Shown here in pieces: positions 1 to 64,000 of a DNA stretch of 64,000 nt. The stretch is from Owenia fusiformis. Its lineage: Eukaryota > Annelida > Polychaeta > Sabellida > Oweniidae. The first letter of the stretch is position 1, and every line of letters begins with the position of its first letter. The translations under genes and the position numbers were made by a program. The DNA lies in the NCBI GenBank assembly GCA_903813345.2, contig CAIIXF020000011.1:20195754-20259753 (forward strand). Reading direction: 5' to 3'. The notes under the pieces were generated by a model, which did not search any database, was not told the origin of the DNA, and saw nothing but the letters and a program-made list of their open reading frames with translations.

Positions 1-8
1 CAAGACAC
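1..8 (+). CDS. ADGB: ADGB exon fragment at window edge
   Basis: Eight exon bases precede a canonical donor (CAAGACAC, then GTAAGT). They leave two bases that the next exon completes, which sets the frame of the whole chain. Confidence 0.7.
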
Positions 9-3000
9 GTAAGTTGTTTTTGGTATTATCTTACTTTCAAAAATTCTTAAATTAAAGCATAGCAAAATATGATATTGTAATATTGACAAAAGCACTGGAG
101 TTTAAATCACCTTGTCTTGTACTATATAATAATATACACGACCAAATTAGAGAGGTGTTTGGATGGATATACAGGTTTTACTGTACATTATTTTCATTGA
201 CATTGATTTTATCTAGTCACCGTCCAAAATCCATACTAGAGCGTGGAGGAAGTCGGCCACCAACCGCCCCTGTGGAACCCGTTGAGGAAACAGATGAAAA
301 TGCTCCTACCCCAGAGCCTGAGAAACCTCCTACCCCCAAACTGGAAGATGTAGAAGAGTTGCCCAAAGTGGAGGTGACAGTCACTGTATGTATCAGGTTT
401 CTATATATGTGTGCTGCACTCACTGGTTCTAATGGTACCCTGATTCACCAAAGTTAGCCACACTAACTACACTCTGACTATTACAGACAATTTCACTGTT
501 TTAAACACGATAAGATCTCAATAATTTCAAATGTTTAAACAGAAAATGTAGTGCCATGATTTACTGACTGCATATTCTGTTTGAATATAGGCTAAATCAA
601 AAATGATCTGTAATTTAAAGAGTGTGGTTCAGACAAAACTCTGGGAGAGGGTACTCTAATGGCTGGCTGGTTGTTGTTGTTTCATGCACTCAGTGTTTAC
701 TTTCTAGAACTCAACTTAATATCTAATGCATGCTAAAATTTATTGGCCCTGAATTGGGCCTTTAATGAGTCAGTTTCAAATTTTTTTATCTAAGTTTCTA
801 ATTTAAATTTACTTTCAAATATTAATTTATTCCTAATCATTTTGCATGGGTGTTTGTTTCATTTCTATAATGCATGTTATGATTATTTAAAATCTCAATG
901 GATGCTCATTTTGTGAAGAAAAATTTGTTCATACAAGCAGAATGGGTCATCCCCTGATAATATATTTTGTATGTGTTCAGAATGATTAGTCCCTATCATT
1001 TTTGCACAAGAATACACTGACTGGTTTTGTTCAATCCTGATGACTGAAAAAAATGAAACAAAAATCATTCTAATTCAAAATTCAAATTCTAAAATCATGT
1101 GATACCACACAAGTTATACCTTTTGTTTAGAATGGCAATGTAATATAAGAAAAACGTGTGTCAAGATGGATATGTCTAAATTTTCTTCCTAATGATGGTA
1201 TCTTTGATGGAAAATACTGGCTGCAGCAACAATATATATATATAATACCATACACTGTACATTCTCTCTTGGTGTATAAAAATGAGCCAGAATATTGCAA
1301 GAAATATGTGTTATGGGGAAAATGTGGCCTGTCCATCTTGCCTCATAGTTCATCTTGCCCCAGAGGCTCCCCCAGGGGGGTTATACCATATGGACTGTTA
1401 TCAAAGTCTACCTGAATGCATGAAATGTTCCAGTTTTAAATGTATAATGTTGTTGCACACATGTCAAGAAGTCTGATACACTTAGTTTTTAGAATGTCTG
1501 TTTATGTATTTCTGCTGATTTGGTTTTATATAATATTATATAAAGTACCTACTGTATATGGCAAAACCTGTCCAGTAAGCCTTTTTTCTAGATTTTTCTA
1601 GATTTTTCATCCTAAGAATGTAGGGCTGAGAACATTATCCACATTCTTCATATCTATTCAGATATTCGAAAGATATTTTGCCATTGTTTTACATTTTGAA
1701 AATAATATAGCCACTCATTTCATCTTTTTGGTTAGTTACAAATTAGTTTTTGGCCCAGCAAGTGTAAGATGTTTACTGACAGGTTTTACTACAGTGTATA
1801 TATTTAAAAAAATATTTGATGTATTGTGTATACATGTATATTGTTTATACTGTAATTATTGTGTTAATAGTTCATGAATTATGTTTATGAATTTGTTTAG
1901 GGACCAAAAGTGCGGAAAAAATCCAAAGTACATGTAATGAAGCTTTTGTTGTAATTATAGATTGTGAATTTGTCGCTTGGAGCTGATAATTAGATGATGT
2001 ACTGTAGATATAATGTTTTAGCATAATCTGGAATTTGTGAGAATGTTCAAATAAGCATCTTTGCATGCTTGGTCTTCACTGTGTCTGGCCGGAAGATGCA
2101 AAATATGAGTAATCTATGAATCAATCAATATTTGGGTGCTGTGTTGAGATCATGCAGTGAAACCGGCATGTCCAAACAACTCTGCTATCTGAACACCTTC
2201 TGTCTTTTCCAATTTTATAATATGAAACCTGCTGGTTTCATTACTTTTGGGAAGTTCCAGTGGGGTTCAGATATGACAGGTTTAACTGTATTTCAAAATA
2301 TCTGTCCAATATACCATGGTAACAAAATATATTACTCATATATTTTTAAACATGTTTATTTGATATTCTAATAAATTCAGGATTATGTATTTTGTCATCA
2401 CATATTTCATCAAGTGCATGATCATTATCATTAGAGAAAATCACCATTAGGGGAAATCATTATTTGGGAAGATCATCATAACTTTTAAACAGAATTATCA
2501 TAGTATCATCACCTCTCGTTTCCCTGTCAGCATTTTCTGTAATGTCAATTTTTTTATTTTTTGTTCATTGTCTGTTTATTATAAAAGCTTTTTATTTTTT
2601 ATTTGCCATTTAATTTATTTTGCATAATTATGTTTTCTAAATTGCATATATTTTTTATTTATTTTATCTATTATTTGGATGCTTTTGACTACAATGGCAC
2701 ACAAAATCAGTGCGTCCATTAAGATACAATATATCATCTTATTTAGACTACATTTATAGCTAAAATTCTTGCCTAAAATCATTTTGTTTTATGGATATAA
2801 AAATGTCTGGTAAATTCAAATAGATAGTGTGGCATGTGGCGAACAACATTGAAAAATAATGTGTTTGGAGAAAAGGGATGCCCTTTTTGTACTAGAGTTG
2901 AAATGATAAGTAAAAAGTAAGTTAAAATCAAGGGCATTAGTCAGCATATGAGTCAATTTTATTATTATAGACAAAACATCATGCCCTTCAATTGTTTTAA

Positions 3001-6000
3001 AATAATGATTTCCTGTTGTCCCGTATTATTAATAAAAGAGGTTGGTAAATAGCCTGCTTTGTTTAATGTGTTATTGGACAAACTTGTCATTGTTTTGTAA
3101 CCACGGTGCTACATGTCTCTGTGCCACGGCAACCAACTATGTGTCATAATACTGAGATGCTTCCTGCAGTTTTGCTTTATGCCTCATTGATAATGGGTTC
3201 ATATATACTTGTAGCCCCCAGAGGAGGCAACACCCAGTAAGCCAGGGACACCAAAAGGTGCCAGGAGCCCCATGGGAAAGAAGAAAGGCAAAAAGGGAGC
3301 TGCCTTAGATGCAGAAGAGGCTGAAAATGTAAGAGCTATTTATATTTTATTTCATTAAAAATTCATAGGGTTTAAGTAGAGCTATATCTCATAGGGTCTT
3401 GGAGATTAAATATCATGGTGTCCAATGTTAAATCAGAGAATTCATAGCTTGTGGTGAATAAACTTCATCTTTGATAAACTACATCTTGGTTAAATCCAAT
3501 GCTGGTTAAGTATCATGTTGGTTAAATCCTGTGTTTGTTTAATTTCATGGTAGTTAACTCCTTAGTTTGTTTTTAATGTTTTATTGGATATTTCAGAATT
3601 CTAAATCTGACCGTAAAATGAGTGTGGGCGCAATGGACAAACCAGGAAAACTGAGTCGCAAACGTAGCGCATCTAGGGAGCGCACAGAACCTGCCAAATC
3701 TGACTCTAAAGAAAAGAACAAAGAAGAAGCAAAAGATTCTAAAAAAGAAAAAGGTGCTTATTCTAGAATCAAGACTTATGTCCCATAAATACAGAATGGA
3801 TTTACCATATGTTAACATTTCCTTTGGTTTTGCAAATTGGGGCAGAGACTAAGAATACTTAATGAAATTCATTCTTCAACAGCCTTATATACTTATGAAT
3901 TTTTATGTAAATGGAGAGGATATACTGTTTATTTAATACCTAACCTGATTGTGTTTCAGCATTTATTATAAAACCCCAAAATAAACCAATTAAATTTATT
4001 ATCACTGTTTTAGATGGGAAGAAAGGCAGAGGTAAATCAACATCAACAGAGATGGAAGAGGTTCCCGCACCTGCCCCCTCAGAGAACCTAGAAGATGACC
4101 CCACCCTGGGGGAAGAAGAACAGATTGAAGAGCCGGAGGAAGACCCCTGGGAGGGAAAGGCTCGTGAAGCTTGGATCGATTTTGATAATTTTGTTAAATG
4201 TTTCAAGTAAGTTCATGTTTAAATATAGCCCTTAGACACACTTATTTTTTACAAATAGAGACATTAATGTTATGCATTTTATCAAAATAAAAGGAACAAT
4301 ACTAAATAAGACAATTAAATTTTCAAAAAGCCAGTTCTTGCACTTGTACTTATACAAGTTGTATCTAGTACTGAACATTGTCGTATTACATTTTCTGTCT
4401 TGAAGATAAGTGAAAAATGGCCTGAGGAGAGAGGGTCATTTTTGGCAATTGTAATATATAAAGTAATATAAGAAAATATAACAAGCAATACAACGAAGAT
4501 GTTATACATCATTTTTGTCACTGTCTATCGTTTTCTATTGTGAGGCCATCATGAAAATAGTACTTGTATCTTTATTTTCAGGACATTGTATATCTACCAC
4601 AAGACAAATACATATCCATGTAATCATAAATACTCCGATCTCAAAGTAAGTGAACCATAGTTTTACTTTTGATCTTTCGTACTCTTACATTAACTGCATT
4701 ATTATTTTTTAATTGAGAAATTCCACTTTACTTATGAGAAAGTATCTTTAGAATAGTGCCCTTGGGGTAGGTAGTACCTTTAAGATAGTGCCTTAAAACT
4801 GTGTGTTCTAAAACTAGTGAGTGGAATACCTGTTGGTTTTCCCATTGCCTTATAAAAATTTATCATTCTTTTTTTCTGTAAATTCTATAGAATTCTTTAG
4901 GCACTTTAGTTTAAACAACTTTAGTTACAAGAGTTGTGTATAGCAGTGAATCTTTTTATGATTTTGTTATTCATATTGGCCTGTATATAAAGTTATATAG
5001 AGAGAATGTCAAACACTCGCTTCAATAACCATAGTTACATTGAGTTGTAATCCTTTGAAATATTCTACTTCAGAGTTCCATCCCTATTCATACTCCTGTA
5101 AGTTTGATCCCGACATATTTTATTTTTAGTTGACCGCACCTGATTATTTCACCCCACCATATTACATGCATGTTGCAATATCACTATGAATGTAGCTATA
5201 TCACATTGTGGCTATCACAATGCATGTGGCAACATCGCAATACATTTGGCTATCACAATTTATTTTATTTTCTGTTAAATACTAATGCATCTACAGCTGC
5301 AGGGAAACCTGTCTATTCAGCAACTTTTCATCGAAAGAACAAATGTGGCAAATCATAAATGTGACCCATACAACAGGTTTCTCTGTCTTGTCTTATCCAT
5401 TATTTTTCTTATCCATGAAAGAAAACGTCATGCATGTTCCATTTTAGGAACCTTAGTTGACTTTCTTCACCTTTTGTTACTCTTAGAGGAACACAGTCAA
5501 TATTTTACTAAACAATGCTTTTAGAGGCCTCTACTGATTAGTATAAACAAATAGTTTCCAACTAAATGAATCACTTTAGCTTCCCACAAACTAACTGCCC
5601 ACTTTAGGCCTTTTAAATAACCTGGAAGCTCTCACATAAGCCAGATGCCATGCTCACGATTAGTGTAAAAATTCATTCACAAATTAAAAATACACACATT
5701 CCGAAGTAGTGCATCTCAATCCAGACATTCTGTACATACATTTGAAAGCTGAATTAATTCAATTTTGATTATGATCCAGCAATGCCATCTGGTATTATGT
5801 GAGAGAGATTTCCTTTACTTCATACATATCTTGTTAAATATTTTCATTGGTGTTTATATTTTCTCTTTCCTCAAAGAAATACGAACAGGTCTATCAGATA
5901 CAGCAGGTACTACATGTAGATCCCATCTGTGTTGTACCATGTGTATCTCTGTCTTCTTGCAAATACATGTCTGTTGGATACTAGTCATGTTTTGAATCAC

Positions 6001-9000
6001 AAAATAGAGTGGAAAATTAGGGAAATTAGCATGGAATAAAATAAATAAACATGAAGTACTGACTCTAAATTATATAGAAATGCAAAACAATCTGACATTC
6101 ATTCACATTTTGCTAGAAATAGCTTAAATAGACAAAAGTAGATGAATAGCATGGGATTTTCAAGAAATAAAGTTAATGGGCATGAAGCCAACATTCAAAT
6201 TGTACAGAAATGTCAGAGGATTCAGGCTACTTCATTCAAAATTTACAGAGATATTTTTTGTCTGAACATGATTAGTGTCACATGTAAAGCAAGAAATCGT
6301 ACCTCTAAATGTTTGTGAAAAAGTGTTGGTTTAATATTTATTGATCAGCCCTTGTATGGTAGATGTCTAGAATATTACCTACTACCTTGTTGAAGAAGAG
6401 TGGTGGGGGATTAGGATGATAGGTTGTCGGAATTCTATAGTTTTCCACACTGATGGAATCCCAACCCCTTTGTGATATTTCATTGTTTAGATTCCCATAT
6501 GTACATTATGGTTTCCCATTTCAAAGTTTATTTTGAAAAATAACCATAACCCCGAAGCATGTTCATGTAGATATATAGAAAATGTAGTAAGCATAATTAG
6601 ATTTGTTTTCCAGTTATTTAAAGTATTGGAATATATGTATATCCCCGTGTATTGTACAAAATACATTTTCCCATGTACAATTCCTTTGGGTAGTTGACTA
6701 GATGTTTTCTCAATAGACATACATGTACAATAAACATACATGTTTAATGAGCATTGTACGTGCATATATTGTAAATTCTTTGATATAAGAGTAGAATTAG
6801 TTGTACAAATCTTGCATTTATAGTTTTCTCTTGTTGTTTGCCCAATAATAATAACTTTATATGCATTGAAAACGATTGTACATGTACCAGTAGAATTGAT
6901 TTCTAAACATATAATTACTGTATAGAGAAATTATGCTATATGCATAATCCAACCTGGAAGGAAAAAATTGTATGGAGAATATCTATAGTTTTAATAAACT
7001 ACTATATACTATTTTTAGAATGTAGCCAATGTTGGTAAAGGCGACAAAAAGGATAAAGCTGCAGCGGTAAATAGCATATATGTGTGTCTATGTTCTTCCA
7101 TCCTTCAGCCTGTGCTTTCTGTTATATATCGGGTTGAAGATGCTCTCCTACCAGCCTTTCCTTACAGCCTCTTGTTTCAGCTTAGCTTAATTAAATTCTG
7201 TGATTGTCTCTCTGTACTGTCTAATGTATTTCAGCCATAGTCTAATACTTCAGCTTGAGTCTCATGTATTTCGGCCTGAAGCTAATGTTTCTGAATGAGT
7301 CTCATGTCTTTCAGCCTGAGTCTAATGTCATTCAGGCTGAGTTCTAATGTTTCAGCTTTAGTCTTTCAGCCTGAATCTAATGTCTTTCAGCCTGAATCTT
7401 ATGTCGTTCAGCCTGAATCTAATGTCTTTCAGCCTGAATCTAATGTCTCTCAGCCTGAATCTTATGTCTTTCAGCCTGAATCTTATGTCTTTCAGCCTGA
7501 GTATAAAGACTCTGAGTCGAATGTTTCAGCAAAAGTCTGATACAACCTCTGTTTGTGACATTTGCAACTATTAAATGTGTGTCTCCTTTGCTAATCCCAT
7601 ACTAATAGTATAATGTGCTTAATTTATTATCTCCTTCATATTTATTATTACTTCTGGTATAATCTGAATGCCACAAACTCTCATCAGATTGTACTGTTAC
7701 AGTTGATGAAATCCCTATATCATTGACAAACAATCATTGAATTGGGTTGAATTGCATTGAATGGGTTGAAATATCAATTCAGATCATATAGATTAAGTTT
7801 GGAAGGCATTTAGGATCTAATACTGTTTAACTATATCGATCCATGGTTATAACAACAGAAAAATACATAAATTATATGATAAGAACGTCAATAATGTTTT
7901 ATGTGTTTCCTTTTTAGCCTCCAACACTGGATGATAGGAACCCTCATTACTTATGTATCCTTTTGAAACAGTGAATCAATTAGTCAATTGTTTGAAAAAT
8001 TATAGAAAAAAGCATAGAAATTAAAAAGCAGACATTTTTATTCTCAACAATTAACGAACAACATATTTTCTCATTTTTAAACTATTTGCCTTAACTTCTT
8101 GTTCAGTTGTTGACAATTTGAAACCCACAGAAATTGTTGTTTCATTGTCGTCATTCTCCCGATGGCAAGAACCCCCACCACCACCCCCTAGTGGCAAAGA
8201 AAAACACTCGGATGTTAATCTGAAGGATAAGGGTAAAGAAAAGACGCAGGACACCGAATTTACTGCTAATGGTAGCGTCTTAGAAGGTAAACCATTGGCC
8301 TCTATACTTGACAAATAGGAAAACAATTTTCAGTTTTACAATTGCTAAATAAAACGTCTTTGAATATAGAATTTATCTCATGTATGAACTTTTTAAACAG
8401 AAATCTAAATGTGCAGTATGACGATGATCATGAAACACCAAGTATAGAACAACATTCTAACAGATAAACTCAATTGCTGGAATTACACCACAAAATCCGC
8501 TAATTAGTGGAAGGCGCTTTACAAAATCGCCATTCTGATTACACCAACATTTCTAAAGCGTCTTACGAATTATATTTTGGAATTACACCTGTTTTTTCTA
8601 AAACGCCTTTTGTGCACTTTTAACGATGTAGTTATGGATAATATCCAGCATACATGTATGTGTACATCTCCTGTAAATGTATTCTTTTTGCATATAAGAC
8701 AAAACTGATCTTCCATAATTTGATTAAAAATGCATGACATTGCATGATTTTTATTTATCTTTTATTAATTATGAGAAAACATAATAAAAAGGTAATCGAG
8801 ACATTTCAATAGACTTGAACGAATACTGATATAATATACTTTATAAATCTAAGAATTTTCACTTTCAATGAGGTCTTATTTCGTTTAGGGCAAATGTTAA
8901 AAACTAGTAAAAACCCGGGTAAGATGTCCTACAAAAACCGATCGGTATTACACTGCACACTTAAAGCGCCTAATGACTTATGCCGTTTACTAGTGACAAG

Positions 9001-12000
9001 GGTTCTTGGAGTTTTAGAAAAGCGCTTTTGTAAACCGCAATCGTGATTACACCTAAATCTTAAACCTGGTTAAAACCGAAGAAGCTTTTGTAAAACGCCA
9101 TGTGTAATTCTAGCAAATGACACAGCAAATGAAAAGATCTCATTATTGTTTCAGGTTCAAATAACAAAGAGAAGGCTGTGGAGCCAGTGGTACCTGGTCT
9201 ACTGGTGGCTGAGCCATACTCTTGGAAGAGTCTTGTCACGGGGCAACCAATTCTGCGTATACGTACCACTGCAACTAAAGCTGCTGTGCTGAGTCTGCCA
9301 GAGGGGTGAGAATGACTTACTTTTCACTTTACATATGACAACTAGTTCACAACAAGTAAAACGTTTTTATCCCACCAAATAAAAACTTTCCAAAGACTTA
9401 TAAAAAGATTCCATGGACATGTTATATGGAAGAGTTTGGTACATATAAACCAAAAATCAAGAGGAATTCCATTTGACAAGTAATTTTGTGGAAGCCCATG
9501 TGATAAGCCATTTGAAGTCACTGAAAGGAATCCCCCTCCCGGATCAAGGCCTTGTCATAACCATTGCATTTGGGATAATCCCAAATATATTTTGTTTTGC
9601 AGACGGCATGTGTTACGTTTTATGATCAATGCACCCTTAGGATACCATGTTCACCTCTGCTCATCTGTGCAGTTTGTCTACGGGGATGAAGAAACTGTCA
9701 TGCCACACCTCACCAAGGTATATAGTATATATTGTTGGGCATCTAGAAACTGTAAGATATGTATGAGAAGAAAGATGTAATGATCAGGATGGCAGCCAAA
9801 AAGTCATTTTCAATGTTTAACCTTAAATTTTGGTTGTGTATGTATGTATGTATGTATACTAACATGGACTTGAAAAAAGGCCAACAGACACCACAAACAG
9901 AACAGTGGGAAACAGTTCATTAGAAAAGTATAATTGTATGATAGAACCCTTGAAATGCAATTCATTGACCTGTTGTTCTATCTGGGGTTTCTATTTGTAT
10001 TTCAGGAGAGTTGCAGGTTCATAGACAATGCCACCCAGGTGATCCTGACCATGGGAAAATGTATACAGACATTCAATGACCCTGAGGCCAACTCTGTTGC
10101 CAGGGAGGAATTTGCTGCGGCTCATTGTCCCTACCGCAACGATAAAACCATGTCCAAAACTTACCACCACAAGGTACATTTTTCAATTTTATCATTTATT
10201 CTATAGTAACACCTGTATATTCAAACACCTTTCAGTGTGAACACTTTGTTTAGGTCCCAATTTAGTTATAAACCTTGAAATGTGAACCCCTAGCTACCAA
10301 TCTGAACACTTTTGGCTGGAATCAGACAGGTTTTACTGTATGTTATTGTAAAGCCATGTCCCATATTGATGGACATGTATATCATATTCAGTATCAACTG
10401 CTGAACTTATGTATCTTATATCCTGATCTCAAATGGATGAATTGGAGGCTTAAAAGCCTAGTCTCAATAAATGAACTTAAACCTTACATGTGTATAAGTA
10501 GAATCTAAAATGTCTAGAGCCTGTGTCCTTTATACTTATCTAATATAAAATATTTTCTTTGGTAAATTAATGTTACACAAACTTTTATTGTTTTTTCAGC
10601 TGTTTATGGACTCATTTTACGGAATGTTAAGGAAAGCATTAGCGGACAACCTCAGTTTGGAAATGTCCTTTGCTTGGCGTGCATTTTTCTTTGATATCAC
10701 TACAAAAAATATTCTTGGATTGCATCTTGGCAGTAGACCAGGTTAGTAGAGACCTTTCACAATTTCTAAAAGATGGGCTTTTTGGCTTTTATAAGTTACC
10801 AAAAGCCAGCTCCCAAAATGGGCATTTGATTTCAAGAAGCACTTATTCCAGTTGTTTAACATATATAAGAAATTTATTTCCATAGCAACAGCAAATGCCC
10901 ATTTTAGATTAATTCTCATATTCTAACACTTTTCTGAATGAGCTATTTAAGAATATATAGAATCCTAGATGGACCGGTTGTGGGTAGGAGTTTGTGATCA
11001 GTAGCAAGATATAGTAAGCTGGGCATATTATTGGATGCATGTCTTGTTGGTTGCATGGCATCATTTATAGCAATCATGCATGAAAACACATCACCATGGC
11101 AACTTATTTGAATAATCACCTTGACAACAGGAAGTATTATGATTTTGAATGATTTAAAGTGTCTAAAATGCAGATTGAGGGTTGTTCAATAAATTTTGAA
11201 TATAAGACTCAAAAAATATTTATTGGATGACTCAAGTACATCAGCCCCTGAATTCATAGTCCAATTGTAACAAACAAATTATAAGCAAATGTGAATTTTC
11301 TAATTTTTATCAACCAATAGAAGAATCCGTCAGTGCTTTCCTTCCACCAGGTAAGAAAGAAAGTAAGCTGTGGCTTGTTAGAAATGGATGTTTTTCGTAG
11401 ACAATGTGCATTTTCTTCACATGTTTTAGGGCTGAAGTCATTCGCTCAGATTGTTTTAACTCTTACATCTTTGAAAAAGAAAGCTCTAAAAAAAGGTAAA
11501 ACTTCGACTAGACATCTTGGCATCTTGAAACGCTTTTTTTTAACGAGCAGCTTCTGTTTGTTATTAATCAATACGACATGACGAGGAAATCTGGCTTTCC
11601 TATCTGTACAGAATCTAAGAATTTTTTTGAAGAAATTGTTAGATTTTTGTTTTAAGAATATTTCGCTATATCGTGTGTATACATGTATTAATCCACATTT
11701 AGTTGTTAGATTACAGTTATGTTTGTAGCTTATTTTATGATGCATTTGGTACAAGGATCCATCATGAATTACCGGTAGATCAGAATCCCATTTCTCTCTC
11801 CATTCTCTGTCTATCTAGTGTAGTTAGAGATTCGGTTGGCTGACATGGGTTCAGTAAAGTAAGACCCACTGGAAAACTCATATCATGTCATATTGAATGC
11901 CACTCCCATTGAACACTTCAGTGCTCTCCCGACCAAAAGTTTATTTGAGGGAGTCTGAATATTTCCAGTTCTTCATGATATTTTACATTCTCAACTGGGT

Positions 12001-15000
12001 CAAAGTGGAATTACAAATGGACATTATTGCCATTAAAGTGTTTGAACCATTGAGTTCCAGTGTGGCAAAATTGTTCATCTCTTTGTACTGTTGTATTGCT
12101 TCATAACCATTGGTCAATAAAGGACAGCCTTAGTGTCAACTTTGGCTCCGCCACTTGGGTTCGATTTTCATGTTGCATATTGAATGTTTTTATGTTAACA
12201 ATGGGTGACTTCCACATCTGGAAGGCTTTCATTCTGTAGAGGTTGGTATATGCTTAAGGGCTCGTGGTTTCATTGATCCACTGATTCAGTAGTGCTTTCT
12301 TGGGTATTATGGGGAGCGTTGCCATTAGTTACTGTCCTATCATCTTCACAAGAGGTTAACATAAGCCTACTGCATCATGGGATGGCCAGCCCTCCAGTAC
12401 ATGCAAAAAACAGCTTCATGGTTGAACTTGCACATTTTAAGTGAAAAACATTTAAATGAATATGGTAAAACACAGCATATTTCTTACACAAATGATATTT
12501 ATTTATCATAGAAGTTTGTTTTTAATTTTGTTGCCAAAAATTTATACGATCAAAGCTGAATGAACTATAGATTATACAAGCTGGGATGTGTGATTTTTAT
12601 ATAATTCATTTGGCATAAAGCTTTATATAATGTATATTTATGTTATATTTTAGTTATTTTATTCATGTTAATGTATCGTGTATGTCAGTCTTTCTGTTTG
12701 TCAGTATTTAATAAAAAGGATTCATTTTAGGCTGGGATGGATAAAGCTAAACATGTTAATTCCAGATTTTGGAGTTCACATAACTTTAATTAAAGCATTA
12801 AATGGTCATTATGGTACATCCTATATGTAAGCATGTAGTTAAGAATATCATTGCATTGCATGCTTTAAGCATGACATAATATTTAACAGAGTTTGAAACA
12901 ACATTGCAACATCAGCAACCATTGAAACACATTTTGATTATTTGATGAATTAAATTGAATTATGATATATTGAAATCAGTATTTGTATTTCTTATTGCAA
13001 ATAGTTTATTGTATACATTTCACAAATCAAAATGAATGGTCAGAAATCAAAAATCTTACCTGTTACATGGCAGGGTTAAATTGCTTCAATATGAAGCATT
13101 TTGACAAAAGGCTTTGTAAAGGTGTTGCACCTCAAAGATCCTTTGTTACAAAGGTGTTGCACCTTAAAGATCCTCTGTTACAAAGATGTTGCACCTCAAA
13201 GATCCTTTGTTACAATGGTGTTGCTCCTCAGAGATCCTTTGTTACTAAGGTGTTGCACCTCAAAGATCCTTTGTTACAAAGGTGTTGCACCTCAAAGCTT
13301 CTTTGTTACAAAGGTGTTGTACCTCAAAGATCTTTTGTTACAAAGGTGTTGCACCTCAAAGATCCTTTGTTACAAAGGTGTTGCACCTCAAAGATCCTTT
13401 GTTAAAAAGGTGTTGCACCTCAAAGATCCTTTGTTACAAAGGTGTTGCACCTCAAAGATTCTTTGTTACAAAGGTGTTGTACCTCAAAGATCTTTTGTTA
13501 CAAAGTTTATTTGTCAAAATACTTCATAATGAAGTAATTTATTCCTGTTAGGAGACAGTGATATAAAACAAGTCCAAAACAGAAATATGAGACTCACCTG
13601 TTGCAGATTGTTTTAAACTACTAACCTATCATAAGCCTGTTACTTAGTTGTTGTTTGTTTGTTTTTATTTTGCATCGAGTTATTTTATGATTTCTAGCAA
13701 CGGGAGCCACTAGCCACAGAGGTTCTGCTAAGCATACTAACAAGAATAAACGTAAGTTGTTTAAGTCATTGCCGATAAATATATATTGTCGACACTTAAT
13801 TCGTTCTTGATTATGCATGTCACAAATGATATTTCCAAGTCAAGAATATCATATTTACTAATATGTGTGTTGATGTATTTAAGATAAGAATCAGACATAA
13901 TTAACCTATTTTCAAAGTATGTAATTAAAATAAGCGAGAATTCACGAGTGGGTGTGTGCGTGTGCGTGTGCGTGTATTTATATCATTTTGTCATATTTGT
14001 CCTATGTTTCTTCCTCTGCCCATATTATGCACCCATTATATGCTTTATTTCACTGTTTATGTTATTGTTTTTCTCAAATGTTTTTTGTTTATTTTTTTTC
14101 AAAAGAATCTAAAGAAGCTAAAAGATTATCACTTAGCTACAGCTATAGTTCAGGTGACTTTAAATCTAGACGATTTTAAAATCTTAAGTTTTATTATCTT
14201 AATTTGTCTTATATAAGTAGAACACTTTCCTAAAATTTATTACATTTTCATCTTCTTTATCATCATTTCTATTCACAAATCTTGACTCTGACACCTTCAG
14301 TACAGGTTTGACACTTTTTGACCCCCCCCCCTCATGGGGTGCCACTTCTTGACAGTATCATGACTCTGTCAATTAGTTTTGTTTCAGTATTACCCTTTGT
14401 TGATAAATCTTTGATGAAGATCATTTAACTCAAGTCCCAAGATCGTGATATTGTACATTTGGGAAGATCCTTTCTAATCACCTTATAACCCCCCCCCCCC
14501 CTTCTCCTGGTCCATATAAATCTATAATATAGGTCATCTCATTGTAATTCTCTTTCTTGGTTGTGGGACCATCTTCTACATGTTTTACCTTTATATAGAG
14601 TTAATGTGTATGTTACACCTGTTAATCCTTAAGGTAGGCCCTATTGGATAAGAACTCCAAGTTAATATGTCAGATTACTCATTCTCCTCTGCCTTCCTTA
14701 ATTGTAGTGTATCCTCTATGTTGAGTTAAGACATCTATCAATTTCTTCTTTTTTGACAGACTTATAAGTTGAAACATGTTAAGTATGAGTGTAAAAATGT
14801 TTTATGTAAAACTATTTAATACTTTGAGTGTACTATCTCATTTTCTCATTGTCCATTCTTTCTTATGTGGAACCAGTTGGTATCTTCACAGATAACAGTT
14901 CTTTCAGGATTTTATAATTAAATGAGTTTAAGCATACTGAGGAGATTGTCTTCCTTTGAACTGTACTCTATTTAATTTTGATTATTCATGTATGCTTTAA

Positions 15001-18000
15001 ATATTTCCTTTTTCATTATTTATTCATTTTTATTAAGACAATATTAGACAAATGTCTCGTTGCCTTAGTAACCAGGAGCCCCATCAACATGTTTTTATTA
15101 ATGAAATGCTTGTTTTCTGTAACTTTATAAGTTTTGTTTTTATTTATTTTGTTAGTTCAAGCTAACCTTATTTGTTCCTCTTAAAGGCTTATTTTTAAAA
15201 CCACCCATTTAACACTGATCAATTTAAAGCTTGGTCACAAATGGATGACATTATAACAGTGGCTTTAATTATTTAAGTTTTTTATTTATTTTTATTTATT
15301 AAAATCATATAAACACTTAGATAAGCTCACATTTTAGATAACACTGTAATTAATTATTAAATGATTGTTGGGTTTAAAGTATGATTATTTGTGTGTCTAA
15401 AATATGTTAACTGTGTGTTCTGAAATGTTTCTAATATGATTTCTATATTTTCCATCAACCCCACACTCCTGCACTTGTAGAAAAATCTGAAGAGGGTATG
15501 TACCTTAATAATCACTTAGAACTAATTCCCAACACTTTTTGCACACCCCTCCTTACATTTCTATGTTAGAGTCTGAGGCAGTACAGGAAAGACCATGGGG
15601 TATATTAGAGAGGTCGCATTTGCCTCCCTGGGGCAGCATATAATTGTGAAATTATTGTTATAGAGCTTAATATACAATTAAATCTGTAAAGTTGAACACC
15701 TCTGTTAGTGGAACACACTTTTCAGAGTTCCAAAACCAACTGACAGTTAAATGAACCTCCGTAAGTGGAACACCTCCCAAGTGGAACACCTTTTTGAGGA
15801 ACCAAAGGTGTTCCACTTAGACAGGTGTTAATGTACTTTTGGCCAGCCAATATTTTTAAAACCTATGTATTAGGAGAATATGGGAACTGTTTTTCTCATC
15901 TCATATTTTTTACTTCATGGCTCATCAACCCTCAGGTTCTCAAACACTAGTGTATCATAAAATTATCAAAACATTTTGACCAGTCCTCAATAAACATTTT
16001 TGTACATTCCTGATGTGCAGAACAGTGTTGGGATTTGTTCGTTATTAATAACTTAAAATAATTATTTCTGAGAATCTTGAATTAATGTGTGCTTGCGATT
16101 TACTATCCTAACAAAATACCAATTCTAATACAATATAATAGGCCCATGCACTGAGTGCTTTACTTTGTATTTTATTTTTGTTTCTATTGTAATGATTTCT
16201 TAAATTGAAGATTTGCTTTTGAAATGCATGATTATTGTCACACACCATATAAAAAAGTAGAAATGGATTTGCATTTACAATTTTTATTTTCATTATTTCA
16301 GAGAAAGAACCAGACAAGATGGAGTATTTCATGAACAAGTAGGTTGATTTTTCCAATTTTTTCTCTTTTTCTGTGTGCTATTTTAATGTAATCAGACTAT
16401 ATTTTCTAATAGATTAAACAGGAAACATTTTGTTGTAAGTTGGACAATTATTTTCAATTCTGTTGTATTTCAAACCATGATTAGAAATTTAACAAAAAGA
16501 TTATAAGATTTTGCTCTAAGCCCTAACAATTTACATTTGCAATCATCCAGTTATAAAACAGGGCCTCATTCAGAACATTTCATAAAGTTAATTTCTAAAA
16601 ACATTGTTCTTTTATAAATTTACTCACAATGTTCATGGAGAGTACAACATTACACAAATGATTTGATAATCTCAAAAGTTATGAAAGTTAGTGTAATGAT
16701 CCTCAGTTTCATGTTTAGGATCATATCAACATTATATCATAACTTTTGATTCTTTAGTGTAGTCTTTATTACATTACAGTAAAACCTGTCTAATCGGAAC
16801 ACTACCTGGACAAACCAAAAGTGCTCAGATTAGCATGTGTTTACATTTCAAGGTTTCTTGATGTGAGTCAATGGGACATTACAAAATTGGAATCGAGAAA
16901 ATGTGAATTTCGGATTAGAGAGGTGTTCAGATATAGAGGTCTTACTGTATAATTATTATTTTCTATTGTAGAGAATACACACCGGAGGAAATGGTGGCTG
17001 TTGTAAAAATCCAGACAAACTTCCGTGGTTACTTCGTACGTAAAGTCAAGATGGCTCGTACCCCAGGCAACCCTGTTCACGCTAAGACGCATGAGACTCT
17101 ACTCAAAGCATGGCAAGTTATGGAGCCCAATGCTGAAGTCCATGGACTATTCTTATTCAGGTAGCTTTTTATAATACTGTTAGTAATAATATTTATCCCA
17201 AATATTATGCATTTTGGCTTATTAAGTCATTATAGACCAGTACAATTTGATATTTGAATAAAATATGTACAGTGTATGTTAAAAATTGTGCAAATGAATC
17301 AGACAAATTATATATCTGAAATGAAATTCTTGTCATAATTTTTCTTTTTTTGTAATCAATCAGAAGGATTGAAAGGCTGTTCTTTAAGAGATGGAAAGAA
17401 TCTATGTATAATAGGTACCATGTTGTCAGAGTGATATACTAGAGAGTAGACCCCCCTCCCCTCCCTCTTCACAGTCAGTTAGGGATATATTCAAATTTCA
17501 CTGAATTGTAGGATCATATTGTATTATATCTGTTTCCCTGTCACATGGAATCTTACATAATTCAGATATAAAGAATTTAGGGAAAGAGTGTTCAAGGTAG
17601 TAATTTCTACCTCACTCATCTTTTCCTTATATTTCACACTCAACTTTCCTATATTTCCCACATGACCCAAACCATGTCCCTTGGACTATCACCAATATGA
17701 ATATATCAGTACTACAGAAGTGTGTTAAGCTACAAAGCTTGGAGGATAATGGTTGTGATAAGGTCCCTGAAAAGCCAAATGAGAAGGACAGTAATCATTA
17801 GAATTCATAATGTTACATGTTCATGTACAAGCTCTCTTAAATGTGTATCTTAATGTCCATATATTCCATACCTTCTAAAATTGCATTTAGTTTTATTGCT
17901 GGGAATACTGTAATATGTAATATATATCAATTTGAGCTTAAGATGATTCAAACTCCATTTATTTTTCAGTGACTCACATTTTCAGTGATTCACATTTCAG

Positions 18001-21000
18001 TTATTCACATTTTGATTGTTTCACATTTTCTGTTACAGAAATATATTCAAAGCAGACCCTGATCTGATGCCAAAATATCCATTCTTCAAGGATGAGTGGA
18101 ATAAGATATCATATGCTGACTACTCTGGAATCTTTGCTGATCAGCCCAATAACAACTGGTTCCTTGTATTCAGGTCAGTTCAGTGGATTTACTTTATTAT
18201 TGAACTATACACCATTTATTCATATTTCATTCACATTTTCCATTGACTTCACATATTCTCATTGATTAACAATTTAATGTTTATTGGATTAGTGAGTGAC
18301 TGTACTACAATCTGATGAATGACTCTAATAGGATATGGTCATATTTGAATGTACATTCATTTATCAATTAAATTGTGTTTTTGTAGAGAGATCTTCCATG
18401 TGACTGAGGAGATGCTGGTCGTCCCTAAGCTCTATGTTCCCATTAACACCTGCATGCTGCGTGTTGTCAACAATGATACTGGCGAAGAAGTGCCACGTGT
18501 ATTTCAGAAAACTGCCCCCTACGTCTACAAGAAAAACAAGGTGGGCCCCCTCTTTTATGGTCATTGCTTATCTCAAGTATACATTTATCATATGTTATGT
18601 TTGCATTAACTGAATGAAAACATCCAGGATGATTAATCTCTAGTGCGTCCCAGAGTTATTTTATTTTTTTTCGATTTTATTTTAAACTAATTTTTTGAGA
18701 AAGGATCACATAGCAGTATGTGCACATATTTAACAGATGTTTTTCTGTTTAACAGAGGGGATACACTTTTGTGGCGGAGGCAAGGACCATTGATCACCCA
18801 CTGGCTTCTGGGAAATGGAAGATGCGTCTGATTGGTTCATTAAGTCCACTTCCTGCACCAATCAGAAATGAAGTGAGCTGTACTTTCCATAGTCGGGAAA
18901 TCAAAGATTATTATGTGCCCAATGAGAGGAATGTCATCTTTAGGTAAGATTATCCATCAGAGCCATCTATTGAGCAAAATGTGCAAAGTATTTAGTTTTG
19001 CCCGAGGCCTATGATTTCCTGACTGAGAAAATATATAGTAAGGGAAGGGGGCAGATACTTGGTGCTAGACTACAGAAAAATTGAATAAGCTACAACTTGT
19101 CATGTCAAAAATCCAGTGGGACCAGCTTAAATTATTAAAATTGGCATATACAGGTGCTCACAAGTTTTCTTTGTTAGGATATACAGGTTTTAGTATAAGT
19201 ACTGGCGTATAATATTATGTTAAGCATTACACGGTTTCATTGATATTATTTTAAGCAGTTTAAATTGAATGCATTATTCACAACATTTTATATCTTTCAG
19301 ATACACTGTTAAAGTGACTGAAGACCATCTAGCCAGTCTACAGATGAACACATCCAAATCTGATGTCTACATTAAAATACAGGTATGCACAGAAAATGCA
19401 CTATGAGTGAGTTCTTGAGAAGAGTGGCAGTCTTTATCAGCCTAAAGTAAATCACACATAGTGTAAAGTAAAAATCTAATCCAAACACCTCTGCGGCCAA
19501 AAGTGTCTGGATTGGCAGGTGTTCACATTTCAAAGTTTTATAAACATGTAAGTTAGTGGGAGATAACAAATTTGGGCCTGAGAAATTGTGTTCAGTGAAA
19601 CCTGTCTAATTCAAATACTATTAGGACCAGCCAAAAGTGTTCAGATTGGCCAGTGTTTATGTTTTTAGGTTTTGAAAAATTATGACTGAAAATAGCTTTC
19701 ACATTGAGAGCCATTCAGAATAGTACTAGAGAGATTCCAGATATTCAGGTTTTAGTGTTTTCAGCAAATTAATAATGTGTTTTAATTTAGATTTATTCAT
19801 AAAATTCATTCAATCCATGTTGGGAAATGACATACTATACAACCAGGGGAGCTCAAATATATTCTTTGTTTTTTAGATCTTGGACCATGAGGAGGAGATG
19901 CTTAGTGCAGTTGGCAAAGGACATACTGTGCTCCCAGCATTCCTCTTCCTCAAAGATTATAACCCAGATGACCTGTTGGACAAGCGCCCTAGCTCTAAAA
20001 TGTGTAAGTATTCCATAATATATATAGAATACCACAACACAGTCATAGTATACAAAGTCCTCATAAACAACATCTCAGTATAGGATGCCTCTGTTTACAA
20101 TGTCTTTATAGACCAACAAGTGATTCAATATGTACTTGATTTTCTAAATTGAAAATGGAAAAGCTTTGATTCTGCGAAACATCCAATATTATTAGTTAGT
20201 CACATTTGTTCAATAAAAATTGATCATCTTGTAGCAAATGCCGGGGGCAAGAACAGTAAGCTTGGCAGCAACAGGCACAGGCGGGGGTCAGGAAGCAGTA
20301 ACCATGGGGGACGTGCCTCTGTAAGTAACCCAGTCTTGACGTTTTAGTCCCTACATGTATATCACTCACTTTTTCAACTCAATTTTGGAAAAAATTAATT
20401 GTATGCTACACAGAATTTTTTTTTTTTTTTTTACCTTTTAACCATTTCCTTTTTGCAAGCATAGTGTAGATGTAAACTTGAGGTCACAGTGAAAATCTAT
20501 AAAGTAAATAGCCTCACATCCTTGATTTGAAGTCTGCAATTACAATAAATAACCTCACGATAAACTCATAATAGTTATCCTTGTTTTAAAGGCCTCACAT
20601 TGAATACCCTCAAAATATATCCCCTAGATACATAGACCCCCACACCCCCAACCCTGAATGATGTAACTCCTATAATGAGTGTAGTACCTGTAATGAATGT
20701 AACCCCTGTAACGATTGTAGTACCTGTAATGATTGTACCACCTGTAATGATTGTAGCACATGAGTAGAGAAGACCTGTCAATGTTAGACCATGCAGGTGA
20801 TGAGGAGGAAGATGAAGAAAGCAGGAAGGTAAATTATAATGCAACATTAATTTTGAAACTGTATGCTAATATAACATGGAAGTGAGTCTTGCTTCAGCGG
20901 GTTGTAAAGCAGATAAGGGGGTCCAGGGTCTTGAGGCAAGACTACATGAAAGTATACATCTTTGAATATGTGAATAAACTGGTAGAAAATAACATTATTT

Positions 21001-24000
21001 TTTCGTTTGATTTAATTGCGTTTTATGTGTAATTTATATAAAATGATCCTCTCAATGAAGTTTATGAATAATCTCAACATTGTGTGCCTTCTAGCCCCAC
21101 AAGTACATAGTGCAGGCTATGGTTCTACGCAACAGTTGGCCACTTTCTGAAAGCAGTTGGAACTTTGTACAACAACTCAAGGAGCAGGAGAAAAATGAAC
21201 TGAAAAGTAAGTACAATGCATATTCTGAGTTTATTGATGTCTAAAATATTTTCTTGAAAAATAATAGAATTATTACTAACTCCCGTTTTGAATAAAAGAG
21301 ATTCGACTTTTGAAATGTGTGCTTTATCAGTGTTGACTATTATATTATATGAATTATAAACTAAGTTTGTTTGTTTTGGTAAACTGTTTGGAGCATCATG
21401 TTTGCTTTTGTGTAGCTTCACTAACAAAATATATATGTATGTACATGTTCTCACTGTTTGCGGTATGCATTAGATTGAAAAATGTTTAACTTGCACTCAG
21501 CAAATGGAAACATTGTTGCTGAGAATCAAAATTAGATGTTGTAAAAAATTAACCCCACATTCACTGTAGAATAAGCAAATTATAATGAAGGGTGTTGTTC
21601 AGAAAATATTATGTTCACTAACCAACATCTAACCCATTAAGGGATGGTGCCCAAATGTTGACAGTCATGGGAAAACAACTTTGGTGTTTTGTTATTGGTG
21701 AAGCCCCTCCCCCTTATACCATATATGAAAATTTGAAAGGTTGAATTACTTTTCATTGGAATGAAAATCAACATTCTTCACTAAAATCATCATTACCTCT
21801 TCTTATAAAAGAATTGAACTATTTTTCGCTAACTGTCGACATATGGAAATCCCTTATACCAGGTGATAATAGATTTCTGTACAATTGCCTTCATTATCAT
21901 GTGTGACACAAGAGGGTAATATCCCAGAATTCATAGATGATCCTATCTAGAAGTTCATCTTTACATGAAGATAGGTTCATCATGAATCCTGGGTAATTTC
22001 CTCCTCTTGTGAGAGTCCCATCACCATCAAGTAACCTCAACAATGTATTCGTGTTCACTTTCTTTATTGCATCACAGGAGACTTTGTTCCCCAACCAGAG
22101 GGTAAGAGAGTTTATCACAGTCAATATTTCACATACAATAACACCACTATTTACCACCTCTACATTGCATGCATTGGGTTTGGGATATAAGAAATAGACA
22201 CATGGGTACTTGGTACTCACACAACATGGTTAAATTGCTTAGTTAAGAAGCATTTTGACAAAAAGCTTCCTCATGAATGATTTTGTGCTTGTGTAACAGC
22301 TGAAGATATTCCTTCATTTTGAAGCTTTATGTCAAAATGCGTCGTAACAAAGTAAATTAACCCTGTAAATGTAATACAGGTACCGTGAACATCTACAATA
22401 GAGACATGAAAATTATACATGAAAATATGTCTTTGCTGGGATTCAGTCAGAATATTCGAAGTTTGTTGATCTCAATCTCGTTCCTTTCATTCTTTGTTTG
22501 TATTTTCTTTTGAAAAATCAATAAATAAATAAAAATGTGACAGAAAAACTACAACACATTTTCATAAATGGAATTTTCATGTCCCTATGTTCACATCTAT
22601 AGGAAAGGGGGTCCTATTGTCAGAAGGAACACATGCAATGCTTTCATATAAATTGGATAAAAACAATCAGCGTTTATGATTTTCTTGAAATTGAAACCCA
22701 AATTAGGGATGCAGTGAAATTATGGCATATTTTGAGAAAAATGTGAACTTACATGGCACATTTTGGTACATATCTTTTGGAATGAGAGAAATCTACAGGG
22801 TGTTCAACAATCTTTGTAAATGTGTTCAGTATGTAAAACAAAGATTGCAAGGGATACCCTGTAGAATGAGACATACTAATGATAACTTGGATATGGGTAT
22901 AACTTAATTATCATCTGCATTTAGAGCAATGGACAGACAATTAGCATCTTTGATGATTAAGACGAATATTTCTAAAAAGTTTTAAAGGGAAAAACAGAAG
23001 GAGAGCAACTTTTTCAAAATGTTTAACATTTCGCCCACTGTGACTGATTCTTCAGCTTTAACATCAATAAGTTTTCTTCTTGATGATAAATTGTCTATTG
23101 TTCCAAATGCAAATAAAAACTGTGTATTTGAACTACAAATGTGTCCCAGATTATCATCATGTTTTTCTTGAGTTCAAATATACAGCTTTAATTGTGGTTT
23201 TATATAGGCCTAAAAGGATGAGACCCCCAAAGGTTAACTGTTTGTTTAGCTGGATTTTTCCAAGAAGTTGGCCAGGGATTATCTTCTTTTCTTTTTTAAC
23301 ATTAAAATATACATGATATAATGAAATAAAAAAAATCATAAATAGGTTTGAATAGGAAAGGTTTTGTATGACCCAATATGTACTGCTAAACAAACAATTA
23401 ATTTTAAATGGCCATAGAGTTCAAGATGTCTTATGATCCAAGGGGTGATCATGATATTCCAATGTTCTTATTTTTCAATATATTCTAACATATCCGATAC
23501 CTTATTAATCCTGTACTTTAAAATATATTTTCATGATATGCTTATTTTCTTATTTTTCAATATATTCTAACATATACAATACCTTATTAATCCAGTAAAC
23601 ATATTTTAATGTATTGGTAATTTGGAATATATTGAAAAATAGAAGTTGGAAAGATATTACGAGAGCTTTATGATCTCCCCATAGTCCACGTGTGCAATCA
23701 TATTGGTAAGCTGCATGATATAAGTTGTAATCACTTGAGTCTCTTAGAATATAAGATACTATTTCTTGAATTTTAGTAATGCCGTGTAAATTCTTACTTC
23801 AATTTGCATTCTGCACTTGCATGTACATGTATACTTCTTAAGGTGCTCTGTATTTGTCTTTCTCAAAAGCAAAAATTAAGGACTTAGGGATATAAATGAC
23901 GTACGCAGGAGACCTAGCTGTGTTTTTTATTAAGATACCTCTAGTTAATATACCTCCGTTGATTAAGATACTGGTACTAATATTTTTCTGTTTTGACTGA

Positions 24001-27000
24001 AAACTATTTATCTGTTTGTTTGTTTATTTTATGTAATTTAAATTGCTCCAGTGGATCCCCAAATTGACCTTCTTCTTCTTAAGATTCATAATTTCACCCC
24101 CATCCTGATGTAAAAATTATGTTATGAATTTGCACATTTCAGTCACAAACAAAGAGAGGCCTCCCTCACCCCCAAAGAGTGACAAAACCACATCATCCAA
24201 GGGCAAAGAGAAACCTGGGAAAAAGAGCAAGAAGGACACATCGAGGCCCCCCTCAGTGGTGTTTGATATCGGAAAACCCCATTGGACCATCAGAGTCATT
24301 AGTGATGCTAGTCAAGCAGTAAGTATTCCAATCAAAGACAGTTGTTATAATCTCCAACTTTTTGTGGTTGGTGTTCGGTGGTTGGTGGTTGGCAGTTGGT
24401 GTTTGGAGTTCAATGTCTGTAACAAAGGGCAAGTGTTTGCAGTTTGCATGTTAATGCCTTGCGATTTCTTATTCTTAACAGAATAGAAAGATTTGCTATA
24501 TTTTGCAAGAGTGACATAGAGTGGACAGTTAAAATATGTGCAATGAAGAGGGGTTTTGGAGGATTTATATTTAGGGTTGACATATTGTAATTCATGTATT
24601 CTCACTCTCCAGGAAGAGATAGATGTAAGGAAAGACACAGAAAGAGCAGATGAGATCCGTGCCATGAAGAAGGCATGGGAGGATGCAGAGCCTGGTAGGG
24701 CAGCTAAAGCACAACAGTCACGGCTACAGTATCTCAATAGTCACTTGGTCAAGGTAGACCAGAAGGAATCTGAAGGTACTTTATACATAACATAATTTTA
24801 TGGAGGGCCATTTTGACTCAAAGGCAAATCAGATCTAGCAATAACTTGGTTGCTTCATCTTGATTAAAATTGTTTCAATTTTAGAATATTTTGGGCTCAT
24901 ATCATTCATTGTCTTGCCTATTTTCTAAAAATACCCCATTACTTTATTTGAGGAAAACTAAAGATTTTTTACAATAATGCAGTCACTTATCTATAAGAAT
25001 GGTTACTCTCTAATAATCCTTTTCATGTAAACAATGTATTTGTTACATACAGTGTGAAAAATCTTACAATAAAGATAAATATAAATATACAAACTTTTGT
25101 TTACTTTTCCAGCTACTGTGGCTGCCAGCTCTGAATCTCAAATAGATGGCTCTGGTGATTTGTTTAATAGTGACTCAACACTTACTCTTGAACCACCCTC
25201 AGGTCCCTCCGCCAAAGAAATAATTCCTAAGATTGATCTCACACCATATCTCAAGTAAGTAGATCCGTCTTTTTCGATATTCACCAAAAGAGCAAGGTGA
25301 CAAAATTTAGAGAGTTTACCATAGAAGTGGATAGATGGAATGTACTGTACTGTTGACAATTTTTATGAAAGCAATAGAAAACATTATTTCTCTGTTAATG
25401 CTATGTAAATACACCACTATTTCCTGCAATTGATACATATATGCTCTCCATAATCTACTCCAAAAACTTCAAAAAATCCATCATAAATGAGAGTTACTAG
25501 TATTCCAAAAATGAAGGGCTACATTTTTCAACCTGTGCACTATTTTACAGAAAAACGACTGGTAAACCACGTCTGAAGGACGAGGCTGAAATACAACGTC
25601 AATTAGTGGCCAGAAAGCAAGAAATAGAAGAGTATAGGGCATTTAGGGAAGGAGTGGAAGAGTGGCGCGAGAAAGATCGCATAGAGAGAAATGAACTCAA
25701 ACAGAAACAGCTGCAACTCTGTGAAAAATTACAGGTAATGCTGGAAGCAGGAAACAATTGTAAAGCACATAAAATGGCCAACTTGAAAATAGTCATACCT
25801 CTACAGGGGTTTCACTAGAATTTCTCACAACAAGCTAAATAAATGAAAACAACAGGCAAAATTAATGGAAATCATAAATTTAACATGGAAGTCCCTAAAA
25901 ACAACAGGAGATTTTCACTGCCTGTTTTCACAAAAAGTTGCCTGCTACCTTAAATATGATTTTTTCTAAATATGTTAAAACGAAGAGCATAATTTCACTG
26001 AGCTTTTATTATATTATTGCTAATCCAAAGATATATTTGAGTATGACTATTTGTCAGTCTTTTAAAGCTATCTCACTAAATAGATGAATATTTAGCTTTA
26101 AGAATGCAGATTTCATTAATTTACAATGGACAATGATACTGAAATACAGAATAGCCTGGAGTTTATCTTACATATATATTATCTCATGCATTTATCAAAA
26201 TTCAGAATTACCGTAGAAATAATGTAGCAGTGATTCCAAATAACATTGAATTTCTGTTGAATTTTAGGAAAAATGGTATACAAGACAACAAGAGTATATT
26301 GTTGCTATGGAAATGTATAGTATGACTCACTTTCCAGCCCCTTTATACACTCAGCATGAAGAAGAAACCCCTCGTTTAAAAGTAGTCCCTCGTTCAAAAG
26401 TAGTTCGTCGTAAAAAAGTAGCCCCTCCTAAAAAGCGTGCCACTCAGACCCAAATAGTATCTCATGTTGAAGAAATCTCTCTTGAAAATGTTCATCATAC
26501 CAAAGGAGTATTTCCAGAAAAAGAAAATAGTCCCAGAGAAAAAAGTCCCCTTGTGGACCATTATACCAAAGGGGCATCTCCTAAAAAAGGAAATAGTCCA
26601 ATAGAAAAAAGTCCTCGTGTAAAAGTAAACCATCATGCCAAGAGTGTCACTCCTGAAAAAGAATATAGTAACAGAGAAAGAAGTCCTCATTTAGTGGCAT
26701 CACCTGAAAAAGAAAATAGTCCCAGAGAAATTAGTCCCGATGTTGTAAAAACACCTCATAGTAGAGCAAGTGAACATGAAGATTCACCCATCCCTTTAGA
26801 TGTATATCTCGACTTGTACGGTTGATTCCCTCTAATGCTGTTTGATTTATTATAGGCACCAGTAGTGCTTCATTGACATTGCAATTTATAACAGTAAAAG
26901 TAACAGTTAACCCTAGATTTCTCCAACACATTTATTAGGTGCATGAACCCGATGTTTGCCATTTTGTTGAAAGAAGGCATTTAAACATTTGCAGAATGCA

Positions 27001-27752
27001 GACAATTATGTTATATTTTATTATATGTTAACTGAAACAATTTGAAATTTACATATTCTATTGAAATTGTTGACAAGAAATGTGAAATCAAAATGTTTTA
27101 TGAACATCCTCCCCTATTCATCCTCTCCCCTCACCTACCCCCCCCCTCACCTACATGTTCACTTCCCTATTCACTCACATCACCTTTGACCTTTCACATA
27201 GGCTGAAATGGATGAAGCTCGACGGAGAATTAACGGACCCAGGGAAGCCTTCAGACAAAAGTTCCTGGAAGCTGAGAGGGCACGTTTGGATGAGATCGCA
27301 GCTTCTGAAGCAGCATTACACGAGAAAGCACCACCATCTCCCAAAGGGCGCAAGAGCGCCAAGGGAAAGAAGAGCCCTGGAGGGAAAAAGAAGAAATAGA
27401 CATTTCATAATATTAAGAAATCTAACAGTATTTTATGAGAAAGCTGGATTAGGGACCAATTGTTTGATTACTTCAATTTATTTGTTTTGGAAAACTATAA
27501 ATGTGAACACTTGAAATGAGAACACTTTAGTTGGCCTTAAATGTGTTCATATTCATATGTTTAGACTATACCTAATATATGGAATTATTAAACATTAGTC
27601 TCAAAGCAAACATTATATCTTAAGAGATATTTTCTGATACTATAGCCTATTTATAAATATATTTTTCATGAATTGACCATGTAATGAATGTTGAATGAAA
27701 AAATTGTGAATATGTGTACAAAAATATTTATAAAAACAAGATGCTCAATAAA
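1..27752 (+). CDS. ADGB: Androglobin gene, C-terminal three quarters (5' end outside window)
   Basis: Chimeric globin protein; in vertebrates it is linked to ciliated cells and sperm. Thirty-three exons join in phase (total 3762 bases including the stop) and give about 1253 residues. In order, the protein has a Pro/Lys-rich linker, a conserved region before the globin (FVKCFKTLYIYHK, YLFVDNLKPTEIVV), globin helices C to H (about 10006-10741), a Lys/Ser-rich insert made of small exons, an IQ motif (17009-17041), and globin helices A and B (17045-18173). A long conserved C-terminal part follows (VNNDTGEEVPRVFQK, KNKRGYTFVAEA, RKDTERADEIRAMKKAWE), then a coiled coil and a basic tail ending in GGKKKK. 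This order, with the permuted globin split by an IQ motif, is diagnostic of androglobin. Human ADGB is about 1667 residues with an N-terminal calpain-like domain; that part lies upstream. Exon borders are read by eye from GT-AG sites and phase. Confidence 0.95.
217..385 (+). CDS. ADGB: ADGB exon, Pro/Glu-rich linker
   Basis: The acceptor is ATCTAG and the donor GTATGT. The exon encodes HRPKSILERGGSRPPTAPVE followed by an acidic, TPEPEKPPTPK-type low-complexity stretch. It ends in phase 0. An opposite-strand open frame here (217-423) is only its shadow. Confidence 0.85.
1901..1927 (+). CDS. ADGB: Candidate ADGB micro-exon (27 bases)
   Basis: TTTGTTTAG lies before it and GTACAT after it. It is phase 0 to phase 0, like both flanking exons, and encodes GPKVRKKSK, which suits the Lys/Pro-rich linker. 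Inclusion is unproven; if used it adds nine basic residues. Confidence 0.45.
2155..2290. mobile_element. Family A MITE copy (decayed)
   Basis: It begins CAGTGAAACCGGCATGTCCA and ends GATATGACAGGTTTAACTGTA, with CTGAACACC inside. Confidence 0.7.
3215..3328 (+). CDS. ADGB: ADGB exon, Lys-rich linker
   Basis: The acceptor is CTTGTAG and the donor GTAAGA. It is 38 codons, phase 0 at both ends, and encodes a Pro/Gly/Lys-rich stretch (SPMGKKKGKKGAALDAEEAE). Confidence 0.85.
3597..3753 (+). CDS. ADGB: ADGB exon, basic linker
   Basis: The acceptor is ATTTCAG and the donor GTGCTT. It encodes NSKSDRKMSVGAMDKPGKLS followed by a Lys/Glu-rich stretch, and ends in phase 1. Confidence 0.85.
4014..4206 (+). 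CDS. ADGB: ADGB exon, acidic stretch then conserved WEGKAREAW region
   Basis: The acceptor is TGTTTTAG and the donor GTAAGT. An acidic Pro-rich stretch is followed by the conserved block DPWEGKAREAWIDFDNFVKC, which matches the region just before the second conserved block of vertebrate androglobin (human has a similar F-C-K-C-F segment). Confidence 0.9.
4582..4645 (+). CDS. ADGB: ADGB exon, conserved TLYIYHK block
   Basis: The acceptor is TTTTCAG and the donor GTAAGT. It encodes TLYIYHKTNTYPCNHKYSDL, ends in phase 0, and is collinear with the human T-M-Y-I-F-H-K block. Confidence 0.9.
5074..5097 (+). CDS. ADGB: Candidate ADGB micro-exon (24 bases)
   Basis: CTACTTCAG lies before it and a perfect GTAAGT donor after it. 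It is phase 0 to phase 0 and encodes SSIPIHTP. It sits in a 2.4 kb intron between two phase-0 exons. The upstream pyrimidine tract is weak. Confidence 0.3.
7019..7066 (+). CDS. ADGB: ADGB small Lys-rich exon
   Basis: The acceptor is ATTTTTAG and the donor GTAAAT. It has 16 codons (NVANVGKGDKKDKAAA) and is phase 0 at both ends, so skipping would keep the frame. Confidence 0.75.
7219..7540 (+). repeat. 21-bp tandem array of TTTCAGCCTGA units (intronic)
   Basis: About 13 imperfect copies of a 21-base unit (consensus near TCTAATGTCTTTCAGCCTGA). The period is a multiple of three, so it yields short repetitive open frames (VFQPESN-type) that are not genes. Each unit holds a splice-acceptor-like TTTCAG, and the array lies between the exons at 7019 and 7918. 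Confidence 0.85.
7918..7954 (+). CDS. ADGB: ADGB exon (37 bases)
   Basis: The acceptor is CCTTTTTAG and the donor GTATCC. It encodes PPTLDDRNPHYL and ends in phase 1. It joins the next exon as HYLFVDNL, matching the human Y-Y-L-F-V-D-S-L. Confidence 0.85.
8107..8286 (+). CDS. ADGB: ADGB exon, VDNLKPTEIVV block
   Basis: The acceptor is CTTGTTCAG and the donor GTAAAC. It encodes VDNLKPTEIVVSLSSFSRWQ, then a poly-Pro run and a polar linker. It ends in phase 1. The first half is conserved in androglobins. Confidence 0.92.
8475..9115. mobile_element. MITE-like element with TTGCTGGAATTACAC termini
   Basis: The left end (TTGCTGGAATTACACC) and the reverse complement of the right end (TTGCTAGAATTACACA) match. 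Inner parts of the arms also pair in inverted orientation (GGCGCTTTACAAAATCGCC on the left, TTTGTAAACCGC on the right). GATTACACC and GGAATTACACC recur inside. It is about 640 bases and has no coding capacity. No target duplication was identified. Confidence 0.7.
9155..9305 (+). CDS. ADGB: ADGB exon, PGLLVAEPYSWKSL block
   Basis: The acceptor is TGTTTCAG and the donor GTGAGA. It encodes EPVVPGLLVAEPYSWKSLVT and later TTATKAAVLSLPEG, collinear with human androglobin before the globin domain. It begins 40 bases after a MITE. Confidence 0.92.
9603..9717 (+). CDS. ADGB: ADGB exon, pre-globin block
   Basis: The acceptor is TTTTGCAG and the donor GTATAT. It encodes RHVLRFMINAPLGYHVHLCS and ends VYGDEETVMPHLTK, which matches the human segment leading into helix E of the permuted globin. 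It ends in phase 0. Confidence 0.93.
10006..10173 (+). CDS. ADGB: ADGB exon, globin helices E and F
   Basis: The acceptor is ATTTCAG and the donor GTACAT; 56 codons. It starts ESCRFIDNATQVILTMGKCI, equivalent to human E-S-Y-R-F-T-E-Q. On that alignment the distal E7 position (Gln in human) is Asn, codon 10027-10029. The proximal F8 His is kept (AAHCPY, codon 10123-10125). Confidence 0.93.
10206..10340. mobile_element. Family A MITE copy (CAGTAAAACCTGT termini)
   Basis: The right end AGACAGGTTTTACTGTA is intact and the left end AGTAACACCTGTATATTC is decayed. It shares the internal TGAACAC and GGTCCCAATTT blocks with the other copies. Confidence 0.75.
10600..10741 (+). CDS. ADGB: ADGB exon, globin helices G and H (first part)
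   Basis: The acceptor is TTTTTTCAG and the donor GTTAGT. It encodes LFMDSFYGMLRKALADNLSL and then the aromatic-rich FAWRAFFFDI. It ends in phase 1. Confidence 0.93.
11321..11350 (+). CDS. ADGB: ADGB exon (30 bases)
   Basis: The acceptor is CAACCAATAG and the donor GTAAGA. It is phase 1 to phase 1 and encodes EESVSAFLPP, at the place of the short human loop after helix H. Confidence 0.7.
11430..11495 (+). CDS. ADGB: Candidate ADGB cassette exon (66 bases)
   Basis: ATGTTTTAG lies before it and GTAAAA after it. It is phase 1 to phase 1, open, and encodes LKSFAQIVLTLTSLKKKALK. The phase match with both neighbours supports use, but no equivalent is known to me. Confidence 0.4.
13072..13549. mobile_element. 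Family C MITE with internal minisatellite
   Basis: The left end GGGTTAAATTGCTTC, then ATGAAGCATTTTGACAAA, pairs with the reverse complement of the right end (GGAATAAATTACTTC, then ATGAAGTATTTTGACAAA). A second member of the family lies at 22229-22370. The interior is the 32-bp array. Confidence 0.75.
13117..13505. repeat. 32-bp minisatellite, about 12 copies
   Basis: The unit is AAAGGTGTTGCACCTCAAAG followed by ATCCTTTGTTAC. It is highly uniform, with a few substitutions. Because 32 is not a multiple of three, all three forward frames stay open over 96-base super-periods. This explains the 89 to 142-residue repetitive open frames, which are not genes. Confidence 0.95.
13698..13751 (+). CDS. 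ADGB: ADGB small exon (54 bases)
   Basis: The acceptor is ATTTCTAG and the donor GTAAGT. It is phase 1 to phase 1 and encodes ATGATSHRGSAKHTNKNK, a Lys/Ser-rich insert between globin helix H and the IQ region. Confidence 0.65.
14106..14153 (+). CDS. ADGB: ADGB small exon (48 bases)
   Basis: The acceptor is TTTTTTTCAAAAG and the donor GTGACT. It is phase 1 to phase 1 and encodes SKEAKRLSLSYSYSS. Confidence 0.6.
15481..15495 (+). CDS. ADGB: ADGB micro-exon (15 bases)
   Basis: The sequence AAAAATCTGAAGAGG lies between GCACTTGTAG and GTATGT. It is phase 1 to phase 1 and encodes EKSEE. It continues the charged insert and keeps the frame into the next exon (EKEPDKMEYF). Confidence 0.6.
15673..15834. 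mobile_element. Family A MITE copy (decayed)
   Basis: It begins ACAATTAAATCTGTAAAGTT and ends TTAGACAGGTGTTAATGTA. The internal GTGGAACACCT blocks repeat. It is related to the other CAGTAAAACCTGT elements but is more diverged. Confidence 0.65.
16302..16338 (+). CDS. ADGB: ADGB exon before the IQ motif
   Basis: The acceptor is TTATTTCAG and the donor GTAGGT. It encodes EKEPDKMEYFMN and ends in phase 2. It aligns with the stretch preceding the human K-E-Y-S-A-E-E segment. Confidence 0.85.
16775..16950. mobile_element. Family A MITE copy, best preserved
   Basis: It begins TACAGTAAAACCTGTCTAAT and ends GAGGTCTTACTGTA, so the termini are inverted and flanked by TA. It is about 175 bases and non-coding. 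It ends 21 bases before the acceptor of the IQ exon. Confidence 0.85.
16972..17160 (+). CDS. ADGB: ADGB exon, IQ motif and globin helix A
   Basis: The acceptor is TATTGTAG and the donor GTAGCT. It encodes KEYTPEEMVAVVKIQTNFRG and then YFVRKVKMAR. IQTNFRGYFVR fits the calmodulin-binding IQ consensus IQxxxRGxxxR (17009-17041). HETLLKAWQVMEPNAEVHGL follows as the displaced globin helix A. Confidence 0.95.
17364..17414 (+). CDS. ADGB: Candidate ADGB cassette exon (51 bases)
   Basis: GTAATCAATCAG lies before it and GTACCA after it. It is open and phase 2 to phase 2, exactly as required by its neighbours. It would insert RRIERLFFKRWKESMYN between helix A and helix B. It may be an alternative exon or a chance match. 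Confidence 0.3.
18039..18173 (+). CDS. ADGB: ADGB exon, globin helix B and following segment
   Basis: The acceptor is TGTTACAG and the donor GTCAGT. It encodes RNIFKADPDLMPKYPFFKDE, then ISYADYSGIFADQPNNNWFL, matching the human A-D-Y-T-V-T-Y-Q-E-Q-P-P-N-S-W-F segment. Confidence 0.95.
18387..18540 (+). CDS. ADGB: ADGB exon, VPKLYVP and VNNDTGEEVPRVFQK block
   Basis: The acceptor is TTTTTGTAG and the donor GTGGGC. It encodes MLVVPKLYVPINTCMLRVVN and then NDTGEEVPRVFQKTAPYVYK. It is very close to human androglobin and ends in phase 0. Confidence 0.96.
18756..18943 (+). CDS. ADGB: ADGB exon, RGYTFVAEA block
   Basis: The acceptor is GTTTAACAG and the donor GTAAGA. It encodes RGYTFVAEARTIDHPLASGK, WKMRLIGSLSPLPAP and REIKDYYVPNERNVIFR, all conserved with human. 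Confidence 0.96.
19301..19382 (+). CDS. ADGB: ADGB exon, YTVKV block
   Basis: The acceptor is ATCTTTCAG and the donor GTATGC. It encodes YTVKVTEDHLASLQMNTSKS and DVYIKIQ, and ends in phase 0. Confidence 0.94.
19593..19757. mobile_element. Family A MITE copy, preceded by a partial copy
   Basis: It begins TTCAGTGAAACCTGTCTAAT and ends ATTCAGGTTTTAGTG. A truncated relative (AAGTGTCTGGATTGG, then GTGTTCACATTTCAAAG) lies directly upstream at about 19463-19590. Confidence 0.75.
19877..20003 (+). CDS. ADGB: ADGB exon, GKGHTVLPAFLFLK block
   Basis: The acceptor is GTTTTTTAG and the donor GTAAGT. It encodes ILDHEEEMLSAVGKGHTVLP and then AFLFLKDYNP. It is conserved with human (T-G-K-G-Q-A-I-I-P-A-F-H-F-L-K) and ends in phase 1. 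Confidence 0.94.
20235..20320 (+). CDS. ADGB: ADGB exon, Gly/Ser/Arg-rich
   Basis: The acceptor is CATCTTGTAG and the donor GTAAGT. It encodes NAGGKNSKLGSNRHRRGSGS and NHGGRAS, and ends in phase 0. Low complexity; supported by phase and splice sites. Confidence 0.8.
20655..20758 (+). repeat. 18-bp degenerate tandem array ending at a splice acceptor
   Basis: About five or six copies of a unit near CCTGTAATGATTGTAGTA. The last copy provides the ATTGTAG that serves as acceptor of the exon at 20757. Confidence 0.7.
20757..20828 (+). CDS. ADGB: ADGB acidic exon
   Basis: The acceptor is TGATTGTAG and the donor GTAAAT; 24 codons, phase 0 at both ends. It encodes HMSREDLSMLDHAGDEEEDE. Other acceptors nearby put a stop in frame, which favours this one. 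Confidence 0.75.
21095..21206 (+). CDS. ADGB: ADGB exon, HKYIVQAMVLRNSWPLSES block
   Basis: The acceptor is GCCTTCTAG and the donor GTAAGT. It encodes PHKYIVQAMVLRNSWPLSES and then SWNFVQQLKEQEKNELK, matching the human Y-K-Y-I-I-Q-C-S-V-L-Y-N-S-W-P-L-T-E-S. It ends in phase 1. Confidence 0.95.
22078..22101 (+). CDS. ADGB: Probable ADGB micro-exon (24 bases)
   Basis: CATCACAG lies before it and GTAAGA after it. It is phase 1 to phase 1 and encodes RDFVPQPE. It joins its neighbours as ELKRDFVPQPEVTNKERPPS without breaking the frame. Confidence 0.55.
22229..22370. mobile_element. Family C MITE, short copy
   Basis: It begins GGTTAAATTGCTTAG, then AAGCATTTTGACAAAAAGCT, and ends with the inverted AAAGCTTCA-type arm and AATTAACCCTG. 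It lacks the 32-bp array seen in the copy at 13072-13549. Confidence 0.7.
23467..23645. repeat. Local direct and inverted repeat
   Basis: TTTTTCAATATATTCTAACA occurs twice, each followed by ATACCTTATTAATCC about 20 bases on. An inverted arm, GGAATATATTGAAAAATAGA, ends the region. It could form a hairpin and is possibly a decayed MITE. Confidence 0.6.
24143..24318 (+). CDS. ADGB: ADGB exon, Lys-rich then KPHWTIRVI block
   Basis: The acceptor is ACATTTCAG and the donor GTAAGT. It encodes VTNKERPPSPPKSDKTTSSK, a Lys-rich run, then VVFDIGKPHWTIRVISDASQ, which is equivalent to human K-P-Y-W-I-L-R-L-V. Confidence 0.93.
24350..24460 (+). repeat. Family B interspersed repeat, partial copy
   Basis: Internal block with TTGGTGTTCGG and TGTCTGTAACAAA, ending TTTGCATGTTAATGCCTT. 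Five other copies occur in the window. A minus-strand open frame over it (24345-24737) is an artefact. Confidence 0.75.
24613..24775 (+). CDS. ADGB: ADGB exon, RKDTERADEIRAMKKAWE block
   Basis: The acceptor is ACTCTCCAG and the donor GTACTT. It encodes EEIDVRKDTERADEIRAMKK and then AWEDAEPGRAAKAQQSRLQY. It is the best-conserved C-terminal androglobin motif and ends in phase 1. Confidence 0.97.
25113..25254 (+). CDS. ADGB: ADGB exon, polar linker and DLTPYL motif
   Basis: The acceptor is CTTTTCCAG and the donor GTAAGT. It encodes a Ser-rich linker and IIPKIDLTPYL, equivalent to human M-D-L-S-Q-Y-V. Confidence 0.9.
25551..25734 (+). CDS. ADGB: ADGB exon, coiled coil
   Basis: The acceptor is TATTTTACAG and the donor GTAATG. 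It encodes KTTGKPRLKDEAEIQRQLVA, then a Glu/Arg/Lys-rich heptad region ending QLQLCEKLQ. It ends in phase 0 and can splice to either of two last exons. Confidence 0.93.
26268..26825 (+). CDS. ADGB: Alternative last exon of ADGB (novel tail)
   Basis: The acceptor GAATTTTAG matches phase 0 of the preceding exon. The frame then stays open for 185 codons to the TGA at 26823. It starts EKWYTRQQEYIVAMEMYSMT and continues with a basic stretch (SKVVRRKKVAPPKKR). At least four imperfect copies of a Ser-Pro/Glu-Lys module follow (PEKENSPREKSP, PKKGNSPIEKSP and relatives, many SP sites). It gives a different C terminus from the exon at 27202. No equivalent is known to me. An internal donor to 27202 is also possible. 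Transcript data would decide. Confidence 0.6.
   Translation, partial: EKWYTRQQEYIVAMEMYSMTHFPAPLYTQHEEETPRLKVVPRSKVVRRKKVAPPKKRATQTQIVSHVEEISLENVHHTKGVFPEKENSPREKSPLVDHYTKGASPKKGNSPIEKSPRVKVNHHAKSVTPEKEYSNRERSPHLVASPEKENSPREISPDVVKTPHSRASEHEDSPIPLDVYLDLYG
27202..27399 (+). CDS. ADGB: ADGB canonical last exon, coiled coil and basic tail
   Basis: The acceptor is CTTTCACATAG. The exon continues the coiled coil in frame (AEMDEARRRINGPREAFRQK, FLEAERARLDEIAASEAALH) and ends with a Lys-rich tail and TAG. Human androglobin also ends E-A-R-Q-K-I then K-L-L-E-A-E and a Lys-rich tail, so this is the ancestral end. Confidence 0.95.
   Translation, partial: AEMDEARRRINGPREAFRQKFLEAERARLDEIAASEAALHEKAPPSPKGRKSAKGKKSPGGKKKK
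27747..27752 (+). terminator. ADGB poly(A) signal
   Basis: This is an AATAAA hexamer about 350 bases after the stop. Further AATAAA copies lie downstream (for example near 28728 and 28885), so longer 3' ends are possible. Confidence 0.6.
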
Positions 27753-27779
27753 ATAATCTTGTTTTTTCTCATTTGTAAA

Positions 27780-29200
27780 TAAATCGAATTCCGTCCAGCT
27801 ATTGAAATAGCATCAAGCCTTTTTATATGTACCATAAAAATATGTAGGTGATGTCGATTTAGTGACCACACAAAGAGTATTGACAAGTATTTGTTTGGTC
27901 TTTACTCAAATGTAAATAATCAGAAATTCCCTCCACTCATAATATACGAATTTTGTTATTATATGTTATCTTAACATCGACTGTAATTTTTTTGTTTTTT
28001 GAATTCCTGTGTTTACTTCTATTAATTTTTTTGTTATTTCAAGTTATAGTAGAATTACTCAGATCGAGATGTGAGTTTCATTTGGTACTTTTTGGTCTTG
28101 TTTTGATATTTTCTTTATTGATAAAATACTATGTTGTAAATAATAAGGCGAATCAGAAAATGCCGTCCTGGAGCCTCACTCTGGCACATCTGCCCTTATT
28201 TGTCCGTCCACAGAGACATCTATCGAATACACCTCCGTCCTACAGCTCAGGATTTTTTGACAGAAATACTTCTGAAAAACATCGATCGATACTTTTGAAA
28301 TTTTTTAATCAGTATGCATTATAATACATCCCTTCAAATAGAAATTGATTTGAATAAAAAGTTTTAAAATAAATGCAAAATAGTAATAAGGGTTTCTAAC
28401 TTTCGACCACATACATTTTAATTGCCATGAAATCCTGAGCTAAACATTTGGCCCTCAAACGATCCGTCCTCTGTGGAAGTACTTTCTGTTGTTGCTTAAT
28501 TATTTAAATATTTTTGTTTCATTTGTGTCTCAGCAAATCACACATCATTTAACATTTCCAAGCATTTGCAAATATCACACTAAATTATGCCTTGTTCTAG
28601 TTTCTTAAATTACATTTTTAATGTTGGTTTTTTCATGATGTTGTTGCCTTGTTTGTAGACCAACTTTGTATAATTAAATTGTACATATTTTTAAATGTAA
28701 TGATTTGGAATTAATTATACAGTCTGAATAAAGTTTTAAACATTGCTATAAAATGCGCATGATTCAATGCATGCTAAGTATACATACATACATTCCATGT
28801 ACCAAATAAATATAAAACATATCAAATATTAAATGTAATTTAGCATAATCTGTAAATAGTTTGTATATTATGTACATGTTCTTGAATGAATAAAATTGAA
28901 GAAAATTAAAAACAATCAAAGTTTGTTTTATAATATTACTTTATTGTATTTCTTATCTCCTCCTTATAGTATACAAGACCAAAAAGCCACTAACATTGTC
29001 AGTCTGTGAGAGTATAGTTTACAGTTTAAATATGTAGAACACATGAGGTTGAATGAGTTTCTGGCTTTTATGCATGCTTACATATATCCATAGTACTTAT
29101 GCAGGATCATGTCCATGATATGTATCCAGAAAATGGAAACTTACTGGCAAAACATCCATACAATACTGCAGGGATTTCATTGAAAATGTGATTGCCACAT
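27780..29200. other. Intergenic DNA between convergent ADGB and MRPS35
   Basis: AT-rich, with no convincing gene. A 123-residue open frame at 27953-28324 is hydrophobic only through its T-rich composition and looks random. Several AATAAA (plus) and TTTATT (minus-strand signal) sites occur. AGCTCAGGATTT near 28237 and AAATCCTGAGCT near 28430 form a weak inverted pair. Confidence 0.6.
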
Positions 29201-29372
29201 TTTTATTGCATATTGTGATTCATCAGTCCACTGCGCAATTAACAATTCTTTTTTCCATGTTCATTGTCAAGAAAGAAAAGTGATTGCTATTGGCTGTCAA
29301 GCTGCTATGAGTTTCGAATTAATAAAAGACGAGTTATGGCATACATAACTTCAATGGCATGGCATAACTGGT

Positions 29373-29378
29373 TTATTT
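29373..29378 (-). terminator. Candidate MRPS35 poly(A) signal
   Basis: AATAAA on the minus strand about 130 bases past the stop. Alternatives lie at 29202-29207 and 28940-28945. Confidence 0.45.
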
Positions 29379-29505
29379 CAATATGCTGCATGTCCAAATA
29401 TGTCCCCTACTACCATCAATGTCTATTAGCCTCAAAAAAGAATCCTTCATTAAATTAATTTGGCAAAATAACTATTCTACCACTATCCCTATTATATGCA
29501 GAACA

Positions 29506-29727
29506 CTAGCTAGCCTTTAAATTGAGTAATTGTCTAACAGACTCCTTATATTGTTCAACAGTGAGTTGGCTCTCTCCCTCATTATGAAGACTATTTACTG
29601 CGTGTTTGTAATTCTGAATGGGACCTAATTTAACAATTGCTTCCTCCTCGGCATCATGGGATAGAGTTGCTAGGTAACCAGGTGTACTTGGGACAACAGC
29701 GCCATCTGTAGAAGTTGATGTTTCCAT
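29506..29727 (-). CDS. MRPS35: MRPS35 exon 9 (last)
   Basis: The acceptor on the minus strand is TTTTTTCCAG. It encodes [20 protein letters not shown] and ends [16 protein letters not shown], then TAG. The Met at its start is internal, since the preceding exon ends in phase 0. Confidence 0.93.
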   Translation of the reverse strand: METSTSTDGAVVPSTPGYLATLSHDAEEEAIVKLGPIQNYKHAVNSLHNEGESQLTVEQYKESVRQLLNLKAS

Positions 29728-32700
29728 CTGGAAAAAATGTGCATTTTGATATTAATCTAAAGCATCTCAACTTGAAATAACAAGCCCCGAAATATATTCC
29801 TTGTATCAAAGATTCAGTCCACTTTAAAATACAATCAATAAAAAATAATTTTAAGATATTAAAAGATATTAAAAATCAGAGATAATTTTCAAATTATTCA
29901 CAACAGTGTTTTTTGTCTTGCATTGAGTATCACATTTGGACTAGAAGCTAGACTACTACCAAATAACAGATACAATTGTAATATTACCTGTTTGGTTGTG
30001 ATTTCTTTGATCGTGCATACCAGATTCACAGCACTCTGTCGTGATTGGCTAATATCCCAGAAATATTGTTCCATATCTACCTCAGATTTTTCTAGCTCCC
30101 ATGGTTCAATTTTCTACAAATAAAATAACACTGTGATAGACAGTAAATATACATACTATTGTACAGGTATACAATAATCTGTATTTTGAAATAGGCCTAT
30201 GGCAATTTTCATTATTCACTCATATCTCGCATAAATTAATTCTATTTATAATTTGCATATCAGACATACAAAGGATGTGTGACTTACCCATGATTCATAG
30301 TAGAGGGCTGTCAAGAGGTACATACAGTAGTCATAATTTTGTTGCTTCAATGGACATCTGAAATACAATATTTTATTTTATTATTTATTATCTAAAAACG
30401 ACATCTTTAAAATGCTAGAAGACTGAAATTATATAAATTATGGGTGTTTCATATTAGGTTAAGATCATAAAAACAATAGATTAAAAAAAATTATCTTTAT
30501 ATGAGTTCCATACATAGAACTGTCTATTAATGAACACAAATGGAACTGGCAAATGTTTTTGATTGATATGTGTTTTTAGATTTCTTAACAAAGCAGATAA
30601 GAAAAGAAAGGTGTTCATATTTAGAAGTGTTCAGATTAAGGAGTTTGGAGGTCTCCTGTACTGACCTATCTGATTCTATGGTGACCATCCCTGACTGTTT
30701 GTCATAGCGATCTCCAACAAGTCTAATGAACTTATCTCTGGCATGGTAATCAAGCTCCAATGATGATAATTTAAACTACAAATAAGCACAATATATGTAT
30801 ATATGTTCAATATTAGATCTTCACTCAATAAGTAGCTATCTGAATTGTGGTTTTGAACAAAAATATATTGTCTAAGGTTTTATCACACTTGGAGCTATCA
30901 AAAGACTAAAAACTGAATTGAGAATACTAAATGGATTCTGTTTAATAACTCTGCAGTTATTGTACTTTTTGGTCGTAAATATTTGAAAATATGTGCAAAG
31001 AATATGTGAGAGGAAAGCTAATTTAAATGTTAATAAACAAAACAATTGATACATGACTGCATCTTTCCCGACATAAGTATCTAGACCTATTTCTAAAATT
31101 ACCAAACAAATATAATATATATGGGACAATAGAATGAGTACCTTAATCTTGGCCACTCTGGCTCTGAAATCTCTTTCTGAGGGCCCTGATTTACAATAAT
31201 CTGATGTTGTCACGGTGATAGGAAAATGTTTGTCACAGCTTTCATCTGTTTCCAAACCTTCTGGCCACTCTGTACAAAACTCTGCAAAGTTAAACAAGCC
31301 ATTAACATGCAAAATGTCACAACCTGTCATTTGTTACAGATGCTTACCGCCAAACACCAACTGCAAACCACAAAAAAGTTTGAGACCATTACAAAATGAA
31401 TTATCATAGGAATGATTTCTTATAAATGATTGATTTCTTATGTATAGCTAGCATGGTTTACTGAAATCTACCACAGAATAAGGTATTGCTCACCTTAATT
31501 GGTGGTAAATAAAATTCAATACAATACAGTACAATTAAGGTTCTTATTCATCAAAAATACGAACGCGAATGATAAAAGAGAGGTTAGGATACATTATTAA
31601 TTCATAAGGCCGTAACAAAAATTTTAGTACTTTACTTTTTATAGCAGCACAGTGTTTCTTTACATGAGCAGGTGAGAGATGCAGGAAGTTTGGAATCTTC
31701 ATCAGTTCAGCATTCCCATACTTTCCTGGGACAACACCCTCATTTTCATCTGTTTTCTGGAATGTTTAACAAAGATCTAATAAAGACAGGGCATTAAGAT
31801 GCAAAACATCAACACCTGCCAACCACGGAAAAATGAATGCCAACCGCCGAACACCGTCCACAACAAAGTCAGAGACTATAACAATATAGCACCACTTGTG
31901 GTAGTGACATAATAGGGCAGTGTTTTCAATAAGGCAATAACCAGGGAGGTTAAGCTACACATTTTAGGATACCTTAAGTCTGTGTAAAATTATAATTCTC
32001 TAGTGATTAGTTCACCTCTTTGTAGTATGTACTTGATAGATTGAGTAACAAAAGGTGGGATTTCGTCTCTGGACAAAAAACAATTAAGATGGGGGGGTAG
32101 TAATCTCGGGGGTCATACAAATACACGTTCATGTACAAGGTTTCTCAATTTTTTCAGCTTAACGTCCCTAATCAAGTTTCTTCATTCATTTAAGACCACA
32201 TCCTCTGATCGCAGCACTCCGAGATCCAGGATTTCTTCCTTTTCTTTCCATACATTCATAATCCATTCATTACTTTCAATATAATAGGAGGAGGAACAGA
32301 TTCTGGACACCTGCTTCAGGAGGATGTTAGGATAAGCAACATTACTTTTTCTAAATGAACTTCATATAAATATTATTGTTAATTGTTAAAATATTCAATG
32401 AAATAATCAAAGTGAATATGTAGCCTAATTTTCACAAGGACATACCTCCACAAAGCCTTGTCTTACGGGGAATGGGACAACAGATTGCTTAAATGTGGAG
32501 TTTGTGGGCCAAGCCTTTGTCCAGTCTTGATCCACTTGCATTCGTAGAGACCTATCTGGAGGAACCTGCAATAAAGATAATAAATTAATGAGGTCTTCAA
32601 AAATGGTAAAACTACTTTTCATAGCAGTATAGTGTCTCTTTACATGGGTAGGCATGAGATAAAGGAAGTTAAACCTATCTAAGAAAGTAAAAGTCTTTCT

Positions 32701-34938
32701 GGAGGGACCTGCAATAATGATCTAGTTCAGGTTATTGTTCTTCATATATAATTTCAGTGAGCTGAAAATAAATGAAGATATACAGTAAAACCTGTGTGAG
32801 TAAACACCTTTGGGACTGCAAAATAGTGTTCCACATTGGAGGTGTTTTACTGTTTTATAAGTTTAATTTTTTACATAAGGATAATGGGTAACAGAACTTT
32901 CGAAAGTGTTCACTTCATGGAGGTGTTTCAGAGGTGTTTTACTTTTTTCCAGGTTTTACTGTATTTGATAACTTTGACACTACATTACCAGCATTTTGCC
33001 TAAAAATTTACTGAAAAAATCAATTGTTTGCAACAAAATGATTAAATTTACAAATCAAGGATTTAAGCCCCATTTCAGTTTTTAGCCGAATTCCTCGTAT
33101 TATTGTTATAATGTCCTTACCTCAGCTCTTTTGCGTTGGCGCCTTTTCATCCTTTCCTGGGGTTTTGCTCCGGGTATCTCATATGTTCTAAACTCATCAT
33201 CTGAAACAAAAATAGATTTCTATCTTACTTGGCCACTTTGGATGATTTTTAACACAAATGAATGCTAATAGTGTCTTATAGCTATAGTCCTTCATAAAAC
33301 ATTAAAACTTTAATGCTGCCTTTGATCAATTAGTATACTATGACCCATTAATTGAACTACTTAACCTTGAGATTTGAAATGTGAAAGCTGAAATGATCTG
33401 ATTTTGAGCCTGACTCCGAATGTTGAATACAGAATAGATGGGGCTGTCCATGCTCTGATGAGTTAGACTATCAGAGTTTTGACTTACATCAGGAACCTTC
33501 TAATAATCAGGGAACCTTCTATTAGATTTATTAATAAAGGTGCATTTGTGCACCTAAGGAGGCAATCAAGAAAGGTAATTATGAAGCCATCTCTAAGCTC
33601 CAAGGGGAATTGGATTGCAATTTGTTCAGTGCTTATTTCTATAGCAAAGTTTGCACGAATAAAATGTGATGAGAATGGCTGAAATTCTAGCGACTTTGAT
33701 CGATTTTGATGACACCGTTGAAAATGTTGTTATTTTCTGACATATAACCAAAGGGTTTCGAGAGACTATAAATTCATAATCAGCAATCCAAATAAGGGAC
33801 TTTTCTGCTTCTCCAAAAGATTTTAACTAATATCTTGATCACTTCTTATATTTTGAAATTTTTTGTTTGAAAATAATACTGTTATGACCCAAGGGCTCCC
33901 CTGGGGAACTATAGTATAACAAACCAGATACTGAACATGATATTGAAGAGTGCTAAAGTCATGCAGGTATTGAACTCAGTACCACTTCAGCTGAGACTGT
34001 AGAATCAACTTGTTATTGAGGGTCATTACACCATCCCCCTGAAGGACAACACCTCGTCGTTACTCAATGATACACAAAGGCAAATCCCACATCTGAAAAC
34101 AAGGGCTTCTCCAGGGCTCCACAAGAGGGGGCAGTGAGGTCGCTTTAGTCACTATCAAAATTCCCAAATTGTCATTTGTCACATTTAAGCTTTACTTGTC
34201 ATTTTTTGTCAGATCATGGGCTCTCTCTGAAAGCCCATGGTCAGATTAATTCCTTTTTAGTCAGTCAAAGTATTTAATACAACAAATGGTCTGTTATGTC
34301 CCATTGTTTGATTACTGGTTGGAATAAGTTACCTTTGTTTGCATCCATTTATATTCAGAACGAATTGTCTATTTTTGTCACTTGCAGAACCCTTGTCAAT
34401 CAAATCAATGTAAACTGTCACTTGTAAGCATTTATTTGTCGCATTCGTTCATTTTTAAATACCCGAAAGTCATATTCAGTCCCATTTTTAGAGGCCAGGT
34501 CACCTTGTCATATACCCCTTGGGGGAGCCGCCCCACCCCCAGGAAACTGTAGTCTAGTGTAACAAGCCAGATTATTGGACATGAAAGGGAGTGTGATGCT
34601 CCCCTGAGCCATAAGGGCTAACCACTACAATTGAGACTGTAGTGAAAACTTGTTATCAAGGGTCACTATATCTTCAAGACAAAAACACGATTCAAATTCT
34701 GACGTGAAAAACTCCTTCAAATCAGAGTCCTTCTTCAAATCCCTGCAGCTTGTTGTTCAAAGTGAAGTTGTCTAAGCTCATTACCTGGTTCTTGAGCGTC
34801 TTTTCTCTTCAGGGATGAATCCTGTGGGCTCAGAAATGAAGAATATTTACTAATAAAATTTGTATTTGTTCTGTATACGCGTAATAAACGCCTAAATTGA
34901 GAGAAGTTTGACACTTTCTCAAACACGGTGGCTGACAT
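29506..34938 (-). CDS. MRPS35: Mitochondrial small ribosomal subunit protein mS35, complete gene
   Basis: Component of the 28S mitoribosomal subunit, needed for mitochondrial translation. Nine exons on the minus strand (34938-34785, 33200-33121, 32565-32446, 31756-31636, 31281-31142, 30775-30666, 30357-30288, 30113-29988, 29727-29506) join in phase into 1143 bases, or 380 residues. Landmarks shared with human mS35 are [78 protein letters not shown] and a C-terminal [12 protein letters not shown]. The first exon is basic and Ser-rich with few acids, as expected of a mitochondrial presequence. The tail is convergent with ADGB and the start is divergent from PPP1R12. Confidence 0.96.
29988..30113 (-). 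CDS. MRPS35: MRPS35 exon 8
   Basis: 42 codons with phase 0 ends. It encodes [20 protein letters not shown], matching the human W-E-K-S-K-T-E-A-D-M-E-E-Y-I-W block. Confidence 0.94.
30288..30357 (-). CDS. MRPS35: MRPS35 exon 7
   Basis: It encodes [20 protein letters not shown] then ESW, almost the same as human. The donor is GTAAGT. Confidence 0.96.
30666..30775 (-). CDS. MRPS35: MRPS35 exon 6
   Basis: It encodes [20 protein letters not shown] and [14 protein letters not shown]. The donor is GTCAGT and it ends in phase 2. Confidence 0.95.
31142..31281 (-). CDS. MRPS35: MRPS35 exon 5
   Basis: It encodes [20 protein letters not shown] and [16 protein letters not shown]. The acceptor is CTTTGCAG and the donor GTACTC. 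A family B repeat begins 15 bases upstream of the acceptor. Confidence 0.96.
31296..31392 (-). repeat. Family B interspersed repeat, minus orientation
   Basis: It contains CATTAACATGCAAAA, TTTGTTACAGATG and CCAAACACCAACTGC, the reverse complements of the family B internal blocks. Confidence 0.75.
31636..31756 (-). CDS. MRPS35: MRPS35 exon 4
   Basis: It encodes [20 protein letters not shown] and [20 protein letters not shown], the family hallmark. The donor is GTAAAG and it ends in phase 1. Confidence 0.96.
31786..31913 (-). repeat. Family B interspersed repeat, minus orientation, near full length
   Basis: It starts with GGCATTAAGATGCAAAACAT and ends at CACCACTTGTGGTAGTGACA, the reverse complement of the family's TGTCACCACNNCAAGTGGTG head. 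Confidence 0.8.
32446..32565 (-). CDS. MRPS35: MRPS35 exon 3
   Basis: 40 codons, phase 0 at both ends. It encodes [20 protein letters not shown] and [18 protein letters not shown]. The acceptor is TTTATTGCAG and the donor GTATGT. Confidence 0.93.
32612..32719 (-). pseudogene. Decayed partial duplicate of MRPS35 exons 3 and 4
   Basis: 32612-32675 resembles the 3' part of exon 4 and would read [13 protein letters not shown] against the real [13 protein letters not shown]. 32690-32719 resembles the acceptor and start of exon 3 (ATTGCAGGTCCCTCCAGAAA-like on the minus strand). The middle is lost. It lies in intron 2, upstream of the real exon 3, with no usable open frame. Confidence 0.7.
32781..32963. 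mobile_element. Family A MITE copy
   Basis: It begins TACAGTAAAACCTGTGTGAG and ends CCAGGTTTTACTGTA, so both termini are well preserved. It is non-coding and lies in MRPS35 intron 2. Confidence 0.85.
33121..33200 (-). CDS. MRPS35: MRPS35 exon 2
   Basis: It encodes [20 protein letters not shown] and RQRKRAE. The acceptor is TTGTTTCAG and the donor GTAAGG. Confidence 0.9.
33885..34060. repeat. Interspersed repeat family D, copy 1
   Basis: It contains GGGCTCCCCTGGGGAACT, AACAAACCAGAT, CTGAGACTGTAG and AACTTGTTATTGAGGGTCA. It shares the order of blocks with copy 2. On the minus strand GAGTTCAATACC is weakly like a tRNA B box, so a SINE is possible. Confidence 0.6.
34510..34690. repeat. Interspersed repeat family D, copy 2
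   Basis: It contains CCCAGGAAACTGTAGT, AACAAGCCAGAT, TTGAGACTGTAG and AACTTGTTATCAAGGGTCA, in the same order as copy 1 some 600 bases away. Confidence 0.6.
34785..34938 (-). CDS. MRPS35: MRPS35 exon 1 with start codon
   Basis: ATG at 34938 is the first in frame. It begins [20 protein letters not shown] and stays Arg/Ser-rich, in keeping with a mitochondrial targeting sequence. The donor is GTAATG and it ends in phase 1. Confidence 0.88.
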
Positions 34939-34971
34939 CTTGAATCTCGCAGATGCAGCACGAGAAAATAC

Positions 34972-35983
34972 ACATGCTATCTATTGCAAGACTTACGCCT
35001 GCCACAACCGTCACCATGTTAATCAGTGTTTTTTAAGTAGCGCAAGGATCCTGCCATGACCGTGGTAGTGTTATCGTGTAAGCCTGGTATAACCGTGACA
35101 GGCTGGTATAACCGTGACAATGCTGTATTCTATTACAAGGCCTGTCATGACCCTGGAAGTGTTATCGTGGAAGCCAGGCGCGACCGTAGCCTTTATTGTG
35201 GTTTATAAGCGAATGTGAATATTAATGTATAGTAGTAATTTTGATTTTGACATGATTAAGGTAGTTTTAGTATTAACTGTTTAATTGTAATGAGGATCAC
35301 TTAAAATTGTTAAGGATATTCCTGGCATTAATGTCATACATATTTACTAGTCATTGCAATACATTATAATGGTCATAGTAGAACTAAGCCTAAATCTCTA
35401 CATTACCACCCTCATACCTGGCCTTGCAATACTATATTACATTGTCACGGTCATACCAGGCTTTGCAATCCCATAATACATTGTCATGGTCATGCCAGGT
35501 TTTCAAATACACATTGTCACGGTCAATTATAGCAATCATAAATTTCTACATTACCACTCTCATACCCGAACTTGGTATCACATTGCCATGGCGGTCATAC
35601 CAAGCCTTGCAATACTATATTACATTGCCATGGTCATGCCAGGCTTTGCAATACACATTGTCACGGTTATAGCAGTCCTAATCGTAAATTTCTACATTAC
35701 CACTCTCATACCTGAACTTGCAATACTATATTACATTGTCACGGTCATGCCAGGCCTTGCAGTACTATATTACATTGTTACGGTCATACCAAGCCTTGCA
35801 GAACTATATTAGATTGTCACGGTCATGGCAGGCATTGCAATATAATACAGCATTGTCGCGGTTATACCAGGCTTTCACGATAACATTACCACGGTCATGG
35901 CAGGATCCTTGCGCTACTTAAAAAACACTGAATAACATAATGACGGTTACGCCAGGCGTTAGTCTTGCAACAGATAGGGTCTC
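34972..35983. mobile_element. Foldback-type element with long inverted repeats and 9-bp target duplication
   Basis: The arms pair over about 200 bases: the left CTATCTATTGCAAGACTTAC matches the reverse complement of the right CTATCTGTTGCAAGACTAAC. Deeper in, AAGTAGCGCAAGGATCCTGC is identical in both arms. The interior is a 39-bp tandem array. A perfect 9-base direct repeat, AGAAAATAC, flanks it (34963-34971 and 35984-35992). It has no transposase, so it is non-autonomous. The 9-bp duplication and arm structure resemble foldback or Mutator-like elements. Confidence 0.85.
35400..35880. repeat. 39-bp subrepeat array inside the foldback element
   Basis: The unit is near ACATTGTCACGGTCATGCCA followed by GGCCTTGCAATACTATATT, with longer variants carrying TTTCTACATTACCACTCTCA. 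The repetitive open frames across it (35424-35921) are products of the period, not genes. Confidence 0.85.
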
Positions 35984-36022
35984 AGAAAATACGAGATCTC
36001 ATTTGCATACAGTGTTGGTGTA

Positions 36023-36265
36023 ATGGCGGACGGGGAGAAGCAGAAAAGTGCCTTATTTCGAAGGCACGAACAGATACTTAGATGGAAAGATTCGGATACA
36101 GTAAATGAACCATTGAAAATAAGGAAACCCAAAGTTAAATTCCAAGATGGCTGTGTGTTTCTAGCGGCTTGTTCAAGTGGCGATACGGACGAAGTAAAAG
36201 CCCTCTTGTCAAGAGGAGCGGATATAAATACAGCAAATGTGGACGGTTTGACAGCACTGCATCAG
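36023..36265 (+). CDS. PPP1R12A: PPP1R12 exon 1: MyPhoNE, KVKF motif, first ankyrin repeat
   Basis: 81 codons from an ATG in a fair Kozak context (GTAATGGCGG). It begins MADGEKQKSALFRRHEQILR. KVKF at residues 37-40 is the PP1-binding site. The donor GTTTGA is weak and follows LTALHQ, the same point as in vertebrate genes. Confidence 0.95.
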
Positions 36266-39200
36266 GTTTGAAACGTTTTTATGGTCTATAATCATGGGAT
36301 AACACGATGGATTATAACTCGGTGGATATCATAAGATGTATTTATATGGATTGAAATGATAAAATTCATATAAAATCCCCTGGAACACCTCAAAATTTCC
36401 CATCCAAAAAGTGACAAAATTTGAGAAAGTTTGAAACTTTTGAACTTTCCTTCCTGTCCTCCTATTTCCAGGTTTTCCCATTTTGTTCGAGACATCAATC
36501 ATTTGCTATATATTATGTATATAAGTTAACTCCAATTTTCTAGGTAAGCTGTAACTTTAATTTGACACATACATGAACCAAATTTCTGTCAAAACATCTA
36601 TGACTGAATTAGGATGGAAACCTAGGGATGGAAACGAATCGGTTATCTCGGGGAGAACTAATCCTGTGCCAGGACTATAGTCCTGAGAACGTCTCAATCT
36701 TTTGCCTGTACGATTACAACATGGGAGAATTTTCTACGCCTCTTACACTTAAGATACCTACTTCAATAGATTCCTGGGTATTTTAGCATTCTTTTTGTGT
36801 AGTTGAATCTACAATTAGATCTATCTGGGTTTATCTGCAGAATGGGAACATTTTTCTTTTTCATTGAGAGAGATTCCATCACTGTGCAAGATTGCGGTTG
36901 GATTTAAAAGGGGATTCCTCGCTTGACTGGCCCGGAAGTACCAATAAATGGAGGAATTTGACGGTCAAAATAAATTACACGCAAGTATTGCGATCAAAAA
37001 CGAAAATTTCTTTGTTCTGTCAATAAACCCAGACAATTGTGGATTTAACTACATGAAAAGAATGCTAAAATACCAAGGAATCTATTGAAGTAGGTATCTT
37101 AAGTGTGAGAGGCGTAGAAAATTCTCCCATGTTGTAATTGTACAGGCAAAAGATTGAGATGTTCTCAGGACTATAGTCCTGGCACTGGATAAGGGAGAAC
37201 CATTTCAAATCTTGGCTAACCTTGTCTCAGTTTTTCTGTTCTGTCTTATACCTTTAACCTGTATTGATGGAAAATAAAAACACAAAATGAAATCCTGTGC
37301 TTTAGGGGTTGGTAACATAACGATAGTGAGGAATTATTTAATCATTTTGGTAGGCCTATACCTCCGAGGCTGCTCTCTTTTGCTACCGAAATGGATCTGT
37401 TGTCGTAAAACAGTTTGAAGCGTTTCACCACAGTGACATTAAATTCTAGTTTTTGTATCTTACATTTTACGCTAGCGCTAAGTGAGAGAGTAGAAAGGTT
37501 ACATCACACAAGAAGAATCGTAATATTGCAATATGTTCAAAAATACCCTGCCATTCTATTCAAGGGCAGATTGAAGTTCAGCACATACTAATGAAGGAAA
37601 GAAGGTCTATTAGAATCATTTTTGGACCCTACACGATTATATCTTATGATTTGGTTCTTTTGGTCTTCACCTTTTTTTGATTGAGTGATGAGAGGGGGTA
37701 TTGCATCTTAGCTTGTATATATGATGGTATCCACTGAGATATTATTGTAAAATATTTAAGAAATATTGATTTATTCCTTCCTCCCCCACTCCTTCTCCCT
37801 GCTTTTAGGGATAGAGGCAAGGGGGGAGGGGAGGGGGGGGGTAGAAAGTCTCGACACTTGATGCAAGTCTTGTGTGTGATGTAAGTAGCAAAACTCCCTT
37901 GAATCTGTATATTAAACTAAGTCTAATTTTTCTATCTATTTTTTGAAAAGTCAAGGAAACAACAAGAATCTATAGATGGAGATTTTGAAATCAGATATGT
38001 TAACAGATTCTATAAAAGACATGTTACTTTTTGAGGAAATGAGAAGAAAATTAGTGGAATCTTGTTGTCAGTAGTATTCTGCCTGGTAAGGCAAGTGGCC
38101 ATCAGTGTTATTAGAAGCTTGTTAGTGCCAGTTCCCTTTAGAGTCAGAATATACACAACCCTTATAACAAATCATGAAAATCTGTAAAACATTTGCATAA
38201 TTAATTAAAAGCATGCATCGGAATAGCCACTTAATTAGATGTTATCAAAAGTGAGAAATGCTTTTTGGAGAAGCAAGAAGATAGTTGCTTGAATCTTTCT
38301 AGAAGGGAATAGACCTTGGCTAAAATACCTCAATAGTTTTGTTTATTCTGCTGTATTCCCCTTTTAAGTCATAAGCCTTCAATGAAAATCTTGATTTTGG
38401 ATATATTTATGTAATTCAGAGTTTTTACTTTATGTCCGTTTGATTTCTTCCTTGCAGATTTCACTCTTTTGCATTCTATTTCTTATTTATAATCAAAGCT
38501 CCCACAACTTTCTCTTTACCAGGGAGTTTCAATCTGAAGGTTATTTGGTTATTTATAGAGAAGCCAGTTAAGGATCATCTACCCAGCCTCAAAATTCTAA
38601 TCTGTTGGAATATTTACTTAATTTTAGTTGCTGCTTTTTAATGAAGCTTTCATTCATTGATTTCCTCTAAGTTTTGTATAATGGGGGAGGGGGGAGTAAT
38701 ATGTGTCAAATTTATTGAAATTTGGATATTTTCCTTGGGTCATGTTGTTGACTAGGATTAGCTAGTTTAGTTCCTTGTTTCAGATCATGCTTGTTCATAA
38801 GACTAGCATTTACTTTTATATGTATATATTCCCCACCCTCATATTTATAAATATAAGAAGTTAGGTTTGGGATTTGTTTGTGTGTTCAATGTCACTTCAG
38901 TTCAGTTTCTGTTTATCACAGAGTCTTGCTTCAAGTACATTATTTTCAAATCTCCCCCCCCCCACAGTATATTCTCTGTGCATGTGACAATGTTTTATGC
39001 CCTATATATTAGAAGTACGTAATAGGAAGGTGCTACACAAGACTTTGTTGCATCAAGTTCTTTATTAATAACCCCCCTTCTATCCCATTCCTTCTCAGTG
39101 CCACTGTCAATGTAGAGTAGCGGCATAGAGAATATGAAGTCAACACGCAACTTGATATTTTGAATCATAGATGTTTTTCTGTATTTATTACATTTCACTT

Positions 39201-42200
39201 CTGTCAAGTTTAGGGACATTTTAGAAAATCATCATTTTTGGAAACATTATTATTCAATGAAGAATGCTTTATAGCATAAATTAAAATTATTGGATTAATC
39301 TAATTAATCAAACTCCTAGAGGTGTTAGACTAGAGATATACCATTATAATATTATATGATAAATATAGATACATATTAAAATCTTTCTAATGCATCTATT
39401 ATGCATTAATGTTACTGAATTGGTTTGACTCACACTCAGTACTTTTAAATAAAAATCATGGCTCATAAGTTGCCAATTTTTATGTTATGCAATACATAGT
39501 TCTGCCCATACAAGGTTTATCTTGGCATAAATGTAATTCAGAAATCTATGCCAATTTTTCATTCATATTAAATATAATCGATTTGTACTATTTGTGAATG
39601 AAAAAATAATGAAGAAAACTCTCATTTTTATCCAGATTAAGAAATTGAGAATTCCTTCAAAAATATTTTTTCAATTGGATTATGTTGATCAAATATTTTT
39701 TCTTTTGTGAAGTCCTATCTCTATGGTATATCTGATTTCACTCGTCTAATGAGTTAAGTAATAGTTAGACTAGTGAATAGTTTACATTTTACTTATCAGC
39801 CAATGAACAAACAAATTCGACTTTTATCATAATTTATTATGAATATAAAAAATATGAAAATTCCATTCAGTGAATTATACCATCTTATCTCACTTTTAAA
39901 CATTTCATTTCTAAAGAAAGCCAGTGAGTACATAGTTTGGAATTGTGTTATACCGTATCTAGCAATGTAGGTTAAGTACTTCATATGGGGAATAATCTAT
40001 GGATTACCTGTCTATGATTTACATACTTGGTATACATCTAGACTACATTAAAACCTATAAAGTTTAACACCTTTGTAAGTAGAACACATTTTTCCCCACA
40101 TTATTAAAGTTAGTATAAAGTGAATATCTTTAAGTAGATCACTTCCCACATACAGAATAGAACACTTCTGAGATACTAAAAGTATTCTACTTATATAGGG
40201 TTTACTGTACACTGTATATGTACTTAAACTGTATATAAACTTACTTATAGTCTGTATTGTCAAGATTCTGCAAGGCCCCTGTTCAAAATGTTAGAGAGCA
40301 ATTGCTTAAGATATACATGTACATTGTAAGTTTGATAATGCATGCAAGTAACTTTCTATATCATAAGAGTTTGTATCATTTATTTGCCTCATGATTTCAT
40401 TTTTCTTGCATATAGTTCATCCTTGGCCCAAGAGTAATTCATTGCATTACATTACATGATCTGCTATGAAAGCAGTGAAGGACCGATCTTGAAGGATGCA
40501 TAAAGTTGTGCTTTGTGTTTTTATATTCTTTTCATGCCGGGCTGTTCCTGTGTCTTTCGATGAACCTGTCAAAGTCGGCCATTCCTGCATCTTTCCACCA
40601 TTTTGAAATGTGACCCTCATGCTATTTAGGAACCTAAGTGGTCAACTTGACCTGTCAGCTTGGTCAAAACAATAATATACCAACAGTATACAGTAATATA
40701 CAAGCTCCTAAGTATAGAGAATGTCCTGGTGGTAGTTGATATGTTTATTCTTAGTTTTGGAAATGTTAATTGGAAGTGAATCAACAGTAATATGGGCAGA
40801 CCAGTGACAAGGGCAGAAGTAAATCTTCTATGTCGGAGACCATCCTTCAAGATAGGTCCTTCACTGCTGGTTAGAGACCTATCAAAAATCTTTAGTTTCT
40901 TCCAAATTGCCCTTATAGAGGTAAAGGACAAAGCCATGGGATTATCAAAAGCAATTTATTCCGGATGCTGTATTTTAAATCATTTAACTACTGTGTTGGT
41001 GTCTGTAGGTCAAAATTCTTGTTTTTTCTCTATTAGAGTCGGAATGTTGTTTATTCTAACCTTAAGTGGGCATATTGACCAGTCGAGAAAGCTGATATCT
41101 TTCTGTAAAGTAAAGTACAATGATCTCGCCAAGTCAAATTAGATTTGACAGTTGACCAGAACTTGGACACTGGAGTGGCAGGTTTCACCTTTGGCAATTT
41201 GTAGCACTTCCATAAACAATCTCAATATTACCTGTTCCATTTGCTATTCTCTCAAGTTGATGGTGATAGAAATAGGTAGCTTGATGAATGGATTGTCAGT
41301 TCTGTGATTGGCTCATTACATCAGGGAATTTGAGTTCTTGTATATAGTTTCCCTTTTCATCATTCCTCCTATCTCCATATACCCTATTTTTAAAAACCAC
41401 AAGTTTCCAAATCATACTTAATTTGAACATGGTTGATGATTATATATTGAATCTGTCTAGTGTCTATCATTGTTGCATGATATCTGAAAAAGTTATTAAC
41501 ACAAATTAATTTAGAGCATAAATAATACCATTATTATGTCACCATCACAAGTGGTGATTGTTAAAGTCTTCAACTTTTGGTCATGGCAGTTGGTGTTTGG
41601 TGTTCAGAGTTTGGTGTCTGTAATAAATGGAAGGTGGTGACATTTTGAATGTTAATGCCTTGTTTTTAACTTGTCTAGAGTTAATTTAATCTCAATACCC
41701 TTTCTTTATGTTTGACTTTTTCTGTACAGATTCAAACATTTGAATTGTTGATGATATTTTATAACATCAAGATCACATGACCTACTTCCCATGACTACCA
41801 AGATCACACACAACACACAGTTATTTCCGTTTTATTGCCCTAAAAAAAACTTACCAGAAAATAGTTTGTTTTTGCTAGATTCATATGGAAAGTGTCAACT
41901 GGGATGTATAACTTCAACACAGTTTATGCATTTGCAATAAAACTTTAAACTCAAACTGTAATATTATTGCTTGTGCTTGTTATTGGAGATCATTATCTGT
42001 TTCCTCGCCAATATTTTTTCAATTTTCTGTTTTTATTTGTGGTTTGTTTGGTCAGTTAATAACTGAATCATATACAAGGTCATTTCGACCCTTACTAATA
42101 ACATCTGCATTTTATACTCTTCAACTACTTACTGTGCAATGAGAGATGAGAAGGTGCCTTAAAAAGGTGACTTGTCTGTATAATTAAGATATAAAAATAC

Positions 42201-45200
42201 ACACAATGGGCAATATTTGAATGCAAAACCATCAGTGAATTACTGTACAATTATCTCTTGTCACCCCCTCCCCTGTAGACCTTGGGAAGTTCATAATAAT
42301 GATTTAATGTGTCTAACATGAAAATAATCTCTTGAAAACCTTTTTATTGAACAAGATTTTATAAGAAAAACTTGCCTCTTTTTTTCAATGATCGCACGTC
42401 CTAATGAACATATCATAACCATATATTGATATATTAAAGTGTTCGCTTTAGTATTTTGTAGACTAGGGTTGTAAGTTTTGATGCAAATCTAATAGTGCTT
42501 TAGTAGTTAGGAGTAATTTTGAGTGATATGCCACACCTCACTCTAAAGTCTAATACAATGTATACTCACTCCTATACTCACTCCTACTATCCAGTATTTG
42601 TCCGTCTATCCATCTACGTTGTATTCAATGAGTTTAATGCTAATGATAAGGTTCTTATTTGGTGATGTAAATGTTAAATGAGGGCAATGTTAAATGATTT
42701 TATACAAAAAAAAAAAATTTTCAAAATTTAATTTAACATTTCTGAAAATGGCCCATAATGATTTCATTTTGGGAGTTGCTTCTCCATGGAGTTGTCATTT
42801 TATAGTGTTTTTTGCTTATTGTTTTTATATATATGTCACCACCTCAAGTGGTGACATTGTTATAGTCTCCGTCTTTTGTGTTCGACAGTTGCAAATCATC
42901 TGTAACAAATGGCAAGTGGTTATATTTTGCATGTTAATGCCTTGTTAAAATGAAATATAAAAGCCAGGCATTTTAGTAGCAGATAGAATAACTCTCAATG
43001 CAGACTGACTCATTGACCAATGCTAAGACCATTCATGAATATCTTGTTATTTATAAACCAGAACAGAGGCTGTTATGTGAATGCTTAAGTATGAATTCAT
43101 ACTTTCCTTTTCTGGAAGTCTTATATTACGTATCGAGTCCCCCTCCCATATGGCTGTTTTTTTCAACCAAAGTGACGTTTCAGAGAGGGTGTGATTTATT
43201 TTACGAATGACCTAAAGATCAATGGTAGTCTTTCAATTTATATGTCACTTAATATAAAACTATATCATAAATGAAGAAGAGTGTTTTCACTATTATGAAA
43301 CATCTGACTTCTGGAGCGTTTTCTTTTGTTAATCTGCCTTTTTACACATACTGCAGTTTGATTTATATTTTTGTCTTGCACCTGATACCCCCTCCCATCC
43401 TTCAGTGTCCATAATGCTCCAATCATGTTCCCGTTTAAGATTTCACACATGTAGTATACTCATGAGTATAACCTAGAAATAAGCCCCAGGCTTAATATTA
43501 AGATTTATATTTGGTGCCAGACTAATTTAATTCATTTTTTGGATTTGAACTATTGTGAGAGATATAACCTGTACGATATGTTAGGGTTTATCATACATTT
43601 GGCATAAGTTCAGCTTATGAGATAGTGCTAATCAATTGTACTGCACTGATGTATGCTTACAGTCAGAATGTAGATGTATTTATCCATGTCCTATGTTGAA
43701 CATGTCCGTCTGCTTCGGTTTATTCCTTCAAATTCTCCTTAAAATTTGGATGAACTGTTTGATTTTCTTGCATTTTTATACAATTTAGAGTCTTATCCAT
43801 AAGGATATATAATTTATTTCATGTTTATTTCCCTCTTTATCATGCTATTTTTAGTTTGAAAACATGACCGTGTTGAGATTATAGTTTTGGGTGAGCGAGG
43901 GCTCAATGCAGAATTCGCTTCCAACTTTCTATTTCTGTTCTCAACTACTCTACTTGCCTACTTTCTTACAGCTTCACATGTTCCGTGTTTACTTCCTTCT
44001 CTACATGTATGAATCATTATGTTAATTTTTGACATACTGGCTTTATATGCTATCACATCTCTTGCATTTTAATCTTCTAGCAAGTCTCTCTGTGATTGTG
44101 TAACATGGGGGTAAGGGGGAGGGTTGTACCATTTATTGAAATTTCTATATACTGTTGTAAAACCTGTTTATAGTAAATTCAGAAGGTTTTATAGACAACG
44201 TTTTCATTTTGAGATGTGTTCATATAAACAATGAGACAAAAGGAGGTTCCAAAATGAAGCACTTCATTGTAAGATGTTCATTTTAGATTACTGGGGATAG
44301 ATAATATACAGGACAGGTACATTCATATATTCCAATTAGAGTAAAACTTGTATGTCTGAACACCTCTATAATCCAAACACATCTCAATTTGAACACTTTC
44401 TTCCAGTCCCAATCTCCCATTATAATCCATTGGCCCCTTGTTAAAGAATGTGAACACAAACACTTATGGATTGGCCAGTCCCACTAGCATTTGGATTAAG
44501 AAGGTTTCACTGTAATATGTCTTTATTGGCATGTTAGTCTATAGAACATCAAAAATTAGACGGAAAAACCAAAGGCTTTGTTTTTCAAATTTCTGCCTAT
44601 AGATTATCATATCATGTATATAAATACTATAGCTACTATCTGTATTTACAACTGTACAATAGTTGTTGTTTTGACTTCTGCAGTCCATATTGAAGTTGAG
44701 AAAAATTCACATCATAAAACATCATGTCATTTTACTAAAGATAGATAAGTCCAGACTTTACTACAGTTGTAAAATATTAAGGACTGACCACAACATTTCA
44801 AGTAACAAGAGCATGAAATGATATGTGTAGTATACCCAATCATTAGTATACCCAAGACCTAATGTCATGGTGGTCACATTTTGCAATGTGAAATTAACTG
44901 AAAAAGAGCGGAATTTGTGAGGAAAATGTTAAACGGATGAGAAGAAAACATTTTAAATTCTATAGAAATGTGAAAACATGAGACACTTTAATCAAATTTT
45001 CTTTATAAAAAGGATAAAATAAAACTGATCAGACGACATTTTGAAGACCAGCAATCTTGCAAAGTGAGGACCTTGCCTACTTGAAAGATAGATAACACCT
45101 TGCTAGATAATTGACGTTGGAGTGGTCACTATTTTTCTTGAGAAAACTTTTAATAATTTGTCATATTAATAGTTTATCATCACTGCATCCAGAATGAGGG

Positions 45201-48200
45201 GTATTTCTCATTCTTGGATTATAAAATAAAACAATTATAAAACTCATGTTTTTATAGATAAATGGTGATGATATGATTTGATTTAAACAGTAACATTATA
45301 TTTAACAAGATGGTATACTTAGGTCAGCATAACAACACTGACCCTACTTCACCATGGTTCATTATCCATCTTGAAAATGTCAATTATCTGTTGTAGTTTT
45401 GCTTTTATTTAAGTTTGGATTCACATGTTTTTATGCTAATTAGACCTAATCAGGTGCATTGTATATCTATTGTGCTTTGACAAAATAAATTCAGGACAAT
45501 CCTTTGTTATCTATCCTTAAAAATTACAGATTAAATGTAGTTATATATGAAATTGAAGAGTTTATATCTATTTCTATTATTGAAAATTAGATTTAATTCA
45601 GTAGACTTATAAAAGATTGTTGAGTCAAATCTGTAAGTTTTACTATTGAACTGTATATCATAGGGAGAGTTGAAGGGGTATTTTTAATTTCTAGCGGATT
45701 TTTGTTCATATGGGTACAAAAGCTCATATCCTGGAGGTTCAACCGAGCTGGGAAAGGAGGGAGGGGGTCAAGTGAGTTTACTATGTGTATTCAATAAATA
45801 AGATGAAAAGTGAAACACATATTATAAACACCTGGAATAAACACATGTATTATTTAGTCCCATTTAGTCATATCAATGTCGTATTGACCCCCTTGTGATT
45901 ATTAAGATAACCACTTCAAAATGTGAATACCATACTATCAACCAGCCCCATTAGTGTTCACTTTGGATAGGTGTTACTTGATTAATTCTCTTTATTTCAA
46001 GCAACTGTTCAGTGGGTGTCGTAGGTATTTCCTGTTTGCAAAGTTGAAATAAGATATTTTCCTTTACTTGTAACAGATTAATAGATTTATCTAATGATAC
46101 ACTAGACATATGAGAGAAATGGCGGCATTTTTTTAAACATATTTTTTATAGTTTCTGTTAAAGAATTAAATTTTTGTCATTCGCCTAGTTTTTTTAGTCA
46201 TGATTCTGAAATGCATTGTCAGACTTTCTTATTTTTACTTCTTTTTTCAAAAATCTTCCTGACTCAGAAGAAATTCAAGGTTTTCTATTTTGTGTATACA
46301 GTATAAGGAAGTGAGTGCAAAATTATCATTTGTAGTAAGACAACCAAGTAACAAGTGATGATAGAATTCTTTTTGCCAATTTATTCTCTAATTTTTAACA
46401 AGTTGAATTATTGTGGAATCTTGATATAAAACATGTATAAATTAATTTTGGATGTTTCTTATGTTAGTTAAGAGGTTAAAATCTCATTAGGTTTTGTCCA
46501 GGGGCTTCTTGATCTGGCCAACATATGATGCTTTCTCTCTGTCAGAGGTATCATCAGGCTCCTTTTCTGTGGAAGTTTCTAATGTATTGTTGGTTTGGTC
46601 TCATTATGTAGGGCTAATGGCATTCAGGTATGTTGTGGCAAATAGAGCCGGTTCTGGCATCAGTCAGAGGAGGTACAAGCTGACTCCCAGAACTATTTTG
46701 CTAATGATTAAAGGAGGTATCTAAAAGTTCCCAGAATTCTGTGGTCAGACAAATGATTTGACCAGATTGTCATTGAAGTGTAGCATTGCAAAGGGGCTGA
46801 CCTAAGAAAGTCAAACATTTATTTTGATGTATCCGCTTTTTGAAATTAGGCTTAGCCTAAAAAGTTTAGATTCCTGTATGCCTTAGATTATTCAATACTT
46901 CAATATGTTAAAAGCCTTTTTACCAGGAATTTTTTTCCCAACTGGCTGCAGTGTTATTTGTAGACTTTAAAATCCATTTTGATACCCATCTCATGTCTTC
47001 CTGTTTTAGGACAAGCATATTTGAAAGAAAACTCAGATAGAATGCCATCATTTTGCACAATAGAGACATATTCCAAGTTAGCATTGTCCAAACCAAGATC
47101 ATGAGATACCTTTTTTAAATTTTCTGAATTCTTAACTGATTTCTAGGGGTATATGGTACATTTCAAATTCTCAACAGTATATATCATACTTGGTTGGAAG
47201 GTCAACGTTGTGAGAATATGATATTCGAACATTGTCTAAGATGAGCTATACTATTTTTGGAGTTTGACTTCTTGTTTAATGATAATTTTCTTCTGTTTCC
47301 AGGCATGTATAGATGATAATATAGCTATTGTGGAATTTCTGGTTGAGAATGGTGCAGACATCAATGTATGTGACAATGAAGGTTGGACTCCTCTCCATGC
47401 AACAGCCTCATGTGGCTTCCTGGACATTGCTGAGTAAGTACTACATTGCTTCTTTTCCTTCCCTGAGTGTTCAAGCCTATTACATCAGGTGTTGATGAAG
47501 CTGTCTTTTAAGGAAGCAAAGTCAAGCTATTGGAGAGGGCATTATTTTCTAGTAGTCATATTTCAAGTTACTTCTGATCCCCTCTCCCTATACCTACACC
47601 CAGCACCTCCCCATATTGCTAAAGGTTGAAGACTACTTGTTTGGGGCAACATGAGGCTACAGTGAAACTTACATATCCAAAAACCTCTTTTATCCGAACA
47701 CCTCTCAATGTGAACACTTTTTTTTGGTCCCAGTTTTTTATTTCTCATTGACTCATATGTGTGTAATACCTTGAAATCTGAACACTTGCTGATCTTAACA
47801 TTTTTGGCTGGTCCCAAAGATGTTTGGATTAGACAGGTTTTACTGTATGTAGTTAAACATACTCTGGACTGGGAGTTAATGCAACCTTTTCATCTGAAGA
47901 TTGGAAATGTAATTTTGTAGTAAGGAAAAAATCGTGTTCTGTGCGATAAAATTATAATTACATTAATGCTGAAGTGAACATTTTGAGCATAAAATAATTA
48001 TCAATTGATAAATTGCAGGGTTAACATTGTGAATATCAACCCCTCATAGTATTGAAACTATTGTTATCACCTTCATGAATTTAAAATGGTGAAACTATGA
48101 TCGCTTGTATATAGATATCTAATCGAATCGTAGATAAAAATTATATCAATCATAAATCATGAGACATCGTCCACTCCAAAATAATAAAATGAGCACATGC

Positions 48201-51200
48201 ATATAAAAATCTTTTCCTGGAGCAAAGTATGAACGTTTGGATTTTCAGAGATATAATAATTGATCATTTGAGGCAAAAACATTGTACAATTGAAGGGTTG
48301 CTCTCTTGATCTGATTCTGCCTCCTAATACCATGTATAATCCTTTTATCAGCTTTATATAATTTCACTTAAAATTCCCAATATTATGTCACATTTAAATA
48401 TTAAAATGAAAATGTAAAATGTTTTTGTAACAGTAAATAATTCATCAGAACAAAGTTTATTTTGTTTTGGGCCTTAAGAGTAAGTTATAATGACAAGGTT
48501 TAAAGGATAACAGTTCTTTTTCATTTTTCATCAAGTCAAGAACGAAACCTCAATTTCTAAATATTTATTTGTGGTTATACAGGTGATATAACACTAACCT
48601 TTCAAAGGTGTTACACCTCTTAAGACTCCATTGAGAAACAAGACACATTTGTCATATTTGGTCTTATTTGTTTATAATGGTAAAATCAGTTTTTAATGAA
48701 TAATGAAATGTGACCATGAAAAAGACACATTTCACCTGTGGAGTGTGCGTAGGAGGTCCCCTTTCAATGTTTACAATATAGGTCTATATCCTTGCATGGA
48801 ATTTAGAGAAATCCTCAGCACAAAGAGCATGGAATTTAGTGAAATAGAATCTAATGCTGTAACTTTGTCGATAAATGATAACCATGACAACAATAAAATC
48901 GAATTCAAAAATTACTATAACATTTTATTTATTTATATTTATTAATGGGATGATCTTTCTTATCTGCATAGCCATAGTGAAAACAGACATCCTGACTGAC
49001 ACCTAATATTTGAAAGCAAAAGTCAAACATTATCAAACGCACAACCTTTATGAAGATTTTTTATTCATTGTAAATTTATTGAAATGCTATAGAAAAGGTC
49101 ACTGTCACAAGCTCAATCTTACGACAGCTCAGAGTATTTGAATTTTGAAAGAAATTATTAATAATGTATTTTTCATAACTTTAGTTCATAAGTCTATCAT
49201 CTTTTAATTGTTGATTAGACATACTACTCAGTTGACAAGTGTTCACCTCAAGGGGAGAATTGAGTATGATAAAACCTGTCTTAAGTAGATTTGATTGGGG
49301 ATCAGTGAAAAAGCTTCATATGTAGTCATTAGAGCGATGTCATTAGAATCATAGTCATTAGAACCAAGAGTTGGTTGAGCATTCGCGGTACAAATAAAAC
49401 ATGTTCGCATTTCAAGCTGCTCATTTTATGCAGGATAAATGATATTGTATACTATATAATTTAAATGATAATATCATGAAATATTATGTTTTGTGGACTT
49501 ATGTTCCTTTTCAAAGGTTTGTTGTAGTAACGTCTTTTTGACGAATGAATTTCTTGAATCTTAAATCGTGATATTTCAAAAGAAATTGATTAGACATTGT
49601 GTCTTTACTTTTTTGAAATTTGTACACAAAGTATATATTTTAGATTCTTCTCTACATTTTGTGTATAAAGCTCATTTTGGTATAAAGCTCCTTTTTGTAT
49701 TAAGCACCATTGGGTATATAGTTCTATTGGGTATGAAATTCCATTGGGTATAAAGCTCTTTTGGGTATGAAATTCCATTGGGTATAAAGCTCCATTAGGT
49801 ATAAAGTTCCTTTGGGTATAAATTTCCTTTGGGTAATGCTTTATAGGTACTAGGTATGAAGTTCCATTGGATGTAAAGCTCCTTTGGATAAAACTTTAAC
49901 CGTAAGAAGTTCCATTAGGTATAAATTTCCATTGGATGTATCCAGGCTAGTGATTGTACCAATACAGAACTCACTTTAATATCACACATTCTTATTGCAG
50001 GTATTTAATCAAAGGTGGCTGTGACTTAGCTAATGTGAACAGTGATGGAGACCTTGCACTGGACATTGCTGATACTCAGGCCATGGAGGAATGCCTGGAG
50101 AGAGAAATGGAAAAACAAGGTATTTTGTCTTGTGGTTATTTTGTGAAGATAAAAATGTAGCGTCAAGTTGACAAGAACGAAACAACGATGTAATTTGCTT
50201 AAATCATTGGGCAGACCTATCATTGTACACAGGAACAGTAATTTTGTAAAAAATTAATGAATCCTGCCAAAAATTCACCAATGAAAATCTTATTATGCAG
50301 GTATTGATGCGGAATCTGCACGTAACTGGGAAGAGAACCGTATGTTACAAGATGCTAACTCTTGGCTTAACAGTGAAGAGATTATTCCACACAGAGAACC
50401 AAAGTCAGAGGCTACTCCCCTACATGTGGCCTCAGCCAAGGGCTACCTCAAAGTCATGGAGTAAGTACTAGTTTTATAATGGAGAGTTCTGTTGTTTAAG
50501 GTGGTCCCTGTTTGAGTATTTTAATACAATATTAAATGCTACTCCCCTACATGTGGCCTCAGCCAAGGGCTACCTCAAAGTCATGGAGTAAGTACTAGTT
50601 TTATAATTGAGAGTTCTGTTGTTTAAGGTGGTCCCTGTTTGAGTATTTTAATACAATATTAAATGCTACTCCCCTACATGTGGCCTCAGCCAAGGGCTAC
50701 CTCAAAGTCATGGAGTAAGTACTAGTTTTATAATGGAGAGTTCTGTTGTTTAAGGTGGTTCCTGTTTGAGTATTTTAATACAATATTACATGCTACTCCC
50801 CTACATGTGGCCTCAGCCAAGGGCTACCTCAAAGTCATGGAGTAAGTACTAGTTTTATAATGGAGAGTTCTGTTGTTTAAGGTGGTTCCTGTTTGAGTAT
50901 TTTAATACAATATTATATGCTACTCCCCTACATGTGGCCTCAGCCAAGGGCTACCTCAAAGTCATGGAGTAAGTACTAGTTTTTTTTATAATGGAGAGTT
51001 CTGTTGTTTAAGGTGGTCCCTGTTTGAGTATTTTAATACAATATTATATGCTACTTTCCTACATGTGGCCTCAGCCAAGGGCTACCTCAAAGTCATGGAG
51101 TAAGTACTAGTTTTATAATGGAGAGTTCTGTTGTTTAAGGTGGTCCCTGTTTGAGTATTTTAATACAATATTATATGCTACTTTCCTACATGAGGCCTCA

Positions 51201-54200
51201 GCCAAGGGCTACCTCAAAGTCATGGAGTAAGTACTAGTTTATAATGGAGAGTTCTGTTGTTTAAGGTGGTCCCTGTTTGAGTATTTTAATACAATATTAT
51301 ATGCTACTTTCCTACATGAGGCCTCAGCCAAGGGCTACCTCAAAGTCATGGAGTAAGTACTAGTTTTATAATGGAGAGTTCTGTTGTTTAAGGTGGTCCC
51401 TGTTTGAGTATTTTAATACAATATTAAATGCTACTCCCCTACATGTGGCCTCAGCCAAGAGCTACCTCAAAGTCATGGAGTAAGTACTAGTTTTATAATG
51501 GAGAGTTCTGTTGTTTAAGGTGGTCCCTGTTTGAGTATTTTAATACAATATTATATGCTACTCCCCTACATGTGGCCTCAGCCAAGGGCTACCTCAAAGT
51601 CATGGAGTAAGTACTAGTTTTATAATGAAGAGTTCTGTTGTTTAAGGTGGTCCCTGTTTGAGTATTTTAATACAATATTAAATGCTACTCCCCTACATGT
51701 GGCCTCAGCCAAGGGCTACCTCAAAGTCATGGAGTAAGTACTAGTTTTATAATGAAGAGTTCTGTTGTTTAAGGTGGTCCCTGTTTGATTAATTTTGAAT
51801 CTATTAAAGAGCTCAATGCCATGGAGTAAGTACTAGTTTTATAATGGAGAGTTCTGTTGTTTAAGGTGGTCCCTTTTTGAGTATTTTTGAATCTATTAAC
51901 ATGAAATGAAATGCCATGAAATAATTCCTGGTTTTTATAGAGAAAGGTTCTATGGCTAAAGTTGGTCTCAATGTGACAATTTTTCGAACTATGTAAGTAG
52001 ATAGACCTCAAAGTCCTGGTTTTCATAGTGAAGGATTCTGTTGCTTAACGATGTTCAGAGCCATCTATTTAAAAGTTATATAACACATTCTGATGATATA
52101 CCAACGCTCACTTGTTGTTTTGTTAGTTGGCAATGTAGAAATGTTGCCGTGGTTATTTTGAGACATCAATCACAAACATTTCAAAATATTCTGAAATCAG
52201 GTTGATTAATATAGCGATGGTAAAGTGAAGAAGTGGAAAAATGCCAATGCTCATCTTCCATTAAGACTGTTATTTTCAAGGTTTATTTTCAAGGAGAATC
52301 TGAATTTCAATGTGAATGTCGAAAGATTGCATTAATCAGCTAGTTGAACCTATTCTATTATTCAATTTAGAATGGATATGTTATACAGCATTGAAAGGTT
52401 TGTTCTGTAAAAGTGTTCAACTTATCAGTTTTCTGGCTGCAGCGGACCTGAAAAGAGGGGGGGGGGGGGCAAAAACTGGTATGCTTGCAGCTAAAAAAAT
52501 ATTGAGCCCCAAATCTGAACATTTTGGACTAATTTTTTATCAATAAGCCAAAAATTGAAAAATGCCATTGAGCCCCAAATCTGAACATTTTGGATTAATT
52601 TTTTCTCAATAAACCAAAAATTAAAAAATGCCTAGTAATGCCCAGTTTGTTACCAAAATTGCCCAGATTATGTGTGGGGAAATGCGTGATTTTGTGGATT
52701 TCCAATTCTTGATAGCCCCATTCATCTTAAATGGGGGGGGGGGGGGGGTACTCACAATGGGGATGGTTTGGGGTGATTACTTTTGATTTGTGAGACTGTA
52801 AGCTGTCAGGTGATTGATAGAGCCTGTCTGCTCATTTAAATCCCCAATCATTTCATAGTAAATGTTCTCAGCAAATCATTCAAATGTTTTTTATTTTGTT
52901 GTTTTGAAGTTAGTGCCCTGTAAAGTATTTATACAATGAAGTTAACGACTTGGCCAGATGCAACAAGACTTAAAATGTCAATCTTTTTGAACTGTTCCAG
53001 TTATAACTAAAATTAAGTTGTATGAACCCTCAAATTCTGGTATTTTGAGTTTCACCTATAGGCTGACTAATTAAGTCTATATCAATCTCACTGTTTTCTT
53101 TCTACTTTGCATTTTAAAATTTTAAATATCAATTGAGAGTTTGTTTGAACTATATCCAAAACCACTACAATTCTAGTTGTAATTATTTTCTGCCAAAATT
53201 CCTTTAAAATAGTATCCTGTGGATTCATAACAAGCCATACTGGTTGTGTTCGATAATCTATTGAAAAATGCCTGGAATTGGCTATTTCCGCAGGCTTGCT
53301 GAAGCACAATGACCGATAATCACGAATACTTCAAGGATTCCCAGGTTTCCAGGTACTATGGCAACACTCGTTTATTCCCTCTGTTGTATAACAATATGTC
53401 TCATCTTCAAAAAACAACTTGTATTTTAGTGCTAATGCTCGAGTCAAACGGTGCAGATATTTTGGATCAAGAAGTAGCTGCTTTGGTAGCATGGGTTTTA
53501 AATAGAATAACCACATTTCTGATAGTGCTCATGATACTACTAATTTTAATTGATGCACTTTTTATCAACTATGCTTCCTCATTTGAAGGGATTTGAGCAT
53601 TCATGTATGTTTTGGAGGAATATTTAGCTGATTCATTTATACCTGGTTTTGTCGGCTCATTGTTCAGTTGCTTTGTGATATAGGAAAACTTGGTTGCTCT
53701 ACTCTTAACTGAAATATGTACGAATATGAATTGACTACCGTATAATCAAAATCTTTTTATACGAATTAATTTTCTTTTGTATATCTTGACTGTAGTCTAC
53801 CTAACCGAAATACTATCAGAGTTAAGTTTATTGGACAGGACTGGGAGAATGGGCAAAAATAGTACTATAATATGAGATTTGAATAATCAACTCTCTTGTG
53901 GTTTGAACTTGGCCAATTTTAATATGCCAAGCAACAGGCCTCCTATGCTGAAGTGAGGGTCAAAAGCAAAACAAGAATCATCTTGTATACTTCACTGGGT
54001 CAGCTTGTAGTGGAAAACTTGTTTGAACATCAATCAACAGCTTTTTAAGAGCTACCTGTAAATGCATGTTCACCATAATCGCAATTTCAAGCATGAAATA
54101 AAGAATTAATGGCATATTGTGATGTTATTAGAATTGGCATTCAGATATGCCAAAAATTGATGTAGTTTGTTCTAAGCAAAGTGAAATATTAAAGAAAAAA

Positions 54201-57200
54201 CATGATATTTTTTGTTGGAGATTTTGCAAAAATACCAACATAAGGATATGCTGTGTTACACCTTGTCCGGTCATTTCATGGTAGCTATAAATAGACTCCT
54301 TCCCTTTCATTAGTAGATATATCTTTGGTAATTCAGATTCTCTCATAGCAGCATTGAACAATGCAAGACATTAATATTTTATGTAAAATCAGACTGATAC
54401 AAAGTCAAGATTTTTGTTGAGATTATTTGTTGTTTTCTCTCCATGGTTTTCGAGTTATATCAATTATTGTAATGTAATGACCTTGTGAGTTCAACGGAGC
54501 TATGTCAGTCAGTCTTAACAAGGAAAATAACAAGCAGCATAACTTCACTTTTTACATTTTTATGTCACCACCACAAGTGGTGAAATATTGTTATACTGTA
54601 GTCTCTAACTCTTTTGTGGATGGTGTTCAGCATCCAGCAGTTGGTGTTCGGTGTTTGGCATTATCATCTGCAACAAATGGAACAAATGGCATGTGGTGAT
54701 ATTTTGCATGTTAATGCCTTATTCAATTTTATCATGATCTAAGATACATGTAATTCTTCATGGTTTGACTGGTCACACTATTCCTTGTTCATTTCTCTAC
54801 AAATCTGTTGTTTATTTTGGTCTACATAGTAAGGTTATTCATCATCAGCTGCAGGTGCCTGGGAGCTGTCTTCACTTCTTATTTTATCATTCCCAATTCC
54901 CAATATATTCATATCAGTTTCATACAGTATTCCAAGAGTTAGTAATCAGCCAGGCATTTAAGGTGACCAGGGAGATTCTTTTTAATTCTTCCGAGATTTT
55001 TTTTTATTCTTCCGCATTCATCTGGTTATGTTTTTTTTGTTCTTTGAATTCTATCATATTTCTCTGTTTTGAGTTTGTAACAAGATCAATGGTTGTGTCA
55101 GGATGGTTTAGTCTTTAGAATTACAAAATAAGTCTCGTATCAAACCGCTATACCCTAATCCCGACTGTACATGTACTCTGTCTGCAAAATAGTCTTGCAA
55201 CAGGCCCCTGGAACCCTATCCCCTTTTTGCCATACTCTTTCTTCAGAACTAGCCATGCATCAAACCCCCTGTATGCTTCTTCCCACTGTACTTCATATTA
55301 CAAAATTAGATTCCATGTATCAGTCCTCCAACCCCCCCTCTCTTTTGCATTTATATATTGAGTTTAGAAAATATATACTATAGACTTGGGAGGAGAATTG
55401 TTGACATCTAACTGCAGTATCATGATAGGTTGAAGATGAAGTCAAAAAGTGTTTGGATGAGAAGGTGTTCACATTTTAAGGTTTTTCAATATGTTAGTCA
55501 ATGGGAGATAACAAAATTGGGACTGAGAAAAAGTGTTCACATTGAGAGGTGTTTAGATTAGATGTTAGGATATACAGGTTCTACTGTACATCTATTTGAT
55601 TAAGAAGCTTAATGTCAGGATGATATTAAACAAGTTTGTCTTTTAATTATGATGTCTAGTTTAATAATCAAGCTAGGAGAAGACTGTTGTTTACTAAATT
55701 TCTCAATTAATCATATCAGGAAGAACCTGTTGCAATTTTTCTCACTTATCACATTGATTTAGTGACTAAGAATCAAGGTAAACTATTCTTCAGAGAATCA
55801 AGAATTAATCTAAATTCAAAGTACTGTATCACTATGAAATCCTGACCTTGTTTTAACAGTATCTTTGCATTGACCTCTGCCCCCCCCCTCCTCCCCATCC
55901 TGCCTATCCTCCCCAAATAGTGTATACCTCCCACAGTAAATATCATACAAGTATATGACATATTTTCCCCATTTCCTATTTTCCCTCTTTATGATACAAA
56001 CACTTGATCGTAGACTTGAATCAGAAAATAATTTACTATAATAATACATTCCAGGGGCACTTGAACCTTTACTTTTATGTAGACAGGTCGGATCTTTATC
56101 AAATATCATACAAATTGTCAGATAATCAACTTTTCAAAACGTCAAAACCTAAAAATATGAAGGATTCATACTCACAAAAAAGACAAAATTCAATTTAGTC
56201 TCATTTTTCCATATGATTTATTTTTCATAGGAGTGTTTAGATTTGGTCCCTGTTTTCTTATTTTCTATTTTCTGTATACTACACTGAAAGTATATGTATA
56301 TATGTCTTATCTGAATGCCACTGGGTTTCGCCAAAAGTGTTCAGAATTGGAAGTTGTTCAATTTGGAGGTTTTTTAACATGGATGCCTATGGCTGATTAA
56401 AAATGAGACAGAAATAAAGCATTCACAGAGGTGTTCAGATTATAGAGACCAGGTGTTCGTATATACAGGTTTTACTGTAGAATCAAACTTAGCTTCTGCT
56501 ATTTTATTTATGGTTTGTCTTGTTGCTAGAACTAGGAACAAAATTATCTGAAAATTGGAGAGATTCTCCGCTAATGACACCAGTTAGGTCGCCCTGACCT
56601 CCAGGGTCTATCTTTGAGTGCCCTTACAAAATATTTCATGACATCTGATTTGTAATGTACCATTGCTGCAATTTGCAAGGGAGTGTAATTGAGAAATATC
56701 CTTTAGAATATCCTACAGCTTGGTTTTAAACCATTTAGTGCTTTTTCGGATTTTTTTTTAGAAATTATGAGATAAATATTGGTTAATTGAATATTGAATA
56801 ATGACTGATGGTGCTGTATTTTGGTAAGATAAATGTTGAATCATCAGAATTTTATGGCTTGGATGTACAGTATCTATTTCCTTATATCTTGTTTGTTTCA
56901 GCTAACAAAATAAAAATGTTTGGCAGCTCTTACATATTGCACTCTTAGTTGTTCGATTTTAGAGAAAAGTTCTGAAGAGCTCTGATCATTCTATAAAAAT
57001 TGTAAAAATGGGCCATTTTATAATGTACTACACGGTATATGGGGACTTTACCCCCCCCCACCTTCTTTCTCAGAAATATACTGGTGTGAGAGAGGCTAAG
57101 CCAATAGAAAGGGTTTGTGAAGGCAACACCAGCCGTACCAAATTCACCCTAAAAAAATCCATCAACACTATTTATTGTATGGTTGATATTTTAAATATTT

Positions 57201-60200
57201 TATGCTGAGCTCAGATAATCAGGTCCCATTTATCTAAGCCGAAGCAAATGGGTTTTAATAAAAAGACTATCTGAATCAAAAGTCACCTTTATAGACAAAA
57301 TGTAGAATTTGGAGAAATGCTGTAATATTAAAACTGTTTATTCTTAACCATTATTTTTGAAGATTCTTCAAAAGGATTGAAGATGTTTCTAGATCTTTCC
57401 TATCTGCGGAAGTAATTTTTCTGGATGTTATTGAAGTGTTTTGAGAAAGTAGATAATTATTACCACTAATGGATGTTATCTGTCCAGTCATATTTTCTGA
57501 CCATCACCATGGTGAAGGAAATACCTTCTGGGAAAAAGGAAGCCATTTTTCACAGTAGTTTGGTAACCTCTAAGATCTAAGTGCAATTTTTTATAATATT
57601 TCATCTGATAGATGTTACTCATGAAGTACACTCAGTCTTTTGCTATCTCTTTTTGGCTACTTCCTCGAGAGTTATGATGATCTAGCTTCATATGACCATG
57701 TAACATATAAACAGTTCTTATGATGATTTCTACTGCAAAAGTACTTCCTCGTATCTCTTATTTTTGATTTCCCAGATGTTTGATTTTTCCTTAATATCAA
57801 TTTGTATGCTGGTATGAGATCTTTGATGAAATGATATAAAATGTCTTATTTTTATGAGACTTTCAGGATCATGCCCCTATCCTTGACTCCCCTCCCCTTA
57901 TTTTGTTACCCCACCATCTGGGCCATCCCCTTTGACTTAATTCCTCCCCTTATCTCCTTACCCCCTCTCCCACTCTTGCAGCCTTGCCTACCCCAAGAAT
58001 GTTATGATATAACAAATATGAAGGCCATCCACAATAATTCACTGGGCTAGCTGTCATCAAAGGAAGATTACTGTAGATTTATGTTCAATTGTACTTGTAT
58101 TTTGATATCTATGCCCTTTAAAGATTCTACTCTTATTATTAACCGGTAGATCAGTATACAATCATATTCTTTGTACTTAATGTATTTTTAGGGGCTCCAT
58201 ACCAGGAAAGGTGAAGGTCACTCTTCATAATTGTCAGGATTTGGGATATATGAGATTCATTAAATAAATTCTTCAGTGGGGTTTATACTCCAAGAGTATC
58301 AGGCAGTTTAGCAGTGCTTTTATCCCATTCCTGTTGATCAGTTTCCCATAGAAGGCCAGTGTTCTCCCATAGTTTTTCTCAATTGGTTGTAAAATTAAGA
58401 ATGTCAAAAACTTCAGAATATCCTCATTTATATGGTTTATTGAATTCTCAATTCTTTGCAAATACAGTACATGAATAGATCTTCAAATGAACAGATTTTA
58501 CATATTATTTGAATTTCCCAGTAATTTGCGTCATGAATTCGCAATATTGGCTATAGATACTATAGTAACTAGACTGTCATTCAGTTAATGTTGCGATATA
58601 TCAGTGACGTGACATGTTAAATAAATTAAAAGATGTTATTCAGGACCACGTCAGATTATTTCAAGCATTTTAAATAATACCAAAACCTGTCAAGGATGAT
58701 ACCAAATGTGTCTTTGTAAAGGAAATTGACTTTTAAGTTATAAGAATCCTCAATGAAAAATTGAGAAAGGAATAAAAGAGTTGAACATAATGATTTTAAT
58801 ATTGTAAGTAATTTATTTGTGTTTCACACACTGAAATATTACACAGAATAACACATTCATAATAAAAAGCAGTGTCTGGCCGATGCCGACCTATGAAAGA
58901 CAACATACATTTCTGGTTTATAACTTATTGGTATATTTTTTCAGTGTGCTATTAAAGCTAGGAGTAGATGTAGATGCGAAGGATGCTGATGGATGGACGC
59001 CACTACATGCGGCTGTACACTGGGGACAAGAAGAAGCTTGTAAAGTACTTGTGGAACACATGGCTGATATGGAGGCCAAAAATAATGCAGTGAGTGCCAA
59101 TATAAATACAGTAAAACCAGTTTAATCTGAACATCACTCATACTGGTCAAAAGTGTTCGGATCAGCATATTTTTAACATGGTCTATAATTCAATGGCAGA
59201 TTAAAAATGTGACCGAAAAAATGTTCACATTGAGGCGTGTTCAGACTAGAGAGTTGTTCCATACACAGGTTTTACTGTGGTAAATCTAGCTATCATATCA
59301 GAAAAATTATAAGTACTAATGCAAATGAAAAAAAATCCTAATTTTTATTGAAGATTGAATATCCAGACCTCTTATATAACAGGAATGAGAAAAAGATAAA
59401 GAAAATAATGATGATACAGCGCATGGTAGATCATCAGCAGACCACATAACTATGCTAGCTTCACATTGCATTTCATTTGCAAAATATCTTCATTGGTACC
59501 AAAAATAGAATCTAGTCAAATTTTCAAATATAAAATCACATATGCAAGATGCACCAACCGATTCAAAAGTCAAAAATCCCTTGGATTTTCATATATGGCA
59601 ATTTTTCTTGTCAAGAATGGCATTCTGGGTTTTTCATCTTCTTGGATAACAGAATATAGACTTTATTATTACAATGATATTACATGTATATCAAATGTTT
59701 TAAGAAAGACTGTATTTCATCATGGATAACATGAATAAAATGATCCACTTATATTATTACAATGATATTATATAAAATGTTTTAAGAATGACTGTATTTC
59801 ATCATGGATAACATGAATAAAATGATCCACTTATATTATTACAATGATATTATATCAAATGTTTTAAGAATGACTGTATTTCATCATGGATAACATGAAT
59901 AAAATGATCCACTTATATTATTACAATGATATTATATCAAATGTTTTAAGAATGACTGTATTTCATCATGGATAACATGAATAAAATGATCCACTTATAT
60001 TATTACAATGATATTATATCAAATGTTTTAAGAATGACTGTATTTCATCATGGATAACATGAATAAAATGATCCACTTATATTATTACAATGATATTATA
60101 TCAAATGTTTTAAGAATGACTGTATTTCATCATAGATAACATGAATAAAATGATCCACTTATATTATTACAATGATATTATATCAAATGTTATAAGAATG

Positions 60201-63200
60201 ACTGTATTTCATCACAGATAACATGAATAAAATGATCCACTTATATTATTACAATGATATTATATCAAATGTTTTAAGAATGACTGTATTTCATCACAGA
60301 TAACATGAATAAAATGATCCACTTATATTATTACAATGATATTATATCAAATGTTTTAAGAATGACTGTATTTCATCACGGATAACATGAATAAAATGAT
60401 CCACTTATATTATTACAATGATATTATATCAAATGTTTTAAGAATGACTGTATTTCATCACGGATAACATGAATAAAATGATCCTCTTATATTATTACAA
60501 TGATATTACATCAAATGTTTTAAGAATGACTGTATTTCATCACGGATAACATGAATAAAATGATCCACTTATATTATTACAATGATATTACATCAAATGT
60601 TTAAGAATGACTGTATTTCATCACAGATTACATGAATAAAATGATCCTCTTATATTATTACAATGATATTACATCAAATGTTTTAAGAATGACTGTATTT
60701 CATCACGGATAACATGAATAAAATGATCCACTTATATTATTACAATGATATTATATCAAATGTTTTAAGAATAACTGTATTTCATCACGGATAACATGAA
60801 TAAAATGATCCACTTATATTATTACAATGATATTATATCAAATGTTTTAAGAATAACTGTATTTCATCATAGATAACATGAATAAAATGATCCACTTATA
60901 TTATTACAATGATATTATATCAAATGTTTTAAGAATGACTGTATTTCATCATGGATAACATGAATAAAACGATCCACCTGTGTTATAGGGACTATCTGTT
61001 TTCGATGAAGCTGACACTGATATGCTTAAACTGCTTATAGAACTCAAGAAAAAACAAACAACAGTAAGTTGAAATAACAACAGATAATAAAAGTCAATGT
61101 TTGTATCATAAAGCCCTCTAGAGTTGTAGAAAGTTAAGTTTATTTAGTATGAGTATTTTATACTGTTCCTTGATGATGATTTTGTGATAGTCAATCTGTT
61201 TTTCTCCAACAAAATTGTAATTTATGGCAAAAAGATAGACTTTTAGCTCTTCTTGCCAATATCCTAAAATTCCTTCATTTTTTGGTCCATGTCTCAATTT
61301 TCTGTTATTACAAACTTGGCGATTATTTTTCAGCTAAAAGATAAAAAAGATGTGATTCAAACAAAAGTCCCTCCGCCATTAAAAAGAAGGTAAGGAAGTG
61401 TTCAATTATGTTTATTACAAAATTTACAAAAGTTACATGTGTTTGTAAGATTACTTTAAAGATCTGACTCTGGTTGATATATACAGTACATTGATTTTTA
61501 TACTCCTTGCTTGATAATTTAATACCATGTCATTTCTATCTGTTTAACCAACTGACTGATTATTGTATTCTGTTGCATCATCCTTTACTATTTTGGACAG
61601 TATACTAAGTTACAGGACATATACATTCAGTTACAGGACAAATGTATACTAAGTTTTAGTTGCATATGTTATTATTGGATATAATTTTTAATTTTTGGTG
61701 AATATTTTTTCATGGAATTTTCTGTTATTTCAGAACTTCAATCACTCGTATGAGTGTAGACCAAAAACAGAATGTTGTAATAAAAAATTTAGAAGAGGAA
61801 CGCGAGCAGCTAGAACGTGGACTCTTCAAAAAAGAGGATAGAAAAACGATGAGCTCAAGTTCTAGCAGCGAAGAATCAAGCTCCGATTCAGAAACTGGTA
61901 AATTAACTCATTCTAATATTTTAATATCTTTCGTTCACTTTATCATGTTTTTCAAAGGTCTCTAAGTTTAGTGAAAATTACTCGTTTATTGGAGTCACAC
62001 CCATATACCGGTAATAATAAGTTTGAATAAAACATTGGAAATGGAATTAAGATTCTTAGGGAAATCTTCAGCATTTACATGTACATTGTTTTTTATGGAA
62101 GTATTTTTTTAATGAATAGGAGGCAAAATCGTCATGATAAGTTAAAATGTGTCATTTATGTACCTTTGTTTTGCTTTTTATTTCAGAAAAACAAAACGCA
62201 ATAAATAAGAAAACAACTCTTACAAGCAACAACCATGTAAGTAAAGCAACCTTAGAAAAACAACATTGGGATAAATACTGTGTTATATTCAAGATCATGT
62301 AATCTAATGTGAAAATGTTCATGGAATCTGTTTTGAATATCAAGACATACCAATGTTGCATGCTTTAACTGTTTCAATACATTTGGTGTTGGTGAACATG
62401 CTTGAATCCTCAAAATCCTTTGTAAGATATATCATGTACATATATGTATTCAGTATCATGAATGGGGGCATGAAGGCTTCACTATTCCTTGTACCTGTCT
62501 CTCGGGGATGTTGCATCCAATAAGTGAAAACAAAATTTATGAATTGAATTATTGAAATGTCAAGTTATTGAATTATCCTAGATCATCAAATTGCGTGTTT
62601 GGAAACAGTTTTTAAATTAGCTTTTTTCAACCTATTTTCATTAACAGACCAACTTTGCAAGCAGCTAGAAATCAGATCTCTCAAAAGCAAATTAGTTCAA
62701 TACAACGCACCCATCTTGTAGCCATTTATATTCTATCCATTCTGCACATGCACACTGTAGAAAATATTTAGCTTTAAAAAAGGCCTCTTTGCTCTTTTTC
62801 AGCAAGTTTTTATTTCACTTTTCCAAACAATGACTTTTAGCTTGATGTCATTATCCATGGCAATGCAACTTCCCCTTTAGGGACTTCACTTTGTAATTAA
62901 GGGGCTTTGGCCTGCTTTTTCAAGGCTTTGGACACCAACTCGAGTACAACCTTTCAAAAAGCTACAACCGAAACGCCAAAAATTGAAGAATCATCAGAGA
63001 TCAGCAAGCCCTCTTCACCCAAAATTACTGATCTTGCGACCACGAAGAAAGAAGAGATTGTTAAAAAGAAGGATGATATTTTAGAACTTAAGAAGGAAAC
63101 TGATAAGGATGAAACTGAAGAGATTACCAAGGATAAGGAGCAAGAGGTTTGTGGCCCTCCCCCTGACAACAAGGCGAATGTGTTGCATGAGGGTCATGAT

Positions 63201-64000
63201 CTTATGTTTGAACAGTGGGAAAAAGTGGGATTCAGGATGTGGCTTGTTGCAAATGTCATGAAACTTGATCTCGTAAAATGATGCTTTCAACAACCTTTGC
63301 ATATGGGGGATTCTTTGTACTGCCTCTTTATTGCATTTCCCTGCTGTATTGTCAGATATAAGACTTGACTCTCATGACAAAGTGTTACCAGTTGAGCCTA
63401 TGTACGCTTGCTTTTATATAATATATCAAGTTATGTGTATGCTCTTCAATATACGTAATGTGTTTGGCTTACTTCGTAAACACTATTTAGTTGTGACAAT
63501 GTACCTGATTTACGCCTTTAAGCCTAATTGTAGAGATTGATTGACAAATAAAAGAATTGTTTGTCCTTTTAGAATTTTTTATTATCCCTCAATCAGTTCA
63601 ATATACTACATTCCAATGGAATCTTTATAAAACCAGTGCATATATTGAAGAGAATACACTACATCTAAGATTTATCTATATGCCATATAAGTGTTGTAAG
63701 CTTCGCTTCCTGTCGTAAACTGCAACTATTAAATGTCAATGACTTTGAACTGAAAACTTCTGGAAGATGAATCAACAAAAGGTTTGTAAGTAAGGCTTAT
63801 CTAATAAATCATTGCTCCTTCACTGAAATAGAGAAAGTAGATTGATGATGCCATTAGTATGTCATAAGATCTCCCACAATGAACTGTGGTAGTTAGTGCA
63901 GCCTACTTCGGTCGGCCATCTTTTGGATTGCAAGTTTTTTCTGACTTTTAAAATGGTTGTGCCTTTTCACGATATGAGTTTGTGAAGTTGATTGTACAGA
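36023..64000 (+). CDS. PPP1R12A: Myosin phosphatase targeting subunit (MYPT), 5' part; continues past window
   Basis: Regulatory subunit that brings PP1 catalytic subunit to myosin. Ten exons are visible (36023-36265, 47303-47433, 50001-50119, 50301-50460, 58945-59089, 60989-61063, 61334-61389, 61734-61897, 62187-62236, 62925-63146), joining in phase for 455 codons. Exon 1 has a MyPhoNE-like RHEQILRW and the RVxF-type PP1 docking motif KVKF. FLAACSSGDTDEVKALLSRG and GLTALHQACIDDN are nearly identical to vertebrate MYPT. Ankyrin repeats span about residues 40-290. A coiled or charged segment and a Ser/Glu-rich run (SSSSSEESSSDSE) follow. The remaining linker and the C-terminal coiled coil lie beyond 64000. 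Invertebrates commonly have one PPP1R12 gene, so the A suffix is nominal. Confidence 0.95.
36659..37192. mobile_element. Non-autonomous hAT-like element with 190-base inverted arms and 8-bp target duplication
   Basis: The left end TAATCCTGTGCCAGGACTAT matches the reverse complement of the right end (TTATCCAGTGCCAGGACTAT), and pairing continues for about 190 bases (GGGAGAATTTTCTACGCC, AGATACCTACTTCAATAGAT). The direct repeat GGGAGAAC borders it (36651-36658 and 37193-37200). Eight-base duplications are typical of hAT elements. It is about 534 bases with no coding. Confidence 0.85.
40044..40210. mobile_element. Family A MITE copy
   Basis: It begins TACATTAAAACCTATAAAGT and ends ATAGGGTTTACTGTA. 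The interior has TAGAACACATTTT and similar blocks. Confidence 0.75.
41535..41665 (+). repeat. Family B interspersed repeat, near full length
   Basis: It begins TATGTCACCATCACAAGTGG and ends GAATGTTAATGCCTTG. The interior has GTTGGTGTTTGGTGTTC and GTGTCTGTAATAAATGG. Confidence 0.8.
42833..42945 (+). repeat. Family B interspersed repeat
   Basis: It begins ATGTCACCACCTCAAGTGGT and ends TTTTGCATGTTAATGCCTTG. It has a shorter interior than the other copies. Confidence 0.8.
44338..44515. mobile_element. Family A MITE copy
   Basis: It begins AGAGTAAAACTTGTATGTCT and ends TAAGAAGGTTTCACTGTAA, with repeated GAACAC blocks inside. A weaker relative lies just upstream at about 44150-44316. Confidence 0.75.
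47303..47433 (+). CDS. PPP1R12A: PPP1R12 exon 2, ankyrin repeats
   Basis: The acceptor is TGTTTCCAG and the donor GTAAGT. It encodes ACIDDNIAIVEFLVENGADI and NEGWTPLHATASCGFLDIA, nearly the vertebrate sequence. It ends in phase 2. Confidence 0.97.
47658..47848. mobile_element. Family A MITE copy, well preserved
   Basis: It begins TACAGTGAAACTTACATATC and ends TTAGACAGGTTTTACTGTA. The interior has TCCGAACACCTCTCAATGTG and GGTCCCA blocks. Confidence 0.85.
49661..49945 (+). repeat. Degenerate 20 to 21-bp tandem array (GGGTATAAAGCTCC units)
   Basis: About a dozen imperfect copies of a unit near CATTGGGTATAAAGCTCC, ending about 55 bases before exon 3. Non-coding. Confidence 0.75.
50001..50119 (+). 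CDS. PPP1R12A: PPP1R12 exon 3, ankyrin repeat
   Basis: The acceptor is CTTATTGCAG and the donor GTATTT. It encodes YLIKGGCDLANVNSDGDLAL and DIADTQAMEECLEREMEKQ. It ends in phase 1. Confidence 0.96.
50301..50460 (+). CDS. PPP1R12A: PPP1R12 exon 4, linker and start of ankyrin repeat
   Basis: The acceptor is TTATTATGCAG and the donor GTAAGT. It encodes IDAESARNWEENRMLQDANS, WLNSEEI and ATPLHVASAKGYLKVM. It ends in phase 2. Its last 50 bases and its donor are the parent of the 127-bp array that follows. Confidence 0.97.
50411..51900 (+). repeat. 127-bp tandem array that repeats the end of exon 4 with its splice donor
   Basis: There are eleven units, starting at 50411 (the real exon), 50538, 50665, 50792, 50919, 51050, 51177, 51303, 51430, 51557 and 51684. 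A degenerate twelfth follows (ATGGAGTAAGTACTAG at 51821). Each unit has the 50-base exon end (GCTACTCCCCTACATGTGGC and onward), the donor GTAAGTACTAG and about 77 bases of intron. Spacing is 126 to 131 bases and copies differ by only a few bases, so the expansion is recent. No AG acceptor lies just before the copies. Confidence 0.97.
52500..52631 (+). repeat. 66-bp tandem duplication
   Basis: Two copies in a row of a unit beginning ATTGAGCCCCAAATCTGAAC, differing at a few positions. A poly-G tract (52456-52468) precedes it. Confidence 0.85.
54561..54720 (+). repeat. Family B interspersed repeat, full length
   Basis: It begins TATGTCACCACCACAAGTGG and ends TTTGCATGTTAATGCCTT. The interior has GTTGGTGTTCGGTGTTTGG. 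This is the most complete copy. Confidence 0.85.
55438..55589. mobile_element. Family A MITE copy, 5' truncated
   Basis: It has AAGTGTTTGGATGAGAAGG, CAATGGGAGATAACAAAATT and a right end ATATACAGGTTCTACTGTA. The left terminus is missing. Confidence 0.7.
56315..56480. mobile_element. Family A MITE copy, 5' truncated
   Basis: It has CCAAAAGTGTTCAGAATTGG and a right end ATACAGGTTTTACTGTA. The left terminus is decayed. Confidence 0.7.
58945..59089 (+). CDS. PPP1R12A: PPP1R12 exon 5, ankyrin repeats
   Basis: The acceptor is TTTTTTCAG and the donor GTGAGT. It encodes VLLKLGVDVDAKDADGWTPL and HAAVHWGQEEACKVLVEHMA, closely matching vertebrate MYPT. It completes the repeat begun in exon 4. Confidence 0.97.
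59107..59280. mobile_element. Family A MITE copy, well preserved
   Basis: It begins TACAGTAAAACCAGTTTAAT and ends CACAGGTTTTACTGTGG. It sits 17 bases after the donor of exon 5. Confidence 0.85.
59660..60980 (+). repeat. 82-bp tandem array (about 16 copies) running into the exon 6 acceptor
   Basis: The unit begins GACTGTATTTCATCATGGAT and includes AACATGAATAAAATGATCCA and ATTATTACAATGATATTATA. Copies are over 90 percent alike by eye. The last copy breaks off at GATCCACCTGTGTTATAG, which is the acceptor of exon 6. Confidence 0.95.
60989..61063 (+). CDS. PPP1R12A: PPP1R12 exon 6
   Basis: The acceptor is TGTGTTATAG and the donor GTAAGT; 25 codons, phase 0. It encodes GLSVFDEADTDMLKLLIELK, equivalent to vertebrate G-Q-T-A-F-D-V-A-D-E-D-I-L. 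Confidence 0.93.
61334..61389 (+). CDS. PPP1R12A: PPP1R12 exon 7
   Basis: The acceptor is ATTTTTCAG and the donor GTAAGG. It encodes LKDKKDVIQTKVPPPLKR and ends in phase 2. Confidence 0.88.
61734..61897 (+). CDS. PPP1R12A: PPP1R12 exon 8, charged segment and Ser/Glu run
   Basis: The acceptor is GTTATTTCAG and the donor GTAAAT. It encodes TSITRMSVDQKQNVVIKNLE, a Glu-rich helix and SSSSSEESSSDSET, like the acidic stretch after the ankyrin repeats of MYPT1. It ends in phase 1. Confidence 0.92.
62187..62236 (+). CDS. PPP1R12A: PPP1R12 exon 9 (50 bases)
   Basis: The acceptor is TTATTTCAG and the donor GTAAGT. It encodes KQNAINKKTTLTSNNH, phase 1 to phase 0. Confidence 0.8.
62925..63146 (+). CDS. 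PPP1R12A: PPP1R12 exon 10, Ser/Lys/Glu-rich linker
   Basis: The acceptor is CTTTTTCAAG and the donor GTTTGT, phase 0 at both ends, 74 codons. It encodes ALDTNSSTTFQKATTETPKI, then SKPSSPKITD and a KKEEIVKKKDD-type run. If the donor is not used, the frame runs on to 63281. Low-complexity linker of the MYPT type. Confidence 0.75.
63147..64000 (+). other. PPP1R12 intron 10 (start)
   Basis: No further exon is recognised before the window ends. It is AT-rich. Confidence 0.6.

Follow-up and report, generated by a model that had tools for sequence, protein, structure and literature searches.

The kind of repeat described here is already known in two human genes, ABCA7 and CBS. In ABCA7, the VNTR of intron 18 starts with the exon 18 donor and ranges from ~12 to ~427 units. 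Retention of one unit is reported in 2 +/- 1% of transcripts (the second of two figures given with "respectively") and is independent of VNTR length, longer arrays go with more skipping of exon 19 and lower expression, and cycloheximide substantially increased the transcripts with a premature stop (PMC5954066). The CBS VNTR, placed at exon 13-intron 13 (PMC1395315), is a 31-bp repeat, c.1444_1467+7(16_21), that by its notation joins 24 exon bases to 7 intron bases in 16-21 copies; the copy number varies between people, and the notation implies that each copy would carry a donor (PMC2630376). The same report describes a 68-bp junction duplication in CBS where the more distal of two sites was strongly favoured, and terms these sites donors, although the position of the junction makes it an acceptor (PMC2630376). 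Duplication across a splice boundary can also give rise to an intron, as in a potato RdRp gene, where an intron was gained by tandem duplication and the missing partner site came from a cryptic site (PMC4974935).

The window analysed here, a 64-kb stretch of the Owenia fusiformis genome taken as a whole, includes a gene model for PPP1R12 (MYPT) whose nine coding exons, from 36023 to 62236, join in frame to give 381 residues free of stops. The translation matches 1s70_B (MYPT1) with E = 1.4e-110 over residues 9-296, the part encoded by exons 1-6; we take this chain to be chicken MYPT1. Five Pfam Ank families score above their cut-off in the product, and KVKF, the N-terminal PP1-binding motif of MYPT, is present in the translation. 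With such a motif and ankyrin repeats that match MYPT1, the predicted protein clearly belongs to PPP1R12/MYPT. Its exons are as follows, the first six placed by in-frame joins and the MYPT1 match.

36023 to 36265, + strand: exon 1, coding part, from the ATG
47303 to 47433, + strand: exon 2
50001 to 50119, + strand: exon 3
50301 to 50460, + strand: exon 4, whose last 50 bases (50411-50460) open repeat copy 1
58945 to 59089, + strand: exon 5, acceptor at 58944/58945
60989 to 61063, + strand: exon 6
61334 to 62236, + strand: putative exons 7-9 (61334-61389, 61734-61897 and 62187-62236), from splice sites and an open frame, beyond the MYPT1-matched part of the product

Exon 4 is 160 nt long, ends in phase 2, and is separated from exon 5 by an intron of 8484 bases. 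Since the reading frame carries on from it into exon 5 at 58945, the donor at 50461 (donor 1) is its real donor; the in-frame join and the MYPT1 match of the gene bear out the exon 4 assignment made in an earlier note on this DNA. The donors of exon 2 (47434) and exon 4 (50461) have GA/GTAAGTACT in common (a slash marks the splice boundary here and below), in equal phase and at an equal place in the ankyrin repeat, which may be the trace of an old repeat duplication, or chance.

Donor 1 is the first of a long series. Tandem Repeats Finder reports an array at 50411-51796 with a period of 127, 10.9 copies, 97% matches and a score of 2580, and alignment extends the repeat into a decayed tail.

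50411 to 51796, + strand: eleven tandem 127-bp copies with GTAAGTACTAG in each (Tandem Repeats Finder and copy alignment)
50461 to 50471, + strand: donor 1, GTAAGTACTAG, the genuine exon 4 donor, as shown by the in-frame join to exon 5
51812 to 51887, + strand: partial copy within a unit of the 92-bp type; it is 96% identical along 76 bases and carries donor 12 at 51826
51910 to 51983, + strand: decayed copy, 68% identical, donor lost (alignment)
52011 to 52048, + strand: decayed partial copy, 79% identical, without GT at the aligned donor place (alignment)

The 127-bp unit consists of 50 bases from the end of exon 4 and 77 from the start of intron 4, and thus spans the boundary between them. 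Eight of the eleven copies are 127 bases long; copy 5 has 131, copy 7 has 126, and the cut-off copy 11 has 113. On the + strand of the window GTAAGTACTAG occurs exactly 12 times, all at the array: at 50461, in copies 2-11, and at 51826. A further GTAAGT that is not part of GTAAGTACTAG lies at 51993 in the decayed tail. The repeat of the exon 4 end with its donor thus stands as the earlier note had described it, as does the picture of one real donor followed by 11 identical ones downstream. Two details of that description needed amendment. The spacing of 127 bases is right, but GTAAGTACTAG is no separate element beside the 77 intron bases, which already include it; and there are indeed a dozen donors, but the last sits in the shorter 92-bp unit and the decayed copies reach to about 52048. 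With the real donor in copy 1 and 11 exact repeats of it, the array has the make-up of a boundary-spanning donor VNTR of the CBS and ABCA7 type, and its locally homogeneous tandem units, of a size between ten and some hundred bases, place it among the minisatellites.

Like the PPP1R12 array, the ABCA7 VNTR is a tandem repeat of a real donor, with whose GT it begins, and the donor of its next unit is out of frame. The ABCA7 unit differs in being 25 bp long and, as described, GC-rich, starting at the donor GT and holding no coding bases; for ABCA7 there are measured effects on the skipping of exon 19 and on expression, whereas the array in PPP1R12 is known here from its sequence (PMC5954066). 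In CBS the unit spans an exon/intron boundary, as it does here, but is shorter, and the gene is human (PMC2630376). Potato RdRp shares a duplication across a splice boundary, which lies on the acceptor side, happened once, and produced a new intron proven by RNA reads (PMC4974935); in PPP1R12 the duplication is on the donor side, there are eleven copies, and introns of 40 nt or 167 nt are candidates.

Other arrays and genes are found in the window. Intron 5 of PPP1R12 holds a second large array (59687-60977, 82 bp x 15.8, 97%) that ends ~12 bases from exon 6; its last unit merges into the TTATAG acceptor, and the preceding unit has TTATTA. Two introns of this gene therefore have splice-site arrays, intron 4 at the donor and intron 5 at the acceptor. 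An array with a 39/144-bp unit (35371-35875) ends ~150 bases upstream of the PPP1R12 start codon, and a 32-bp array of 12 copies at 13118-13505 leaves long open stretches in all three of the + frames. The gene upstream of PPP1R12 is probably androglobin, as open frames at 9484-9780 and 18349-18609 (+) match androglobin domains II and IV (Pfam, E = 9.6e-12 and 2e-24). Between this androglobin-like gene and PPP1R12, on the opposite strand, 30527-30775 (-) has a weak match to MRP-S28, a mitochondrial ribosomal protein, at E = 0.00023, just below the curated cut-off. Rfam gave no match at gathering scores across the whole window.

The copies themselves point to local growth. Among the 11 copies, each of the 55 possible pairs is separated by one or more substitutions, and copy 1 is one substitution away from copies 2, 5 and 10. 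Adjacent copies differ on average at 2.0 positions, against 3.1 for all pairs, a closeness matched by 10 of 5000 random orders, and this likeness of neighbours argues for local duplication. The stretches with the two old copies align at scores of 25 and 22, each reached by none of 500 shuffles, and the best score among 21 other stretches of intron 4 is 18. From divergence within this one sequence we infer that the boundary repeat is of some age and was recently renewed beside exon 4. With every copy distinct and neighbours on average closer to each other than other pairs, the array looks like a locally growing minisatellite rather than a stutter of the assembly.

The donors are well matched but not exceptional. 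Each of the 12 has the context GGA/GTAAGT, with A at -1. By the splice matrix from which all donor and acceptor scores here derive, donor 1 ranks fourth among the nine PPP1R12 donors, and 86 of 3467 other + strand GTs in the window score as high. To call it strong, as had been done, is fair as far as it goes; to read this as extreme is not, given that rank and the A at -1. The donor hexamer is unchanged in all 66 cells across the eleven copies. About one change would be expected in copies this young, so that zero is unsurprising. Outside the hexamer, 21 of 1316 cells carry substitutions, including two where copy 11 ends raggedly; the indels in the array are an insertion of four bases in copy 5 and the loss of one base from copy 7. 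Selection that keeps the decoy donors need not be invoked: the copies are young, and two old ones have lost their donors.

Any of the 11 later donors, if used without internal splicing, would bring in a stop after codon 218, since the reading frame runs through donor 1 as ATG GAG TAA. Extended exons, one of the outcomes raised by the earlier note, would therefore meet a stop immediately after exon 4, which that note had overlooked. Its arithmetic for a 25-nt micro-exon with the acceptor CCTCAG was sound: the frame stays open in threes, with 3, 6 or 9 of ten inclusions (120, 210 and 10 combinations, all open), and none was open for the other inclusion numbers among the 1 to 10 checked. Recursive splicing, which had also been suggested, finds no zero-length site at the donors; in none of the 12 donor contexts does an AG stand directly before the GT, and the sole AG there (GGAG) overlaps it. 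Nor does RNA structure appear to hide the decoys, as the unit folds like its shuffles (z = -0.32, with a fold as good or better in 70 of 200 shuffles). The unpaired probability of the 9-base donor was 0.040 for donor 1 and 0.062 for donor 2, compared with a median of 0.040 for 30 random 9-mers of intron 4, 0.005-0.066 for the other PPP1R12 donors, and 0.011 when 30 shuffled flanks were placed around the donor 9-mer; a longer folding span gave values from 0.006 to 0.067 across the 12 donors.

We consider it likely that the array is a recently expanded, nearly neutral VNTR across the exon 4/intron 4 boundary, with donor 1 mainly used and a little leakage to the others. Tandem slippage or unequal exchange would have copied the exon end, its donor and 77 intron bases into the intron, a process proposed to account for the copies seen. 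By analogy with ABCA7, donor 1, closing the normal 160-nt exon, would serve most transcripts, and a minor share would use a later donor, run into the TAA directly after the exon, and end as unproductive RNA. The copies would be free of selection and decay with age. The dominance of donor 1 in mature RNA is expected because of the precedents of the ABCA7 and CBS VNTRs, and all splicing outcomes given here are predictions. Several points temper this reading. The 2% of ABCA7 is a steady-state figure, and since cycloheximide raised the premature-stop transcripts, the second donor is in truth used more often there. The ABCA7 array also shows that such a repeat need not be harmless, in that longer arrays have more exon skipping and lower expression. 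Eperon and colleagues reportedly found in vitro that the intron-proximal of two strong donors is preferred when both are U1-bound; this work on paired donors and the 68-bp duplication of CBS both speak against dominance of donor 1.

A quite different reading starts from an acceptor within the unit. The earlier note, which did name a cryptic acceptor for the micro-exon, missed TTTAAG/GTGG. Nine AGs lying between donor 1 and donor 2 were tested, and this one alone, at 50501, gives a wholly open frame, with a piece of 87 nt and phase 2-2; it is a candidate acceptor for in-frame cassettes.

50501 to 51733, + strand: ten potential 87-nt in-frame cassettes, each from TTTAAG/GTGG to the next donor, the first at 50501-50587 and the last at 51647-51733 (from the sequence)

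The units could then be serial in-frame exon cassettes, any number of which is allowed, each adding 29 residues to the ankyrin region (EWSLFEYFNTILxATPLHVASAKGYLKVM or a close variant); we hold this to be very improbable. Ten of 11 candidate pieces are open and 87 nt long, the eleventh, of 52 nt, being broken, and the whole frame is kept in 1024 of 2048 combinations, as many as lack the broken piece. By the splice matrix the acceptor scores 1.6, which ranks at the 92.8th percentile among the AGs of the window and lies between the extremes of the eight PPP1R12 acceptors (-0.7 to 8.7). Neither of the two internal indels of the array touches the 87 nt. Translated conceptually with four cassettes and part of exon 5, the product matches Pfam Ank at E = 8.6e-22, a match to which exon 5 contributes. 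An open exon of 3n length with so good an acceptor arose in 2.1% of 5000 shuffles of the intron part and is thus somewhat rarer than chance, which counts against the nearly neutral reading; but some open 3n exon appeared in 49.7% of 5000 shuffles, and the candidate was picked after looking at the data. The ankyrin part is altered in four of ten cassettes (P to F, V to E or G to S), with the TPLH motif changed in copies 6-8. Across copies 2-11 the exon-derived part has four variable sites in three codons, all three residue-changing, and no silent change is seen, although 38 of 144 possible single changes there would be silent; small as these numbers are, the variation fits drift and shows no purifying selection. 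The intron within a unit would be only 40 nt, which is very short for an animal, and one of 167 nt requires the use of alternate units. Given the changed ankyrin motif in four of ten cassettes and the 40-nt nearest intron, we think that the cassettes are a by-product of the expansion. Equally improbable, in our estimate, is the broader proposal that the minisatellite is an exon-cassette generator, each full unit supplying both kinds of splice site along with 87 open bases in equal phase; the cassettes would be a donor-side counterpart of the cryptic-site recruitment in potato RdRp.

The donors might instead form a cluster of U1 binding sites that opens the 8.5-kb intron, in keeping with the roles of U1 elsewhere in protection from premature polyadenylation or as an aid to exon definition, here of exon 4. 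Twelve exact donors inside 1.4 kb would suit such a role, and intron 4 contains, by raw count, 19 AATAAA/ATTAAA motifs, of which the array and its tail hold five; yet the two older copies have no donor and donor conservation is not in excess, which makes a U1 cluster highly doubtful. We give as little credence to a copy number created by the assembly: near-identical tandem copies are a usual site of assembly error, but here no two copies are identical, private changes are present, and the array passes gradually into old, decayed copies. It is least likely of all that the array poisons splicing, with intron-proximal donors winning, so that most of the MYPT made is truncated or an unproductive isoform arises under regulation. 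In favour of this, all the donors are identical and a preference for the intron-proximal site is known in vitro; PPP1R12, on the other hand, is conserved, and its frame is intact in the MYPT1-matched exons 1-6. The human precedents divide on this point, distal preference being reported for the 68-bp duplication of CBS (PMC2630376) but retention of a unit in only ~2% of steady-state transcripts for ABCA7 (PMC5954066).

Were the cassettes real, changes in array length would insert 29-residue half-ankyrin pieces into MYPT with the frame intact, a coding rheostat that originates in a boundary-spanning duplication. As a nearly neutral VNTR, which we favour, the PPP1R12 array adds to the two human genes a further boundary-spanning VNTR, one with 50 coding bases per unit. 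It is also a natural experiment in donor choice, offering a dozen identical donors in near-identical contexts, mostly at 127-base steps. The immediate stop reports any misuse of a later donor, and junction reads would gauge how far exon definition protects the first.
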